A DNA stretch of 54,778 bases. It comes from Flavobacteriales bacterium (GTDB lineage: Bacteria > Bacteroidota > Bacteroidia > CAIKAF01). Numbering within the stretch: position 1 is the stretch's first letter; the number at the start of each line of letters is the position of its first letter. The stretch lies in the NCBI GenBank assembly GCA_022402535.1, contig JAKRSD010000022.1:1-54778 (forward strand). Reading direction: 5' to 3'. The notes under the pieces were generated by a model. It was not told where the DNA came from. It searched no databases and saw nothing but the letters and a program-made list of their open reading frames with translations. A program made the translations under genes and the position numbers. Of the stretch, positions 1 through 54,778 are shown one piece after another.

Positions 1-91
1 ATTAACATTCAATATGTTAATAAATTAAAGAGGTTTTTAGACAGTTTGACGGTTCTCGGCTTTGCGTTGTGGGGGATTTTTAGCACAAATG

Positions 92-116
92 TGTCTTGTC
101 CTGAAATAGCTTTACA
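92..116 (+). repeat. IS3 left terminal inverted repeat
   Basis: Left terminal repeat starting TGTCTTGTCCTGAAA; it pairs with 1528-1552 on the other strand, with conserved outer TGTCTnGTCCT and inner TTTACA blocks. It is the expected binding site of the element's transposase. Confidence 0.85.
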
Positions 117-132
117 CAACATTAGCGTAAAA

Positions 133-561
133 ATGAGAAAAAAACTAGTAAAAAAAGCAGGAAAACATTTTTCTATTGAAGACCAGCATTTAATTATCCA
201 GGAGATGATTTCAAGCGGCATTACGAAACGGGCAATCTGGAAGAAATATACCGGTCAGGATGAAGAGAAGGGTCAGCTGCTCCGTTGGATGAAAAAATTA
301 GGGTATGCCCCTTACCGTCCGAAGAAAAAAGCTACCTTAGAAGACCAAAGTATTCAAATGCCAAAAAAGAAAACCGTTAATCCTGTTGATGCCACATCAA
401 CAGAGGATTACGAAACCCTTCAGCTTAAAAAGCGGATATTCGAGCTTGAAAAGCAGCTTAAAGACGCCGAACTGAAGGCAATCGCTTATTCGACGATGGT
501 TGATATTGCCGAAAAGGAATTTAAGATACCTATCCGAAAAAAGTTCAATACCAAACCATAG
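133..561 (+). CDS. IS3-family transposase OrfA (helix-turn-helix)
   Basis: OrfA of the insertion sequence, 142 residues from the ATG at 133; this start lies inside the element, whereas an earlier in-frame ATG at 46 lies outside it. The N-terminal part (about residues 8-65) looks like the transposase helix-turn-helix that binds the terminal repeats, with the motif SSGITKRAIWKKY. The C-terminal part (about residues 95-125) is Lys/Glu/Leu-rich with heptad-like spacing (RIFELEKQLKDAELKA), the leucine-zipper region OrfA uses for multimerisation. The last codons carry A AAA AAG at 537-543, in the right phase for a -1 shift into orfB. The family assignment is firm; the exact start is an inference. 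Confidence 0.85.
   Translation: MRKKLVKKAGKHFSIEDQHLIIQEMISSGITKRAIWKKYTGQDEEKGQLLRWMKKLGYAPYRPKKKATLEDQSIQMPKKKTVNPVDATSTEDYETLQLKKRIFELEKQLKDAELKAIAYSTMVDIAEKEFKIPIRKKFNTKP
537..543 (+). promoter_or_regulatory. Slippery heptamer for -1 ribosomal frameshift (orfA to orfB)
   Basis: The heptamer A AAA AAG reads in the orfA frame as AAA (538-540) then AAG (541-543). The orfB frame is open from 525 onward, so a -1 slip here yields an OrfAB fusion that continues VQYQTIEEMKSNF. This is the usual way IS3-family elements make the active transposase. No downstream stimulatory structure was worked out. Confidence 0.75.
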
Positions 562-566
562 AAGAA

Positions 567-1487
567 ATGAAAAGCAATTTCCCGCACATAGGCCTTGCCA
601 GACTATGCGGTTGGTTTGGTATAAGCAGGCAGGCATATTATCAACACGGCTGGGACACGTTATCGACGGCGGTTGAAGATGAGATGATAATAACGCAGGT
701 AAAGCAGATAAGAAGCCGTCACCGGCGTATGGGTACAAGAAAGTTATATGAACTTCTTCAGCCTTTTCTACTGGAAGAAAAAATTAAAATAGGCAGGGAC
801 GCCCTGTTTGATTTACTGGCAGCGAATCATCTGCTTGTAAGGAAACGCAGACGCAGGATTCAGACGACAAACTCATATCACAGGTTCAGGAAGTATCCCA
901 ACCTGATCAGAGATATGGTACCAACTGTTATAAACCAGATATGGGTTTGTGACATTACCTATTGGAAACTGAAGAATGATCATGTTTATATAAGCCTTAT
1001 AACTGATGCATATTCACATAAAATAGTGGGATACCACCTTGGCGAAACGATGGAGGCCGAAGAAAGCATCCAGGCATTAAAAATGGCTCTTGCATCTTTG
1101 GAGCCAGAAAATGAAATACGGCCCATACACCATAGTGACAGAGGTATTCAGTATTGCAGTAACTCGTACATAAAACTTCTGAAGGAAAATAAAATCGGTA
1201 TAAGTATGACAGAGAGCGGAGACCCATTGGAAAATGCAATAGCCGAGAGGGTCAACGGAATAGTTAAAGAAGAATACCTTGATAATTATGAAATAGATGC
1301 AGTATCGCAGGCAAAAGAACTTTTAAAGGCAACGGTAAATCTCTATAACAAAGAAAGACCCCATATGACCCTGGGTAATTTTACGCCTGAGGAAATACAC
1401 CGGTCAGAAAAAGAACTAAAACCAAAAAGATTATGGAAGAATTATTACAAAAAGGAAACTACCTTTGTAAACCCATTACAGGATTAA
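567..1487 (+). CDS. IS3-family transposase OrfB (DDE integrase core)
   Basis: Catalytic subunit of the insertion sequence, 306 residues from the ATG at 567; it is probably made mainly as an OrfAB fusion by frameshifting at 537-543. The N-terminal HTH_21-like region holds RHRRMGTRKLYELL. The retroviral-type integrase core follows with the DDE triad visible as D129 (WVCDITYW), D191 (HHSDRGIQY) and E227 (ENAIAERVNGIVKEE). The C-terminus has the family's NLYNKERPHMTLGNFTPEE block. Length and motifs are complete, so the enzyme is probably functional, acting on the terminal repeats to excise and integrate the element. Confidence 0.95.
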   Translation: MKSNFPHIGLARLCGWFGISRQAYYQHGWDTLSTAVEDEMIITQVKQIRSRHRRMGTRKLYELLQPFLLEEKIKIGRDALFDLLAANHLLVRKRRRRIQTTNSYHRFRKYPNLIRDMVPTVINQIWVCDITYWKLKNDHVYISLITDAYSHKIVGYHLGETMEAEESIQALKMALASLEPENEIRPIHHSDRGIQYCSNSYIKLLKENKIGISMTESGDPLENAIAERVNGIVKEEYLDNYEIDAVSQAKELLKATVNLYNKERPHMTLGNFTPEEIHRSEKELKPKRLWKNYYKKETTFVNPLQD

Positions 1488-1527
1488 AAATGAACTGTAA
1501 ACTTATGTCAGGATTAATACATAAACC

Positions 1528-1552
1528 TGTAAACTTTTTTTAGGACGAGACA
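1528..1552 (-). repeat. IS3 right terminal inverted repeat
   Basis: Read on the minus strand this starts TGTCTCGTCCTAAAA and ends TTTACA, matching the left end at 20 of 25 positions. It is followed at once by the ATG target duplication. Confidence 0.85.
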
Positions 1553-1859
1553 ATGTTCATACGAAGCACAATTGTTGAGCCTTGTACAAATGTGTCATAG
1601 AAGCACGTCAGCCCCCATAACGCAAAACCGATGTTACCTGCTGGCCTTCTGTCTGTCGTGTCATTGTAAGCTTTGTTAGTATTGAGTTTCCGTGACATTG
1701 TCTGCTGTGTTTTTCGGGCTGTGTGTCGGTGTATTTTTATTTTCCTTGAAGCGTTGGGGATTTTTTTAAACAATTTTTGTCTACGTTAGAAAAGCAAGCT
1801 CTTTTGCAATTTTTGGTCTGTGTGTTGGCTTGTGCGAATTGCAAATGTGCTTGCTTTTA
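1553..1859. other. GT-rich non-coding segment between IS3 and mscS
   Basis: No convincing gene is seen. The plus strand is strikingly G/T-rich, with runs such as CTGTGTGTCGG near 1724-1734 that resemble the apical loops of the hairpins at 1790-1858 and 5450-5513. It contains the right arm of the interrupted inverted repeat and the hairpin that abuts the mscS stop codon. The open frames here have the composition of non-coding repeats. Confidence 0.6.
1790..1858. repeat. Structured hairpin A (TCTT/ATGT internal loop)
   Basis: A 10-bp outer stem (1790-1799 with 1849-1858) and an 8-bp inner stem (1804-1811 with 1837-1844) are perfect. They are separated by an internal loop of TCTT (1800-1803) against ATGT (1845-1848). 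The 25-nt apical loop contains GGTCTGTGTGTTGG. It ends two bases before the stop codon of the downstream MscS gene. Hairpin B at 5450-5513 has the same internal loop and a similar apical loop but different stems. A role as a transcription terminator is possible but would not explain the conserved loops. Confidence 0.75.
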
Positions 1860-2756
1860 TTATTGCATTTTTACTTTTATTTCAGGTGCTTCAACCAAAT
1901 GGAATGTGGCAGATGCAAATTTTATTTCACCGTTGGTTGCTTCAATTTGTTTTAAAATGTTTGTGAATAGAGCTGTTTTAGTAGCTCTTCTTTTTTTGTA
2001 ACTTACAACATATCGTAAGGTGTATTCCACCCAGTTGTCGTTTGCAATAAGGGAAACCATTGGCTCGGTTTGGGCATCTTCTAGCCGATACTTAGTTTGC
2101 ATCTCATTCCATTTTTCTCTTGATTGTCTGGTTAAATCTCCTGCAATTTCAATACCCACCTTTTCCAAAATCTCTTTTGTCTTGTCATAATTGCTACCGT
2201 ATTGAATTGGAATTTTTATTTCATCCCATAAAAAGGGAAAGTCGCCCGAGTAGTTAAATACGGGTTCTTTAAAAACAAAACTGTTTGCAATCAATACAAT
2301 CCGTCCGTTGTATAAATCACCGTCAACCCACTGACCTGTTTCCATAATGGTAGTTCTTAAAACACCTATGTCCATTACATCGCCTTTAATACCACCTAAC
2401 TGAACTCTATCGCCACTCTTGTAAAAACCACCAAACATAATTGCCAACCAACCTGCGAAAGATGCAATTACTTCTTGCAAAGCAAATGCAATACCTGCAC
2501 CTGCTACACCAAAAGCAACAGTTAACCCACCCAACTTGTCGCTGAAAACAATGGTTACTAAAAGTATGGTGAGAAAATACCCGATGAAACTTCCAAACTT
2601 CTTAGCTCGGTAGCGGTTATCATTGTCTTTAATTTTAGAAAATAGATTTTTCTGAACAACTTTTACTATTATCCAAATGAAGGCTATGCCGATAAAAATT
2701 GATGCAATCTTTCCAACAGCAGGATTAAAAAGCAATTGTTTAATTTGTTCTTCCAT
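1860..2756 (-). CDS. Small MscS-family mechanosensitive channel
   Basis: Inner-membrane small-conductance mechanosensitive channel, 298 residues. Three hydrophobic segments lie at about residues 14-35, 50-68 and 73-105; the third is the Gly/Ala-rich pore helix of MscS (VAGAGIAFALQEVIASFAGW). The beta domain follows with KSGDRVQLGGIKGDVMDIG, then a cytoplasmic alpha/beta vestibule to the C-terminus. MscS channels open under membrane tension to release solutes during hypo-osmotic shock. It is the last gene of a three-gene minus-strand operon, two bases after the larger MscS gene. Its AT-rich composition matches its operon partners and differs from the genes beyond 5.8 kb, suggesting acquisition. 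Whether it gates alone or with its larger neighbour is unknown. Confidence 0.88.
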   Translation of the reverse strand: MEEQIKQLLFNPAVGKIASIFIGIAFIWIIVKVVQKNLFSKIKDNDNRYRAKKFGSFIGYFLTILLVTIVFSDKLGGLTVAFGVAGAGIAFALQEVIASFAGWLAIMFGGFYKSGDRVQLGGIKGDVMDIGVLRTTIMETGQWVDGDLYNGRIVLIANSFVFKEPVFNYSGDFPFLWDEIKIPIQYGSNYDKTKEILEKVGIEIAGDLTRQSREKWNEMQTKYRLEDAQTEPMVSLIANDNWVEYTLRYVVSYKKRRATKTALFTNILKQIEATNGEIKFASATFHLVEAPEIKVKMQ

Positions 2757-2758
2757 AA

Positions 2759-4636
2759 TTAATTTTCTTCTTTTTTAATTTTTACATTGAAACTTGGTGC
2801 TTTATAATCTTTGTCCAAGTAATTTGCAGGTATGGTAATCATATTTCCGTCTCTTGCAGCACGGTAGTGTGGCGATAGAATTTCAATACCTGCTTCATTA
2901 CAGCAATCTTGTATATTCTGGTGCAGTTGCGAATAAATACCAGCCTGTTTATTTGGTTCTTTTGTGTAAGCATTTATCTGATATGATACATAAAAGTCAT
3001 CTAAACTTGTTTGCAAAACAAACGGTTTAGGCTCTTTAAGTAAAAGGTCAGTTCTATCAGCTGCGTTTAGTAATGCTTGGTGCATATCTTTCCAAGGAAC
3101 ATCATAGCCAATGGTAACAGTTGTATGCATTATCAAACCATTTCCGTTTTCTGCTTCATTACTAAAGTTTGTGGAGTGACTGCTCATCACCGTTGAATTT
3201 GGAATAGATATAATTTCATTTTTAATTGTTCGAACTCTCGTTACTAGTAATGACTTTTCAATTATATCACCAACAACATCACCAATTTTTACACGGTCAC
3301 CAATTTTGAATAATCGCATATAAGTCAGCACAATTCCTGCAACAATATTGGAGAGTGAACCAGCAGAACCGAAAGTGAATAAGAAGCCAAGGAAAACAGA
3401 TACACCTTGAAAGATTGGAGAATCACTCCCAGGTAAATAAGGGAATATCAATACAAACATAAAGGCATATAACACCACCCTTAGAATTTGAAAAGTTGGG
3501 TTAGCCCAATCAGGGTAGAATCCAGATAATTGAAGTTTTTCTTGCTCAATTTCGTTCTTTAAAAAATGTATTCCTTTTAAAGCATATCGGAAAACAAAAA
3601 AGATAACAATGATGGTAAATAGATTTGGTAAATAGTTCCATAATCCACTGCCAATTTTTTTTAGGGGATTAAAAACATAACCAAATAAGGTTTGTGCAAA
3701 ATTTTGTGTCCAAGGGAACAGACCAAAAATGATGGGCAATGCAATGTAAACAAGAAGCAAGAAAACACCCCATTTTATTATTGTGTTTAATCCTGTTAGG
3801 AAACCTACTTGTCTTGATGCGTCCAGTACTGTGTAGTTTTTTATTTTTAGCCCGTTGATTCGTTTGCCTTCCTGCTGTTTTATTTTATTGTTTGTCCAGT
3901 TGAAGAGTTTGCCAACAAAATAAAGTAGCACAATTAAAATTATTAGCACTAAAGCTGCAAGTCCGATTTCTTTAAGCAGAGTAGTTAAACTTGTTTCTTG
4001 TTTGTAATTAAGAACAGCTTTGGTAATTGTGATGCGATATTTTTCAGCCAATTCTTTTATGGTTGTGTTGTTCCAAATTGCATCGTTTTCAGAAATGCTC
4101 ATTATAATGGTTTCGCCATTTACAATATCAAATGTTGATTCAGATTCTACAATGCTCAATGATTTATCCGAAAAAGAATAATCATCCTTTAGTTTACTGA
4201 CTCTTTCGGTAATTGCTAAAGCTCTGTCGTGAGCTGTGAAACTACCAAGTTTGTTATATATCAAAAAAAGCGTATCATTAAAAAATCCTTGAACTGGAAA
4301 TGATTTTGCTGTCAAACGTAAAGAATCAATCTTAGCTTTTTTGTCGGCAATGCGTTGTGCTTCTTTTGCATTGATTTCTTGCAATTGCTTTTGCAGTTCT
4401 TCCTTCTTTAAATTATCGGTAGTTTTTAATTGCGAAAGCTGAGTTTCTAACTCCGATTTTTTGATGGAATCTTCTATGCGTTGCTTCTCAATTAACTTCA
4501 ATTTATTGTCATATTCTTTAAGCAAAATCGCATTTAAAGAATCCGATTGCTTCAGTGAATCGGTTTGGGCGTTTGCAGTTATCGAAATCAAAAGACTTAT
4601 TGCAATAACTGCTATATGTTTAATATTATTTTTCAT
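2759..4636 (-). CDS. Large MscS-family (MscK/KefA-like) channel with periplasmic coiled coil
   Basis: Multi-domain mechanosensitive channel, 625 residues. A signal peptide (about 1-23, ending ANAQ) is followed by a long charged coiled coil (about 30-110, rich in KLKLIEKQRIEDS-type heptads) and a small periplasmic domain. About five membrane segments follow from residue 218, the last a glycine-rich MscS pore helix (FLFTFGSAGSLSNIVAGIVL). The MscS beta domain (FKIGDRVKIGDVVGDI) and C-terminal vestibule (IPNSTVMSSH onward) complete it. This is the MscK/YbdG-like layout, but the periplasmic part is shorter than in MscK. It lies ten bases after the barrel gene and two before the small MscS gene. 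The coiled coil might reach towards the periplasm or the outer-membrane barrel; that is inference. Confidence 0.85.
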   Translation of the reverse strand: MKNNIKHIAVIAISLLISITANAQTDSLKQSDSLNAILLKEYDNKLKLIEKQRIEDSIKKSELETQLSQLKTTDNLKKEELQKQLQEINAKEAQRIADKKAKIDSLRLTAKSFPVQGFFNDTLFLIYNKLGSFTAHDRALAITERVSKLKDDYSFSDKSLSIVESESTFDIVNGETIIMSISENDAIWNNTTIKELAEKYRITITKAVLNYKQETSLTTLLKEIGLAALVLIILIVLLYFVGKLFNWTNNKIKQQEGKRINGLKIKNYTVLDASRQVGFLTGLNTIIKWGVFLLLVYIALPIIFGLFPWTQNFAQTLFGYVFNPLKKIGSGLWNYLPNLFTIIVIFFVFRYALKGIHFLKNEIEQEKLQLSGFYPDWANPTFQILRVVLYAFMFVLIFPYLPGSDSPIFQGVSVFLGFLFTFGSAGSLSNIVAGIVLTYMRLFKIGDRVKIGDVVGDIIEKSLLVTRVRTIKNEIISIPNSTVMSSHSTNFSNEAENGNGLIMHTTVTIGYDVPWKDMHQALLNAADRTDLLLKEPKPFVLQTSLDDFYVSYQINAYTKEPNKQAGIYSQLHQNIQDCCNEAGIEILSPHYRAARDGNMITIPANYLDKDYKAPSFNVKIKKEEN

Positions 4637-4646
4637 TTTTTCGTCT

Positions 4647-5423
4647 TTATTTATTTTTTCTAAAATTAGTAATTCGCCAACTTATACCAGTGCTTACAAA
4701 ATAATCTTGAATCTTTTGGTTATTGCCATAACCTGCTGATATATCTAATTGAACATTATTGTTTATCAAGTAGGCAAATCCGCCATCAAATCTTGTTTGA
4801 AATAAATTTTGGCTTACCTGTCCGTAATTTTCTATAAAGCCACTCCACTTTTTGTAAATAGGGAATCCAAAGTTCAAAACATATTTTCCTGTCGGAAAAT
4901 GGTCGTTACCATTGTAACTCAATATCCAGTTAGTTCCTAAAGTCATATTCTTAGGCAAACTCCAGTTGGCCACAAAAACCATCACAGTTGCCAGTTGATT
5001 AGAGCCAAAGTCAGTTGAAATTTTTGGCATTTTTAAACGCATTTGAAAACCAGTAGTTGGTAACCATCCTTTTTGGTCGTTTATATGAAACCGAAATCCA
5101 AAATGTAGATTACTTAAACCTGAAAGCGAAACAGAAGCAGTATCAAACTTCGTATTCTCATACTGATAGTCAACCAAAGCACTAAGCTCAACGGTTTCTA
5201 AAATTCCAAAACGAACCACGTTATTTGAGACGAAACCACGAAGTGGAAATTTAGTGTCAGCAAATGAGTAATAGTCAAGTCCCTGCTGAAACTGCAAAAT
5301 ATTTTTACCTACTGTGAATGCACCAATGGCTTGTCCCGGTCTGCCGGTGCGAATAGTTTCGCTAAACTGTCCAAATGCAATTTGTGAAATAAAAAGTAGT
5401 ATTAGTGTTTTAATTATTCTCAT
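4647..5423 (-). CDS. Outer-membrane beta-barrel, MetA-pathway transporter-like
   Basis: Predicted outer-membrane protein of 258 residues with a signal peptide (about 1-18, ending IAFG). The sequence is dominated by alternating polar/hydrophobic strands with aromatic girdles (FQQGLDYYSFADTKF, LHFGFRFHINDQKGW, IENYGQVSQNLFQTRFDGG) and ends in a strand running SWRITNF plus a basic tail. The N-terminal TIRTGRPGQAIGAFTVGKN block resembles PF13557-type putative transporters (phenol MetA-like). It is the first gene of the operon with two MscS genes; hairpin B lies 27-90 nt upstream of its start. The substrate cannot be told. Pairing a barrel with MscS channels suggests a role at the envelope, possibly in turgor or export. 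Confidence 0.7.
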   Translation of the reverse strand: MRIIKTLILLFISQIAFGQFSETIRTGRPGQAIGAFTVGKNILQFQQGLDYYSFADTKFPLRGFVSNNVVRFGILETVELSALVDYQYENTKFDTASVSLSGLSNLHFGFRFHINDQKGWLPTTGFQMRLKMPKISTDFGSNQLATVMVFVANWSLPKNMTLGTNWILSYNGNDHFPTGKYVLNFGFPIYKKWSGFIENYGQVSQNLFQTRFDGGFAYLINNNVQLDISAGYGNNQKIQDYFVSTGISWRITNFRKNK

Positions 5424-5815
5424 ACTTATTGTCCTTGCGTTGGCAAAAAAAATGGCTCTTTTGGTTTTGCGTAGGGTCGGTTTGTGTGTCGGGCAAAACC
5501 AAATGTGCCATTTGTGCGGCTCGCTAAAATTGTTTTTAAAAAATGTGCGGTGGGAAAAAATAAAAATACTGAAGCGTTGGCTTTTGGGTTGGCTATCTGA
5601 TGGTTCATTTGACCAATCACTTTATGTTTATTTCTGTCGTTCATTCTTGCTGTGTCGTCTTTTAGGCTTGCTGGTAACTTGTTTATATGCGCTATAAAGT
5701 TTCGCTTATCTCTCCATTTTGGGGTGGATAGGCGCACCTTTTATTTTCACCGATACGTTTACCCTTTTCAAATATATCCAAGCCGAAGTCTTTCTGCAAC
5801 TCTATTTAAGGTATT
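5424..5815. other. GT-rich non-coding segment upstream of the MscS operon
   Basis: About 390 bases without a credible gene. The plus strand is G/T-rich (TTGGTTTTGCGTAGGG, GTCGGTTTGTGTGTCGG) and contains hairpin B plus several GCGTTGG words (around 5437 and 5573). Composition changes sharply near 5.74-5.82 kb to the GC-richer coding DNA of the symporter, so this marks the right edge of the accessory block. The promoter of the MscS operon should lie here, but no exact TAnnTTTG box was found close to the start. Confidence 0.6.
5450..5513. repeat. Structured hairpin B (TCTT/ATGT internal loop)
   Basis: A 7-bp outer stem (5450-5456 with 5507-5513) and a 10-bp inner stem (5461-5470 with 5493-5502) flank the internal loop TCTT (5457-5460) against ATGT (5503-5506). 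The 22-nt apical loop contains GGTCGGTTTGTGTGTCGG. Internal loop and loop motif match hairpin A, but the stem bases differ while remaining paired. On the minus strand the 3' arm runs into eight T residues, so terminator-like or leader activity ahead of the MscS operon is possible. Confidence 0.75.
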
Positions 5816-7126
5816 TCACCCATTAAACACCTCTTCATCAATGGCATATTCGCCCCGGGCTACGGCTGCAGTTACAGCGGCATCGCCCGTTACATTCACC
5901 ACGGTGCGGCACATATCCAAAATACGGTCAGGTCCCAAAATCAGCGCAATGCCTTCTGCCGGCACATGCACGGCATTCAACACAATTACCAGCATAATCA
6001 TGCCCGCTCCGGGTACGCCCGCTGAGCCTATGGAGGCCAATGTGGCCGTGACGATAATAATCAGCTGATCGGAAAAGGTTAAATCCATATTAAACACCTG
6101 CGCAATAAAAACCGCCGCTACCGCCTGGTACATACTGGTTCCGTCCATATTCACCGTTGCGCCCAAAGGCAGGGTAAAACCCGCCACATCTTTGCTGAGA
6201 CCCATGCGTTCGGTTGAATTTTCAATATTCAAGGGTAACGTGGCATTGGACGAACTGGTGGAGAATGCCAATAACTGCACGGGGCGCATTTTCTTCAGAA
6301 AGGTGATCGGGTTGAGTTTGGCTACAAATTTTACGATGGGTATGTACACCAACAACATGTGTAAAATCAGGGCTACAATGAGCACCAATCCATACCGGCC
6401 CAATGCCGATAAAATGGAAATGGCTTTGGCCGGGTCGTCGCCTGCTACTTCGGTTATTACGGCAGACATTAAACCAAACACCCCGATAGGCGCCATATAC
6501 ATGATAATATCCACCATTTTCAGAATGATTTCGTTGAGGCCTTCAAAGAGTTTTTTAACGGGTTCGGTTTTGTCGGCAGGAACCAAAATCAGGGCTATAC
6601 CGGCCAGAATAACCACGAGCACAATCTGCAGCATGTTTTTGTTGTCGGTGGCCGCCGAAATCAAATTTTCGGGAAATAAATCAATCAGGGTTTGCAGGGG
6701 CGGACGTTCTTTAAAATCGGCCGCTTTTTCTGTACTGCTGCCGGCTTTATCGGCATAAGCAGCCATGAGTTGCTGTTTGGTTTCTTCGGGTATGCCTTCG
6801 CCGGGTTTAAAAATGTTTACCATGGCCACGCCGATGCTGATGGCCATCACGGTAGTGAGTAAAAAGATACCGATGCTTTTTCCACCTATTCGGCTCAGTT
6901 TTTTTATGTCGCTGAGGCTCGAAATTCCCACAATCAGCGAGGTGATAATCATGGGAATGGCAATCATTTTGAGCAGGTTCACGAATATGGTTCCGAAGGG
7001 CTTGAGGTAATCGGAGGTAAACTGTCCGTATCCACTGTTTACGGCAATAATGCCCCAGATTAAACCGGCAATCATGCCGCCCAAAATCTGCCAATGCAGA
7101 GGGATTTTTATTTTCTTCAGATTCAT
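5816..7126 (-). CDS. Dicarboxylate/amino acid:cation symporter (SDF family)
   Basis: Inner-membrane sodium- or proton-coupled carrier of the DAACS/SDF family, 436 residues, with the expected eight or so hydrophobic segments and two re-entrant hairpins. The diagnostic motifs are present in order: the serine-rich hairpin STSSSNATLPLNIEN, the GATVNMDGTSMYQ block of TM7 (NMDGT binds cation and substrate), the second hairpin GSAGVPGAGMIML and the TM8 block LILGPDRILDMCRTVVNVTGD. The Asp/Arg/Asn residues of TM8 suggest acidic amino acids (glutamate/aspartate) or C4-dicarboxylates as substrate; the exact one cannot be read. A hydrophilic insertion after TM3 (about residues 110-140, PEETKQQLMAAYADKAG) is common in bacterial members. 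It begins one base after aroC ends and is probably co-transcribed. Confidence 0.92.
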   Translation of the reverse strand: MNLKKIKIPLHWQILGGMIAGLIWGIIAVNSGYGQFTSDYLKPFGTIFVNLLKMIAIPMIITSLIVGISSLSDIKKLSRIGGKSIGIFLLTTVMAISIGVAMVNIFKPGEGIPEETKQQLMAAYADKAGSSTEKAADFKERPPLQTLIDLFPENLISAATDNKNMLQIVLVVILAGIALILVPADKTEPVKKLFEGLNEIILKMVDIIMYMAPIGVFGLMSAVITEVAGDDPAKAISILSALGRYGLVLIVALILHMLLVYIPIVKFVAKLNPITFLKKMRPVQLLAFSTSSSNATLPLNIENSTERMGLSKDVAGFTLPLGATVNMDGTSMYQAVAAVFIAQVFNMDLTFSDQLIIIVTATLASIGSAGVPGAGMIMLVIVLNAVHVPAEGIALILGPDRILDMCRTVVNVTGDAAVTAAVARGEYAIDEEVFNG

Positions 7127-7127
7127 A

Positions 7128-8213
7128 TTATGCTTCGCTGTGTTTTATAACGGTTTGGGCCAGCAGCCAATGATCGAGCGTAACCAATGCCGCCATGGCT
7201 TCCACAATGGGCACGGCACGGGGCAGCACACAGGGGTCATGTCTTCCCTGGGCGGTAAAGGTGGTTTTTTCGCCCTCGGGAGTAACTGATTGTTGTTCCC
7301 TTTTAATAGTGGCCACGGGTTTAAACGCTACGCGGAAATACACATCATTTCCATTGGTAATTCCACCCTGAATGCCTCCGCTGTGGTTGGTTTTGGTTAC
7401 GGTGGACTGATTTACGGTGGTAAAGGCGTCGTTGAGTTCGGAGCCTTTCCGGTGCAGAGAATCGAACCCCGATCCGTAATCAAACCCTTTGCAGGCATTA
7501 ATTCCCAGCATGGCAGAGGCTAATGCGGCATGAAATTTCCCATACACGGGTGCACCCAAACCCACGGGTAACCCCTGAATAACGGCGGTTATGGTACCGC
7601 CTATGGTGTCGCCTTCGGATTTTATTTGGGAGATATAGGCTTCCATTTCGCGGGCGGTTTCGGCATGCGGACAACGCACGGGCGATTGTTCTGCCTCGCT
7701 AAGAGAAAGTTCGGTGTATGGCAACGGACAAACAATCGGTCCTACCTGCGACACATAGCCGGCAATGTGTATGCCTTTCTGCTGCAAAAATAGTTTACAA
7801 AGTGCGCCTGCCGCCACTCTTACGGCTGTTTCGCGGGCAGAGGAACGCCCGCCTCCCCGGTGGTCGCGGATGCCATATTTTTCGGTGTAGGTAAAATCGG
7901 CGTGCGAAGGACGATATACATTTTTCAGGGCATCGTAATCCCCGCTATTGGCGTCTTTATTTTTTATGATAAAAGCCAGGGGTGTTCCCGTGGTGCGGCC
8001 TTCAAACAGTCCCGATATAATCTGCACTTCATCGTCTTCGTTGCGTTCGGTGGTAAGAGCAGATTGTCCAGGTTTCCGTCTTTGCATTTCATTTTTCAGA
8101 AAGTCAACATCGAGGAGCAAACCGGCAGGAAATCCGTCTAATACACCGCCGATATGTGATCCGTGGGATTCTCCGAAAGTGGTGAGGCGAAGTACATTTC
8201 CGAACGTGTTCAA
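7128..8213 (-). CDS. aroC: Chorismate synthase
   Basis: Converts 5-enolpyruvylshikimate-3-phosphate to chorismate, the last step of the shikimate pathway leading to aromatic amino acids, folate and menaquinone; it needs reduced FMN. The 361 residues are of normal length. Signatures: TTFGESHG near the N-terminus, [14 protein letters not shown] (most homologues have RPGHAD), [23 protein letters not shown], and [21 protein letters not shown]. The start codon is TTG at 8211-8213: no in-frame ATG precedes [17 protein letters not shown], which must be the N-terminus. It lies 30 bases after the prolyl-oligopeptidase-like gene and one base before the symporter gene, all on the minus strand. Confidence 0.97.
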
Positions 8214-8243
8214 TGCGTGTATTTTTTTGCTAAGGTAAACATT

Positions 8244-10400
8244 CTATCTGACGCTCATTTCCAGCATATACATGGCGAGCGCCCATTTTTCTGAAAGAGA
8301 AAACAGCTCCTGTCTTCGGTTTTGGGCACAGCATTCGTTATCAATCCGGATTAATTTGGGGCGTGTTATATCGTTGGAATTATCCTGCAATGCGGCAATG
8401 AATTTAAAGGAATGCACGGGAGATATAACACGGTCAATAATTTTGTGTTCCAGATATACCGCAGGCCAATCGTGTTTTTGATAGGCTCTCAGCATCGGCG
8501 AATTACGTCTGAGCCAATCGTACATTTCCTGCGATTCGTAGGGGCTTCCTACTTCGTTTTTGATGCATTCTGTGCAACCCCCGAACTGCGGATACCCCGT
8601 GAAGTCTATAATGCCTTGAAAAATGGCCAACAGTTTGATTCTTCCCGGACTTTTTACCGTATTTTCAATAGCGGCAAAGGCTCCTGCATGTTTAGTGAGT
8701 AAACCTATTTTTCCGGGGGATGTATATTTTTCCTGAATGAGGAAGTCCAGACAGGTTCGTACATCTTTTTCAGACTGTACACGGTTCATTTCCGTACCTT
8801 TTTTATACCATGCATCGTCGAGCTCGCGGGCGCCCCGCACCGCGGCTAATACAAAAATGCCGCCGTTGTCGATAAAAGGAATTCGGCCTGCCGAATAGGC
8901 CGGTACAAAACTATCGTCCATACCGCCGGAGAAAGAAAAAATAAGCGGATTTTTTCCGTTGTTGGTGGTGGATTTCTTTTGAAAAATCAGCATGGGAATA
9001 CCTACTCCTTCAGCCGTAAGTCCGAATTCTTTCTTAACGATGTAATTATCGGATGAAATTTTATTATCGGAGGATTTGAATACCTCAGAACGGTTTTGAG
9101 AAAATTGAAAACGGTAAATGGTAAGCGGTCTGTTAAAGCTTTGAAAGGTGTAAAGGGCATCGGAGTATCCGGGTTTGCAGGAAAAACCTTCTACAATTCC
9201 TAATCCGGGCATTTCAAGGGTTTTTAACCGGTTTCCGGAGGAGTCGTAAGCCGTAATTTTCCCAGTCATGTGTAAACTGGAGCGTACATAAAAAAGGCCG
9301 TTAGCCGAGTAAACCCTTTTCATGAGGTCCTGCGTTTCCGGTATGATGGTTTTCCAATTCTCCGGTTCGGGATTTTTGGGTTCAATCCGTACTAACCTTC
9401 CACCCGGAGCCTTAAACATAGTCTGCACCAGGAAACTCTCGCCCCAGTTGTCCACAACCATAGCCTTCGGGCCAAGTTCTGTTGCCAATATTTTAAATGG
9501 AGTGGGAGGGGGAGCCGTTAAATCGGCATATCGGATCTGAGTGTTTGAATCTTTGTTTTGTGAAGTAATAATGGCATATCGAAAGTCAGAAGTTACATGT
9601 ACCTGATGAAACTGTTCGGGAAAATCACTGTTTACAAAAACAGGGACATCCTGTGCGGACGGAGTACCCGGTAAATGGTAAAATACGGCATATCGAATTT
9701 TATCTTTCGAAAATTCGGATTTAATGGGTTTGTTATAGAAAAAACCGCCCTGATTATCCCAGGCTATGGAGGTGTTAAATGAACAGGGAATTACTTCATT
9801 CAGAAAGGAATTCGTTTCCATGTTTTTGAGGAAAATTTTTTCATTGCCCGTTACGGCATCCTGAATAGAAAAGGCCGCCAACTGATTATTGGGCGAAACC
9901 GCTAAGGATGAAAACCGGGCATTAGGGTTGCCGGTAAACGTTTTCAGGTTGATGAAAATATTTTCTGCCGGGTTATTTAAGCGGCTGAAATACACCACTT
10001 CATTTTCAGGAAATTCTTCGTTTGCGGTATAGAAATAATAGCCCCCCTCCCGCGATGCTTTTTTGTATTCCCGGGGTAAAATAAGTTCTTCGAGCCGATT
10101 GTAAATTTTTATGCGGTCATTAAGTTGACTGATAAAGTCGAAGGTGGTCTGGTTTTGTTTTTTAGCCCAATTCAGTACTTTTTGGTCTTCAATATTTTCA
10201 AGCCAATGATAAGGGTCGGGGATAGATTCGCCCCTGAGCGTATCAAAAATTTCTTTTTCAGGATTATTAAAAGGGTAAACCGGCGGAGAAACATCCCGAC
10301 TGCTGAATGTGCCCTTGTTTCCGCAACCGGTGCTGCATATCAGCAGGGCAGCAAAAGGAGCTGACATAAGAAACAGATTCCGAAACGTGGCGGGCTTCAT
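8244..10400 (-). CDS. Prolyl oligopeptidase-like lipoprotein lacking the catalytic triad (probable pseudoenzyme)
   Basis: A 718-residue protein with lipoprotein signal (lipobox STGC, about residue 25) and the S9A layout: N-terminal PDPYHWLENIEDQKVLNWAKKQN, a seven-bladed propeller, then an alpha/beta hydrolase domain (RGARELDDAWYKKGTE). Ungapped comparison with prolyl oligopeptidase puts His571 (LLTKHAGAF) where GGSNGG has the nucleophilic Ser. Ile655 (EHKIIDRV) sits where HDDRV has the Asp, and Ala692 (ECCAQNR) where KAGHG has the His. All three catalytic residues are missing, while the reading frame is intact over the full length. It therefore probably binds peptides or partners rather than cleaving them. 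Expression may start at a TAnnTTTG box four bases before the ATG. The alignment is by eye. Confidence 0.85.
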   Translation of the reverse strand: MKPATFRNLFLMSAPFAALLICSTGCGNKGTFSSRDVSPPVYPFNNPEKEIFDTLRGESIPDPYHWLENIEDQKVLNWAKKQNQTTFDFISQLNDRIKIYNRLEELILPREYKKASREGGYYFYTANEEFPENEVVYFSRLNNPAENIFINLKTFTGNPNARFSSLAVSPNNQLAAFSIQDAVTGNEKIFLKNMETNSFLNEVIPCSFNTSIAWDNQGGFFYNKPIKSEFSKDKIRYAVFYHLPGTPSAQDVPVFVNSDFPEQFHQVHVTSDFRYAIITSQNKDSNTQIRYADLTAPPPTPFKILATELGPKAMVVDNWGESFLVQTMFKAPGGRLVRIEPKNPEPENWKTIIPETQDLMKRVYSANGLFYVRSSLHMTGKITAYDSSGNRLKTLEMPGLGIVEGFSCKPGYSDALYTFQSFNRPLTIYRFQFSQNRSEVFKSSDNKISSDNYIVKKEFGLTAEGVGIPMLIFQKKSTTNNGKNPLIFSFSGGMDDSFVPAYSAGRIPFIDNGGIFVLAAVRGARELDDAWYKKGTEMNRVQSEKDVRTCLDFLIQEKYTSPGKIGLLTKHAGAFAAIENTVKSPGRIKLLAIFQGIIDFTGYPQFGGCTECIKNEVGSPYESQEMYDWLRRNSPMLRAYQKHDWPAVYLEHKIIDRVISPVHSFKFIAALQDNSNDITRPKLIRIDNECCAQNRRQELFSLSEKWALAMYMLEMSVR

Positions 10401-10404
10401 GCTT

Positions 10405-10412
10405 CAAATGTA
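10405..10412 (-). promoter_or_regulatory. -7 promoter box of the oligopeptidase-like gene
   Basis: On the minus strand this is TACATTTG, an exact match to the Bacteroidota TAnnTTTG element. It lies only four bases before the ATG at 10400, implying a leaderless or nearly leaderless transcript. No TTG -33 element was found at the usual spacing. Confidence 0.5.
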
Positions 10413-10431
10413 GCAACTTTCGGAGTTTACG

Positions 10432-12354
10432 TTATTGGGAAAGAATTAAAAACTCGGTCCGGCGGTTTTTTAGTCTGCCCGTTTCCGTGTTGTTGTCGGC
10501 AATCGGTTTGGTTTCACCAAATCCTTTGTAGGATAATCTTTCTTTGCCGATTCCCGTTTTAATTAGGTGTTCGTAAACGGCTTTAGCCCTGAGTTCGGAA
10601 AGAGAGAGGTTGGCGGCATCATCGCCCACATCATCGGTATGCCCCTGAATGGCCACTTTGATGGATTTGTTGGTTTTCAAAAAATCTGAAAATCCTTCAA
10701 TGATGATGATGGATTTGTTGTTCAACTCGTAACTGTTGGTGGCAAAATTGATATGATTGATGTTGTAGGTTTGTCCGGTTTCAATTTTTTTCATTTCCAG
10801 GTCGGCTTTCACTACGCCTTTTTCATCCGTTTTTTCTTTTTCAATCAGGTGCGAACTGAAGGCCATGCCTTCTTTTTTCAGGGTCATCAGATAATCCTCA
10901 TTGGCTTCAATAATGGCTACATATTTTCCGTCGTTTTTATCCACCTCTACTTTGGTTACTTCTTTTGTGCGCAGGTTTTTTATTTCTACTTCGGCACTTT
11001 TATCGGCTCCGGGCTGGGTCTGTACTTCGCCCTTAATCAGTTTCACCTGTTGGGGTCTGGCTTCTTCATGCAGGTCAAACATAAAAACGTCTTTTCCGCC
11101 GGGACCTTTCAGTTTGTCTGATGAAAAGAAACCGCGCTTACCGTCGAGACTCACAAAAAAGCTCACTTCGTCATTCACGGTGTTGATGGGCGAACCGATA
11201 TTCTGTGGTTTTGACCAACTTCCATCGGGGCTTTGACGACTGAAAAAGATATCGTAACCACCCAGGCTGTTGTGTCCTTTGGATGAAAAATACAGGGTTT
11301 TACTGTCTGAATGCAGGAAAGGGGTAAGTTCGTTTTGGGATGAGTTAATGGTGGGTCCCAGGTTTTGGGCTTCTGACCAGGTTCCGTCGGGCAGTTTGCG
11401 CGAAATGTATAAATCGCTTCCGCCCTGGCCTCCCGGTCTGTCCGATACAAAGATCATCTCTTTTCCATCAAACGAAATGGAGGGTTGTGAATCCCATTCG
11501 GTGCCTTTGTTGAGTTTACCGGGCAGCGGACTCATCGTAGTCCACTGAATGCCTTTTTTCTCGCTGTACCAGATGTCGCAGGCTTTAAAATCATTGTTTT
11601 GGCAGATTACAAAATACATGGTTTTGTTATCGGCCGTGAGGGTGGCAGCTCCGTTATTATTGGCCATATTGAAAGGGGGAGGCAGTTCGCGCCCGCTATG
11701 AAACACCCAGTTGTTGTTTTCACTTTCCATGAAAATTTCGCGGTAACCCACCATGGATTTATTGTCCGGAATTTTGCGGATGAAATAAAGCATTTCATTA
11801 TCGGGCGATATAATTGCCGTGTATTCATCATATTTAGTGCATATATCCCTTACGGGAACAGGATTATACGTTACGGATTTGGAAGTGATTTCTAATGTGC
11901 TTTTAGCGGCTTTCAACATGGCTTTAGCCTCTTCATAATCTTTATCAGCCAGTTTCAGTTCGCCGTCATATTTCACTACTCTTTCCAGAAAGGGAACGGC
12001 TTCGGCAAACCGGTCGTTTCCATAGTAAATGGCACCCATGTAATACCAGGTGTATGGAGAATAATCGGGACAGAGTGCATATACTTTTTCAAAACGGGCA
12101 AATGCCTGTGGGAATTTTTCAAGTTTAATAAGAGCCATTCCCTGACTGAAAATGGCTTCATAGAAATCGGGATGTTCGTTAATGACTTCACCCAATGCTT
12201 TTACTTTTTCGACACCCGCACTTTTTTCGGCCTTTTCGAATGCCTTTTTGGCATTTTTATCCGAAGTGGGATCGCAGGCAGTTGGGTCAACAATTTGAGA
12301 AAAGGAACAGAAGAAAAGGAATGAACAAAATAGAAAGAGGCCTGTTTTTTTCAT
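10432..12354 (-). CDS. OmpA-family envelope protein with TPR and PD40 propeller (PorE-like)
   Basis: A 640-residue envelope protein. A signal peptide (about 1-19, ending SFSQ) is followed by TPR-like helices (about 30-160; FYEAIFSQGMALIKLEKFPQAFARFEK) and a PD40/WD40-like beta-propeller (about 190-430) with repeated DSQPSISFDGKEMIFVSDRPGG and LTPFLHSDSKTLYFSS blades. A carboxypeptidase-regulatory-like beta domain (about 440-515) comes next, then a C-terminal OmpA peptidoglycan-binding domain (about 530-640; IKVAIQGHTDDVGD, LSLSELRAKAVYEHL, RLKNRRTEF). This domain order is that of PorE, which anchors the type IX secretion machine to peptidoglycan, but several paralogues exist in Bacteroidota and no lipobox is obvious here. 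The many T9SS cargo genes in this window fit that role. It is transcribed away from the tRNA. Confidence 0.85.
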   Translation of the reverse strand: MKKTGLFLFCSFLFFCSFSQIVDPTACDPTSDKNAKKAFEKAEKSAGVEKVKALGEVINEHPDFYEAIFSQGMALIKLEKFPQAFARFEKVYALCPDYSPYTWYYMGAIYYGNDRFAEAVPFLERVVKYDGELKLADKDYEEAKAMLKAAKSTLEITSKSVTYNPVPVRDICTKYDEYTAIISPDNEMLYFIRKIPDNKSMVGYREIFMESENNNWVFHSGRELPPPFNMANNNGAATLTADNKTMYFVICQNNDFKACDIWYSEKKGIQWTTMSPLPGKLNKGTEWDSQPSISFDGKEMIFVSDRPGGQGGSDLYISRKLPDGTWSEAQNLGPTINSSQNELTPFLHSDSKTLYFSSKGHNSLGGYDIFFSRQSPDGSWSKPQNIGSPINTVNDEVSFFVSLDGKRGFFSSDKLKGPGGKDVFMFDLHEEARPQQVKLIKGEVQTQPGADKSAEVEIKNLRTKEVTKVEVDKNDGKYVAIIEANEDYLMTLKKEGMAFSSHLIEKEKTDEKGVVKADLEMKKIETGQTYNINHINFATNSYELNNKSIIIIEGFSDFLKTNKSIKVAIQGHTDDVGDDAANLSLSELRAKAVYEHLIKTGIGKERLSYKGFGETKPIADNNTETGRLKNRRTEFLILSQ

Positions 12355-12382
12355 GTTTTGAAATCGGAAACTTAAGAACGGC

Positions 12383-12415
12383 CAAAATTACATTTTGTTA
12401 CGGGCTTTGTTTCAA
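12383..12415 (-). promoter_or_regulatory. Promoter of the OmpA/PorE-like gene
   Basis: On the minus strand TAATTTTG (12390-12383) matches TAnnTTTG exactly, with TTG (12415-12413) 22 bases upstream as a possible -33 element. The box is about 28 bases before the ATG at 12354. Confidence 0.5.
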
Positions 12416-12479
12416 AAAAAATAATTCGGCTGATTTTAGGAGGTTTAAGTAGGGTTTGGGATATATTTTTAAAGTTTTT

Positions 12480-12509
12480 TTGGTCGGAATAAGAATGTGC
12501 CTATATTTG
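12480..12509 (+). promoter_or_regulatory. Promoter of tRNA-Lys
   Basis: TTG at 12480-12482, a 19-base spacer, then TATATTTG at 12502-12509: a full Bacteroidota housekeeping promoter (TTG-N19-TAnnTTTG). It ends 19 bases before the mature tRNA 5' end. Confidence 0.8.
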
Positions 12510-12528
12510 CACCCCGAAAACGCGATAG

Positions 12529-12601
12529 GATTCCGTAGCTCAGTTGGTAGAGCAATACACTTTTAATGTATGGGTCCTGGGTTCGAGTCCCAGCGGGATC
12601 A
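12529..12601 (+). tRNA. tRNA-Lys (anticodon TTT)
   Basis: A cloverleaf can be drawn by hand. The acceptor stem is GATTCCG with CGGGATC (one T-G pair), discriminator A at 12601. The D stem GCTC/GAGC encloses AGTTGGTA, the anticodon stem is ATACA/TGTAT with loop CTTTTAA, and the T stem CTGGG/CCCAG has loop TTCGAGT. The anticodon is TTT at 12562-12564, reading AAA/AAG. CCA is not encoded. It has its own promoter just upstream and an intrinsic terminator just downstream, so it is a single-gene unit. Confidence 0.97.
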
Positions 12602-12610
12602 CAAAAAACA

Positions 12611-12642
12611 AAAAGCCGTCTGATTATCAGACGGCTTTTTTT
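12611..12642 (+). terminator. Intrinsic terminator after tRNA-Lys
   Basis: A 13-bp perfect stem (12611-12623 with 12627-12639, core GCCGTCTGA) with loop TTA, flanked by A-run and T-run, so it can work in both directions. It lies nine bases after the tRNA. Confidence 0.9.
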
Positions 12643-12782
12643 GTCCAATATTTTCGCAATTAAATGAATTTCCACGTAAAAATGCAAGTATATAGTTCAA
12701 TAAGAATCGATAAAAACTTGTTTACCTTGTATCTTTTCTTTAAAATTGACACTTAAGTTGTAATGCCTACATATTGGTCAAC

Positions 12783-15161
12783 ATGAAACCCTATTCCTGT
12801 TTACTCATTTTGCTTGTTGCTTCCTTATGTTTTTTATCCGCTTCAGGACAAGAACAATACTCCGGTACTCAAATCATCAGCAAAACCAAAGTGGCGTTTG
12901 ATTTGGCTTTTTCGGATGCTGATTCCGCATTGAAAGAATCTCAGGCATTGGTTTCCTCGGCAAAAGGTATCCGCGATGATTTGGCGTTGGCTAATGCATT
13001 AAACTCTGTCGGTTGGTCTTTTTTCCATAAAGGAGATTTAGATTCGGCGCTTTTTTACCTTGAAGCTTCGAAGGAGCAGTTTGCCCGCCTTGAAAAGCCG
13101 GAGGAATTTGTTCAGGTATCTTTGAATCTAGCCGAAGTATATAGTCGGAATTCAAATTTTAATAAGGCACTGATACATCTTTTTGAAGGCGAAAAAATTA
13201 ATCAGATCAATAAAAATAAAGCCCTGGAAACAGATCTGTACAGGCAGTTTGCTATCGTATACCGCGAGTTGGGTTACTATGATAAAGCGGCCGATTTTTT
13301 TCAAAAGGCCATGAATGGATTTAAAGCCCAAAACGATATATTCCGTTTTGTCAATACGGGTATTAGTTTGAGCATACTTTATAGAAAAATTGGAGAAACG
13401 GATAAAAGCATTGCCTTGTTGAATGATTTAAAATTGGAACATGAAAAGAATAAATTATCTGAGTACCAACTTGCAATGATTTATGAGAATCTAGGCGAAA
13501 CGTACTTTACGGTTGAGGATTTTAAAAATGCACTGCCCCAATTTATTCTAGCCCACGATCTTTTTTCGAAGCTGGATTTCAAAGCCGATTTGGCCTATGA
13601 ATCCATGAATGTCGGAAAAACGTACACGCGTCTGAATAAGTTTGATGAGGCGGAATTTTACTTAAAAAAAGCATATGTTCTCAGCGATTCTGTCGGGTTG
13701 TTGAGCTACAAGTACGAATCGTCACTGGAGATGGCTAATTTGTTTGCCGGTAGAAAAAAATGGAACCAAGCCTATGAGTATGCACAATTGGCCAGGGTGC
13801 TGGGCGACAGCCTGAAAGTAGAAGAAGAAAAAAATCTTTCCAAAGAACTTGCAGAAAAGTATGAACATGAAAAAAGTCAGCAGGAAATAGCCCTTTTAAA
13901 AACTAAAAACGAACTCAATGAAAGTAGGGAAATACGAAACCGGGTTTGGATTTATTTTCTTTTAATAATTACCCTGTTTGCCTTGTTGATTATTTGGCTG
14001 TTGGTTAACAAAATTAATCTCGGTAAAAAGCTTGAATACGAAAAAGCTCAAAACCGAATTGCGGGTGAAATTGAGGATGAACGGATTTTAAATCAGTTTG
14101 CCGTTTCGTTGTATGGTAAAAATACGGTTGATGATATTTTATGGGATGTGGCTCAGAATTGCATTACATTATTGGGCTTTGAAGATTGTGTGATGTACGT
14201 GGCCGATAAAGAGCGTAAAGTATTGGTGCAATATGCGGCGGCGGGACCTAAAACGCCCCAAGAAGAACGAAGAATTTTTAATCCGATTGAAATTCCGTTT
14301 TCTAAAGGAATTGTCGGGTATGTTTATCATTCCGGCAAGGCAGAAATCGTAAATGATACATCAACAGATACCCGGTATATCGTGGATGACGAAAGCCGAA
14401 TGTCTGAAATCACCGTGCCCATATTTGTTAATGCTTCCGTATATGGAATAATTGATTCCGAAAATGCAAAAAAGAATTTTTTTACGGAAAGACATCTTCG
14501 GGTTTTGGAACGGGTAGCTTCCATTTGTTCTGAACGGATTTTAAAGCTGATAACCGAAGAAAAACTTAGGCAAAATATAGCCCGCGACCTGCATGATGAG
14601 GTGGGTTCCACCATCACGAGTATCAACATTTTGAGCAAGCTGGTTATGAAAGAAAATTCAATCAGGCAGCAGGAATATTTGCAAAAAATTAATGATCAGT
14701 CGGGCAGAATCATGGAGAGCATGAGTGATATCATCTGGGCTATAAATCCGAATCTGGATACCATTGAACAGACGTTGTACCGAATGAAAGAATTTGCCAT
14801 TGAATTGATTGAGTCTGCCGGAATGATATGCCGGTTTGAAACCCATTTAACCGGGAATATCCGGAATATCCAATCCGAAGAAAGGAAGTATATTTTCCTG
14901 ATCTATAAAGAAGCCATACATAATGCGGTAAAATACAGCAGGGCAGAGGAAATTCATATTTCTATAACCCACAGTGACCGCTTATTTTCTTTTTCTATTA
15001 AAGACAATGGCGTTGGTTTTGATGTGGAAACGGCTAAATATGGAAATGGAATAAAAAATATGCGCGAAAGAGCGAATACTATCAAGGCGCAGTTAGAAGT
15101 TACTTCAGGTAGTCAAACGGGGACACTGATACATTTTAGAAAAACGGCATCACATGATTAG
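12783..15161 (+). CDS. TPR/GAF sensor histidine kinase (NarX-like HisKA_3)
   Basis: Membrane sensor kinase of about 792 residues. The ATG at 12783 is chosen over the TTG at 12774 because it begins a clean signal peptide (ending SASGQ). Domains: periplasmic TPR repeats (about 30-370), one membrane helix (about 387-410), a GAF domain (about 435-585; LGFEDCVMYVADKERKVL, GIVGYVYHSGKAEIVND), a HisKA_3 dimerisation domain with phospho-acceptor His604 (ARDLHDEVGSTITS) and a C-terminal HATPase (EAIHNAVKYS N-box; DNGVGFDVETAKYGNGIKNM G-box). It should autophosphorylate and pass phosphate to the response regulator encoded 50 bases downstream. The signal is unknown. The location directly before a T9SS cargo operon suggests, without proving, that it controls those genes. 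Confidence 0.92.
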   Translation: MKPYSCLLILLVASLCFLSASGQEQYSGTQIISKTKVAFDLAFSDADSALKESQALVSSAKGIRDDLALANALNSVGWSFFHKGDLDSALFYLEASKEQFARLEKPEEFVQVSLNLAEVYSRNSNFNKALIHLFEGEKINQINKNKALETDLYRQFAIVYRELGYYDKAADFFQKAMNGFKAQNDIFRFVNTGISLSILYRKIGETDKSIALLNDLKLEHEKNKLSEYQLAMIYENLGETYFTVEDFKNALPQFILAHDLFSKLDFKADLAYESMNVGKTYTRLNKFDEAEFYLKKAYVLSDSVGLLSYKYESSLEMANLFAGRKKWNQAYEYAQLARVLGDSLKVEEEKNLSKELAEKYEHEKSQQEIALLKTKNELNESREIRNRVWIYFLLIITLFALLIIWLLVNKINLGKKLEYEKAQNRIAGEIEDERILNQFAVSLYGKNTVDDILWDVAQNCITLLGFEDCVMYVADKERKVLVQYAAAGPKTPQEERRIFNPIEIPFSKGIVGYVYHSGKAEIVNDTSTDTRYIVDDESRMSEITVPIFVNASVYGIIDSENAKKNFFTERHLRVLERVASICSERILKLITEEKLRQNIARDLHDEVGSTITSINILSKLVMKENSIRQQEYLQKINDQSGRIMESMSDIIWAINPNLDTIEQTLYRMKEFAIELIESAGMICRFETHLTGNIRNIQSEERKYIFLIYKEAIHNAVKYSRAEEIHISITHSDRLFSFSIKDNGVGFDVETAKYGNGIKNMRERANTIKAQLEVTSGSQTGTLIHFRKTASHD

Positions 15162-15187
15162 GGTATTATTCACTTTCCGCTATCTGC

Positions 15188-15195
15188 TAACTTTG
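15188..15195 (+). promoter_or_regulatory. -7 promoter box of the response regulator gene
   Basis: TAACTTTG matches TAnnTTTG exactly and lies 16 bases before the ATG at 15212, so the regulator may be transcribed separately from the kinase. No clear TTG -33 element. Confidence 0.5.
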
Positions 15196-15211
15196 TAGTT
15201 CAAAATTCAAT

Positions 15212-15844
15212 ATGGCCAATCACGTACTGATATATGAAGATAATCCGAGACTGCGGGAAAGTATCGTCAGTATGCTTGAACTGTCGGATGATTTTTTGGT
15301 GTTGGGTGCTTTTTCTGATTGTGAAAATGTAGTAGAGCAGGTTAAAACATTGAATCCGGATGTGATTTTAATGGATATTGATATGCCCAAAATGAATGGT
15401 ATTGAAGCGGTGAAGTATATCCGTAAATTCAATACCCAAGTACAGATTCTGATGATTACCATTTTTGATGATAATCATCATGTGTTTGAAGCTATATACA
15501 GCGGAGCTAACGGATATCTGCTGAAGAAATTTATTTCCACAAAATTGTTGGGTGCGATGGAAGAATGCCTGCAGGGCGGAGCTCCTATGAGTCCGAGTAT
15601 TGCCCGCATGGTAATCGGCAAATTACAAAGTCCTAACCCGGCAAAAAAAGAGTATGATTTAACTGACCGCGAAACCGAAACACTTCGTTCCCTATCTCAG
15701 GGAAACAGTTATAAAATGATTGCCACAGAGTTGGGAATCAGTATTGATACGGTACGCACGCACATCAAACGCATATACGAAAAATTACATGTGCATTCCC
15801 AAACCGAAGCCGTAATTAAGGCAATCCGCGAAAATATTTTATAA
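15212..15844 (+). CDS. NarL/FixJ-type response regulator
   Basis: DNA-binding response regulator of 210 residues, the likely partner of the preceding kinase. The receiver domain (about 3-120) has the acidic pair E9/D10, phospho-acceptor Asp55 (VILMDIDMPKMNG) and the conserved Lys at about 105 (GYLLKKF). A LuxR-type helix-turn-helix follows (about 147-205; LTDRETETLRSLSQGNSYKM, DTVRTHIKRIYEKLHVHSQTEA). Kinase-then-regulator order with a HisKA_3 kinase is the standard pairing. Its targets are not known; the T9SS cargo run begins about 100 bases downstream with its own promoter. Confidence 0.95.
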   Translation: MANHVLIYEDNPRLRESIVSMLELSDDFLVLGAFSDCENVVEQVKTLNPDVILMDIDMPKMNGIEAVKYIRKFNTQVQILMITIFDDNHHVFEAIYSGANGYLLKKFISTKLLGAMEECLQGGAPMSPSIARMVIGKLQSPNPAKKEYDLTDRETETLRSLSQGNSYKMIATELGISIDTVRTHIKRIYEKLHVHSQTEAVIKAIRENIL

Positions 15845-15886
15845 CTCGATTCGGGTTATGGAATTTCCTATCACATGATTTGGGTA

Positions 15887-15917
15887 TTGAGCACAATTTA
15901 TGGTGCTTATACATTTG
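15887..15917 (+). promoter_or_regulatory. Promoter of the T9SS cargo operon
   Basis: TTG at 15887-15889, a 20-base spacer and TACATTTG at 15910-15917 form a full Bacteroidota promoter, 25 bases before the ATG at 15942. It probably drives the five consecutive secreted-protein genes to 23261. Confidence 0.65.
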
Positions 15918-15941
15918 CCTGATATTATAATAATCGTAATT

Positions 15942-17918
15942 ATGAAAACTTTTTTGACCTTAATTCTAGTTGGTTCAACCATTGTTATAAAGGCTCAGGT
16001 AATACGTTACGTTCGGGTAGGTGGCACCGGAGACGGATCCGCATGGCAGTTTGCTTCTGGTGACTTGCAGAATGCAATTAATGCTTCCGCGCTAGGAGAT
16101 GAGGTTTGGGTAGGCGCCGGCGAATATAAACCTACTTCTCCCATTACAGATCCCTTAAATTTAGGTGGAGAAACTGTAAATAAGTTTAGCACTTTTACCA
16201 TGAAATCAGGAGTGAAAGTATATGGAAGTTTTCCGCCTACGGGCTTTCCAACCTTGAATGATAGAAATTTTACAGACCACGCTAGTATTTTATCAGGTGA
16301 TATTGGGGTTGTCGGGGAAAAAACAGACAATTGCTTCCATGTATGCTTTTTTCCTAATACTGAGAATGTATTAATTGACGGATTTGTGATTAAAGATGGG
16401 TTTGCGAATGGAAATACAAATACCAATAATCAATTTACTGATGTAAGCTATTTGGGAGAAGATATACCCAATTATCAAGGAGCGGGAATATTCATGATAG
16501 GTGGGAGTAACCGGTTTGAAAATTGTACATTCATTAACAATCAGTCCATTCGCGAGGGTGGGGCTGTATTCATCAATCAAGGCAACCACGAATTTCTAAA
16601 TAATAATTTTATAGAAAATTTGGCCAGATCAGGTGGGGGAGCTGTTTATTGTATTGATGGGGAACACAATTTCCACTCCAACTCGTTTGAAGGAAATGTA
16701 GTACAGTTAGGAATATCATATCCTTTTCCTATGATTTCACCTACTGATTTTGCCAATGGTGCAGGAATTTATTCGAAAAATGCAGATTTAAATATAGTAA
16801 GCAACGTTTTTGAAAGTAATGAGGCACTAGTGCCCAATAATGTCAAAAATGCCCAGGGCGGAGCTCTTTATTTTAGCACCGGAACGTTAAACCTTGCTGA
16901 TTGTGAGTTTAAATTTAACTCTGCAACGTTTCAACCTACAGGAGTTCAGGTGTGTATGGGTGGTGCTGCTTATATATTACAAGCCAACAGTACAATAAAG
17001 AATAATACTTTTAAAGGAAATCTTTCCCATGGTTCAGGGGGGGCTGTTCAGCTTTCTGAGGGAATTCACCTGCTATCGTCAAATCGCTTCACCGAAAATG
17101 AAAGCGTAGGAAACGGTGGGGCTTTGTCGGCCGAAAGTGCGAATCTGTCCATAATCAATTCGATATTTGATAAAAATATTTCCGCCGGTTACGGTGCCGC
17201 AATTTTTTATAATGGTACTTCTGCACAAAATCAATTTGTAAATAATACCTATTATAAAAATAGTTCGTCTAATACAGCCGGATCTGCCGGTATTTATATG
17301 AATGGTGGTGTACACCAAATATTAAACAGTATATTTTTTGAAAATAAAATAAATAACAGTTCAACTGCACCGGGTGCGGATGTAAGATATTTCAATTTTT
17401 CTTCCAGTTCCACTTTTCAATATAATCTATATCAAACCGGTTCATCCGACACTACTATCGGAAACATTGGATTCGATGGAAATAATAATCCGCTTTTTGT
17501 CGATGCAGAAAATGGAAACTTTGCTTTATTGCCTTTGAGTCCATGCATTAATACAGGTAATAATGATTTTTATTTAACTGTTTATGATTCAACTGATTTT
17601 ATGGGAAATACTCGAATTGATGAAGGTATTATTGATCGAGGCGCTATTGAAAATCAGGGTGAAATCGAACCGGTTACCATAAATAAATATCATGTTCCCA
17701 CGCATTTAACCGTTTTCCCCAATCCTGTTCATTCGGGTCAGTGGCTAACAGTCGAAACAGGTGTATTTCAATCATTCAAGATTGTGGATATATTCGGAAA
17801 ACAACTTATGTCCGGAACGCTCAGCGAAGGGTCTAATTCATTAAATATCGAACAGTTAGTCCCCGGTTTTTATGTGCTTCAAACATTAACTAATTCAGTA
17901 AATTTTATTAAAAAATAA
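15942..17918 (+). CDS. T9SS-secreted right-handed beta-helix protein
   Basis: Predicted secreted or surface protein of 658 residues. The ATG at 15942 starts a signal peptide (MKTFLTLILVGSTIVIKAQ); the upstream extension from 15900 is unlikely. After a start typical of such proteins (IRYVRVGGTGDGSAWQFASG, where residues begin listing a table-like layout) comes a long parallel beta-helix with repeated short turns such as NCTFINNQSIREGGAVF and NNFIENLARSGGGAVY. A C-terminal T9SS type-A sorting domain (VFPNPVHSGQWLTVE to NFIKK) directs outer-membrane export and surface attachment. No catalytic residues of a polysaccharide lyase are evident, so it may be an adhesin or binding protein. It is followed 12 bases later by the first of four tandem repeat proteins. 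Confidence 0.85.
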   Translation: MKTFLTLILVGSTIVIKAQVIRYVRVGGTGDGSAWQFASGDLQNAINASALGDEVWVGAGEYKPTSPITDPLNLGGETVNKFSTFTMKSGVKVYGSFPPTGFPTLNDRNFTDHASILSGDIGVVGEKTDNCFHVCFFPNTENVLIDGFVIKDGFANGNTNTNNQFTDVSYLGEDIPNYQGAGIFMIGGSNRFENCTFINNQSIREGGAVFINQGNHEFLNNNFIENLARSGGGAVYCIDGEHNFHSNSFEGNVVQLGISYPFPMISPTDFANGAGIYSKNADLNIVSNVFESNEALVPNNVKNAQGGALYFSTGTLNLADCEFKFNSATFQPTGVQVCMGGAAYILQANSTIKNNTFKGNLSHGSGGAVQLSEGIHLLSSNRFTENESVGNGGALSAESANLSIINSIFDKNISAGYGAAIFYNGTSAQNQFVNNTYYKNSSSNTAGSAGIYMNGGVHQILNSIFFENKINNSSTAPGADVRYFNFSSSSTFQYNLYQTGSSDTTIGNIGFDGNNNPLFVDAENGNFALLPLSPCINTGNNDFYLTVYDSTDFMGNTRIDEGIIDRGAIENQGEIEPVTINKYHVPTHLTVFPNPVHSGQWLTVETGVFQSFKIVDIFGKQLMSGTLSEGSNSLNIEQLVPGFYVLQTLTNSVNFIKK

Positions 17919-17930
17919 TATCCAATACCT

Positions 17931-19283
17931 ATGAAATCCTCTTTATTCACATTAATTTTTATCGGTTTATTGACGTATGTATCTTCGGCACAGACCCTAC
18001 AATGCCGAAAAGATACGGTGAATTACTACACCTATATTCCGGGCACATCCATCAAAGAATTACAGTATCGGATGGTGTATGGTTTTGATAATAACAATAA
18101 TCAAACTCAGATGCTGCGGCAGGATTGGGATAATACCAATAATCTGTTTGTTAACATCAGAATCTGGAACTATACCTATAATACTGATAACCTGAACACA
18201 CAGATTATAAGTTCTGTCTGGAGTCAGGTGTTAAATTCATGGGATTTGGATGAAAGGCAGACCTTTACTTACGATGCCCAGGGAAATAATACGGTAATTC
18301 TCATTGAAGACTGGAATACGGGTTCAAATGCATGGGTAAACTGGGTTAGGCTTGACCGTACCTATGATGCGAACGGAAATAAAACCGAAGAATTCAGAAG
18401 GGCATGGAATACGGGCACAGGAAGCTGGCAAAACTCATCCCTTGAATTGATGGAGTATGATGTCAATAATAACCAAATTGAATTTGTCAGACAGGAATGG
18501 AACACCTCATCGTCATCGTGGGAAAATGATTATAAACTGGAAATGACATACAATGCCAATAATCTGGTTACACAAGTACTTTGGTTTGATTATGATTTAA
18601 ATGCCAATGCCTGGGAAAATTATAACAAACGAACCATGCAGTATGACCTGAGCGGAAACAAGGTTTTGGAAATTTCTCAAAACTGGCATGAATTTACCAA
18701 TGATTGGACGGGTGGGCAGCGAACTTTGTATACATATAACGGAAATAATTTGCTGATTCAGTACTTAAGACAGATTTGGAACTCCGTTACCAATACTTGG
18801 GATATCAATTCTCAAAAAGGCGAATACATTTATGATTCAAACGGGAATAATACCCTGATTGATCAAAAAACATGGAATCCGTCTCTCTCTGCATGGGAGA
18901 ACAGTTCGTTACAGATTCGTGAGTTTGACAGTAATGATTTCATGGTTGTGTTTGAATTTAAATCGGGTTGGAATGCGGCGGCCAATTATTATGATTCTCA
19001 CACTCGTCAGGAATTTGTTTGTACCGCAATAGAAATAGCTGGTATTGAAGAAGAAAACATTACGCATGAAGTGGTATTATATCCCAATCCCATACAATCC
19101 GGCGAACTCCTGAATATTAAAACCGCTGTATCCCAGCCTTTTCGAATAACTAATCTGTATGGTATGGTTGTGCTTACAGGTAAACTGGAATCAGGGATTA
19201 ATTCAATTCATGTACAAAACTTGCCGGCCGGTTTATACTTGGTTCAGACGGGTACAAAATCTATCAAATTCATCAAAAACTAA
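17931..19283 (+). CDS. T9SS-secreted W/Y-repeat protein, tandem paralogue 1
   Basis: A 450-residue secreted protein: signal peptide (about 1-20, ending SSAQ), then LQCRKDTVNYYTYIPGT, and about eight repeats of roughly 40 residues shaped like YDxxGNxxxxxxxxWNxxxxxWxN, ending at TRQEFVC. A T9SS type-A sorting domain follows (VVLYPNPIQSGELLNIK to KFIKN). The repeats recall RHS/YD repeats but with two Trp per unit. Only two cysteines are seen in the mature chain, one at each end of the repeat domain, and they are conserved in all four paralogues, which suggests a disulfide closing the structure. The next gene starts immediately after its stop codon. Function unknown; a surface adhesin or structural fibre is a guess. 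Confidence 0.85.
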   Translation: MKSSLFTLIFIGLLTYVSSAQTLQCRKDTVNYYTYIPGTSIKELQYRMVYGFDNNNNQTQMLRQDWDNTNNLFVNIRIWNYTYNTDNLNTQIISSVWSQVLNSWDLDERQTFTYDAQGNNTVILIEDWNTGSNAWVNWVRLDRTYDANGNKTEEFRRAWNTGTGSWQNSSLELMEYDVNNNQIEFVRQEWNTSSSSWENDYKLEMTYNANNLVTQVLWFDYDLNANAWENYNKRTMQYDLSGNKVLEISQNWHEFTNDWTGGQRTLYTYNGNNLLIQYLRQIWNSVTNTWDINSQKGEYIYDSNGNNTLIDQKTWNPSLSAWENSSLQIREFDSNDFMVVFEFKSGWNAAANYYDSHTRQEFVCTAIEIAGIEEENITHEVVLYPNPIQSGELLNIKTAVSQPFRITNLYGMVVLTGKLESGINSIHVQNLPAGLYLVQTGTKSIKFIKN

Positions 19284-19289
19284 ATGGTT

Positions 19290-20639
19290 ATGCATAAGCC
19301 TATTTTCCTCTTGTTTCTTTTACTTATCCTGTCTGCTAAATCCGGGTTTTCGCAAACCATTGAATGCAGGGTAGATACAATGAATTATTATGAATACTTT
19401 CCCGGGAGTCAATTGAAATTTTTAACAAGCAGATTGATAAATACTTATTATCCGAATAATCTGCTTGCCCAACAAATCAGTCAGAGTTATGATCAAACGG
19501 ATAATTCATTCCTCTCTACTCAAATCGTCAATCATCATTACGATGAAAATGATAGCCTGATTGAACGAGCCTCAGTGCAATGGAGTACCACACTCAATGC
19601 ATGGGTCGGAAGTCAAAAACAAACGTACGAATATAGTTCAACGCCTCCAAAAAAGATTCAATCCCAATATTTTTGGAGTCAAGGTTTAAATACCTGGGTT
19701 GGGACTTACAAATTCCATAAAACATTTGACGCTAACGGAAACGATATTGAAGGGTTGACTCAACAGTATAATTTTTCCTTAAATCAATGGATTAACTACA
19801 GTAATTATGTAGTAACCTACGATGCCAATAACAATAATTTAGGCGGAATCACCCAATCTTGGAATTCGGCTACAAACAGTTGGGTCAATAATATGAAATC
19901 GACCAGAAGCTATAATCCACAAAATAACATCATCCTTGAGGTTTATGAAAATTGGGATGTAAATTCGAATACCTGGAAGAATAGTCAAAAAATAAGTTAT
20001 ACATACAATGCGGAACAAAAAATCACAGAAAGACTTGTAGAGAATTGGAATACGAATCTTTCACTATGGATAAATCATCAGAGACGTATATATAGCTATT
20101 TGCCCGGAAATACGGAGGTAAATACATTCTATGTGTGGGATATAAACAGTAGTTTTTGGGTCAATAGTACACGCGGTACGGACATATACAATGAGTATGG
20201 AAATCAAATTGAAGATTTTAATGAAGTGTGGGTCGATTCATCGAACAGTTGGGTCAACTCGAATTTGACATATAATTTCTATAATTCAGATCAAATTAGG
20301 ATTGCCCGTGAAACCAACTACGGTTGGAATCAGGCTTTCGGATATTATGAGGACCGCAATTATCAGGAATACATCTGCACTCCCGTTGAAATCATGGCTA
20401 TGGAAGATATTTCGAAATCTGAGGACGTGGTTTTATTTCCCAATCCGCTGCCCCATGGAGAAGCATTGACCATTAAATCGCCCGCAGAACAACATTATAA
20501 ACTCATTAACGGATACGGAACAGTAATGCTTTCCGGTAAATTAAACGCCGGCCTCAATTCGTTATATCTGGATGATTTGCCGGTGGGTTTATACATTATT
20601 CAGATGAATACACAATCTGTCAAATTCATTAAAAACTAA
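19290..20639 (+). CDS. T9SS-secreted W/Y-repeat protein, tandem paralogue 2
   Basis: Second of four tandem paralogues, about 449 residues. An ATG at 19284 abuts the previous stop; the in-frame ATG at 19290 is used here because it starts a cleaner signal peptide (MHKPIFLLFLLLILSAKSG), but either is possible. The mature N-terminus IECRVDTMNYYEYFPGS aligns with paralogue 1, the repeats carry the same Trp and Tyr spacing (QSWNSATNSWVNN, ENWDVNSNTWKNS) and the domain ends QEYICTPVEI. The C-terminal type-A sorting domain is VVLFPNPLPHGEALTIK to KFIKN. Its repeats differ from paralogue 1 at most non-core positions, so the duplication is not recent. Confidence 0.84.
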   Translation: MHKPIFLLFLLLILSAKSGFSQTIECRVDTMNYYEYFPGSQLKFLTSRLINTYYPNNLLAQQISQSYDQTDNSFLSTQIVNHHYDENDSLIERASVQWSTTLNAWVGSQKQTYEYSSTPPKKIQSQYFWSQGLNTWVGTYKFHKTFDANGNDIEGLTQQYNFSLNQWINYSNYVVTYDANNNNLGGITQSWNSATNSWVNNMKSTRSYNPQNNIILEVYENWDVNSNTWKNSQKISYTYNAEQKITERLVENWNTNLSLWINHQRRIYSYLPGNTEVNTFYVWDINSSFWVNSTRGTDIYNEYGNQIEDFNEVWVDSSNSWVNSNLTYNFYNSDQIRIARETNYGWNQAFGYYEDRNYQEYICTPVEIMAMEDISKSEDVVLFPNPLPHGEALTIKSPAEQHYKLINGYGTVMLSGKLNAGLNSLYLDDLPVGLYIIQMNTQSVKFIKN

Positions 20640-20646
20640 ATTCATT

Positions 20647-21894
20647 ATGAAAAGAAAGCTACTCTTGTTATTGATTTCAGGTTTGTTTTTTGTGCAAACC
20701 GGTAATACTCAAAATTTTGAATGTCAGGTTGATACAGTCTATGAATATTTTTATGTAACGGGTACCAATGTTACCCTTCCCTTCAGAAGAACCATCAATC
20801 AATACAACAGTGAATCCATACTTACCAACCGGTATTTACAGAATTGGGATAACGGAAGTAACACCTATGTGAATCAGACTTGGAATACCTACACCTACGA
20901 TGCTAATGGCAATTTGGCGGTTCACCTGATTTTGAATTGGGTAGGGAATAGCTGGGTAAACAATTTTAGAATAACACGGACGTATAATTCGGATAATTTA
21001 GTGCTAGAGTCGTTAAGTCAGTCTTGGGATTCTCCTTCAAATGACTGGATTAACAGTGGACGCAGTTTTTCGGTATATGATCAGCAGGGGAATCAAACAC
21101 AGCTCTTAGTTCAAAGCTGGGTATCATCTACATGGGTCAATAACCAAGTAAATGATTATGAATTTGATGCGCAGGGTAATCAAACCTCCCGAACCATTAA
21201 ATCATGGAGTACATCAATCAGCAATTGGGAAAATCAGGAACGCTATTTCTGGACGTATAACGCCAATCAGATGGAGAGCGAATTTCTGATTCAGGAATGG
21301 AATGCGGGTACCTCGATGTGGATAAATGATAGTAAAACCGATAAAGTGTATGATGCCAATAATTTGCTCACGCTGGAGCAGTATTCAAACTGGAATCAGG
21401 GCAATAGCAGCTGGGAACAAAGCGGTAAATCCGATTTCACTTATACATCTGCCGGAAAGGTGGAAGAGCAGGTAACCCAGACATGGATAAGTGCGAGCAG
21501 CACATGGCAGAATCAGAGTAAACAGACGTATGAATACAGTCCTTTGGATGTGTTGATTGCCCGTAATCAATTCAGTAATTGGAATGTATCAACTGAAGTA
21601 TATGATTATGGAACCCGCATGGAATACAGATGTTCGCTCATTGATGTTTCTGACGTGGAATCGTATGTACTCACTGGTGATGTTGCCCTGTTCCCCAATC
21701 CGGTGATACAGGGTGATTGGTTCAATGTTCAATCAGCAAAATCTACCGCTTATACGGTGCGGGATATTTTAGGAAAAATACACATGCAGGGCAATCTGCA
21801 GGAAGGAAATAATGCATTGGAAACCCATACGCTTGTTTCGGGAGTATATTTTCTTCTGGCAGGAAATAAGACAATTAAGTTTATCATTCAATGA
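20647..21894 (+). CDS. T9SS-secreted W/Y-repeat protein, tandem paralogue 3
   Basis: Third tandem paralogue and the shortest (415 residues), about one repeat unit fewer than the others, as expected if copy number varies by recombination. The signal peptide ends near GNTQ. The mature protein starts FECQVDTVYEYFYVTGT and the repeat domain closes at RMEYRCSLIDV, keeping both conserved cysteines. Repeats include QSWDSPSNDWINS and QEWNAGTSMWIND. The T9SS type-A sorting domain is VALFPNPVIQGDWFNVQ to KFIIQ. It begins seven bases after paralogue 2 and its final codons overlap the start of paralogue 4 by ATGA, so translation is probably coupled. Confidence 0.84.
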   Translation: MKRKLLLLLISGLFFVQTGNTQNFECQVDTVYEYFYVTGTNVTLPFRRTINQYNSESILTNRYLQNWDNGSNTYVNQTWNTYTYDANGNLAVHLILNWVGNSWVNNFRITRTYNSDNLVLESLSQSWDSPSNDWINSGRSFSVYDQQGNQTQLLVQSWVSSTWVNNQVNDYEFDAQGNQTSRTIKSWSTSISNWENQERYFWTYNANQMESEFLIQEWNAGTSMWINDSKTDKVYDANNLLTLEQYSNWNQGNSSWEQSGKSDFTYTSAGKVEEQVTQTWISASSTWQNQSKQTYEYSPLDVLIARNQFSNWNVSTEVYDYGTRMEYRCSLIDVSDVESYVLTGDVALFPNPVIQGDWFNVQSAKSTAYTVRDILGKIHMQGNLQEGNNALETHTLVSGVYFLLAGNKTIKFIIQ

Positions 21895-23261
21895 AACATT
21901 CGCATATGAACAGGTTTTTTACCTCAGCAATCGGAATTTTGTTTTATTTCACGCAGGCTGCTTTTGCTCAAGAATCCGAGTGCCGGCTGGATACATTAAA
22001 CGTGTATCAATATATTCCCGATACAGAAGTGCGATATTTAACATCAAGGGTGTTGTATCAATACACGGCCGATAACAAGCTGTTGCAACGCACATTTCAA
22101 TCCTATAACGATGCCACCGGCGTATTCACTTCCACCTCACGTTATAATTATACCTACAATAATGAGGGGGAACTCGCTGAACTCATTAATTTAAACTGGA
22201 ATACATCCACATCGACCTGGAAACCATTCGGCAGAACGTTATATTATTATTCATCCGTTTCGCCCCAGCAAGTGACCTTAGAACAAGACTGGGATAATAC
22301 AAATAATGTGTGGGAGAACTACAGCAGAAGAAGCTCCACGTTAAATGCGGAGGGCTATCAGACGGAATTGATAAATGAACAGTGGGATAATTTTTTTGAT
22401 GTATGGTATAATTCTCAACGTTATACTTACCAATATGACGGATCCGGAAACAAAATTTTCGAATCACGCGAGGGGTGGAATAGTTCTACAAATAGCTGGC
22501 AGTTTCAGTTTCAAAGAACAAGTTCGTACTCCCCGGGTTCTGATATTTTGGTTGAATTCACAGATCAAAACTGGAATACGGTAAACAGCTCCTGGGTTAA
22601 TTCGCAGAAAGCCAATTTTACGCTGAATATTTCAAACCAATACACTGAAGCTTTATATCAAATCTGGAATACAAATCTTTCATTATGGCAAAATAATATC
22701 CGCGTAGTAAACACTTATTTTACAAACCCCAGCACCACACAGTCATTGCGGCTGACATGGAACAATGCGCAGAGTATCTGGTTAAATAGCAGTCGGTCTA
22801 CTTATACCTACGATAATCAAGATAACCAAACGTCGATTTTCGAAGAAGAATGGGACGAATCCTCTTCGGCATGGCTAAACAACTTTTATTTGTTCCGGGA
22901 ATATAACGAGGATAATGATTTGTTATTTGAAGATTTTAGAAACCAATGGAATCAAACCGTCGGGTATTATGGAAACAGAACCCGCCATGAATACAGATGC
23001 AATTGGGTTGAAATCGTCGATATTACCGAATTGGAAAATAACAATGAAATGCGGGTATATCCTAATCCGCTGAATGCCGGAGAATTATTGATGATTAATT
23101 CTCCATGGGTTCAATCCTATACACTTACGGATTTGTCTGGAAAATGGATTAGGGCAGGCGAGTTGAACGAAGGGGTAAATGCACTCAATACTTCAGATTT
23201 GCCGGCTGGTATGTATATACTCAAAACGCCTCAATTCAATAAGAAAGTAATTGTTCGATAA
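21891..23261 (+). CDS. T9SS-secreted W/Y-repeat protein, tandem paralogue 4
   Basis: Fourth paralogue, 456 residues, overlapping paralogue 3 by four bases (ATGA). An internal ATG at 21906 is an alternative start. The signal peptide ends around AAFAQ, then SECRLDTLNVYQYIPDT. Repeats such as LNWNTSTSTWKPF, QDWDNTNNVWENY and EEWDESSSAWLNN lead to RHEYRCNWVEI, the second conserved cysteine. The sorting domain is MRVYPNPLNAGELLMIN to KKVIVR. It closes the plus-strand operon and converges head-on with the diheme peroxidase gene, with no space between the stop codons and no visible terminator. Confidence 0.84.
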   Translation: MKHSHMNRFFTSAIGILFYFTQAAFAQESECRLDTLNVYQYIPDTEVRYLTSRVLYQYTADNKLLQRTFQSYNDATGVFTSTSRYNYTYNNEGELAELINLNWNTSTSTWKPFGRTLYYYSSVSPQQVTLEQDWDNTNNVWENYSRRSSTLNAEGYQTELINEQWDNFFDVWYNSQRYTYQYDGSGNKIFESREGWNSSTNSWQFQFQRTSSYSPGSDILVEFTDQNWNTVNSSWVNSQKANFTLNISNQYTEALYQIWNTNLSLWQNNIRVVNTYFTNPSTTQSLRLTWNNAQSIWLNSSRSTYTYDNQDNQTSIFEEEWDESSSAWLNNFYLFREYNEDNDLLFEDFRNQWNQTVGYYGNRTRHEYRCNWVEIVDITELENNNEMRVYPNPLNAGELLMINSPWVQSYTLTDLSGKWIRAGELNEGVNALNTSDLPAGMYILKTPQFNKKVIVR

Positions 23262-25070
23262 TCATTTGGTTCGATGCGTTACGGTATCTTCCAGCGCTTG
23301 GATAAAGGATAGAATATCCTGAATTTCTTTAGCGCTGAGCCGCAACGAATCGGAGGGAAGCGTCTGGTACTCGGTGCGAATTCCGTTGCCGATTCCTCCG
23401 CCGTGATTATAAAAATTCAGTACTTCTTCCAAGGTCTCAAATACCCCGTTATGCATGTAAGGGGCATTCAGATGTGCATTTCGGATCCCTCCGGTTTTAA
23501 ATGCTCTTTTGTGAAATTCCACCCCGGTTTTTTCATACCGTCCCAGATCGGTTCCGGCTGCAGCAACCCCGTTTATTTTAACCGGTGTGCCCAGAATTTC
23601 AAATTCGGTTTCGTCATAAAACGGAGGCAAAAGTCCGTTGAAAAGCGGTAAAAAATGGCAGGTGGCGCATTTGGCTTTCCCGGCAAACAGATTAAAACCG
23701 TTCACCACTTCGGGTTTCAGTTCGGGTAGTTCACGACGCATATAACGGTCAAATTCGGAGCTAAAACTGAACAGGCTTCGCACATAAGCTTCCAGTGCGG
23801 AAAGCACTTCGTATTTTCCGGGTTTGCGGCCCAGCGCTTCTTTAAACAGGTTTATATACACCGGATTTTCTGCCACATACCTTACAATAAAATCCAGCGA
23901 ACTGCCCATTTCCTCAGGATTATGAATCACTTCCATAAACTGGTCTTCGATACGCAGCGCTCTCCCGTCCAGATAAAATTTGGTCTGAAATGCGATATTC
24001 CATAATCCGGGCGTATTGCGGCGCAGCGGTTTACCCTCAATGGAAAGGCTGAAGGCTTTATTGTCGGCAAATCCATATTCCGGAATATGACACGAAGCAC
24101 AACTGACCACACCTCCCGGACTCAGTTTTTTGTCGTGAAAAAGTGTTTTTCCGGCTGCCACAAGCGTAGGCGAGGAGCGGTATCTGAAGAAGTCGTTATC
24201 AAAAAAAAGATAATCCCACAGGTTTTTGGCAGAAGGATTCACCCCCGATTTTCGTACCTGATACATCCACCCGTTTGCTTTTTGAATGGCATGAATCTGC
24301 TCTGAAATCGGATGCAGAAATTCTCGGATAAAATGCAGCCTGTCGAATTTGTCAAACGATTTGTTTTTTCGGGCAAAGGTTATCGCATCCTGCATGAGTC
24401 GGCCTAAATCATCGGCCATGTTTTTATTTACATATTCACTTCCTGAATATATATTCACGATGCCCATCATGCCGCGGAGGGCCGGCTCAATTTCCTGAAT
24501 GGCCCAGCCTGACTGCGGCGTGTCGAAACCCGTGATGCCCAATGATTCGATGCGGTATATTTCTACTTTCAGGGCTTCCCAGATAATCTGATGAAAGGAC
24601 GCTCCCGGAATTTGCGCAAGATTTTTTCCCCGCTCATAAATCTGCACCAGCAGGGTGTCTAATCTGCGCACTTCTTTCTCGTAACTCAAGGCGTCAAACG
24701 GTTCCTGAAACACCATTTCTTCCAAAGTTTGTAAACCGCGGGCTTCCACAAATTGGGAGGCACCGCCACGGAATGCATCGTAGGGGATATTGGGACCGTT
24801 TATTTTTCGGAATTCTACCGAATTGCCTATGCCCAGGTAATATTCGCAGGTTTTATAGGCTTGGCGGGTTTGCTGAAGCTGTTTTCGGGTTTGGGCCGGG
24901 TTGGCTATGTATCGCAGTTGTTTGAGGTTTTGACCGCGAAAATTTATGAGCGATTCCAGCAGGTGGTTTGAAATATTTTCTTTTAATTTATCCTCACCCG
25001 ATTGCGAAAACAACAACGGGCCATTGAATAAAAAAACGCTTATGATGAAAACTATTCCCAACCGCTTCAT
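23262..25070 (-). CDS. Diheme cytochrome c peroxidase (MauG/CcpA-like) with helical N-terminal domain
   Basis: Periplasmic di-heme protein of about 602 residues from the ATG at 25070, which begins the signal peptide (MKRLGIVFIISVFLF); the upstream in-frame start at 25091 adds an unlikely extension. The C-terminal half is a bacterial cytochrome c peroxidase/MauG domain with two CxxCH haem motifs, CASCH near residue 323 and CATCH near residue 468, and the family blocks GFADNKAFSLSIEG, RRNTPGLWN and APYMHNGVFETLEEVLNFYN. The first 300 residues are helical and imelysin/EfeO-like in appearance (NFRGQNLKQLRYIAN, GGASQFVEARGLQTLEEM); this layout occurs in Bacteroidota. It probably reduces peroxide or oxidises a partner using periplasmic cytochrome electrons. 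Confidence 0.87.
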   Translation of the reverse strand: MKRLGIVFIISVFLFNGPLLFSQSGEDKLKENISNHLLESLINFRGQNLKQLRYIANPAQTRKQLQQTRQAYKTCEYYLGIGNSVEFRKINGPNIPYDAFRGGASQFVEARGLQTLEEMVFQEPFDALSYEKEVRRLDTLLVQIYERGKNLAQIPGASFHQIIWEALKVEIYRIESLGITGFDTPQSGWAIQEIEPALRGMMGIVNIYSGSEYVNKNMADDLGRLMQDAITFARKNKSFDKFDRLHFIREFLHPISEQIHAIQKANGWMYQVRKSGVNPSAKNLWDYLFFDNDFFRYRSSPTLVAAGKTLFHDKKLSPGGVVSCASCHIPEYGFADNKAFSLSIEGKPLRRNTPGLWNIAFQTKFYLDGRALRIEDQFMEVIHNPEEMGSSLDFIVRYVAENPVYINLFKEALGRKPGKYEVLSALEAYVRSLFSFSSEFDRYMRRELPELKPEVVNGFNLFAGKAKCATCHFLPLFNGLLPPFYDETEFEILGTPVKINGVAAAGTDLGRYEKTGVEFHKRAFKTGGIRNAHLNAPYMHNGVFETLEEVLNFYNHGGGIGNGIRTEYQTLPSDSLRLSAKEIQDILSFIQALEDTVTHRTK

Positions 25071-25170
25071 GCAAACAAAGGAAATAAACATCCTGAAATC
25101 CGTATCTTACACACACCATAATTTCTGATTTTATTAATACGTAATTTACCTGCGCCGGAAAGCATTACGC

Positions 25171-25178
25171 TACTTTTG
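25171..25178 (+). promoter_or_regulatory. -7 promoter box of the phosphatase gene
   Basis: TACTTTTG, an exact TAnnTTTG match, 18 bases before the ATG at 25197. It also supports that ATG over the TTG at 25176, which lies inside the box. No clear -33 TTG. Confidence 0.55.
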
Positions 25179-25196
25179 GCCCAATTGAAAAATAAA

Positions 25197-27266
25197 ATGA
25201 AAAAGAATCTGTTACTCTTCGGTTTTCTTCTTGTCGGTATGTTTGCCCTTCAGGCCCAAACGGTAGTGCGGGGCCCCTATTTGCAGAGCGTAACCCACCA
25301 GAGTATTAAAGTGATGTGGCGCACGAGTACGGCCTGTCCTTCCAAAGTTTGGTATGGCACCGACCCCAATGCGTTGGATCAATCGGTAGTGGTGTCGGGC
25401 AATCGCACAAATCATATTGTATTCATCAACGGGTTAAACCCTTCCACCCGATATTATTATTCCGTGGGATTTGACAATACCACATTGGCCGGTGCTTCGG
25501 TCAATCATTACTTTACTACACACCCCGTTCCCGGTTCTCCTGTGCCGGTAAGGGTTTGGGCCATTGGCGATTTTGGGCGCGGAAATGCCGGACAGGTTGC
25601 CGTAAAAACATCATACGAAAATTATACGGGAACCCGCGGAACCGATGTGTGGCTCTGGCTGGGCGATAATGCCTATCAGGATGGTACCGATGCAGAATAC
25701 CAGAATCATGTGTTTGCCGTACCCGGTTTCAGCGATATTTTTTCCAATACGCCCTTCTGGCCATCACCCGGAAATCATGACTATAACACGGTGTGGAGTG
25801 AAAGTACATTATTGGGAATTCCGTACACCAATATTCCGTTTTCTGCACACGAAGGCCCATATTTTGATATGGTGGAAGTGCCCCGTTATGCCGAAGCCGG
25901 CGGTTTTCCCAGTCAGCACGAAGTGTTTTATTCTTTTGATTATGGCGATGTGCATTTTCTGTCGCTCAATTCCGAAGTGTTTGATTACACACTTTCTTAT
26001 TCGGGCATTAACCAGATGAAAACCTGGATAGAACAGGATTTGCAGCAAAATACCCGTAAATTCACCATAGCCTATTTTCATCAGCCGCCATACAGCAAAG
26101 GTTCTCATGACAGTGATGCCGCATTTGAACTGGTGATGAAAGCCATGCGCGAAAAAGTAATTCCGCTGCTCGAAAGTTTTGATATAGATATTGTGGTGTG
26201 CGGTCACAGCCATGTTTTTGAACGCAGTTATCTGATAAAAGGACATTACGGAAACTCATCGGAATATAACGCCGCCACCATGCTCATGAACGGCACGATG
26301 GGTAATTTTCAGCAGGGAGAATCGTATGTAAAAGACAGCACCAATGCCACACCCGAAGGCACGGTGTATGTGGTGTGCGGAAACTCCGGAAGTTCGGAAT
26401 CCGGTCCTGCGCTCAATCATCCCGTGATGGCATATACACATGGCGGTTCGGGCGAAATGGGTTCGTTTGTGATGGATATTTACCGCAACCGGCTCGATGG
26501 GCGTTACCTGAAATCAACCGGTGAAATTGCTGATGAATTCACCATTCTGAAAAAAGATGTTCGACTTTCTGCCATTGCGCTGCAAACCGTTTGTTTGGGC
26601 GATTCGGCGGTGCTTACCGCAAACTATACGGGCGGATCGGATAGCGTGACGTTTGTGTGGAATCCCGGTGGATATACAAGTCAGAGTATTACGGTATCTC
26701 CCGTTACCAATTCGGTGTACACGGTTACGGTAACCGACTGGCTCACGGGGCAGGTAGAAACCCGGGCAGCCACCGTGCAGGTGTTGGAAGAATCCAACAT
26801 CACCATTTCCGAACCGGTTCCGGGTACTTTGAGTATTCCTTCGCCCGGCAACGGATTCAGTTATCAGTGGTATTTAAACGGATCACCCGTTCAGGGAGCG
26901 AATGGGTTGCAGTTCACGCCGTTTTTCAACGGAAATTATACCCTGCTGATTACCTCGGTGAATGGATGTTCGTACGAAACGCCTCCCTACACATTTATCA
27001 ATGTGGCCAATGTGGTTGAAAACGAAACCGCCGAACTGTCGGTATTCCCGAATCCCAGCAGCGGCATACTTCATATTAAAATTTCAGGTCCACTGACAGG
27101 GAAACCTTTTGCAATACATGATGCGGCCGGAAAGGTGGTTTACAATGGTGTTCTGCAACAGATGTACACACAGATTCAGTTGCAGGAATTTGAAAACGGA
27201 ACCTATTTTCTGCGTATTCAGGATGCAGAAACGGATAAAAGTTATCCATTGATTTTAATGAAATAA
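25197..27266 (+). CDS. T9SS-secreted purple acid phosphatase-like metallophosphoesterase
   Basis: Secreted phosphatase of 689 residues. The signal peptide (MKKNLLLFGFLLVGMFALQ) is followed by an N-terminal fibronectin-like purple-acid-phosphatase domain (VRGPYLQSVTHQSIKVMWRT; residues about 22-115). The calcineurin-like core (about 120-420) holds the metal ligands GDFGRGNAG, LWLGDNAYQDG, SPGNHDYN, IAYFHQPPY and CGHSHVFERS. Two PKD/Ig-like domains follow (about 455-600), then a T9SS type-A sorting domain (VFPNPSSGILHIKIS to YPLILMK). It should hydrolyse phosphomonoesters outside the cell, for phosphate scavenging. It is divergent from the peroxidase gene, with 126 bases between the start codons. 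GC-richer than the preceding repeat-protein operon. Confidence 0.93.
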   Translation: MKKNLLLFGFLLVGMFALQAQTVVRGPYLQSVTHQSIKVMWRTSTACPSKVWYGTDPNALDQSVVVSGNRTNHIVFINGLNPSTRYYYSVGFDNTTLAGASVNHYFTTHPVPGSPVPVRVWAIGDFGRGNAGQVAVKTSYENYTGTRGTDVWLWLGDNAYQDGTDAEYQNHVFAVPGFSDIFSNTPFWPSPGNHDYNTVWSESTLLGIPYTNIPFSAHEGPYFDMVEVPRYAEAGGFPSQHEVFYSFDYGDVHFLSLNSEVFDYTLSYSGINQMKTWIEQDLQQNTRKFTIAYFHQPPYSKGSHDSDAAFELVMKAMREKVIPLLESFDIDIVVCGHSHVFERSYLIKGHYGNSSEYNAATMLMNGTMGNFQQGESYVKDSTNATPEGTVYVVCGNSGSSESGPALNHPVMAYTHGGSGEMGSFVMDIYRNRLDGRYLKSTGEIADEFTILKKDVRLSAIALQTVCLGDSAVLTANYTGGSDSVTFVWNPGGYTSQSITVSPVTNSVYTVTVTDWLTGQVETRAATVQVLEESNITISEPVPGTLSIPSPGNGFSYQWYLNGSPVQGANGLQFTPFFNGNYTLLITSVNGCSYETPPYTFINVANVVENETAELSVFPNPSSGILHIKISGPLTGKPFAIHDAAGKVVYNGVLQQMYTQIQLQEFENGTYFLRIQDAETDKSYPLILMK

Positions 27267-27327
27267 AAACGTTGTAATCTATCGTCAATGTTATTTTTTT
27301 AAGCTGATACGAATTGTATAGTAAGAA

Positions 27328-27420
27328 CCCCCGCTCGTCGGGATATGCGCTCTTCCGGATTTGCATAATCCGGAAGCCCTTAGTAGCGGAATTTTATTCC
27401 GCATAAAATAAGCAAAACCA
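27328..27420 (+). repeat. Palindromic intergenic repeat, copy 1
   Basis: Contains CCCCGCTCGTCGGG, then a 10-bp stem with 5-nt loop (27352-27376, CTTCCGGATT/AATCCGGAAG), then a second stem GCGGAAT/ATTCCGC (27386-27402) and a tail ATAAGCAAAACCAT. It is identical to copy 2 over about 80 nt. The form is that of REP/BIME-like or MITE-like elements. Confidence 0.85.
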
Positions 27421-27448
27421 TAAACTATTTTTTTGCTCGCCGCAGGGC

Positions 27449-27787
27449 ATTCTTTTTTCCTTGATGAAAAAAGAATCAAAAAAATCAAGGCTGCGGGTTT
27501 TCGGCGACCCACATTCGGTTCAATTCCTAAAGGGTGGGAAGCCGGCCCCTGTGGTGCCTTTTGACCCACCCTTTTGACGGAATTTTCAGCTTGTGGGTAC
27601 CCCGCCTGCAAACCCGAGGCCGTCCGGAGATTAAAGCCCTGCTTTCGGCAGCGTAGGAAGAAAAAGGCGTTAAGAAACGGCGAAGCCTTGGAGCTGTTTT
27701 AGCCTTTTTCTTCCGGTGCTCCGCAACGCATCCGGAAGCAGTGCCTTTTCTTTGTTTACTTTCTTTGGGCAAGGCAAAGAAAGTAAA
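27449..27787. repeat. Cluster of three long perfect hairpins
   Basis: Three perfect inverted repeats in 340 bases: 27449-27458 with 27467-27476 (10 bp, ATTCTTTTTT), 27656-27668 with 27702-27714 (13 bp, GGAAGAAAAAGGC) and 27755-27767 with 27775-27787 (13 bp, TTTACTTTCTTTG). No coding sequence fits. The density suggests a composite dispersed repeat rather than terminators, since no gene ends here except the phosphatase 180 bases earlier. Confidence 0.7.
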
Positions 27788-28235
27788 AGCCTGCCCGGCT
27801 TGAGGGCAACGAATCAAAATGAGAGTGGAGAGCGGGAGCGAAGACAAAATAATTAAAATCCTTACTTTTGGTCAATGCAGGGTGTTTTCACATACATAGG
27901 TACTTTTGGCGGCCGCAAAATGAGCGGGGCCTGCTCAGGAGGTTACACGTTCAGCTTCAACGGACAGGCTCAACGGACATGAGGATTGAACAGGCTTTAC
28001 AGACACAAAATTAAAACGGCACGTATGGATGGGGTAAATGATAGATAACGCTGGCCTAAAGTAATAGGGATCGGCAAATTAAAACTAAAGGTGATGGTAT
28101 ACATAAAAGAACCGGAAGGGGTAGACTTTGTAATACAGATTAGCCCAATGAAAAAGCGTAACATGAGAAATTGAGCCTTTATGTCAGGAAACACAAGGAA
28201 GCAATGCATAAAGAAAAAGCTGACATTTGCGTGTC

Positions 28236-28372
28236 TATAACGGATGCGCGGTAATCGGTGGTTGCAGTTGCCCCAACCTGCCAACCCAAGCATTGAAACG
28301 TGGACTTTTTTGACGGATACGATGTAGGCCTATAGCCTCTGCCAATATATCGCCGTACACCACCTTGTTATA
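28236..28372. repeat. Nested inverted repeat of attC-like outline
   Basis: Outer arms TATAAC (28236-28241) and GTTATA (28367-28372) enclose inner arms GGTGGT (28257-28262) and ACCACC (28359-28364), 137 nt in total. ACATTTGC precedes it at 28223-28230 and CGTTGTGGGG follows at 28409-28418; both words recur in the structured elements of the first 6 kb. The outline resembles integron attC sites, but the core bases do not match RYYYAAC/GTTRRRY, and no integrase gene is in the window. Confidence 0.35.
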
Positions 28373-28462
28373 TCCTTTTACTATCCTTGATAGTCTATGG
28401 GAAGGGGACGTTGTGGGGTTATCGTTTATCATTTCCGGATTTTCATATTGGCGGAAAACACT

Positions 28463-28543
28463 CCCCGCTCGTCGGGATATGCGCTCTTCCGGATTTGCAT
28501 AATCCGGAAGCCCTTAGTAGCGGAATTTTATTCCGCATAAAAC
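28463..28543 (+). repeat. Palindromic intergenic repeat, copy 2
   Basis: Same 80-nt unit as copy 1 with no visible difference over CCCCGCTCG through GCATAAAA; stems at 28486-28510 and 28520-28536. It lies about 1.1 kb from copy 1 in the same orientation. Confidence 0.85.
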
Positions 28544-28618
28544 ACGATTGATCTACTGAATATTTTCGCAATCTTCCCGATTGCACCGTGTATCACGCAT
28601 AATTATTATTTAAATTTC

Positions 28619-28626
28619 TACATTTG
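28619..28626 (+). promoter_or_regulatory. -7 promoter box of the tail-anchored protein gene
   Basis: TACATTTG, an exact TAnnTTTG match, 38 bases before the ATG at 28665. No -33 TTG at standard spacing. Confidence 0.5.
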
Positions 28627-28664
28627 AATAATCGGACTATGTAAAATATTAAATCTATCAAGCT

Positions 28665-28961
28665 ATGGGATTCGGGGCAGGACATGTAATAGATATGATG
28701 AATCGAATGAAGCAAAATCGTTCTCAAATGCCATCGAAACGTACCCAATTCAACGAAAATAATAAACAGGGCGATTTATCAACTGATAAAGATTCCAGAC
28801 AGTTGAATTTTAAAACAGTGTCTGAACAGGAGCTGGATGAAATAAAAAAGGATATTCAGATGCAGGCAAAAGCTGAACGAAAAAAAGACTTGAAATTAGT
28901 AGCCGTCCTTTTTGCAGTAGGTCTTATTTTAATGATTGGAATATGGATTTGGCTGAGCTGA
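28665..28961 (+). CDS. Small protein with C-terminal membrane anchor
   Basis: A 98-residue protein with no recognised enzymatic domain. The N-terminus MGFGAGHVIDMMNRMKQNRS is followed by a polar linker (about 21-55), a charged helix (about 50-72, SEQELDEIKKDIQMQAKAER) and a single C-terminal membrane helix (about 75-97, LVAVLFAVGLILMIGIWIWL). The topology is tail-anchored with the bulk in the cytoplasm. I recall similar short proteins in Bacteroidota genomes but cannot name a family. A TAnnTTTG box upstream and the coherent topology argue that it is real. Role unknown. Confidence 0.7.
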   Translation: MGFGAGHVIDMMNRMKQNRSQMPSKRTQFNENNKQGDLSTDKDSRQLNFKTVSEQELDEIKKDIQMQAKAERKKDLKLVAVLFAVGLILMIGIWIWLS

Positions 28962-29038
28962 TAAAAAGTGATTTTATTTATTACCTCGTTTTGCTGCGAG
29001 TTATCTCTTATGTCCTAATCCCTAATTTCATAACTTCA

Positions 29039-29073
29039 AAATTTTATTCCTCATAAAATAAGCAAAACCATGT
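29039..29073 (+). repeat. Degenerate partial copy of the palindromic repeat tail
   Basis: AATTTTATTCCTCATAAAA followed by TAAGCAAAACCAT matches the end of copy 1 (27389-27420) with a single-base change (CCG to CCT). The upstream stem is absent, so this is a truncated or decayed unit. Confidence 0.6.
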
Positions 29074-29136
29074 TCAATCCACATAATAACGAAAAGGCTA
29101 CTAAAGACACTCATATTCAACTCTAATAAAGATTTT

Positions 29137-29529
29137 ATGGAAATCAAAGAAAAGGTTCAAATAATAGATGCTTTAATTCGAAAAAATGCTTGGTTTGATA
29201 TGGGTGTTTTTAGTTTTGATGGTATTAACCTCAATATAAAGGGAAGTATCGATCTATTTTCTTATTACGAATTAGAAATAATATTTCTGAATTGCTTTCA
29301 TATTTCTACGAATATGAACTGGCGTACAGATACTTCTATACCAGTGCTAGTTGTTGTTGAAGGAGATGAGATGATAAGATTTAATGTAAAACATAATGTT
29401 GAAATAGGTTACACCCTTTTTAAAATTATACCCGAAGATATAGATACATGTTTCTATGTTTCTGCAGAGGATATTCAATTTAAGGAAGGTAAAGTATATT
29501 TCAATGATAAAAAACTGCTTAACGAATAG
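29137..29529 (+). CDS. Hypothetical acidic protein
   Basis: A 130-residue protein of unknown function, without signal peptide or membrane segment. It opens with MEIKEKVQIIDALIRKNAW and appears to be mixed alpha/beta (FDGINLNIKGSIDLFSYYEL, NVKHNVEIGYTLFKIIPEDI), Asp/Glu/Ile-rich. Size, acidity and its position among repeats would suit an orphan immunity protein, but no toxin gene is adjacent, so this is only a possibility. AT-rich composition unlike the CAP gene after it suggests transfer. Confidence 0.6.
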   Translation: MEIKEKVQIIDALIRKNAWFDMGVFSFDGINLNIKGSIDLFSYYELEIIFLNCFHISTNMNWRTDTSIPVLVVVEGDEMIRFNVKHNVEIGYTLFKIIPEDIDTCFYVSAEDIQFKEGKVYFNDKKLLNE

Positions 29530-29550
29530 TTGTCACGCTATATGAACTTT

Positions 29551-29612
29551 CTCCGCTCTCTTGGATATGCGCTCTTCCGGATTTGCATAGTCCGGAAGCC
29601 CTTAACGGCGGA
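29551..29612 (+). repeat. Palindromic intergenic repeat, copy 3 (divergent)
   Basis: Shares GGATATGCGCTCTTCCGG and the CTTCCGGA/TCCGGAAG stem (8 bp, one arm changed) and CCCTTA with copies 1 and 2; the second stem is lost after GGCGGAA. It lies 22 bases after the stop of the hypothetical gene. Confidence 0.75.
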
Positions 29613-29753
29613 AACCCAGGCAACTCAAAACAGGCAATATCCTTTTATTCCTTAAAATCCCTTAAATGGAGTAACCCCATTACCCGGTATCCGTTTAGGT
29701 ATTCATAGTGCATAATATGAAACACGGCTACTTTTCTTTTAATCTCATCGCGT

Positions 29754-30929
29754 ATGAAACGGGTAATGATCATTTTGGGAATGGTAGCCCTTGCGGGTAC
29801 TTTCAACACACAAAAGGCCGGTGCACAGATAGCCGATAAAACGGCCGTTGCAAAATTATTGCGCGAGTCGGAATCGGATTCATTACGCCGCATTGAGCGC
29901 ATGGCCGCGCTGGAATTTCATAAATTATTAAATGCCTATCGCACCGAGAACGGACAACAACCCGTGCAATGGAACGAAACCCTGTGGCTTACCTCACGCA
30001 ACCACAACATCTGGATGGATGCACACGGCACATTGTCCCATCATCAGAAAGAAAAAACAAAACATTTCAGCGGGGTAGGTCCCGGTGAACGATATGCGTA
30101 TGCCTCCGGCGGAAATGCAGAGCAAAGCTGGTCAGGCGAAAATGCGTTATACAATTACAGTGCATACGGAAAAACGGAGGCTCAGATTGCCAAACATATT
30201 GCCGAAGCTTCTTTTAAACAATGGAAAAACTCTCCCGGGCACAATGCCAATATGTTGGGCAGCGGACATAAATTGCATGGTACCGCATTTTTGATTGCCA
30301 AAGACCGGGTTTGGGGCACCGATTTATTTGCCCGTTGTTATACCTGTCCGGAGCCGTCAGAAATAGACAAGAATTTACCTATTGCCCGGAATACAAAACC
30401 GGATGATGTACCGGGTGTGAACGTATTTAAGTCTCAAGTACAAGAACAGAAAGCTACGGCTTCTGCCAAAAATACTGAGATAAAAACCCCCAAACCGGTT
30501 AAAATCAACGTACAGAAATCGTCCATGTCCTTAACCCAAAGTGCGTATTCCGGTATATATGGCGGATTGAAAAGAAATAAAGCCTTAGAAACCGCTGCCG
30601 AAAAACATGCCCTGTATCTGCTGAATGCAAAAAAGGTTTCATCGGTTCAACAGAAAAACAGCGGATACTTTTATGGTGAAACGCCGCTCAAACGGGTGAT
30701 GAAAGCATCGGGAGGACTCTTTTTCTTCAGCGGAGGCAAAAAAAACCTGAAGGAAAGCATCGCCGTTATTGAACTGGATACGGAAAACTACTCCGAACAG
30801 CTCGCCATGCAGGAAATGAAAAAGTCCTTAGGTGAACAAACAGATGGCGCTAAAATGGCAGGGGTTTCCGTACAGATGCGCAAAAAGAAAAACCAGCTTA
30901 AAATTGTAGCGGTGGGGCTTCACTTTTGA
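29754..30929 (+). CDS. Secreted CAP (SCP/PR1)-domain protein
   Basis: A 391-residue secreted protein with a signal peptide (about 1-24, ending KAGAQ). The CAP domain (about 45-200) shows LNAYRTENGQQPVQWNETLW, a potential active-site His (SHHQKEKTKHFSG), the GENALYNYSAYG block and the CAP signature HNANMLGSGHKLHGTAF. The last 150 residues (SAYSGIYGGLKRNKALETAAEKHALYLL onward) look like a second, degenerate CAP-like helix-sheet segment without the signature motifs. CAP proteins bind lipids or act as proteases or adhesins in different systems; bacterial roles are mostly unknown. It precedes rsmI by 47 bases. Confidence 0.85.
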   Translation: MKRVMIILGMVALAGTFNTQKAGAQIADKTAVAKLLRESESDSLRRIERMAALEFHKLLNAYRTENGQQPVQWNETLWLTSRNHNIWMDAHGTLSHHQKEKTKHFSGVGPGERYAYASGGNAEQSWSGENALYNYSAYGKTEAQIAKHIAEASFKQWKNSPGHNANMLGSGHKLHGTAFLIAKDRVWGTDLFARCYTCPEPSEIDKNLPIARNTKPDDVPGVNVFKSQVQEQKATASAKNTEIKTPKPVKINVQKSSMSLTQSAYSGIYGGLKRNKALETAAEKHALYLLNAKKVSSVQQKNSGYFYGETPLKRVMKASGGLFFFSGGKKNLKESIAVIELDTENYSEQLAMQEMKKSLGEQTDGAKMAGVSVQMRKKKNQLKIVAVGLHF

Positions 30930-30976
30930 TACCGTAACGGCTAAACCGTTATATTCGCCATCAAAGAAATTCGGTT

Positions 30977-31648
30977 TTGGCAAAACTTGTTTTAGTTCCC
31001 ACACCCATCGGCAATCTGGAGGATATGACCCACAGGGCGGTGCGCCTGTTAAAGGAGTGCGCCTTTGTGCTGGCGGAAGATACCCGCACGTCGTCTTTTT
31101 TGTTCAAACATTACGGCATTGAAACCCCGCTGCAGTCGTTTCATAAATTCAATGAACACAAGATGCTCGATGCCGTGGTGGCCCGCATTGCTTCGGTAGA
31201 TATGGCGGGTTTGGTTTCGGATGCGGGTACACCGGGAATCAGCGATCCGGGTTTTTTGCTGGTGCGTAAATGTATAGAAGAAGGCATCGAAGTGGAGTGT
31301 CTCCCCGGTGCCTCTGCTTTATTGCCGGCCTTGGTGCAGTCGGGTTTTCCTACCGATAAATTTGTATTTGAAGGGTTTTTGCCCCACAAAAAAGGACGGC
31401 AGACCACCTGGCTCCGCCTGAAGGAGGAAACCCGTACGGTGGTGCTTTATGAATCGCCGCACCGATTATTAAAAGCGCTTGAAGAAATTTGTGAATTCAT
31501 CAGTCCCGACAGGGAAGTGGCGGTATGCCGCGAACTCACCAAAAAATTTGAGGAAACCCGAAGAGGAAAAGCGTCGGAGGTGTTGGATTATTTCAAATCC
31601 AAAGCCATCAAAGGCGAAATTGTGTTGGTGATGAAAGGGGCAGAATAG
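30977..31648 (+). CDS. rsmI: 16S rRNA (cytidine1402-2'-O)-methyltransferase
   Basis: Methylates the 2'-OH of C1402 in the decoding centre of 16S rRNA with SAM. The 223 residues show the tetrapyrrole-methylase fold signatures of RsmI: LVPTPIGNLEDMTHRA, LAEDTRTSSFLFKHYGI, LVSDAGTPGISDPG, CLPGASALLPALVQSGFPTD and ESPHRLLKALEEI. The start codon is TTG at 30977, since no in-frame ATG precedes the conserved AKLVLVPTPIGNLED. It is slightly shorter than E. coli RsmI, whose extra C-terminal part is commonly missing in Bacteroidota. It lies upstream of, and convergent with, the SMR exporter gene. Confidence 0.96.
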   Translation: MAKLVLVPTPIGNLEDMTHRAVRLLKECAFVLAEDTRTSSFLFKHYGIETPLQSFHKFNEHKMLDAVVARIASVDMAGLVSDAGTPGISDPGFLLVRKCIEEGIEVECLPGASALLPALVQSGFPTDKFVFEGFLPHKKGRQTTWLRLKEETRTVVLYESPHRLLKALEEICEFISPDREVAVCRELTKKFEETRRGKASEVLDYFKSKAIKGEIVLVMKGAE

Positions 31649-31682
31649 GGGAGATACATCATCTTGGTTATCATCGCATGAC

Positions 31683-32009
31683 TTATTTAGCCACGGCTTT
31701 TAATCCGATAATGGAGCCGATTAACAACACCAGAAAAAACATACGCCAGAAATCGGCCGGCTCTTTAAAAAACAAAATACCCACCAATACCGTTCCGCAG
31801 GCGCCGATTCCCGTCCATACGGCGTATGCCGTGCCCAGGGGTAAGGTCAGGCTGGCCTTGTAAAGCAAAATCATACTCAGTGCAAGCGATACCAAAAAAC
31901 CGCCCAACCAGACATAATGGGTCATACCCGTAGAAATTTTTGCTTTCATCAGGCAGGTGGTAAAGCCGACTTCAAACAGTCCGGCAATGACTAACAGAAT
32001 CCAGGCCAT
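31683..32009 (-). CDS. SMR-family small multidrug/guanidinium exporter (Gdx/SugE-like)
   Basis: Four-helix inner-membrane transporter of 108 residues that works as an antiparallel dimer and exchanges a cationic substrate for protons. The central glutamate is Glu13 (LFEVGFTTCLMKAK) and the GTAYAVWTGIGACGTVLVG block of TM3 matches the family. Glu13 rather than Glu14 and the overall sequence favour the guanidinium-exporting Gdx (SugE) branch over EmrE, but quaternary ammonium export is also possible. No guanidine riboswitch was recognised upstream; the gene starts three bases after the putative porin gene ends, so the two probably share a transcript. Confidence 0.9.
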   Translation of the reverse strand: MAWILLVIAGLFEVGFTTCLMKAKISTGMTHYVWLGGFLVSLALSMILLYKASLTLPLGTAYAVWTGIGACGTVLVGILFFKEPADFWRMFFLVLLIGSIIGLKAVAK

Positions 32010-32012
32010 AGT

Positions 32013-33989
32013 TTAATTGAATAAACCCCAACTGATGCCCAGGCGGATGCTTCGATCCTGCATGGGATAGCGGGCAGTGGTGAAATACGAAGGTTTGGGA
32101 AAACCCTGATTCAGATGTCCTCCGTGTATAAATAATTTAAACCGTTTGATGCGGGCACTCACATACACATCCAGATAGGGGTAATTTCCAATGCGCGCAT
32201 TCTGAGCCTGCAAAAAATAACTGGCCAAGGCAGGATTATAACCGTAGCCTTCATAAGCCAATCCGTAAAAAATATCAAACCCGGCCTGCAGAAACAAGGC
32301 CTTTTTGAACAGGTAATTTTCATAGTAAAATGAACTGCGGATATGGAAAGGAGCTACCCGGAGCACATCGGAGTTCACGGTTTGAAAAAGGATATGATTT
32401 ACAAAATGAAAACGCTTTTTAGAAAAAGCCAGATCATAACGGGCAGAAGCCTGAAACAATACTACTTCCTGCGTAGCCTGCTGCGCAATGGCCAAGGAAT
32501 CGTAATATAGGGCATTGCCGATATTGAAAAACCGCCCGGAAATTTTTAGGTTTTGGGTTGGAAACAGCACATCGGCATATACGCCCAATGTGCGTGTTTT
32601 TTTAAAGGCATTATCCCAGATAAAATGATTGCTGAAGGTGCGCTGCCATAAATAACCGGGTTCTCTGAGCCGGAAGATGACGCCCGGTTCCAATGCCATA
32701 AACATGTGTTTCTTACGGTTATTGAATCCTGCAAAAATATGGGCTTTTATATACAGGTCGTTCTGGTTATACCCCAGAAAATTATATTCGGCAAATGCTT
32801 TTACATAACGCAGGGAATCGATGTAAAAATGTAGTTTAGAAAAAACGGAAACGTTATATCCCGTGTATTTTTCTCCGGCCTGCAACACATCAAACAGGGC
32901 TGCATTTACCCCGCCCGAAATTTTGTTGCTCAACCCTTTTTTTCTGTAAGGAAAAAAAGTGAATTCCAAATCCATATCGGTTTGGCGATGATACACCCGG
33001 TGAAAGGTGCCTGAGCTGTCGAAAAAGTAATTATTAAAAAATCCGTTTGCCGACGAATCAATAAACCGGGTACGGTCCGTAAAAATTCTGAAGGTATTGT
33101 CAATCTGGAAAAGCGGCAGTTTTACGGCGGGTTTTGCGGTGTCGGGTTGATAGGATTTTACCCCGAAACGGTAGAACTGTTTAATCCAGAGGGCATAGGT
33201 CTGATGCTGGTTTTCGGCCTCGGATAAATTGACGGGATACCCGAATTTTCGGTTGAGTTTGGAAACTACTTCGTTGCCGTCAATCAGGTTGGTAATTTCG
33301 CTTTCGCGGAAGTTCACATTATCGGTTAATCCGCCGTTTTCCTGCACGCGGGAATTATTGAAAATAAATTCCGCCGCCAGACCGTAGTTTTCTTTGGGTG
33401 CCTGATAAGAAAGAAATGCCCTGATATTGCTGTGCGATGCCCATTGCCGCTGATAAAATCCTACCGAGGTAATCCGATAAAAATCAATTCCTGCCTGCAC
33501 ATAGGGCGAAATGGGCTGCGTGTGCAGCACCCGCATGGTTTGTTCGCCGGTTCGGTTTTCTTTTTTCTGTCCGGCGGTGCCGAGGGTATAACCCAGCAGG
33601 GTATAGGCTCTTTTGGTACGGTAAAAGGGCTGCTCGCCTCCCCGGTAATGGTAATATCCCATTTGATTTCGCCCGGTTGAAAATCCGCGCAGGGTATCGG
33701 TTTCGTAAAATGCCGGCTGATAAGGACGACCGAGATTGTCGGTGAGCATCATGCCGAATTGGCGGGTGACGGGATTGTAATTGTGGAGTTCGTGTAGCGA
33801 AGTGTCTGTTTTTTCTTTTACAAATTCACCGTCTTCGCACAGTATTTTGGGATTGTAGTAATATACATTCATGGTATCGCGCAGTGCTTTCAGCGAATCT
33901 TTTCGCGAAGCAAAAACCTGTGCTTCTGCCACGGAGGCAAAACATAGACATAACAACACAAAACCGAATATACATCCAGACTTTCTCAT
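32013..33989 (-). CDS. Putative porin (Bacteroidota Porin_10-like)
   Basis: Outer-membrane protein of 658 residues. A signal peptide (about 1-23, ending AEAQ) is followed by a conserved periplasmic segment (SLHELHNYNPVTRQFGMMLTD, about 60-95), then a large beta-barrel of amphipathic strands rich in aromatic residues to the C-terminal ISWGLFN, which ends in an aromatic/Asn as barrels do. The layout and the HNYNP..R..GM block recall the Bacteroidota putative-porin family; its substrate is not known. Divergent from rdgB, with 167 bases between starts. It is probably the first gene of a two-gene unit with the SMR exporter. Confidence 0.78.
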   Translation of the reverse strand: MRKSGCIFGFVLLCLCFASVAEAQVFASRKDSLKALRDTMNVYYYNPKILCEDGEFVKEKTDTSLHELHNYNPVTRQFGMMLTDNLGRPYQPAFYETDTLRGFSTGRNQMGYYHYRGGEQPFYRTKRAYTLLGYTLGTAGQKKENRTGEQTMRVLHTQPISPYVQAGIDFYRITSVGFYQRQWASHSNIRAFLSYQAPKENYGLAAEFIFNNSRVQENGGLTDNVNFRESEITNLIDGNEVVSKLNRKFGYPVNLSEAENQHQTYALWIKQFYRFGVKSYQPDTAKPAVKLPLFQIDNTFRIFTDRTRFIDSSANGFFNNYFFDSSGTFHRVYHRQTDMDLEFTFFPYRKKGLSNKISGGVNAALFDVLQAGEKYTGYNVSVFSKLHFYIDSLRYVKAFAEYNFLGYNQNDLYIKAHIFAGFNNRKKHMFMALEPGVIFRLREPGYLWQRTFSNHFIWDNAFKKTRTLGVYADVLFPTQNLKISGRFFNIGNALYYDSLAIAQQATQEVVLFQASARYDLAFSKKRFHFVNHILFQTVNSDVLRVAPFHIRSSFYYENYLFKKALFLQAGFDIFYGLAYEGYGYNPALASYFLQAQNARIGNYPYLDVYVSARIKRFKLFIHGGHLNQGFPKPSYFTTARYPMQDRSIRLGISWGLFN

Positions 33990-34156
33990 GAACCGTGCGG
34001 CAAAGGTAATGAACGGTTTCGGCTTGGGATAATTGTGGCTAAACTATTCCGAATGGTTGCATTCTTCCTGAAATCGTGCTATGTAAGGACTTATTAAAAA
34101 CCGATTTTAGCCGGTTAACCGATATAATTTCCAACTTTGGGGCAAACAAACAGGGT

Positions 34157-34732
34157 ATGAAAATTTGCTTCGCTTCCAACAATGCTAAAAAACTGGAAGA
34201 AATCAGTTATAAATTACAGAATACGGGTATAGAAATTATTTCTCTGGCCGAGGCGGGAATCACGGAAGATATTCCGGAAACGGGCGATACCCTGCAGGCC
34301 AATGCCTTACAGAAAGCACATTATGTGTTTGATAAAACGGGATTGTTCTGTTTTGCCGATGATACGGGACTTTTGGTGAATGCCCTGAACGGCGCTCCCG
34401 GGGTGTATTCGGCCCGTTATGCGGGAGAACAGAGGAGTGCGGAGGATAACATGAATAAACTGCTTCTCGAATTACACGGTTCTACCGACAGAAGTGCCTG
34501 CTTTCAAACCGTGATTGCGCTTATTCATCCTACGGGAGAGTATCTTTTTGAAGGGGAAATACAGGGGACCATCAGCGAAGAAAAACGGGGCGAAAAAGGA
34601 TTTGGATACGACCCTGTTTTTGTGCCGGAAGGATACACCCAAACGTTTGCCGAAATGCCTGCCGAAGTAAAGAATACCATCAGCCACCGGGCTTTAGCCG
34701 TGGATAAACTGATCGCGTTTCTGAGCCACTGA
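34157..34732 (+). CDS. rdgB: Non-canonical purine NTP pyrophosphatase (Ham1/RdgB)
   Basis: House-cleaning enzyme that hydrolyses ITP, dITP and XTP to monophosphates, keeping deaminated purines out of DNA. The start is ATG 34157, giving MKICFASNNAKKLEEI directly at the conserved SNNxxK motif; the upstream in-frame start at 34076 adds 27 unconserved residues. Other motifs: FADDTGLLVNALNGAPGVYSARYAG (catalytic Asp in DDTGL), GFGYDPVFVPEGYTQTFAEM and KNTISHRALAVDKL (ISHR substrate-binding). The 191 residues are standard. It converges with the DPP-IV-like gene, four bases away. Confidence 0.96.
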   Translation: MKICFASNNAKKLEEISYKLQNTGIEIISLAEAGITEDIPETGDTLQANALQKAHYVFDKTGLFCFADDTGLLVNALNGAPGVYSARYAGEQRSAEDNMNKLLLELHGSTDRSACFQTVIALIHPTGEYLFEGEIQGTISEEKRGEKGFGYDPVFVPEGYTQTFAEMPAEVKNTISHRALAVDKLIAFLSH

Positions 34733-34735
34733 TTT

Positions 34736-36904
34736 TTACTTCAGATGTAAATTAAAGTAATCCGTTATTTTTTCTTTCAGGTGGATGCGGTCCTTCCCGC
34801 GTACATTATGCTCATGGTCGGGATACACAAAGAAATCCACCTGTTTTCCGTCTTTTATACAGGCGTTGATAAATTCGAGGGAGTGTTGCATCACCACCAC
34901 ATTATCCTGCGCTCCGTGAATAATCAACAGGCGCGAATTGAGGTTTTTGCATTTGTCGGGTAATGCGGTAAGGGCATATCCTTCGGGATTTTCTTCGGGC
35001 GTATCCATGTAGCGTTCGCCGTACATGATTTCGTAAAATTTCCAATCCATAACAGGACCTCCGGCTACCCCTGCTTTAAACACACCGGGATAGGAAGTGA
35101 GCAGGGTAGTGGTCATAAATCCGCCGAAACTCCAGCCATAAACGCCCATACGGTCTGCATCCACAAAAGGAAGCGATTTTAAATATTCCACGCCTTTCAT
35201 CTGGTCTTTGATTTCTTCCTGACCCAAACGGCGGTGAATTACATTTTCGAATTCAAAACCCCGGTTGGCCGATCCGCGATTATCCAACGTGAACATCACA
35301 TACCCTTCCTGGGCCATGTAATAATCCCACAAGGACGCACCGCCCAGCCACGAATCGCTCACCAATTGCGCATGCGGCCCTCCATACACATACACAATCA
35401 CCGGATATTTTTTCGACGGATCAAAATTGAGTGGTTTGATTATTCTGCCGTTGAGCGGGGTTTTACCATCAGCCGCCGTAATGGTAACAAATTCCGCTTT
35501 GGGAAGGGCAATGTCTTTGTATGGATTTTCTGATTCTTTGATAATGCGTTTTGTGCCATTTTTGGTTTGAATCAAACTGCTGATATTGGGCGTATTTAAC
35601 GAAGAGTACTGGGTAAACAGATAATTACCGTTGGCAGACAATACAGCGGAATGTTTTCCTTTTTCGGGAGTGAGTACGTTGCTTTTTCCGTTTTTCAGAT
35701 TTATCCGAAATACTTTTTCTGACATGCCGAAGTCATCGGATGTACTGTAATACAAAAACTGTTCTTTGGCATCGGTACCTAAAATGTTCAGCACCGGATT
35801 TTTTTCGCGGGTAAGTTGCATCAGCAATTTTCCGGAAGTGTTATAGAGATAGAGATTGTTGTATCCGTCGCGTTCGCTCTGCCAGATAAAAACATCGGGT
35901 GTGTTTTTGAGAAAATACAGAGGATTTTCGGGTTCTACCCATTTGTCGTGTTTTTCTTCGAACAGCGTGTTAATGAAATCTCCTGTTTCGGCTGAATAAC
36001 GGTTCAGTTTTAAGTGATTTTGTCCGCGGTTTAAAATTCCCACAAACACATATTTTTCTAAAGGATCCCAGCTTACGGCCGTCAGGTATTGATCTGCCGG
36101 CTCGCCGGTTTTCAGAAAAAGAGTTTTGCCCGTGGCAGGCGTATAAATACCCAGCGTTACCTGTTCGCTCGTCATGCCCGCCATCGGATATTTTATCGGA
36201 GTGGCTTCCGCTATGCGTTGAGCCGAATTCACCAGCGGATAATCGGTTACCATTGTTTCATCTTTTCTGTACCAGGCCACATGATTTCCTTTCGGCGAAA
36301 TGAAAATCCCTTCGTGGATGCCAAATTCCTGACGGTGCACATAATCACTGCCGTTTACAATTCCCGTGTTTTTATCTGATGTAATGGGCAACTCTTTTTT
36401 TCCGGCCATCATCAAAAACAGGTTATTTTCACGGGTGTAAGCGGCTGTTTTTCCGTCGGATGAAATGTGCAGATTGGCCGTCTGACTGCCCGGAGCCATA
36501 ATTTCTGAAATTACACCGCCTTCTTTACGTAAATCCACCCGATATATATTTTCGCTTCCGAAACGGAAACTGTAGGAAGTTTCCCAAACCAAATCATAAG
36601 GAAAGGAATTCCGTTTTTTGGCGCCGATTTCTTCCAGCAGAAAATTCAGCTTTTTTAATTCCATGATTTCCTGAATTTTTCCGTCGGCACCGGAAATTCT
36701 CTTGAGTGCGGTAAAATTTTCCACAAATGAAAAATCGTCCGTTTCGGGAATGGCTTTCACAAAATCAAAAGACTCCGGTTTGAATTGCCGGTACTGTCCT
36801 AAAACCGACTCACTCAGGGTTATTTTTTTCTGTTGTGCATAGGCCGAATGAAACCATCCGAGAGTAATAAACCCTACCAGTATGTATATTTTTCTGCTCA
36901 TCAT
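34736..36904 (-). CDS. Dipeptidyl peptidase IV-like serine peptidase (S9B)
   Basis: Exported serine peptidase of 722 residues. The start is put at ATG 36904 (or the adjacent ATG at 36901), which gives a signal peptide ending AYAQQ; the longer frame from 36997 is unconvincing. An N-terminal eight-bladed propeller (about 50-470) is followed by an alpha/beta hydrolase with an intact triad: Ser in GVYGWSFGGFM, Asp in HGAQDNVVVMQH and His in YPDHEHNVRG. In Bacteroidota such enzymes release X-Pro dipeptides from peptides in the periplasm for nutrition. The intact triad contrasts with the oligopeptidase-like gene at 8.2-10.4 kb. It is divergent from the T9SS type-B protein. Confidence 0.92.
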   Translation of the reverse strand: MMSRKIYILVGFITLGWFHSAYAQQKKITLSESVLGQYRQFKPESFDFVKAIPETDDFSFVENFTALKRISGADGKIQEIMELKKLNFLLEEIGAKKRNSFPYDLVWETSYSFRFGSENIYRVDLRKEGGVISEIMAPGSQTANLHISSDGKTAAYTRENNLFLMMAGKKELPITSDKNTGIVNGSDYVHRQEFGIHEGIFISPKGNHVAWYRKDETMVTDYPLVNSAQRIAEATPIKYPMAGMTSEQVTLGIYTPATGKTLFLKTGEPADQYLTAVSWDPLEKYVFVGILNRGQNHLKLNRYSAETGDFINTLFEEKHDKWVEPENPLYFLKNTPDVFIWQSERDGYNNLYLYNTSGKLLMQLTREKNPVLNILGTDAKEQFLYYSTSDDFGMSEKVFRINLKNGKSNVLTPEKGKHSAVLSANGNYLFTQYSSLNTPNISSLIQTKNGTKRIIKESENPYKDIALPKAEFVTITAADGKTPLNGRIIKPLNFDPSKKYPVIVYVYGGPHAQLVSDSWLGGASLWDYYMAQEGYVMFTLDNRGSANRGFEFENVIHRRLGQEEIKDQMKGVEYLKSLPFVDADRMGVYGWSFGGFMTTTLLTSYPGVFKAGVAGGPVMDWKFYEIMYGERYMDTPEENPEGYALTALPDKCKNLNSRLLIIHGAQDNVVVMQHSLEFINACIKDGKQVDFFVYPDHEHNVRGKDRIHLKEKITDYFNLHLK

Positions 36905-37014
36905 GTTGTGCTTTGCTATGCAAATCAACATTAAATTTTCATGTATGGAAACGGTTTTAGATGAGTAGCCCAAAATTGGGGAAGGAATACAGGGCAATCC
37001 TTAACAATTATTAA

Positions 37015-37022
37015 TACATTTG
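37015..37022 (+). promoter_or_regulatory. -7 promoter box of the T9SS type-B protein
   Basis: TACATTTG, an exact TAnnTTTG match, 23 bases before the ATG at 37046. No -33 TTG at standard spacing. Confidence 0.55.
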
Positions 37023-37045
37023 TATATTCAGCAGAACGTAAAAAC

Positions 37046-39601
37046 ATGAATTTTAAATACATCCGGTTATTGATAGGGTTGATTATGTTGCCGGTGATTA
37101 ATCTGCCGGCTCAGACCACCGTGTTTTACGATAACTGTAACTCGATGGCCAATTGGACTAATGTGGGTAAAATTTATCCCGCAAATCTTCCGGGTTACGA
37201 TTGGATGTCGGTTGCGCCCACTTTACCGCCCAACGACAATACAGGGGGCGGAAATTGTCTGTATGTAAACGGAAACGCCAACTATGTAACGGCCGGTGCC
37301 GGCAACTATATCTTGTACCAAATTGTTTCCAACCCCATTGATTTAACGGGATGGAACAATACCCGCCTCGAATTTTATATGCAGATGCGCTCCGAAACCG
37401 GAAACTGGGACGGCGGATTTATTGACTGGAGCCACGATGGGGTGAATTGGACCCAACTCAATGCCGAACTTTGCGTGCCTTATGATGGCAATATGAGCCA
37501 AAATCAGTCGTCTACACCGTTTTACCCCTATCTAAAGCCCGCCTGGTTTAATTACAGAACCACCTGGACACGCGTATTAGCCAATATTTCTGCTTTGGAT
37601 AATGTGTCTCAGTTTTATCTGCGTTTTACTTTTCATTCTGATGAAGAAGCCATGGAACGCGGCTGGGCTATTGACGATATTCGCATCGTGAGTGTGGCCA
37701 TGATTCAACTTCAGGGGAATAATCTTGTGATTCCCGGGAATAATACCCCTATAACGACCAACAACACCGACTTCGGCGGATGTGCAATCGGGCAGTTTAT
37801 CGACAAAGAATTTTTTATTCATAACACGGGAGAATCACCGCTTACGCTTACAGGGAATCCGCTTGTACAGGTAACGGGAACAGGATTTTCAGTATTGACT
37901 CAGCCCGCTGTAAACATCATTCCTCCCGGTCAGTCGGTACCTTTCACCATCCGTTTTCAACCCGGAGCTTTAGGAAATTTCAACGGCACGGTAAGTATTC
38001 CGCATTCCGATATTTATTCGGCCTGTACGGTAGTGAATCCGTTTGTGTATAACATCAAAGCCTCATCGCTTAATACCCCTCCCTTGATTTCGGGTTTACA
38101 AAATATAACGATCTGCCCGGGAGCGGGTCCGGTTTCCATTCCGTTTATGGTCAGCGACAATGAGCAGCCCACCACTTCCGTTACGGTGTCGGGTGTTTCC
38201 TCCAATCAGGCAATGATTCCTGACGGGAACATCAGTTTTACGGGAACCGGCGATAACCGCGAATTGATATTTACATCCCTGCCCGGCCAAACCGGAGAGG
38301 TTATCATTACCCTTACGGCCAATGACGGTCAGGCGTTTGCCAATACATCTACGGCTACCGTTACCATCACGTTGGAAGATACGGAAGCGCCTTTGGCTTT
38401 GTGTCAAAATGCAATTGTACAGCTCAATCCGCAGGGTATAGGAACCATTACCACGGCTCAGTTGGATAATGGCTCAACGGATAATTGCCTATTAGGAACT
38501 TTTTCGATTTCGCAAACCCAATTCAATTGCGCCGATGTGGGCATTCAGATGGTTACACTCACTGTTACAGATGCCGTAGGCAATACATCCACTTGTGAAT
38601 CTGAAATTACGGTGTTACCGCCCCCGGTGCAACTTAGTTTATCAGCCGTTCAATATGCGGGCGGATTTGAAATCAGTTGTCCCGGAGCTTCGGACGGAAC
38701 AGTGACTGCACTTCCTTCGGAAGGATGTGCACCTTACTCGTACGAATGGATAGAGATCCCCGGTTTTACGGGAGAAACGGCTTCACAGCTGCCTGCCGGA
38801 AATTATACCGTAATGCTTACCGATGCAGCCGGACAGACCGTTCAACAGCAGATTACGTTGGAAGAACCCACGGCATTGCAGAATTTTTCCACTTCTCAGG
38901 ATGTTACCTGTTTCGGAAAGGCCGATGGACGGGTGAATTTAGCCGTGCAGGGGGGAGTTCCGCCTTATGCATTCAGCGCCGGTCCCCAAATTTCGGGATT
39001 ACCCCAAGGCAACTACACCTACTCGGCAACCGATGCCAACGGATGTTTACTTTCTATGGATTTTACGATCGTGCAGCCTCAGGAAATTGTGTTGAATGTA
39101 TTGCCTTTGGTTTCGGTGCAATGCGGAGAACAGATTCCGCTGATGGCCGAAGCCTTTAACGGTACGGGAGCTTACAGCTATTATTGGAACGGTCCGGGTG
39201 TGGATTGTCCTACCTGCGCCACTACCTATGCCATAGCCTCCCAAACCGTGATTTACGAAGCTACCGTTACGGATGAAAACGGATGCTCCAAAACCGGGCA
39301 GACCCGAGCCGAAGTTTCCTGCAATTTATATATACCCAATGCATTTACACCCGGAAACGGGGATATGCTGAACCCGGTTTTCCGGGTTTATTCGGGAGAT
39401 TTGGAACGGTTTTCTTTTGCCATTTTCGACCGCTGGGGGCAACGTATATATGCTTCTTCAAACCCCACCGAAGGTTGGGATGGACGTATCAAAAATAAAC
39501 AGGCAGCTCAGGGCATTTATGTCTATCGGTTGTTATATAAATTTCCCGGTGGAAAAGAAACCCAGGTGATGGGTTCGTTTGCATTGCTCACGGGTGATTG
39601 A
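37046..39601 (+). CDS. Large T9SS surface protein with type-B (gliding-associated) sorting domain
   Basis: Secreted, probably surface-exposed protein of 851 residues. After the signal peptide (about 1-22, ending LPAQ) comes a MAM/jelly-roll-like domain (about 25-215; RGWAIDDIRIV at its end). An Hydin/choice-of-anchor-D-like domain follows (about 240-335; FFIHNTGESPLTLTGNP), then Ig/HYR-like domains (about 345-530). Two SprB-type repeats come next (about 545-675; CPGASDGTVTALPSEGCAPY and CFGKADGRVNLAVQGGVPPY, each ending in LPxGNYT). The C-terminus is the gliding-motility-associated sorting domain (YIPNAFTPGNGDMLNPVF, FDRWGQRIYASS, GWDGRIKNKQAAQGIYVYRL). The type-B signal and SprB repeats suggest an adhesin, possibly for gliding; the window contains no other gliding genes. 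Confidence 0.9.
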   Translation: MNFKYIRLLIGLIMLPVINLPAQTTVFYDNCNSMANWTNVGKIYPANLPGYDWMSVAPTLPPNDNTGGGNCLYVNGNANYVTAGAGNYILYQIVSNPIDLTGWNNTRLEFYMQMRSETGNWDGGFIDWSHDGVNWTQLNAELCVPYDGNMSQNQSSTPFYPYLKPAWFNYRTTWTRVLANISALDNVSQFYLRFTFHSDEEAMERGWAIDDIRIVSVAMIQLQGNNLVIPGNNTPITTNNTDFGGCAIGQFIDKEFFIHNTGESPLTLTGNPLVQVTGTGFSVLTQPAVNIIPPGQSVPFTIRFQPGALGNFNGTVSIPHSDIYSACTVVNPFVYNIKASSLNTPPLISGLQNITICPGAGPVSIPFMVSDNEQPTTSVTVSGVSSNQAMIPDGNISFTGTGDNRELIFTSLPGQTGEVIITLTANDGQAFANTSTATVTITLEDTEAPLALCQNAIVQLNPQGIGTITTAQLDNGSTDNCLLGTFSISQTQFNCADVGIQMVTLTVTDAVGNTSTCESEITVLPPPVQLSLSAVQYAGGFEISCPGASDGTVTALPSEGCAPYSYEWIEIPGFTGETASQLPAGNYTVMLTDAAGQTVQQQITLEEPTALQNFSTSQDVTCFGKADGRVNLAVQGGVPPYAFSAGPQISGLPQGNYTYSATDANGCLLSMDFTIVQPQEIVLNVLPLVSVQCGEQIPLMAEAFNGTGAYSYYWNGPGVDCPTCATTYAIASQTVIYEATVTDENGCSKTGQTRAEVSCNLYIPNAFTPGNGDMLNPVFRVYSGDLERFSFAIFDRWGQRIYASSNPTEGWDGRIKNKQAAQGIYVYRLLYKFPGGKETQVMGSFALLTGD

Positions 39602-39620
39602 TAGAAGAGTTACCCATTCC

Positions 39621-39722
39621 TTAATATTTTTCCCAAGGATTTCCCTTAGCCAATTCATCCACCAGTTTATCCAGATAGCGCCCCTTCTTTGTCAGCGGAT
39701 TTTCAATATAATCAAAAAACAC
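39621..39722 (-). CDS. Possible 33-residue ORF downstream of the OppC-like gene
   Basis: A GTG-started frame encoding FFDYIENPLTKKGRYLDKLV and then DELAKGNPWEKY, ending at the TAA at 39621-39623. The peptide is protein-like (balanced charge, helix-forming, no low complexity) and its frame stays open upstream into the permease C-terminus. It could be a real short gene, the tail of a degraded gene, or chance. No family was recognised. Confidence 0.3.
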   Translation of the reverse strand: MFFDYIENPLTKKGRYLDKLVDELAKGNPWEKY

Positions 39723-39730
39723 ATTTAAAA

Positions 39731-40990
39731 TTATCGAAAATACTCGATAAAACGTCGCTTTTGCCTATTGTCAGATTGTGCGTATTCACCCAGTCGGTGA
39801 AAGCAGGAAATGGTTATGAAAATCATGAGTCCCGGCAGAACGGTTACCCACCACGCGTCGGGGTTTGAACGTCCCTGAGCCAACAGTTTTCCCCAGGTGA
39901 AAATTTCGGGAGGAATTCCGATGCCTAAAAAAGAGAGCGTAGATTCGGCCAATATGGCCCCTGCAATACCAAAGGCAATCAGTGAAGGAACAGGGCCGAG
40001 GCTGTTGGGAAGGGCATGAACAAAAAATAACCGGAAATTAGAAATCCCAAAGGTTTCGGCGGCAGTCATATAATCCATACTGCGTACATGCAGCATTTCG
40101 GCCCGGGTAAAACGTGCCACCGCAGGCCACGATGTAAGCCCGATAATTAAAGTAGGCAACCAGAGAGAAGGTTTCGCCAAGGCCGCAAACGCCAAAATCA
40201 GAATCAGCTTGGGAATAACGGTCATGGTCTCTATCAACCGGCTGATGATAAAATCAACCCCCACAGCTATTTTTTTCTTTGGCGGAATTCGATTTATCCA
40301 TTTTCCGGTGAAATGAAAAAAGATCAGCAGACCGCTTATGGAGATAAGCATGAAAAACAAAGGTTTCAGAAAGGCAATACCTCCCGCCTGCATTCCTTCT
40401 GAGAGGGAATGTACATGTATCTGAACACCATAAAACCAGAGCGCAAAAATACCCACTCCCGTCCATAGGAGAGAAGGAAGATTTTTTTTGTAGCGGCTGT
40501 CGCCCCAGAAACCCGCTAAAGCGCCGAGTAAAATACCTAAGAGCGAAGCGAGGCCCATGGAAAATACCCCGATAAAAAAAGAATATCCCGTTCCGTGAAT
40601 CAGAATGGCAGCTACATCGTGCCCCAGTCCGTCGGTGCCCAAATAATGCGGTGATCCGGCAGGTACATCGTTGCGAAGGGCGTGCGGTTTCTGAAAACGG
40701 TCGTTGAGTCTGTCGGTTTCGGATGAAGTGTAGCGCACCGGAGGCCATACAGCTTTATCAGCCTGTTGCCAGTGTTCGGTCTGATTCAGTTCGGCTTTGG
40801 GAGAGAGGATACCCCAATCGGTTCCGATTTTTTCCAATACCGGAAAACGGGTTTTTCCTTCCAAAACAGCGTATAGGGGAATATTATTGGCCAGAAAACT
40901 CCGGAACAGCGCCACAAAAAGCAAAACGATAAGCACCGCCATTGCCGGAATCATTCGTTTTTTTTGTGCTATGTTGTGGAATCTCTTCAT
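39731..40990 (-). CDS. Oligopeptide/dipeptide ABC transporter permease (OppC/DppC-like)
   Basis: Second inner-membrane subunit of a binding-protein-dependent peptide importer, 419 residues, longer than the usual 300. The N-terminal OppC helix (MIPAMAVLIVLLFVALFRSF) is followed by a periplasmic segment and the family landmark HYLGTDGLGHDVAAILIHGT at about residue 115. Two additional hydrophobic helices (about 175-225) are inserted before the core. The EAA loop that contacts the ATPase is visible (MTAAETFGISNFRLFFVHAL) with the GxLLAQGRSNPDAWW block near the end. It starts three bases after OppB ends and closes the operon apart from a possible 33-residue ORF. No ATP-binding subunit is encoded in the window. 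Confidence 0.9.
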   Translation of the reverse strand: MKRFHNIAQKKRMIPAMAVLIVLLFVALFRSFLANNIPLYAVLEGKTRFPVLEKIGTDWGILSPKAELNQTEHWQQADKAVWPPVRYTSSETDRLNDRFQKPHALRNDVPAGSPHYLGTDGLGHDVAAILIHGTGYSFFIGVFSMGLASLLGILLGALAGFWGDSRYKKNLPSLLWTGVGIFALWFYGVQIHVHSLSEGMQAGGIAFLKPLFFMLISISGLLIFFHFTGKWINRIPPKKKIAVGVDFIISRLIETMTVIPKLILILAFAALAKPSLWLPTLIIGLTSWPAVARFTRAEMLHVRSMDYMTAAETFGISNFRLFFVHALPNSLGPVPSLIAFGIAGAILAESTLSFLGIGIPPEIFTWGKLLAQGRSNPDAWWVTVLPGLMIFITISCFHRLGEYAQSDNRQKRRFIEYFR

Positions 40991-40993
40991 GGT

Positions 40994-42436
40994 TCAGGCT
41001 TGGGTGAATTTGATTTTTGGATCACTCCAGGCCAATAAAATATCCGATATCAGGTATCCTGTTAAGGTTAATACCGAACCGAAAAATACCACAGCCATGA
41101 TTACGGGAAAATCGCGCATGAGGTAAGCCCGATAAGCCCATTCGCCCATACCGGGCAAGGAAAACAGGGTTTCCAGAATCACAGAGCCGCCTATAAGTGC
41201 AGGCAGAATATTGGCGGCCATGGTAATAAGCGGCCTGAGTGAATTCGGCAACAAATGTCCGAATAGCACGCGCCGGAATGGAAGCCCGCGGGCAATGGCA
41301 GCCGTAATGTATTCCTTGTTCGCATGCTGAAGCAGCGAAGTCTGCATTTGTTTGCTGATAAAAGCCAATCCGCCGTAGGTCCAGGCAAAAAGCGGCAGCG
41401 CAAAATGCCTCCATTTAAGCCGTATGATTTCAAAAATATTCATATCTGGGGTAACTTTTCCCGTACCGTAGGGCGCAAACCAGTTGAGTCCGTCGCCGCC
41501 GGTAAGCCACATAATACAAAGTGAAGCCACCCAGAATGAAGGCAACGTAAACAGAATGAAAAGAAATCCCGTGATGATTTTTTCGGCGATGGAGCCGTGG
41601 TACAAGGCGGAAAGGATTCCCAAAGGAAGGGCAATTATAAAAGCGAGTAAAATGGAAAGCAGACTGAGGCCGAGGGTTAAGCCGATTTTTTCGGATAGAC
41701 TTTGTTTTACCGGTTTTCCGTTGATGACGGATGTGCCGAAATCGCCCCGGAGTATGCCCTTGTGGGTGCTTCCGTTGCCCGTAAGCCAAACCCCGAATGC
41801 ACACTGCGAGTGAAAACGCAGCGTGGGGATATAATTTTTCCAAACCTTGGGCGAAGTGTGCAGGTTTTCAAATTCGGCATGGAGTTCTTCGAGTTTAGTC
41901 CGCACATAATTTCCTTCTGCAGAAGGGGAGAGGGCAATCGCCTTCATTTCATTAAGAACGGCTTGAATTTCTGCTTTTTCGTGGGTATGCAGCAGGCGGT
42001 GTAGTTCGCGTTCCAAATCAATACGTTCCTGTGCATCGGGATATGTTTTTCCCTGTTTTCCGGCGATCCGGTTGTAAAATTCCACGTGACTGTACCAAGA
42101 ATAGGCTTTGGAGGATTCTCCCGTTTCCCGTATCAGATTCGTGATGACTTCCTTTTTTACCGGATTCCATTCATAGGCAAGGGCGTGGGGATAAGCATAG
42201 GAGCTTATTTCAACATAAAAAGCGGGTAAATCAGTGCCCAGTTCACGGGCTTTTTCGCGGTATTTTTTTTCGTACAATTCGGGAGCATCCCGCAGGCTGA
42301 GTTCATCGGTCTGGCTGCGGATCAAGGCATCGGCCATATCGCCTGGAACGGCCCGTATCAGCATAAAGGTGATGACCGAAATAACAAACACGGTGGGAAT
42401 AAAATACAAAATTCGTCGTACCGTGTATTTCAGCAT
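40994..42436 (-). CDS. Oligopeptide/dipeptide ABC transporter permease (OppB/DppB-like) with long periplasmic insert
   Basis: First permease subunit, 480 residues against about 310 for typical DppB. The N-terminal TM1 with the OppB signature (YTVRRILYFIPTVFVISVITFML) is followed by an approximately 190-residue extracytoplasmic insertion (about 35-230), mainly charged helices (LRDAPELYEKKYREKARELG, HTHEKAEIQAVLNEMKAIAL). The normal core then resumes (LRGDFGTSVINGKPVKQSLS; EAA loop YITAAIARGLPFRRVLFGHL; SVILETLFSLPGMGEWAYRA). The insert may contact the binding lipoprotein; similar large loops occur in Bacteroidota OppB. It begins six bases after the binding-protein gene. Confidence 0.9.
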   Translation of the reverse strand: MLKYTVRRILYFIPTVFVISVITFMLIRAVPGDMADALIRSQTDELSLRDAPELYEKKYREKARELGTDLPAFYVEISSYAYPHALAYEWNPVKKEVITNLIRETGESSKAYSWYSHVEFYNRIAGKQGKTYPDAQERIDLERELHRLLHTHEKAEIQAVLNEMKAIALSPSAEGNYVRTKLEELHAEFENLHTSPKVWKNYIPTLRFHSQCAFGVWLTGNGSTHKGILRGDFGTSVINGKPVKQSLSEKIGLTLGLSLLSILLAFIIALPLGILSALYHGSIAEKIITGFLFILFTLPSFWVASLCIMWLTGGDGLNWFAPYGTGKVTPDMNIFEIIRLKWRHFALPLFAWTYGGLAFISKQMQTSLLQHANKEYITAAIARGLPFRRVLFGHLLPNSLRPLITMAANILPALIGGSVILETLFSLPGMGEWAYRAYLMRDFPVIMAVVFFGSVLTLTGYLISDILLAWSDPKIKFTQA

Positions 42437-42442
42437 AGGGGA

Positions 42443-44212
42443 TTATTTTTCGACAGTTTCAGGGGTTTCGGCAGGCTTCAGGCTTCCGAGCCAAAAACCG
42501 GGCCGCTGGTCAGAAATCACGGCACCCGTAAGCGATTTTTTAATGGCAATCCGCTCTTTTCCAGTGCATAAAAAGATTACCGGCACCTGCTCATGAATCA
42601 TCCGCTGCAACTCTTTAAGCATGGTAATGCGTTTGTTTACATCCGACTCGGAACGGTAGGCATTAATCAGCGAATCGGAAGCCGCATCGCCAAATCCGGG
42701 GAAATTCGTTCCGCCTTTGGCGCTTTCGGTATGCCAGAGTTGATACGGGTCATTTTCAATCACACTTTGGATGAATCCGCCTATGTAAATATCAAAATCA
42801 TGCTTTTTGAGTTTGTCCACCAATACGGCAATATCGTATGCTTTTATCTCAGCTTTGATTCCCGCTTTCATCAGGTCTTCCGCATAAAAAAGAGCAATTT
42901 TTTCGCGGCGGACATTTCCGTTATTGTAGGCAAGTTCCAGTTTTAGCTCTTTTTTGCGTCCGTTGATTTTTTTGTCCACAATTCCGTTTCCGTCAGTATC
43001 GGTCCATCCGGCAGAAGCCAACAGGTCTTTCGCTTTCTGAATGTCAAAAGTGAAGGGTTTAAGGTCGGTGTTTATCCAATCGGTTTTAGAAGCCGGCACG
43101 TAGGTGTGAATACGTTGTCCTAAACCGTAATATACAGAATTGAGAATGCGGTCTACATCGGCCAGATAACCCAATGCCTGTCTTACTTCCACTTCTTTCA
43201 GCAGTTCGCGCTGCATGTTTATGCCTACGCTTTCGTATCCGAGTAGGTTAGGGGTGTATGTATTAAATTGCGAAGTAAAACTTTCGGATTTGGGTAAATC
43301 TTCCACAAAAGTCATCGGATCTATGGAATACATTACATCGATTTCGCCTGATTTGAGTGCCGAAACGGCAGCCGTCTCATCCTGAATAAATTCAAAAATC
43401 AGGGTAGAAGGATATGCCTTGAAAAAATGAAGGTCTGATTTTACGTTATCACCCCACCAGTTTTTTTTGCGTTTCAGGGTAACCCGGGCACCGCTTTCCC
43501 ACGAAACCAATTCGTACGGACCGCAACCCACAATGGTTTCGCGATTAAATTTTTCATCAGAAAATTGTTGCGAAAATGCCGTAATCGAAGAATCGGCCAC
43601 AAAGTTTTCGCCTTCGGTATAAAGTTGTTTGATGCTTACGGAATTCAACATTCCCTGCGGGTCATACACATAACGCGGAAAAATATTGACATCTCCGGCA
43701 ATGGTTGCCGAAAGCATATACGGTTCGGCAAAAATCACCGAGTACTTTTTGGGGTTGAGCGAATCGATGATGAAATCTTCCACATCTCTGAAATAACCGC
43801 GCACAATATTCTGTTTGAGTGTGGGTAATTTAGCCAGCTTCAGAGAAAATAACGCATCCTCGGCGGTAATCGGTTCACCGTTATCCCAGGTGGCTTCTTC
43901 GCGGATTTCAAGGGTTACTTTTTGTTTGCCATCGGGCAGGTTTTCCAACACGGGCATTTCTTTGGCCAGCAAAGGAACCCATTCCAGTTTTTCTAAATCT
44001 ACCGCTACGGGAGCGTAAGAAATATAACTGAGAATGATGGTTTTGTTCTGATCGTTCACCGTGATGGCGTTCAGCCCCTGCGGTTCGGGATTCATACGCA
44101 CTTTGAGCGAAAATTCGGGAATCGGTTTTACCACGGGCTCTTTTGGACCACCGCAGGAAATAAGCAAACCGGCAATTACCAATGCTTTTGTGTACATGAA
44201 TACATGTTTCAT
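42443..44212 (-). CDS. Peptide-binding lipoprotein of an ABC importer (SBP family 5)
   Basis: Extracytoplasmic solute-binding protein, 589 residues, with a lipoprotein signal (ALVIAGLLISC, Cys at about residue 20). It is a family-5 (OppA/DppA) binding protein: EATWDNGEPITAEDALFSLK near residue 110, PYELVSWESGARVTLKRKKNWWGD, ALKSGEIDVMYSIDPMTF, REL..EVRQALGYLADVDRI, and C-terminal PVIFLCTGKERIAIKKS. It delivers peptides to the two permeases that follow. First gene of the operon; the ATPases must be encoded elsewhere, as is usual when Opp genes are split. The substrate might instead be nickel or a sugar-like peptide analogue. Confidence 0.92.
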   Translation of the reverse strand: MKHVFMYTKALVIAGLLISCGGPKEPVVKPIPEFSLKVRMNPEPQGLNAITVNDQNKTIILSYISYAPVAVDLEKLEWVPLLAKEMPVLENLPDGKQKVTLEIREEATWDNGEPITAEDALFSLKLAKLPTLKQNIVRGYFRDVEDFIIDSLNPKKYSVIFAEPYMLSATIAGDVNIFPRYVYDPQGMLNSVSIKQLYTEGENFVADSSITAFSQQFSDEKFNRETIVGCGPYELVSWESGARVTLKRKKNWWGDNVKSDLHFFKAYPSTLIFEFIQDETAAVSALKSGEIDVMYSIDPMTFVEDLPKSESFTSQFNTYTPNLLGYESVGINMQRELLKEVEVRQALGYLADVDRILNSVYYGLGQRIHTYVPASKTDWINTDLKPFTFDIQKAKDLLASAGWTDTDGNGIVDKKINGRKKELKLELAYNNGNVRREKIALFYAEDLMKAGIKAEIKAYDIAVLVDKLKKHDFDIYIGGFIQSVIENDPYQLWHTESAKGGTNFPGFGDAASDSLINAYRSESDVNKRITMLKELQRMIHEQVPVIFLCTGKERIAIKKSLTGAVISDQRPGFWLGSLKPAETPETVEK

Positions 44213-44302
44213 ATTGTGCGTATTAAAAAGGTGAATATCATATCTGAAAACCGTTAATCGTCAAAAAAAAATCAGAGCCGTAAATTAAGACTCTGACCAA
44301 AG

Positions 44303-44623
44303 TTATAAATCTTCAAAATCGGGAACATGTGGCGAGGAAAACCGGTCGTCATGATCTGGATCGGTATTCTCTTTTTGGTTTGCGTGAATAAAATTCAAGG
44401 CATCATGCAGCCCATCCATGAATTTATCAAAATCCTCGGGATACAGAAAAATTTTATGCTTTTCGTAAGTAAAATCCCCGTTCGGTTTGGTACTCTTTTT
44501 ACTTTCGGTAACAATCAGGTAATGGTTACCGTCGCGCATGGCTTTCACATCAAAAAAGTAGGTCCGTTTGCCGGCCCTCACCGATTTGGAGTAATGGTCT
44601 TTGTTCTCGTATCTCTCGTCCAT
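44303..44623 (-). CDS. DUF3276 / Pur-alpha-like nucleic acid-binding protein
   Basis: Small protein of 106 residues that matches the Bacteroidota DUF3276 family, whose fold resembles the PUR repeat of Pur-alpha and binds single-stranded nucleic acid. Landmarks: YSKSVRAGKRTYFFDVKAM, YLIVTESKK and KIFLYPEDFDKFMDGLHDAL. The C-terminal tail is acidic (DPDHDDRFSSPHVPDFEDL). The ATG at 44623 is chosen over a GTG at 44632 because AGAGGTG, a good Shine-Dalgarno sequence, lies just upstream at proper distance; this is unusual for the phylum. It is transcribed alone, between the importer and the methyltransferase gene. Confidence 0.87.
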   Translation of the reverse strand: MDERYENKDHYSKSVRAGKRTYFFDVKAMRDGNHYLIVTESKKSTKPNGDFTYEKHKIFLYPEDFDKFMDGLHDALNFIHANQKENTDPDHDDRFSSPHVPDFEDL

Positions 44624-44730
44624 GGTGTGCACCTCTAAATCCTATACCCACAAATATATATGGAAATTTTCAGGAAAAACAAGGAGCAGAACGGGAAATA
44701 TCAGGAATTTCTGAACGGTCAGAAAGAGGC

Positions 44731-45462
44731 TTAGTTATCTTTTTGAGCCACAATGGCATGTAGAATGGGTGCCCGCCAGCCTGCATGCGGATGCGACTGG
44801 ATTTGGGTGAAACCCGCACGGCTCAGCAGCGTTTCAATTTCTTTGGGACCCGGAAAATCCAATACGCTTTTTACCAGATAGGTGAATATTTTGGATGAAC
44901 CCGTTACGGCAGTGCAAAAGGGAACAATAAATCCGTAACCCAACACGGCCCAATAGGGTCTAGACCAAGCATTATCGGCCAAAGAATAGTCGTGGATGCA
45001 AATTTTTCCGCCGGGTTTCAGCAGTGAGAATGCATTGTTTAAGAAGGTTTGATAATCGGGCATATTACGCAATCCGTAAGCGGCAAAAACCACATCAAAC
45101 GATTCGGGTTCCATTTCCGGATTCATGGCATCTCTGAGCACAAAATCCATTTTTCCGCATTCAATTTCGGTTTTAAATTTTTTGCGGGCTTCTTCCAGCA
45201 TACCTTCCGAATTGTCTAATCCGGTAATTCTACCATGAGGCAATGCTTTTAGCAGGGGAAGTGTAGATTTGCCCGTTCCGCAGCATAAATCCAGTACATG
45301 CTCATCGCCTTTCAAGTTTAATTTTTGCACACTGGCTTCTAAGTCGATAGAATATCCCTGACTCATGGAAGTGGCAAAATCATAGCGTGCGGCAATACGG
45401 TTAAATTCTTTGGGAACCGCCTTTTTATTAACAATCAAATCAACGGGTGCAGTTTGTGACAT
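44731..45462 (-). CDS. UbiE/MenG-like SAM-dependent methyltransferase
   Basis: Class I methyltransferase of 243 residues. The ATG at 45462 is chosen; the TTG at 45492 adds ten weak residues. Motifs: FNRIAARYDFATSMSQGYS (UbiE-like N-terminus), HVLDLCCGTGKSTLPLL (SAM motif I), MDFVLRDAMNPEM, FDVVFAAYGLRNMPDYQTFL and LLKPGGKICIHDYS. The order and wording resemble menaquinone C-methyltransferases, but the SYxVRNFxD-type signatures are diverged and the protein is longer at the C-terminus, so the substrate may be something else. It is divergent from crtI (162 bases between starts), which could imply a carotenoid-related or other isoprenoid substrate. Confidence 0.75.
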   Translation of the reverse strand: MSQTAPVDLIVNKKAVPKEFNRIAARYDFATSMSQGYSIDLEASVQKLNLKGDEHVLDLCCGTGKSTLPLLKALPHGRITGLDNSEGMLEEARKKFKTEIECGKMDFVLRDAMNPEMEPESFDVVFAAYGLRNMPDYQTFLNNAFSLLKPGGKICIHDYSLADNAWSRPYWAVLGYGFIVPFCTAVTGSSKIFTYLVKSVLDFPGPKEIETLLSRAGFTQIQSHPHAGWRAPILHAIVAQKDN

Positions 45463-45624
45463 ATATTTTTTTACATTTAATTCAATTTTCAACCTGATAA
45501 AGAGTCAACGCAATCAAAAACCGGCCGGGTTCTTTTTTGTTTATGCAATGTAAAATAATTTGCTCGGTTCATTAAACATTTTGAAACAAGTTCTGTTAAA
45601 TATTCCATTAATTAAAAAACAGCT

Positions 45625-47124
45625 TTGGAAAAGAAAGTATTGATAGTAGGTTCGGGTCTTGGCGCATTGTCCACGGCACTTCGTTTGTCATCTATGGGAT
45701 ATAGCCGGATAAAAATTGTGGAAAAATACCATTCTCCCGGTGGAAGATTGAATATTCTGAAGGACCAAGGATTTACGTTCGATATGGGACCTTCCTTTTT
45801 CAGTATGAGTTATGAATTTGACGAGCTGTTTAAAGCCTGCGGAATGAATAATCCGCTCAAGTTTAGAAAACTTGATCCGCTCTATTCGGTAAATTTTGCC
45901 GGCTCTGAGCGCCTGTTCCGGATTTTTACCGATTTAGATAAACTGGCTGCCGAGTTTGAAGGCATTGAACCCAACTTTAAAGAAAAAGCCCAAAAATATT
46001 TAGAAAACGCAGGGAAAATTTTCCATGATACGGAGTATAAAGTGGTGAAATCCAATTTTAATTCCACGCCTTCGTATCTGCTCAGTCTTGCCCAGGTTCC
46101 CTGGAAACATGCACCGCGTATGTTCTACAGCATGTGGACCGATTTGGAAAACACCTTTGAGTCGGAAGAAGCCAAAGTGATTTTTTCATTGGTGGCTTTC
46201 TTTTTAGGCGCAACACCTTTTGATACACCTGCGGTATATAAGCTGCTGAGTTATACCGAACTGGTGCACGATGGGTACTGGAACGTGGAAGGCGGTATGT
46301 ACAAAATTACCGAAGCCATGGTAAAAGAGCTTGAGCAAAGAGGTGTGCAATTTGAATATGGTGTGGAAATCTCGGATTACATTGCTAAAAATGGGAAAGT
46401 AACCGGTTTTACAGATACCCGCGGAAATATTCATGAGGCTGACATTATGGTGGTGAACGCCGATGCGGCTTCTTTCCGGGGAGAGATTTTTAAAAGGCCC
46501 AAATTCAGCGAAGAAAAACTCGATAAAATGGATTGGACGCTTGCGCCCTTCACCATTTATTTGGGTGTAAAAGGAAAGATTGAAGGGTTAAATCATCACA
46601 ATTACTTTTTGGGAAGTAATTTCCGCGATTATGCCGATAAAATTTTCAAACTGAGTGTGAATCCTGAAAAGCCGTATTACTACGTGACGGCCAGTTCCAA
46701 ATCCAATCCCGAATGTGCACCCGAAGGCTGCGAAAACTTATTTATCCTGTGTCCCGTTCCCGATATGCGCTATAAACCCAATTGGAGCGATGCCGAAGCT
46801 TTGGCCGATGTCATCATCAAAGATCTGGGCGACCGTGTAGGCTACGATATTTCATCGAATATCATCACCAAAATTGTGATGCCGCCCACCGAATGGAAAG
46901 ATAAACTGAATTTGTACAAAGGCAGCGGATTAGGACTGGCGCACGGATTAAATCAGATTGGGGCTTTCCGTCCCAAAAATCAGGACGAAGAATTTGATAA
47001 CGTGTTTTATGTAGGGGCTTCCACCACACCGGGAACAGGGCTTCCCATGGTGGTTATTTCATCACGCCTGGCTGTGGAACGCATTGCCGAATTTGATAAA
47101 AAACAAGAACCGGTCTTAGCATAA
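45625..47124 (+). CDS. crtI: Phytoene desaturase (CrtI-type)
   Basis: FAD-dependent enzyme that introduces double bases into phytoene to give lycopene-type carotenoids; 499 residues, standard length. The N-terminal dinucleotide fold is VLIVGSGLGALSTALRLSSM (GxGxxA form), then VEKYHSPGGRLNILKDQGFTFDMGPSFF, the usual CrtI block. The C-terminus has NVFYVGASTTPGTGLPMVVISS, the carotenoid-oxidoreductase signature. Start codon TTG at 45625, directly before the conserved EKKVLIVGSG. It lies 28 bases before crtB, probably in one transcript. A related 1,2-desaturase/hydratase-linked function (CrtD) is an alternative, but the crtB pairing favours CrtI. Confidence 0.92.
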   Translation: MEKKVLIVGSGLGALSTALRLSSMGYSRIKIVEKYHSPGGRLNILKDQGFTFDMGPSFFSMSYEFDELFKACGMNNPLKFRKLDPLYSVNFAGSERLFRIFTDLDKLAAEFEGIEPNFKEKAQKYLENAGKIFHDTEYKVVKSNFNSTPSYLLSLAQVPWKHAPRMFYSMWTDLENTFESEEAKVIFSLVAFFLGATPFDTPAVYKLLSYTELVHDGYWNVEGGMYKITEAMVKELEQRGVQFEYGVEISDYIAKNGKVTGFTDTRGNIHEADIMVVNADAASFRGEIFKRPKFSEEKLDKMDWTLAPFTIYLGVKGKIEGLNHHNYFLGSNFRDYADKIFKLSVNPEKPYYYVTASSKSNPECAPEGCENLFILCPVPDMRYKPNWSDAEALADVIIKDLGDRVGYDISSNIITKIVMPPTEWKDKLNLYKGSGLGLAHGLNQIGAFRPKNQDEEFDNVFYVGASTTPGTGLPMVVISSRLAVERIAEFDKKQEPVLA

Positions 47125-47152
47125 CAACATCAAACCGCTCAAACCTATACAG

Positions 47153-47995
47153 ATGAACCATATTGCATTATACAATCAAACTGCCGAACAATGCGGTAAA
47201 ATCATAACCAACCGCTATAGTACCTCATTTTCGTTGGGTATTAAACTGCTCGGAAAAGAAATTCGTGGGCCCATTTATTCCATTTATGCCTTCGTGCGTC
47301 TGGCCGATGAAATTGTGGACACTTTTCATGGACATGATAAAGCGGCCTTATTAGCCGAATTTAAAGCGGATACACAAAAAGCCATAGATCGAAAAATATC
47401 GGTGAATCCGGTACTTCATGCATTTCAGGAAGTGGTGCATCAATACAAAATAGAACAGGAACTGATTGATGCCTTTTTGGGCAGTATGGAAATGGATTTA
47501 ACGGGAAAAACGTACGATGATTCCCTGTATCAAAAATATATTTATGGTTCTGCCGAAGTGGTGGGATTGATGTGTCTTCGCGTTTTTTGCGCCGGAAATG
47601 AGCAGCAGTTTAACGAACTGAAAGATTCTGCCAGAAGTCTGGGTGCGGCATTTCAAAAGGTAAATTTTCTGCGCGATTTGAAAGATGATTTTGACGACAG
47701 AGGCCGTATGTATTTTCCGGGGGTGGATTTCAGTTGTTTTTCCAGTGCAGATAAACAGCAGATTGAAGAAGATATCCGTAAAGATTTTGAAGATGCGCTC
47801 GAGGGAATTAAACGCCTTCCCGACAGTTCCAGAAAAGGGGTTTATCTGGCATATCGCTACTACGTAAAGCTGTTTTTGAAAATCACCCGCCGCAATCCGG
47901 AAGAAATTAAAAACCACAGAATTCGCATCAATAATGCGTCCAAGGCATACATCATGATGAAGAGCTTTGCCCGTTATCAGTTGAATTTATTCTGA
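47153..47995 (+). CDS. crtB: Phytoene synthase
   Basis: Condenses two geranylgeranyl diphosphates to phytoene, the first committed step of C40 carotenoid synthesis; 280 residues. The two Mg-binding aspartate motifs are visible: VRLADEIVDTFHG (about residue 51) and NFLRDLKDDFDDRGRMYFPG (about residue 175). SFSLGIKLLG and YIYGSAEVVGLMCLRVF are further trans-isoprenyl-diphosphate synthase blocks. It lies 28 bases after crtI. Downstream carotenoid-modifying genes (crtY, crtZ) do not follow; folP does. Confidence 0.94.
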   Translation: MNHIALYNQTAEQCGKIITNRYSTSFSLGIKLLGKEIRGPIYSIYAFVRLADEIVDTFHGHDKAALLAEFKADTQKAIDRKISVNPVLHAFQEVVHQYKIEQELIDAFLGSMEMDLTGKTYDDSLYQKYIYGSAEVVGLMCLRVFCAGNEQQFNELKDSARSLGAAFQKVNFLRDLKDDFDDRGRMYFPGVDFSCFSSADKQQIEEDIRKDFEDALEGIKRLPDSSRKGVYLAYRYYVKLFLKITRRNPEEIKNHRIRINNASKAYIMMKSFARYQLNLF

Positions 47996-48025
47996 TTTTC
48001 TATCCATTAATTGCACCTTTGCGGC

Positions 48026-48862
48026 ATGATAGGTTTTAAATCCATCAACCTGAAGGGTGAATTGCTGACCTTTGAACATCCCCGCATCATGGGGATTTTG
48101 AACATTACGCCCGACAGTTTTTATGCAGGAAGCCGTGTTTCCGATATAGACAACCTGCTTATTCAGGTTGAAAAAATGCTTAATGAAGGCGCCGATATAT
48201 TGGATATGGGAGCGGTTTCCACACGACCGGGTTCGGATTTTATTTCGGAAGAAGAAGAAAAAAAACGTCTGCTTCCAGCATTAGAAATTGTGCTCAAGCA
48301 TTTTCCAAAAGCCAAAATCAGCATTGATACGTATCGGGCCTCTGTTGCAAGGGAAGCCATTCAATTAGGCGCAGCCCTGATTAATGACATTTCTGGAGGA
48401 ATAGCCGATGCCGAAATGATTCACACCGTGGCCGGTCTTCAGGTTCCTTACGTGGTGATGCATATGCGGGGCACTCCCCAGACCATGACTCTGCAGAATG
48501 TCTATCAGGCCTTTCCGCAGGATGTGTATTTTGAATTGGCCCAGCAGGTGGAAACTTGCAAACGGGCCGGTGTACATGATATCATCATAGACCCCGGATT
48601 TGGGTTTGCCAAAAATATTCAGCAGAATTTTGAACTCTTCCGCAGCCTACATCCGTCTTTTTTTGAAAATAATCCGTTGATGATCGGTATTTCTCGAAAA
48701 AGTATGATTTATAAAACCCTTAACACTACACCGGAACAGGCTCTGAACGGTACAACAGCTTTGCATATGTCGGCGTTGCAAAAAGGAGCAGATATCCTCA
48801 GGGGTCACGATGTGAAAGCAGCTGCAGAGTGCATAAAACTCTATCAGGAATTGAAGAGCTGA
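48026..48862 (+). CDS. folP: Dihydropteroate synthase
   Basis: Condenses hydroxymethyl-dihydropterin diphosphate with p-aminobenzoate in folate synthesis; target of sulfonamides. The ATG at 48026 is taken over a frame opening at 48011: a near-consensus -7 box (CACCTTTG, 48014-48021) ends only four bases before it. The 278 residues carry all landmarks: MGILNITPDSFYAGSRV, ILDMGAVSTRPGSDFIS, ISIDTYRASVAREAI, LINDISGGIAD, VVMHMRGTPQTM, IIIDPGFGFAKNI and ISRKSMIYKTLN. The following gene, dacA, is a common neighbour of folP in Bacteroidota. Confidence 0.95.
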   Translation: MIGFKSINLKGELLTFEHPRIMGILNITPDSFYAGSRVSDIDNLLIQVEKMLNEGADILDMGAVSTRPGSDFISEEEEKKRLLPALEIVLKHFPKAKISIDTYRASVAREAIQLGAALINDISGGIADAEMIHTVAGLQVPYVVMHMRGTPQTMTLQNVYQAFPQDVYFELAQQVETCKRAGVHDIIIDPGFGFAKNIQQNFELFRSLHPSFFENNPLMIGISRKSMIYKTLNTTPEQALNGTTALHMSALQKGADILRGHDVKAAAECIKLYQELKS

Positions 48863-48884
48863 AAAACCAACCGCCTAAAAACCT

Positions 48885-48892
48885 TACTTTTG
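48885..48892 (+). promoter_or_regulatory. -7 promoter box of dacA
   Basis: TACTTTTG matches TAnnTTTG exactly, 15 bases before the ATG at 48908, so dacA can be transcribed separately from folP. No -33 TTG at proper spacing. Confidence 0.55.
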
Positions 48893-48907
48893 TAGCATTC
48901 AATACGA

Positions 48908-49726
48908 ATGGCTATCAATATGTATCAATACATTCAAGATTTTTTCACCCAGTTTACTTGGCTGGATGTGATTGATTATCTGTTGGTCGCCTTGTTGTTA
49001 TATCAGTTTTATAAACTCATTAAAGGCACACCCGCATTAACCATATTTTTGGGTTTAGGTGCATTATATCTGTTATATCTTGTTACGGAACAGATCGGAT
49101 TAAAGGTATTGAGCCGTTTATTCGGGCAATTTGCCGGAGTGGGAGCTATTGCCCTGATTATTGTTTTTCAGCAGGAAATTCGCCGCTTTTTGTTATTCAT
49201 CGGAAAAGCCGGCGTTACGGGCCACCGTAACTTATTGTTGAAACTGTTCAAAGGAAAATCAGTGTTTACCTCACAGGAACCCGATGTTTCAGAAATTATA
49301 TCCGCATTACAGAAACTCTCATCCCAAAAATCAGGTGCATTAATTGTAATTACCGATCAGCCTGAATTTAAGCCGTATGAAGATACGGGAGTGGCATTGC
49401 ATGCCCAGCTAACGGCAGAATTACTTGAAAATATTTTCTTTAAAAATTCACCGTTACACGATGGAGCCGTTATCATCAGCGGAAAAGTGGTATTAGCCGC
49501 CCGGGTTATTTTGCCCGTTACCGAACAGGCCAATTTAGATGGTAACTTAGGACTTCGGCATCGGGCAGCCATTGGTATAAGTGAACATGCGGATGTATTG
49601 GTTTTTGTGGTTTCTGAGCAGAGTGGAGAGTTATCCATGGCTTACCGCGGAAAAATATTCACTAATATTGCACCCGATTTTGCTAAAAAGAAGTGCAAAG
49701 AGTATAAAGCGCATAAATTAAGATGA
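48908..49726 (+). CDS. dacA: Diadenylate cyclase (CdaA/DacA-type)
   Basis: Makes the second messenger c-di-AMP from two ATP molecules; it links to osmotic and cell-wall homeostasis. The 272 residues have an N-terminal membrane domain of three helices (about 15-100; YLLVALLLYQFYKLIKGT, LTIFLGLGALYLLYLV, AGVGAIALIIVFQQEIRRFL) and a DisA_N catalytic domain (about 125-265). The latter holds GALIVITDQPEF, the DGA motif in NSPLHDGAVIISG and the RHR motif in NLGLRHRAAIGISE. Length is typical of CdaA. Its last codon overlaps the start of a 42-residue membrane peptide, so the two are probably translated together. Confidence 0.95.
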   Translation: MAINMYQYIQDFFTQFTWLDVIDYLLVALLLYQFYKLIKGTPALTIFLGLGALYLLYLVTEQIGLKVLSRLFGQFAGVGAIALIIVFQQEIRRFLLFIGKAGVTGHRNLLLKLFKGKSVFTSQEPDVSEIISALQKLSSQKSGALIVITDQPEFKPYEDTGVALHAQLTAELLENIFFKNSPLHDGAVIISGKVVLAARVILPVTEQANLDGNLGLRHRAAIGISEHADVLVFVVSEQSGELSMAYRGKIFTNIAPDFAKKKCKEYKAHKLR

Positions 49727-49851
49727 CCTACGCCATTACCTGGGATTTTATTGCTGTATGGACGCTGTTTTCGATAGCTGTCGTGTTCATCGTGAAACCG
49801 CTATTTTATTCTGCCAAAAAGAAAAAGAACTGTAACAAATGTCACCCGTAA
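49723..49851 (+). CDS. Small membrane peptide with C-terminal CxxCH
   Basis: A 42-residue ORF whose ATG overlaps the dacA stop (ATGA at 49723-49726). The product begins MTYAITWDFIAVWTLFSIAV, has a single hydrophobic helix (about 8-29) and ends with a basic stretch followed by NCNKCHP. The layout (one helix, Lys-rich stop, Cys-rich tail) resembles FeoB-associated Cys-rich membrane proteins, but no feoB is nearby. The CxxCH could bind metal; a covalent c-type haem is unlikely because the Lys-rich segment puts the tail in the cytoplasm by the positive-inside rule. The next gene starts 14 bases later. Confidence 0.65.
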   Translation: MTYAITWDFIAVWTLFSIAVVFIVKPLFYSAKKKKNCNKCHP

Positions 49852-49865
49852 ATATAATTTCGTTA

Positions 49866-50852
49866 ATGAAAACAAATTGGTTTAGAACCGCTGTTGCCGC
49901 ATCGGCAATCGTAATGACAATTCCTGTTTATGGTCAGGATTTTAAAGCGCCCAAGGATAGTACTTCCAACTGGGCTAAACATTGGAAATATACACTGGAT
50001 GCCGGAATCAACGTAAACCAGGCTGCCTTTTCGGAAAGTTGGAAAGGGGGAGGGGTAAACAATGTGGCGTTTGGTGCGTATTTATTTGGTAGTCTGGATT
50101 ATAATAAAGATAAGTGGACTTGGAATAATACCTTAAAAACACAATACGGTCAAATTCTAACATTTAACCGCAATGCAAACAATAAACAAGTAGGTAATCT
50201 TCGTAAAGCCCAGGATTATTTTGATTTGGTGAGTAAAGCAGATTATAAAATATCTAAAATGTGGAGAGCTTTCGGACAGGTGAATTTCCTTACCCAGTTT
50301 GATAAAGGATATGATTACCGTGGAGTTGACCCCGGAGGTAAAGACATACGTGCCAGATTGAGTAATTTCATGGCACCTGGTTATCTTACGGAGTCTGTGG
50401 GTATAGAATTTAAACCGGTAGATTGGTTTTATGTAAATGTAGGTCTTATTGCACTTCGTCAGACTTTTGTTATTGATACCACCCTTTATAATGAAGTACC
50501 CGCTAATTATGGAGTGGAAATAGGTAAAAGGGTAAATAATCAAATTGGATTTTCATTGGAAACAGCCATTGATAAAAACGTGCATAAAAATGTAAACCTG
50601 AAATTTAAATACCGTGCATTTAAAGATTATACAGATCCTAATAGATTATTGGGCAATGGACAGGAAAATTTATCCGGACAAATGGTTCATCGTATCGATG
50701 CGTTGATTTCGGCCAAAATCACCAAGTACATCGTAACCAGTCTGGGTGCTATCGTGCTTTACGATGCCACGCAGGATAAACGAGTACAATGGAGTCAGGG
50801 GCTGGCTCTGGGTATAGCGTACAAAATATACGGAAACACGCCGAAGAAATAG
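49866..50852 (+). CDS. DUF3078 outer-membrane protein
   Basis: Bacteroidota-specific protein of 328 residues with a signal peptide (about 1-25, ending VYGQ). The ATG at 49866 is used; the upstream ATG at 49839 lies inside the small peptide gene. The mature part has the DUF3078 signature WKYTLDAGINVNQAAFSESWKG followed by GGVNNVAFGAYLFGSLDYNK, then beta strands of a predicted small barrel (LKTQYGQILTFNRNANN, FLTQFDKGYDYRGVDPGGKD) to the C-terminal ALGIAYKIYG. Function unknown; it is common near the end of core operons. An intrinsic terminator follows 18 bases after the stop. Confidence 0.86.
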   Translation: MKTNWFRTAVAASAIVMTIPVYGQDFKAPKDSTSNWAKHWKYTLDAGINVNQAAFSESWKGGGVNNVAFGAYLFGSLDYNKDKWTWNNTLKTQYGQILTFNRNANNKQVGNLRKAQDYFDLVSKADYKISKMWRAFGQVNFLTQFDKGYDYRGVDPGGKDIRARLSNFMAPGYLTESVGIEFKPVDWFYVNVGLIALRQTFVIDTTLYNEVPANYGVEIGKRVNNQIGFSLETAIDKNVHKNVNLKFKYRAFKDYTDPNRLLGNGQENLSGQMVHRIDALISAKITKYIVTSLGAIVLYDATQDKRVQWSQGLALGIAYKIYGNTPKK

Positions 50853-50870
50853 AAAAATACTATCCAAAAA

Positions 50871-50902
50871 AAAAGCCCTTTCAGCAATGAAAGGGCTTTT
50901 TT
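50871..50902. terminator. Bidirectional intrinsic terminator
   Basis: A 12-bp perfect stem (50871-50882 with 50889-50900, core AGCCCTTTC/GAAAGGGCT) with loop AGCAAT and A/T runs on both sides. It can end the DUF3078 transcript and the minus-strand lipoprotein transcript. Confidence 0.92.
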
Positions 50903-50917
50903 CGTATTGGGGGGATT

Positions 50918-51289
50918 TTACATAATGGTAAAGTCGTGGCTGTATTCTTTCACATGATCGTCTTCGCCCACTTTCACCCAAATGGTAAATATTGTGGGAA
51001 TAATTACATTGGCTTGAATTACATCTGTTACTTCAAAATCTTTTACTTCTACATGGTTGTCATAATCAAAAACAACAACTGCAGGATCTGATTTTTGAAA
51101 CACTTTGATTTCAATATCATGAATAATGTCCTCGCCATGAATATGAACATCTAAAGGCACAGGACTGGAATAACTCATGTCTTTTTCGGGAGAATTGATT
51201 TCGATGTCATATTCTCCTTTTTCTTTTTTACAGCCTGTAAAGGCAATTCCGATAGCCATAAAGGCCACTAATAACACTTTGTTTTTCAT
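50918..51289 (-). CDS. His-containing DUF4625-like lipoprotein 2
   Basis: Predicted outer-membrane or periplasmic lipoprotein of 123 residues; lipobox AFTGC near residue 19, then a Lys/Glu-rich spacer. The domain looks like one Ig-like beta-sandwich with DVHIHGEDIIHDIEIKVF at its centre: three His close together that could bind a metal ion. It follows lipoprotein 1 by one base and shares its transcript, and lies 16 bases from the intrinsic terminator. Related to DUF4625-type proteins by general features. Context with a TonB receptor suggests a metal-capturing accessory protein. Confidence 0.72.
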   Translation of the reverse strand: MKNKVLLVAFMAIGIAFTGCKKEKGEYDIEINSPEKDMSYSSPVPLDVHIHGEDIIHDIEIKVFQKSDPAVVVFDYDNHVEVKDFEVTDVIQANVIIPTIFTIWVKVGEDDHVKEYSHDFTIM

Positions 51290-51290
51290 A

Positions 51291-52031
51291 TTAATTTAAT
51301 TGTAGATTGACGGTTTTGATGTTCTTGTTAAAATAACTGTCGTAAGCTGTAACGGTGAGTATATAATTTCCGCTCGTCCAGGCTGCTCCGTTGGTGGGAA
51401 TTTCTTTTATCAGATTGAATTGGGTAACAGGGTTTGTCAACGTATCGTTGGATTGATACAGCGTATTAGCCGAATTGGGGCGACGCACCCGTGTACGGAT
51501 GATATACACCCGCTCATTATCTGTAATATTTGCATTCAGGGTAATTCCCGTTCCGAGTGCCAATGTTTGGTTTTCTGAAGGAGAATCAATGGAAATAGAG
51601 GGAGCAGTCGTGTCCGCATTATTACGAACATACAGACTTTTAACAGCAAGTTCTGATTGGTTTCCTGAGGCATCTACGGCAGTCAGTAAAAAATGGTACC
51701 AGCCGGCGGCTGCAGAATCCGGAACTTGAATTACAAAATTTTCACTTTGTTCTATTCCTGAAAGGTTTCCGATGATGATACGGCTCCATATCTGGGCAAT
51801 GTATTTATCGTGGCTATGCCCTTCAAAATTTTCATGAATGTCTATTTTGTACTGCGATAACGCCTCGTTATCAAAAAAAATGGCATTGAAAGGGATTTCC
51901 GTGCCGGCTTCCACCACAAGTGAATCTGCCGGGGATACCCATGAAAACGTAGGTTTGTCTTTATCGGTTTTTCTGCACGATATCAATCCGGTTGCAAGAA
52001 CCGCGAAGAGGATAATGGTGATTTTTTTCAT
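51291..52031 (-). CDS. DUF4625-like lipoprotein 1 with His-rich motif
   Basis: Lipoprotein of 246 residues; ATG 52031 gives MKKITIILFAVLATGLISC with the lipid-attachment Cys at about residue 19. Two Ig-like beta domains follow (about 30-140 and 145-245), the first with the His-rich stretch IDIHENFEGHSHDKYIAQI and the second a typical surface Ig-like fold (TAPSISIDSPSENQTLALG). The His cluster could bind zinc or copper. It has its own promoter, with a palindrome (52040-52054) overlapping the -7 box; the same palindrome precedes the TonB receptor, so the two are probably co-regulated. Confidence 0.76.
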   Translation of the reverse strand: MKKITIILFAVLATGLISCRKTDKDKPTFSWVSPADSLVVEAGTEIPFNAIFFDNEALSQYKIDIHENFEGHSHDKYIAQIWSRIIIGNLSGIEQSENFVIQVPDSAAAGWYHFLLTAVDASGNQSELAVKSLYVRNNADTTAPSISIDSPSENQTLALGTGITLNANITDNERVYIIRTRVRRPNSANTLYQSNDTLTNPVTQFNLIKEIPTNGAAWTSGNYILTVTAYDSYFNKNIKTVNLQLN

Positions 52032-52039
52032 AACGTAAA

Positions 52040-52054
52040 TGCAACAGTGTTGCA
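52040..52054. promoter_or_regulatory. Candidate metalloregulator operator 1
   Basis: TGCAACAGTGTTGCA, a palindrome with 7-bp arms around one base. It overlaps the minus-strand -7 box TATATTTG (52060-52053), so a bound regulator would block the promoter. The ATG of lipoprotein 1 is nine bases further on. The palindrome is identical in both arms to operator 2. Confidence 0.7.
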
Positions 52055-52060
52055 AATATA
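52053..52060 (-). promoter_or_regulatory. -7 promoter box of lipoprotein 1
   Basis: TATATTTG on the minus strand, an exact TAnnTTTG match, overlapping the palindrome by two bases, 21 bases before the ATG. Confidence 0.6.
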
Positions 52061-52064
52061 AAGT

Positions 52065-54443
52065 TTATATTTTTATTTCCAAGGGAATAATCAGGCTCAT
52101 CAGAAAGTTTCTTCCCGGTTCAGGTAAACCCAATTGGCGCCAGTTGCTCAGATGGTTAAAGTATTTGGTGTTGGCGATATTCTGTACCGAAAAGCGAAGC
52201 TTGAGGGTTTGGGAACGAATTTGAAACGATGTACCCAAATTCAAATTGATGATTCCGTATCCGGGTGTGGTCAGTTCGTTTCGCGCTGTTAACACTTGTG
52301 GGGCCGCCCATCGCAATTCAATTCCCGCAAAACTTTCCCCCAGCCATTTACCGGGCATATCGGCTTCGTATTCCACTTCGGCATGTCCGCTTGCCGGGGG
52401 AATCAGCGGAAAGTTATATCCCGTGGCCGGGCTGTAGGTGTATACAAACTGTCCGCCCGAATTTAGATGTAATCCTTTAATGGGATGATAATCCACAAAA
52501 AACTCCAAACCGGTATGCATACCATCATTCTGGTTGTATTTCCACAACAAGCCGGCTTCGGGCAAAGGCGAGAACTCGGACGTGGGATCCAGGTAAATAA
52601 ATCCGAAATAATAATTAAAGAAAGGGGAGAGGCCGAAATCCAACTTTTTGCCTTCGTGGGTAATGCCAAAATCAAATTGAATTCCGCGTTCAGACGTGAG
52701 TGTGCTGTCGCCTTTTTCGTGTCTCAGTGAACCGTGATGAATACCGTTGGCAGTGAGTTCGATAGCAGTAGGAAGGCGATACGAACTTCCCAGATTAAAT
52801 TTCAGATTCCAGCCTTCTTTTGGAATCATGGTATATCCGATGGCTCCCGAAACATTGTTGTAATTGCGGTTTATGGACGGACTCACCCTTTCGGTGCCGG
52901 ATGCCACATTGTTTTGATATACCGTGCGGTAAAACGCAGCGGATTGGATATGGGCATAATCAAAACGCACACCCGCCGATAAAATCTGGGTAGGTTTTAT
53001 TTCGTATTTGAAAAACGAATATGCCCCGATGCCCCATTCTGTAAAGCTGGGTATCAAAAAGGAATAGCCCGCACTCCGGTTATGCCGGTGTTGTCCGTTA
53101 ATACCATAGATGGCTTTTAATTTTGAAGTGATAGGGTGATGGTATTTGATATTTCCCGAAAGGGTGCGCAACGAAAAAGAAAGCTCAGTGTTTCCTTGCG
53201 GGGTGGGCGCCTGACCGTGGGTATGCGGTTCCGAATATTCGTTTCTCAGGTTTTGTTGAAATCCCAAATCTGATTCCAGCCAGCCTTTTCCAATGCGGAT
53301 ATTGGAATTGGAAATCACTTTGATGTGTTTCACATCCTGCGAAGGCAAATCGCGGTTTCGGATAGATTCGTCGGCACTCAAATCATTTACATTCGGAATA
53401 CCGTGCGCTCCAGGGAAAAAACCGGCTTTTAAATCATAATAAGTGGCGCTGAGCATACTGTAGCCCCAGTTTTTTACCAATCCCATGCTCACGGAGGCAT
53501 TCCGTTCGCGTCCGGCAGTATTTTTCAGCCGTCGGTTTTCAATCGGCAATATAAATGAATTGTAAGTGAATTCATCTGCGGGAACGGCATAGTCGGCGTA
53601 ATCCTGTCCCGAAAAACGGGCTTTGAACAACAGCCCTTTTTTTTGCAGTCCGGCATGGGCCGAGTATCCGAAAAGATGATTGTTGGAACGGTAAGTGAAT
53701 AATCCGCCGGCATGCAGTCTGTCTGGTTTCAGCGAAAACACGGGACGAATATTGATGATGCCGCTGATGGCGTCGCTGCCATATAACAAAGAGCCGGGAC
53801 CTTTAATGATTTCTACCCTTTCTACATTAAATTGGTCTATTTCCAGTCCGTGGTCGGCGCCCCATTGTTGTCCTTCCTGTTTCAGTCCGAATTCGGCCAC
53901 GGCCACCCGGTTAAATCCCAACCCGCGGATTAGCGGTTTGGCAATGCCTGTTCCCGTGGTTACGGCCTGCACGCCGGGTACTTTGGTCAAAATTCCGGCA
54001 AAGGAACTGCCCGGGTTTTTATCGATAAATTCCTTATCAATCACCGTGATGGATTGCGAAATTTCGTTTTTGGTGGTGCGAAAACGGCTGTCTTCAATCT
54101 CCACCCGTTTCAGTTCGGAAGTAGATTCTTTTAAGCGCAGCGTGCCTAAATCCAGGGTGCCGCCCAGAGGAACATCCACAATCAAAGGGGCATACCCGAT
54201 CAGCGTGATATGCAGGTGATAATTGCCGGGTTTCAGGTTTTCAAATTCAAATTTTCCGCTTCCATCCGTCACTTTCCCTTTTTCCAGCTCATGTATGTAA
54301 ATATGGGCATCTTCCAGCCGTTCACCGGTCTTTTCATCCGTCACGGTGCCTTTCAGGTTTATACCGTTTTGAGCAGAAACATACGGGGTTATCCACCAGG
54401 CTGAAAGCAAAAACAATATGCGGATTGTATATTTATGCAACAT
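52065..54443 (-). CDS. TonB-dependent receptor, ZnuD-like (probable metal uptake)
   Basis: Outer-membrane receptor of 792 residues (start ATG 54443; a TTG at 54464 is less likely). A signal peptide ends near YVSAQ. A carboxypeptidase-D regulatory-like domain follows (about 24-105; NLKGTVTDEKTGERLEDAHI), then the plug (about 115-240; GTGIAKPLIRGLGFNRVAVA, QQWGADHGLEIDQF, GPGSLLYGSDAISGIINI) and a 22-strand barrel ending KYFNHLSNWRQLGLPEPGRN. Extracellular loops carry His-rich motifs (EPHTHGQAP, NGIHHGSLRHEKGD), and the WGADHG plug motif is typical of ZnuD-like zinc receptors. Two His-containing lipoprotein genes follow with an identical upstream palindrome. Zinc is the likely substrate; copper or another metal is possible. 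Confidence 0.87.
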   Translation of the reverse strand: MLHKYTIRILFLLSAWWITPYVSAQNGINLKGTVTDEKTGERLEDAHIYIHELEKGKVTDGSGKFEFENLKPGNYHLHITLIGYAPLIVDVPLGGTLDLGTLRLKESTSELKRVEIEDSRFRTTKNEISQSITVIDKEFIDKNPGSSFAGILTKVPGVQAVTTGTGIAKPLIRGLGFNRVAVAEFGLKQEGQQWGADHGLEIDQFNVERVEIIKGPGSLLYGSDAISGIINIRPVFSLKPDRLHAGGLFTYRSNNHLFGYSAHAGLQKKGLLFKARFSGQDYADYAVPADEFTYNSFILPIENRRLKNTAGRERNASVSMGLVKNWGYSMLSATYYDLKAGFFPGAHGIPNVNDLSADESIRNRDLPSQDVKHIKVISNSNIRIGKGWLESDLGFQQNLRNEYSEPHTHGQAPTPQGNTELSFSLRTLSGNIKYHHPITSKLKAIYGINGQHRHNRSAGYSFLIPSFTEWGIGAYSFFKYEIKPTQILSAGVRFDYAHIQSAAFYRTVYQNNVASGTERVSPSINRNYNNVSGAIGYTMIPKEGWNLKFNLGSSYRLPTAIELTANGIHHGSLRHEKGDSTLTSERGIQFDFGITHEGKKLDFGLSPFFNYYFGFIYLDPTSEFSPLPEAGLLWKYNQNDGMHTGLEFFVDYHPIKGLHLNSGGQFVYTYSPATGYNFPLIPPASGHAEVEYEADMPGKWLGESFAGIELRWAAPQVLTARNELTTPGYGIINLNLGTSFQIRSQTLKLRFSVQNIANTKYFNHLSNWRQLGLPEPGRNFLMSLIIPLEIKI

Positions 54444-54450
54444 TGTTGCA
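54436..54450. promoter_or_regulatory. Candidate metalloregulator operator 2
   Basis: TGCAACATTGTTGCA, the same 7-bp arms as operator 1 with a different central base. It overlaps the minus-strand -7 box TATATTTG (54456-54449) and also contains the start codon of the receptor (54443-54441). Read by a Zur/Fur-family repressor this would shut off receptor synthesis. Confidence 0.7.
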
Positions 54451-54456
54451 AATATA
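54449..54456 (-). promoter_or_regulatory. -7 promoter box of the TonB receptor
   Basis: TATATTTG on the minus strand, an exact TAnnTTTG match, only five bases before the ATG at 54443. A transcript from this box would have almost no leader. Confidence 0.6.
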
Positions 54457-54600
54457 GTTAACAATTCAGAATCAATGCAGCAGAATAGAAATTCACGTAT
54501 TTTTTAAATCTAATGTAAATCAGATTATTAGCTTTTATTTATCAAGAAAGTGTAACACATGAATTTTATTATTTAACTTGCGTTAACAATTGTTTACCTA

Positions 54601-54778
54601 TGAAAAAGATTTTACTCTGCGGTGTATTGGCTTCGGCTTTGTTTACAGCCTGCAGCAAAGAAGGCAAATTGAAAACACTGCGCTACGAAATGTCGTGCAA
54701 CAACTGTTTTGTGGTCTATTATGGACAAAATGAAGAACAGTTCAGCGAATTCGATCAGGAGGGAAACTGGAGCAAGGA
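54601..54778 (+). CDS. Lipoprotein of unknown function (truncated by the window end)
   Basis: First 59 residues of a plus-strand gene that runs off the right edge. MKKILLCGVLASALFTACSK is a lipoprotein signal with lipobox LFTAC, followed by YEMSCNNCFVVYYGQ, a CxxC pair. It is divergent from the TonB receptor (157 bases between start codons) and has no copy of the shared palindrome upstream; the region contains AACAATTGTT (54585-54594), a simple palindrome. With only the start visible, no function can be assigned. Confidence 0.7.

Follow-up and report, generated by a model that had tools for sequence, protein, structure and literature searches.

A palindromic operator of probable Zur type at receptor, lipoprotein and ZIP transporter genes in Bacteroidia

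The palindrome TGCAACA-N-TGTTGCA is very probably the operator of a Zur-type Fur-family regulator governing a ZnuD-like TonB-dependent receptor, a ZIP importer and the DUF4625 lipoproteins that partner the receptor. We found exact copies at the receptor and lipoprotein promoters of a Flavobacteriales bacterium, on a contig of 54,778 nucleotides (hereafter the window), and the same palindrome recurs in front of related genes across the class. From these sites, their neighbourhoods and the class-wide association we infer that a repressor binds here, that it responds to zinc and that zinc is what is transported. We prefer zinc to another metal given the genes that accompany the palindrome and the solved proteins closest to regulator and receptor, E. 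coli Zur and N. meningitidis ZnuD.

Operators, receptor and lipoproteins in the window

The features of the window that bear on this reading are as follows.

54449-54456, minus strand: TATATTTG, candidate -7 type element overlapping operator 1 (sequence reading)
54436-54450, no strand assigned: operator 1, TGCAACATTGTTGCA, exact palindrome in the receptor promoter
52065-54443, minus strand: TonB-dependent receptor, ZnuD-like, 792 aa from ATG (profile and structure-chain matches)
52053-52060, minus strand: TATATTTG, candidate -7 type element overlapping operator 2 (sequence reading)
52040-52054, no strand assigned: operator 2, TGCAACAGTGTTGCA, exact palindrome in the lipoprotein promoter
51291-52031, minus strand: DUF4625 lipoprotein, 246 aa, two Ig-like domains, His loop IHENFEGHSHD (PF15418, Big_7)
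50918-51289, minus strand: small lipoprotein, 123 aa, with HIHGEDIIH (orthologue in L044)
50865-50901, no strand assigned: inverted repeat AAAGCCCTTTCAGCAATGAAAGGGCTTT with A and T runs on its flanks (sequence reading)

The original prediction placed one palindrome at both promoters, each copy overlapping an exact TATATTTG, and the sequence bears this out: at both promoters, the TTG of the palindrome is shared with the minus-strand element, a Bacteroidota -7 type sequence with an inferred promoter role. The genome-wide search that the prediction called for, run over 3,410,929 bases with up to one mismatch allowed, returned two sites, both exact and both at these promoters, while the reversed pattern gave none. 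A looser form, TGCAA-N5-TTGCA, has six sites in the genome: three belong to the promoters of the receptor, the DUF4625 gene and the ZIP-Fur pair, two fall within genes and one lies at the start of a gene that looks unrelated.

The receptor has Plug (5.5e-20), barrel (3.9e-25) and CarbopepD_reg_2 (7e-16) domains in Pfam profile searches, and its best start codon, the ATG at 54443-54441, lies within operator 1. Among solved chains, ZnuD comes closest (4rdr, E 8.7e-12). We do not file the protein as ZnuD, because it scores 106.6 bits with the NCBIfam model NF038289, below the curated cut-off of 950. The best-scoring NCBIfam models are those of haem receptors (TIGR01785, E 1.8e-35), also under cut-off, and a haem receptor was dropped as a candidate on these scores. 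In ZnuD, the high-affinity zinc site comprises D90 (as printed), H100, E340 and H499 (PMC4557270). H100, with the Asp preceding it, and H499 align with the receptor, and E340 falls outside the alignment; the spacing of 399 residues between the two histidines fits chain positions 114 and 513. The string WGADHG, proposed as ZnuD-like, is present in the receptor, but only its Asp-His pair is common to ZnuD. An AF2 model of the receptor, made from two sequences, was too poor for use (mean pLDDT 39).

The 246-aa lipoprotein matches PF15418 (E 4.6e-27; 95.3 bits against a gathering score of 27) and Big_7 (3.3e-10). Its AF2 model reached a mean pLDDT of 74.7, and fold searches with it retrieved generic Ig/FnIII sandwiches alone, at low TM-scores and with no pointer to function. 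The 123-aa protein had no Pfam match above cut-off, DUF4625 included; its orthologue in L044, at the equivalent position, is 54% identical. Since the small gene starts one base past the DUF4625 gene, the two probably form one operon, and the inverted repeat downstream is a probable terminator shared with a DUF3078 gene. The His-rich motifs predicted for the pair are both there, one in each protein. Surface export follows a rule (LES) of a K-(D/E)2 or S-D-D-type signal right after the lipid cysteine (PMC5080379). The N-termini here, CRKTDKDK and CKKEKGEY, each combine two acidic residues in the +2 to +7 stretch with basic ones, and would be ambiguous rather than clean signals.

The linked regulator and the palindrome across Bacteroidia

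The third TGCAA-N5-TTGCA copy, imperfect as a palindrome (TGCAACTCAATTGCA), lies upstream of a ZIP transporter gene that is followed by the gene of a second Fur homologue. This regulator (144 aa, contig C30, L004:1396-1830) matches PF01475 above cut-off (E 4.1e-11). The nearest solved structure is E. coli Zur (4mtd, E 9.2e-7), ahead of PerR (3.9e-6) by a small margin. The alignment gives CMQC and CRKC pairs and HVHFFC as predicted zinc ligands, which are common to Furs linked to the palindrome in other genomes, as are DRVT[LIV]YRTL and HxHFxC..C. Most of those Furs are 33-49% identical to the regulator and two are 28-29% identical; the genome's other Fur does not share this likeness (about 20% identity). 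By sequence, the regulator has a Fur fold, two CxxC pairs, Zur as its nearest solved relative and a candidate operator at uptake genes and, in imperfect form, at its own gene. For the proposed zinc route of this genome, we found no ZnuA-type binding protein.

Exact copies are present in 57 of 396 Bacteroidia genomes, and the reversed control in none of the 396. The other 339 are without one, and there the operator must have drifted or have another sequence. Rather than standing mainly upstream of unrelated genes, the palindrome fronts recurring families at 55 of the 67 loci read: Fur/Zur genes (12 loci, plus one ZIP-Fur operon), FAD oxidoreductases (10), DUF4625-like genes (10), MerC (9), ZnuD-like receptors (9) and COG0523 (3), with M23 peptidases also recurrent. 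These associations support the metal-responsive, Zur/Fur-like regulon originally proposed, as does the Zur-type Fur behind a related site in the genome itself. The FAD oxidoreductases and MerC are regulon members by position; their link to zinc is putative. Hallmark Zur targets, zinc-free ribosomal protein paralogues among them, were absent from the 67 loci.

Several genomes repeat the arrangement of the window. G011 has the same set of receptor, DUF4625 and small lipoprotein, with the palindrome at both promoters, and G014 has an operon of a ZIP-type gene and a Fur behind it. Aureispira carries two copies between a receptor gene and an operon that runs DUF4625, small lipoprotein, MerC, an unidentified gene and a COG0523 GTPase. 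In L147, L149 and L150, near-palindromes separate a Fur gene from operons of receptor and DUF4625. A palindrome score of at least 12/14 was reached at 14 of 30 DUF4625 loci, and at none of 30 ZnuA-family or 30 FeoB loci. A manganese role is suggested for the ZnuA family, as 14 of its 30 genes adjoin a DtxR-like gene. The sequence evidence supports a link between part of DUF4625 and zinc uptake, new for a family with no function attached; our literature search found nothing naming DUF4625 (PF15418).

Proposed mechanism and alternative readings

When zinc is plentiful, a zinc-loaded dimer of the Zur homologue would occupy TGCAACA-N-TGTTGCA, cover the -7 element with the start region and thereby block RNA polymerase. 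Scarcity would derepress three promoters, those of the receptor, the operon of DUF4625 and the small lipoprotein, and the ZIP-zur operon. Zinc would then cross the outer membrane through the ZnuD-like receptor and the inner membrane through the ZIP protein. The lipoproteins, with their Ig-like domains and flexible His loop, would aid the outer-membrane step, most probably through zinc binding close to the receptor; this is the weakest step of the proposed chain. That they capture zinc and hand it over to the receptor is plausible. A bolder version, to which we give somewhat less than an even chance, is that a Zur-controlled receptor complex operates throughout Bacteroidota and has DUF4625 lipoproteins as its dedicated subunits for capturing zinc at the surface; their His loop would load the ZnuD-like receptor, and zinc would pass on to ZIP without a ZnuA step.

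The main competitor keeps the Zur regulon and gives the lipoproteins another task, as periplasmic zinc buffers, as structural partners of the receptor or a lid on it, or as general zinc-stress proteins. This is a credible possibility, though not the one we favour: some DUF4625 genes have no receptor nearby, the export signals in the window are ambiguous under the published rule, and the modelled DUF4625 fold is a generic Ig-like sandwich. However, about 20 of 30 DUF4625 loci adjoin a homologue of the window receptor, and the His motif IH..[FG]D.H.H is kept in box-linked members and missing from several box-free ones. It is unlikely that the receptor instead imports zinc bound to a carrier (a zincophore or a zinc protein of the host or community), with the lipoproteins capturing the carrier and not free zinc. 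There are precedents in gonococcal TdfJ, a ZnuD relative reported to take zinc from S100A7 (PMC6692053), and in the surface lipoproteins that capture B12 in Bacteroidetes (PMC6143338). Yet we saw no biosynthetic or carrier gene adjoining the receptor, which keeps both alignable zinc-site residues of ZnuD.

We also judge it quite improbable that the operator serves a Fur-family repressor with a different ligand, be it Fe, Mn, Co or haem, and that the receptor imports that metal or haem. The haem-receptor scores point that way, and the MerC and COG0523 families are not exclusive to zinc. Against this, ZnuD itself was at first wrongly annotated as a haem receptor on account of common motifs (PMC4557270), the solved proteins nearest to the regulator and receptor are Zur and ZnuD, and the box is absent from FeoB and ZnuA-family loci. 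The genome's canonical Fur is another protein (L003), with only 22% identity to the linked regulator, and an iron regulon was dropped as a candidate given this Fur and the FeoB loci. Perfect inverted repeats can also come from RNA hairpins or repeat elements of no regulatory meaning, an explanation whose probability is negligible here: the genome holds two copies only, and the comparative data, gene-specific across the class with a reversed control of zero, refute it.

Significance and comparison with known systems

Catalogues of Zur boxes exist for Bacilli, proteobacteria, cyanobacteria and actinobacteria. Bacteroidota are a phylum that is dominant in the gut, in soil and in the sea. The sites of Haas et al. 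(2009) cover the first three groups and do not include Bacteroidota, and a paper on zinc in R. anatipestifer concerns ZntR, without this palindrome. We found no description of a TGCAACA-N-TGTTGCA operator or of Zur boxes in Bacteroidota, and searches with the palindrome halves returned unrelated primer matches. An operator this simple and specific would make the zinc regulon readable from sequence in many Bacteroidota genomes. It gives DUF4625 and the unnamed lipoprotein and His-rich families a testable role, and hints at how bacteria that lack ZnuABC may bring zinc through the outer membrane.

Neisserial ZnuD is the closest solved structure to the receptor, and its plug Asp-His (H100) and barrel His (H499) align, but the window receptor begins with a CarbopepD_reg domain, as is typical in Bacteroidota, and is linked to lipoproteins. 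That pairing of a TonB receptor with companion lipoproteins is a common Bacteroidota layout, as in BtuB-BtuG of Bacteroides (PMC6143338), whereas the lipoprotein fold and proposed substrate are unrelated and a complex here is putative. As in the Zur regulons of E. coli, B. subtilis and Caulobacter, the Fur-family regulator is nearest E. coli Zur; the 7-1-7 palindrome overlapping a promoter is a known format of Zur boxes (PMC6103462), and receptor, importer and COG0523 targets are shared with Caulobacter and others (PMC4176598, PMC2770081). The operator sequence nevertheless differs from the E. coli Zur motif TRWNAYRWTATAWYRTNWCA (PMC6103462), and unlike in known Zur regulons, DUF4625 lipoproteins, MerC and an FAD oxidoreductase lie inside, and ZnuA-family genes outside.

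The palindrome in the window, its genome and its class

The original prediction placed one palindrome, TGCAACA-N-TGTTGCA, ahead of both a TonB-dependent receptor gene and a lipoprotein gene pair, each copy overlapping a -7 element, and exact sites bear this out:

50918-51289, minus strand, lipoprotein of 123 aa, one base past the 246-aa gene
51291-52031, minus strand, lipoprotein of 246 aa, behind the palindrome at 52040-52054
52040-52054, perfect 7-1-7 palindrome preceding the lipoprotein pair
52065-54443, minus strand, TonB-dependent receptor of 792 aa, behind the palindrome at 54436-54450
54436-54450, perfect 7-1-7 palindrome preceding the receptor

On the minus strand, where the downstream genes are encoded, the TTG of either palindrome also belongs to an exact TATATTTG. 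Searched across the 3.41-Mb genome with at most one mismatch, the palindrome occurs only at these two promoters. A window scan with three mismatches was unremarkable (6 observed versus 3.4 expected); the exact copies, unlike those matches, exceed chance, since a reversed control pattern had no occurrence in the genome and none in the genomes listed by a search of the class Bacteroidia, where 57 of 396 genomes carried the exact palindrome.

The best receptor start codon is an ATG within the operator TGCAACAATGTTGCA (54441-54443), lying 5 nt past the -7 box, which may make the mRNA leaderless. The receptor of genome G011 (locus L044) has the same kind of start. Genes at 45625-50852 were named by eye from ORF translations, with a family search for DUF3078 only. 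By appearance they encode phytoene desaturase, phytoene synthase, dihydropteroate synthase, a diadenylate cyclase-like membrane protein and a DUF3078 protein.

Gene families behind the palindrome

Sixty-seven palindrome loci, the window among them, were selected on the pattern alone, and the genes behind them were classified and checked against Pfam. In keeping with the predicted metal regulon, Fur, MerC, receptor, DUF4625 and COG0523 families recurred. At 12 loci the gene immediately behind the palindrome was of the Fur family; at a thirteenth Fur-linked locus (L047) a ZIP-type gene came first, with a Fur gene after it. MerC followed at 9 loci, receptors akin to that of the window at 9, DUF4625-type lipoproteins at 10, COG0523/CobW GTPases at 3, small His-rich exported proteins at at least 4 and an M23 peptidase at one (L071). 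Twelve loci fitted no group in the gene comparison, some of their sites being intragenic. A thioredoxin-reductase-like FAD oxidoreductase (GGSYAGLSAA...), found at 10 loci, appears to be a recurrent regulon member. Seven loci carried an acidic lipoprotein family marked by IPNEEEVITT and a DLDGDGG stretch, with no Pfam match in the one member scanned. In three genomes (L050, L086, L091), MerC and a LolD-type ABC ATPase gene diverge from a single palindrome.

Gene order is also conserved. G011 keeps the window's three genes in the same arrangement and has a palindrome at each of the two promoters. An Aureispira contig (L107) has two exact palindromes between the receptor and an operon encoding, in order, a DUF4625 lipoprotein, a small lipoprotein, MerC, one further protein and a COG0523 GTPase. 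The 246-aa lipoprotein matched DUF4625 (E 4.6e-27) and Big_7; an AlphaFold model built from three sequences has a mean pLDDT of 74.7 and folds as a pair of Ig-like sandwiches, its His motif falling in a loop of low confidence where residues 69-81 score under 50. IH..[FG]D.H.H occurs in most box-linked DUF4625 proteins, and several box-free members are without it. The 123-aa lipoprotein had no family match; counterparts occupy the same operon position at L044, L106 and L107. Neither lipoprotein N-terminus is a clean surface-export signal.

In the reverse direction, we started from DUF4625, looking for it in 149 genomes of the class, and took 30 loci. Sites with at least 12 of the 14 palindrome letters (probability ~0.001 in shuffled 270-base stretches) were present at 14 of these 30, at 0 of 30 ZnuA-family loci and at 0 of 30 FeoB loci of the class. 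A homologue of the window receptor stood next to roughly 20 of the 30 loci with DUF4625. Wider sequence, fetched round 14 of them, revealed sites of 11-14 letters upstream of receptor-DUF4625 operons in most; at L147, L149 and L150 the site lies between this operon and a divergent Fur gene, and at L158 a site is present with the Fur gene ahead of the receptor on the same strand. Many of the ZnuA-family genes are probably manganese transporters, since a DtxR/MntR-like gene adjoins 14 of the 30 loci. At eight others, from several Bacteroidia, the ZnuA-family frame spans ~570-730 aa, twice the usual length, perhaps a fusion with a permease.

A candidate regulator

The genome encodes two Fur homologues, a canonical Fur (L003) and a second (L004) just downstream of a ZIP transporter gene (PF02535, 37.9 bits versus a cut-off of 35.1). 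The ZIP promoter has TGCAACTCAATTGCA, with the palindrome's outer half-sites; of just six TGCAA-N5-TTGCA sites genome-wide, three are at the receptor, DUF4625 and ZIP-zur promoters. L004 has two CxxC pairs, and its nearest solved relative is E. coli Zur (E 9e-7), PerR being a close second (4e-6). Most palindrome-linked Furs share with L004 the recognition-helix string DRVT[LIV]YRTL and HxHFxC..C. Their identity to L004 is 33-49% for most and 28-29% for two, versus about 20% to L003. ZnuA was not found in this genome, nor was a convincing COG0523 gene.

Proposed circuit and comparison with known systems

The unique sites, conserved gene neighbourhoods and specific association observed here suggest a circuit in which zinc-loaded Zur would sit on the palindrome across the -7 element and repress transcription. 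On zinc loss the receptor, the lipoproteins and the ZIP importer would be derepressed. Zinc would enter through the receptor and be passed inward by the ZIP protein and, least certainly, the lipoproteins might bind zinc close to the receptor.

Zur regulons in general are well known. In the openly readable papers searched, we found no description of this operator or of a Bacteroidota Zur box, and no function for DUF4625. The receptor's nearest solved relative is Neisseria meningitidis ZnuD (4rdr, E 8.7e-12), for which PMC4557270 gives D90/H100/E340/H499 as the high-affinity site. In the alignment the window receptor retains both the Asp-His of the plug and the His of the barrel; the two ZnuD histidines, at 114 and 513 of the aligned chain, have the spacing of H100-H499, and E340 falls outside the aligned part. 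We call the receptor ZnuD-like, not ZnuD, because it scores far under the curated ZnuD cut-off. The M23 peptidase behind the palindrome at L071 is reminiscent of the endopeptidase under Zur control in Vibrio cholerae (PMC6381278).
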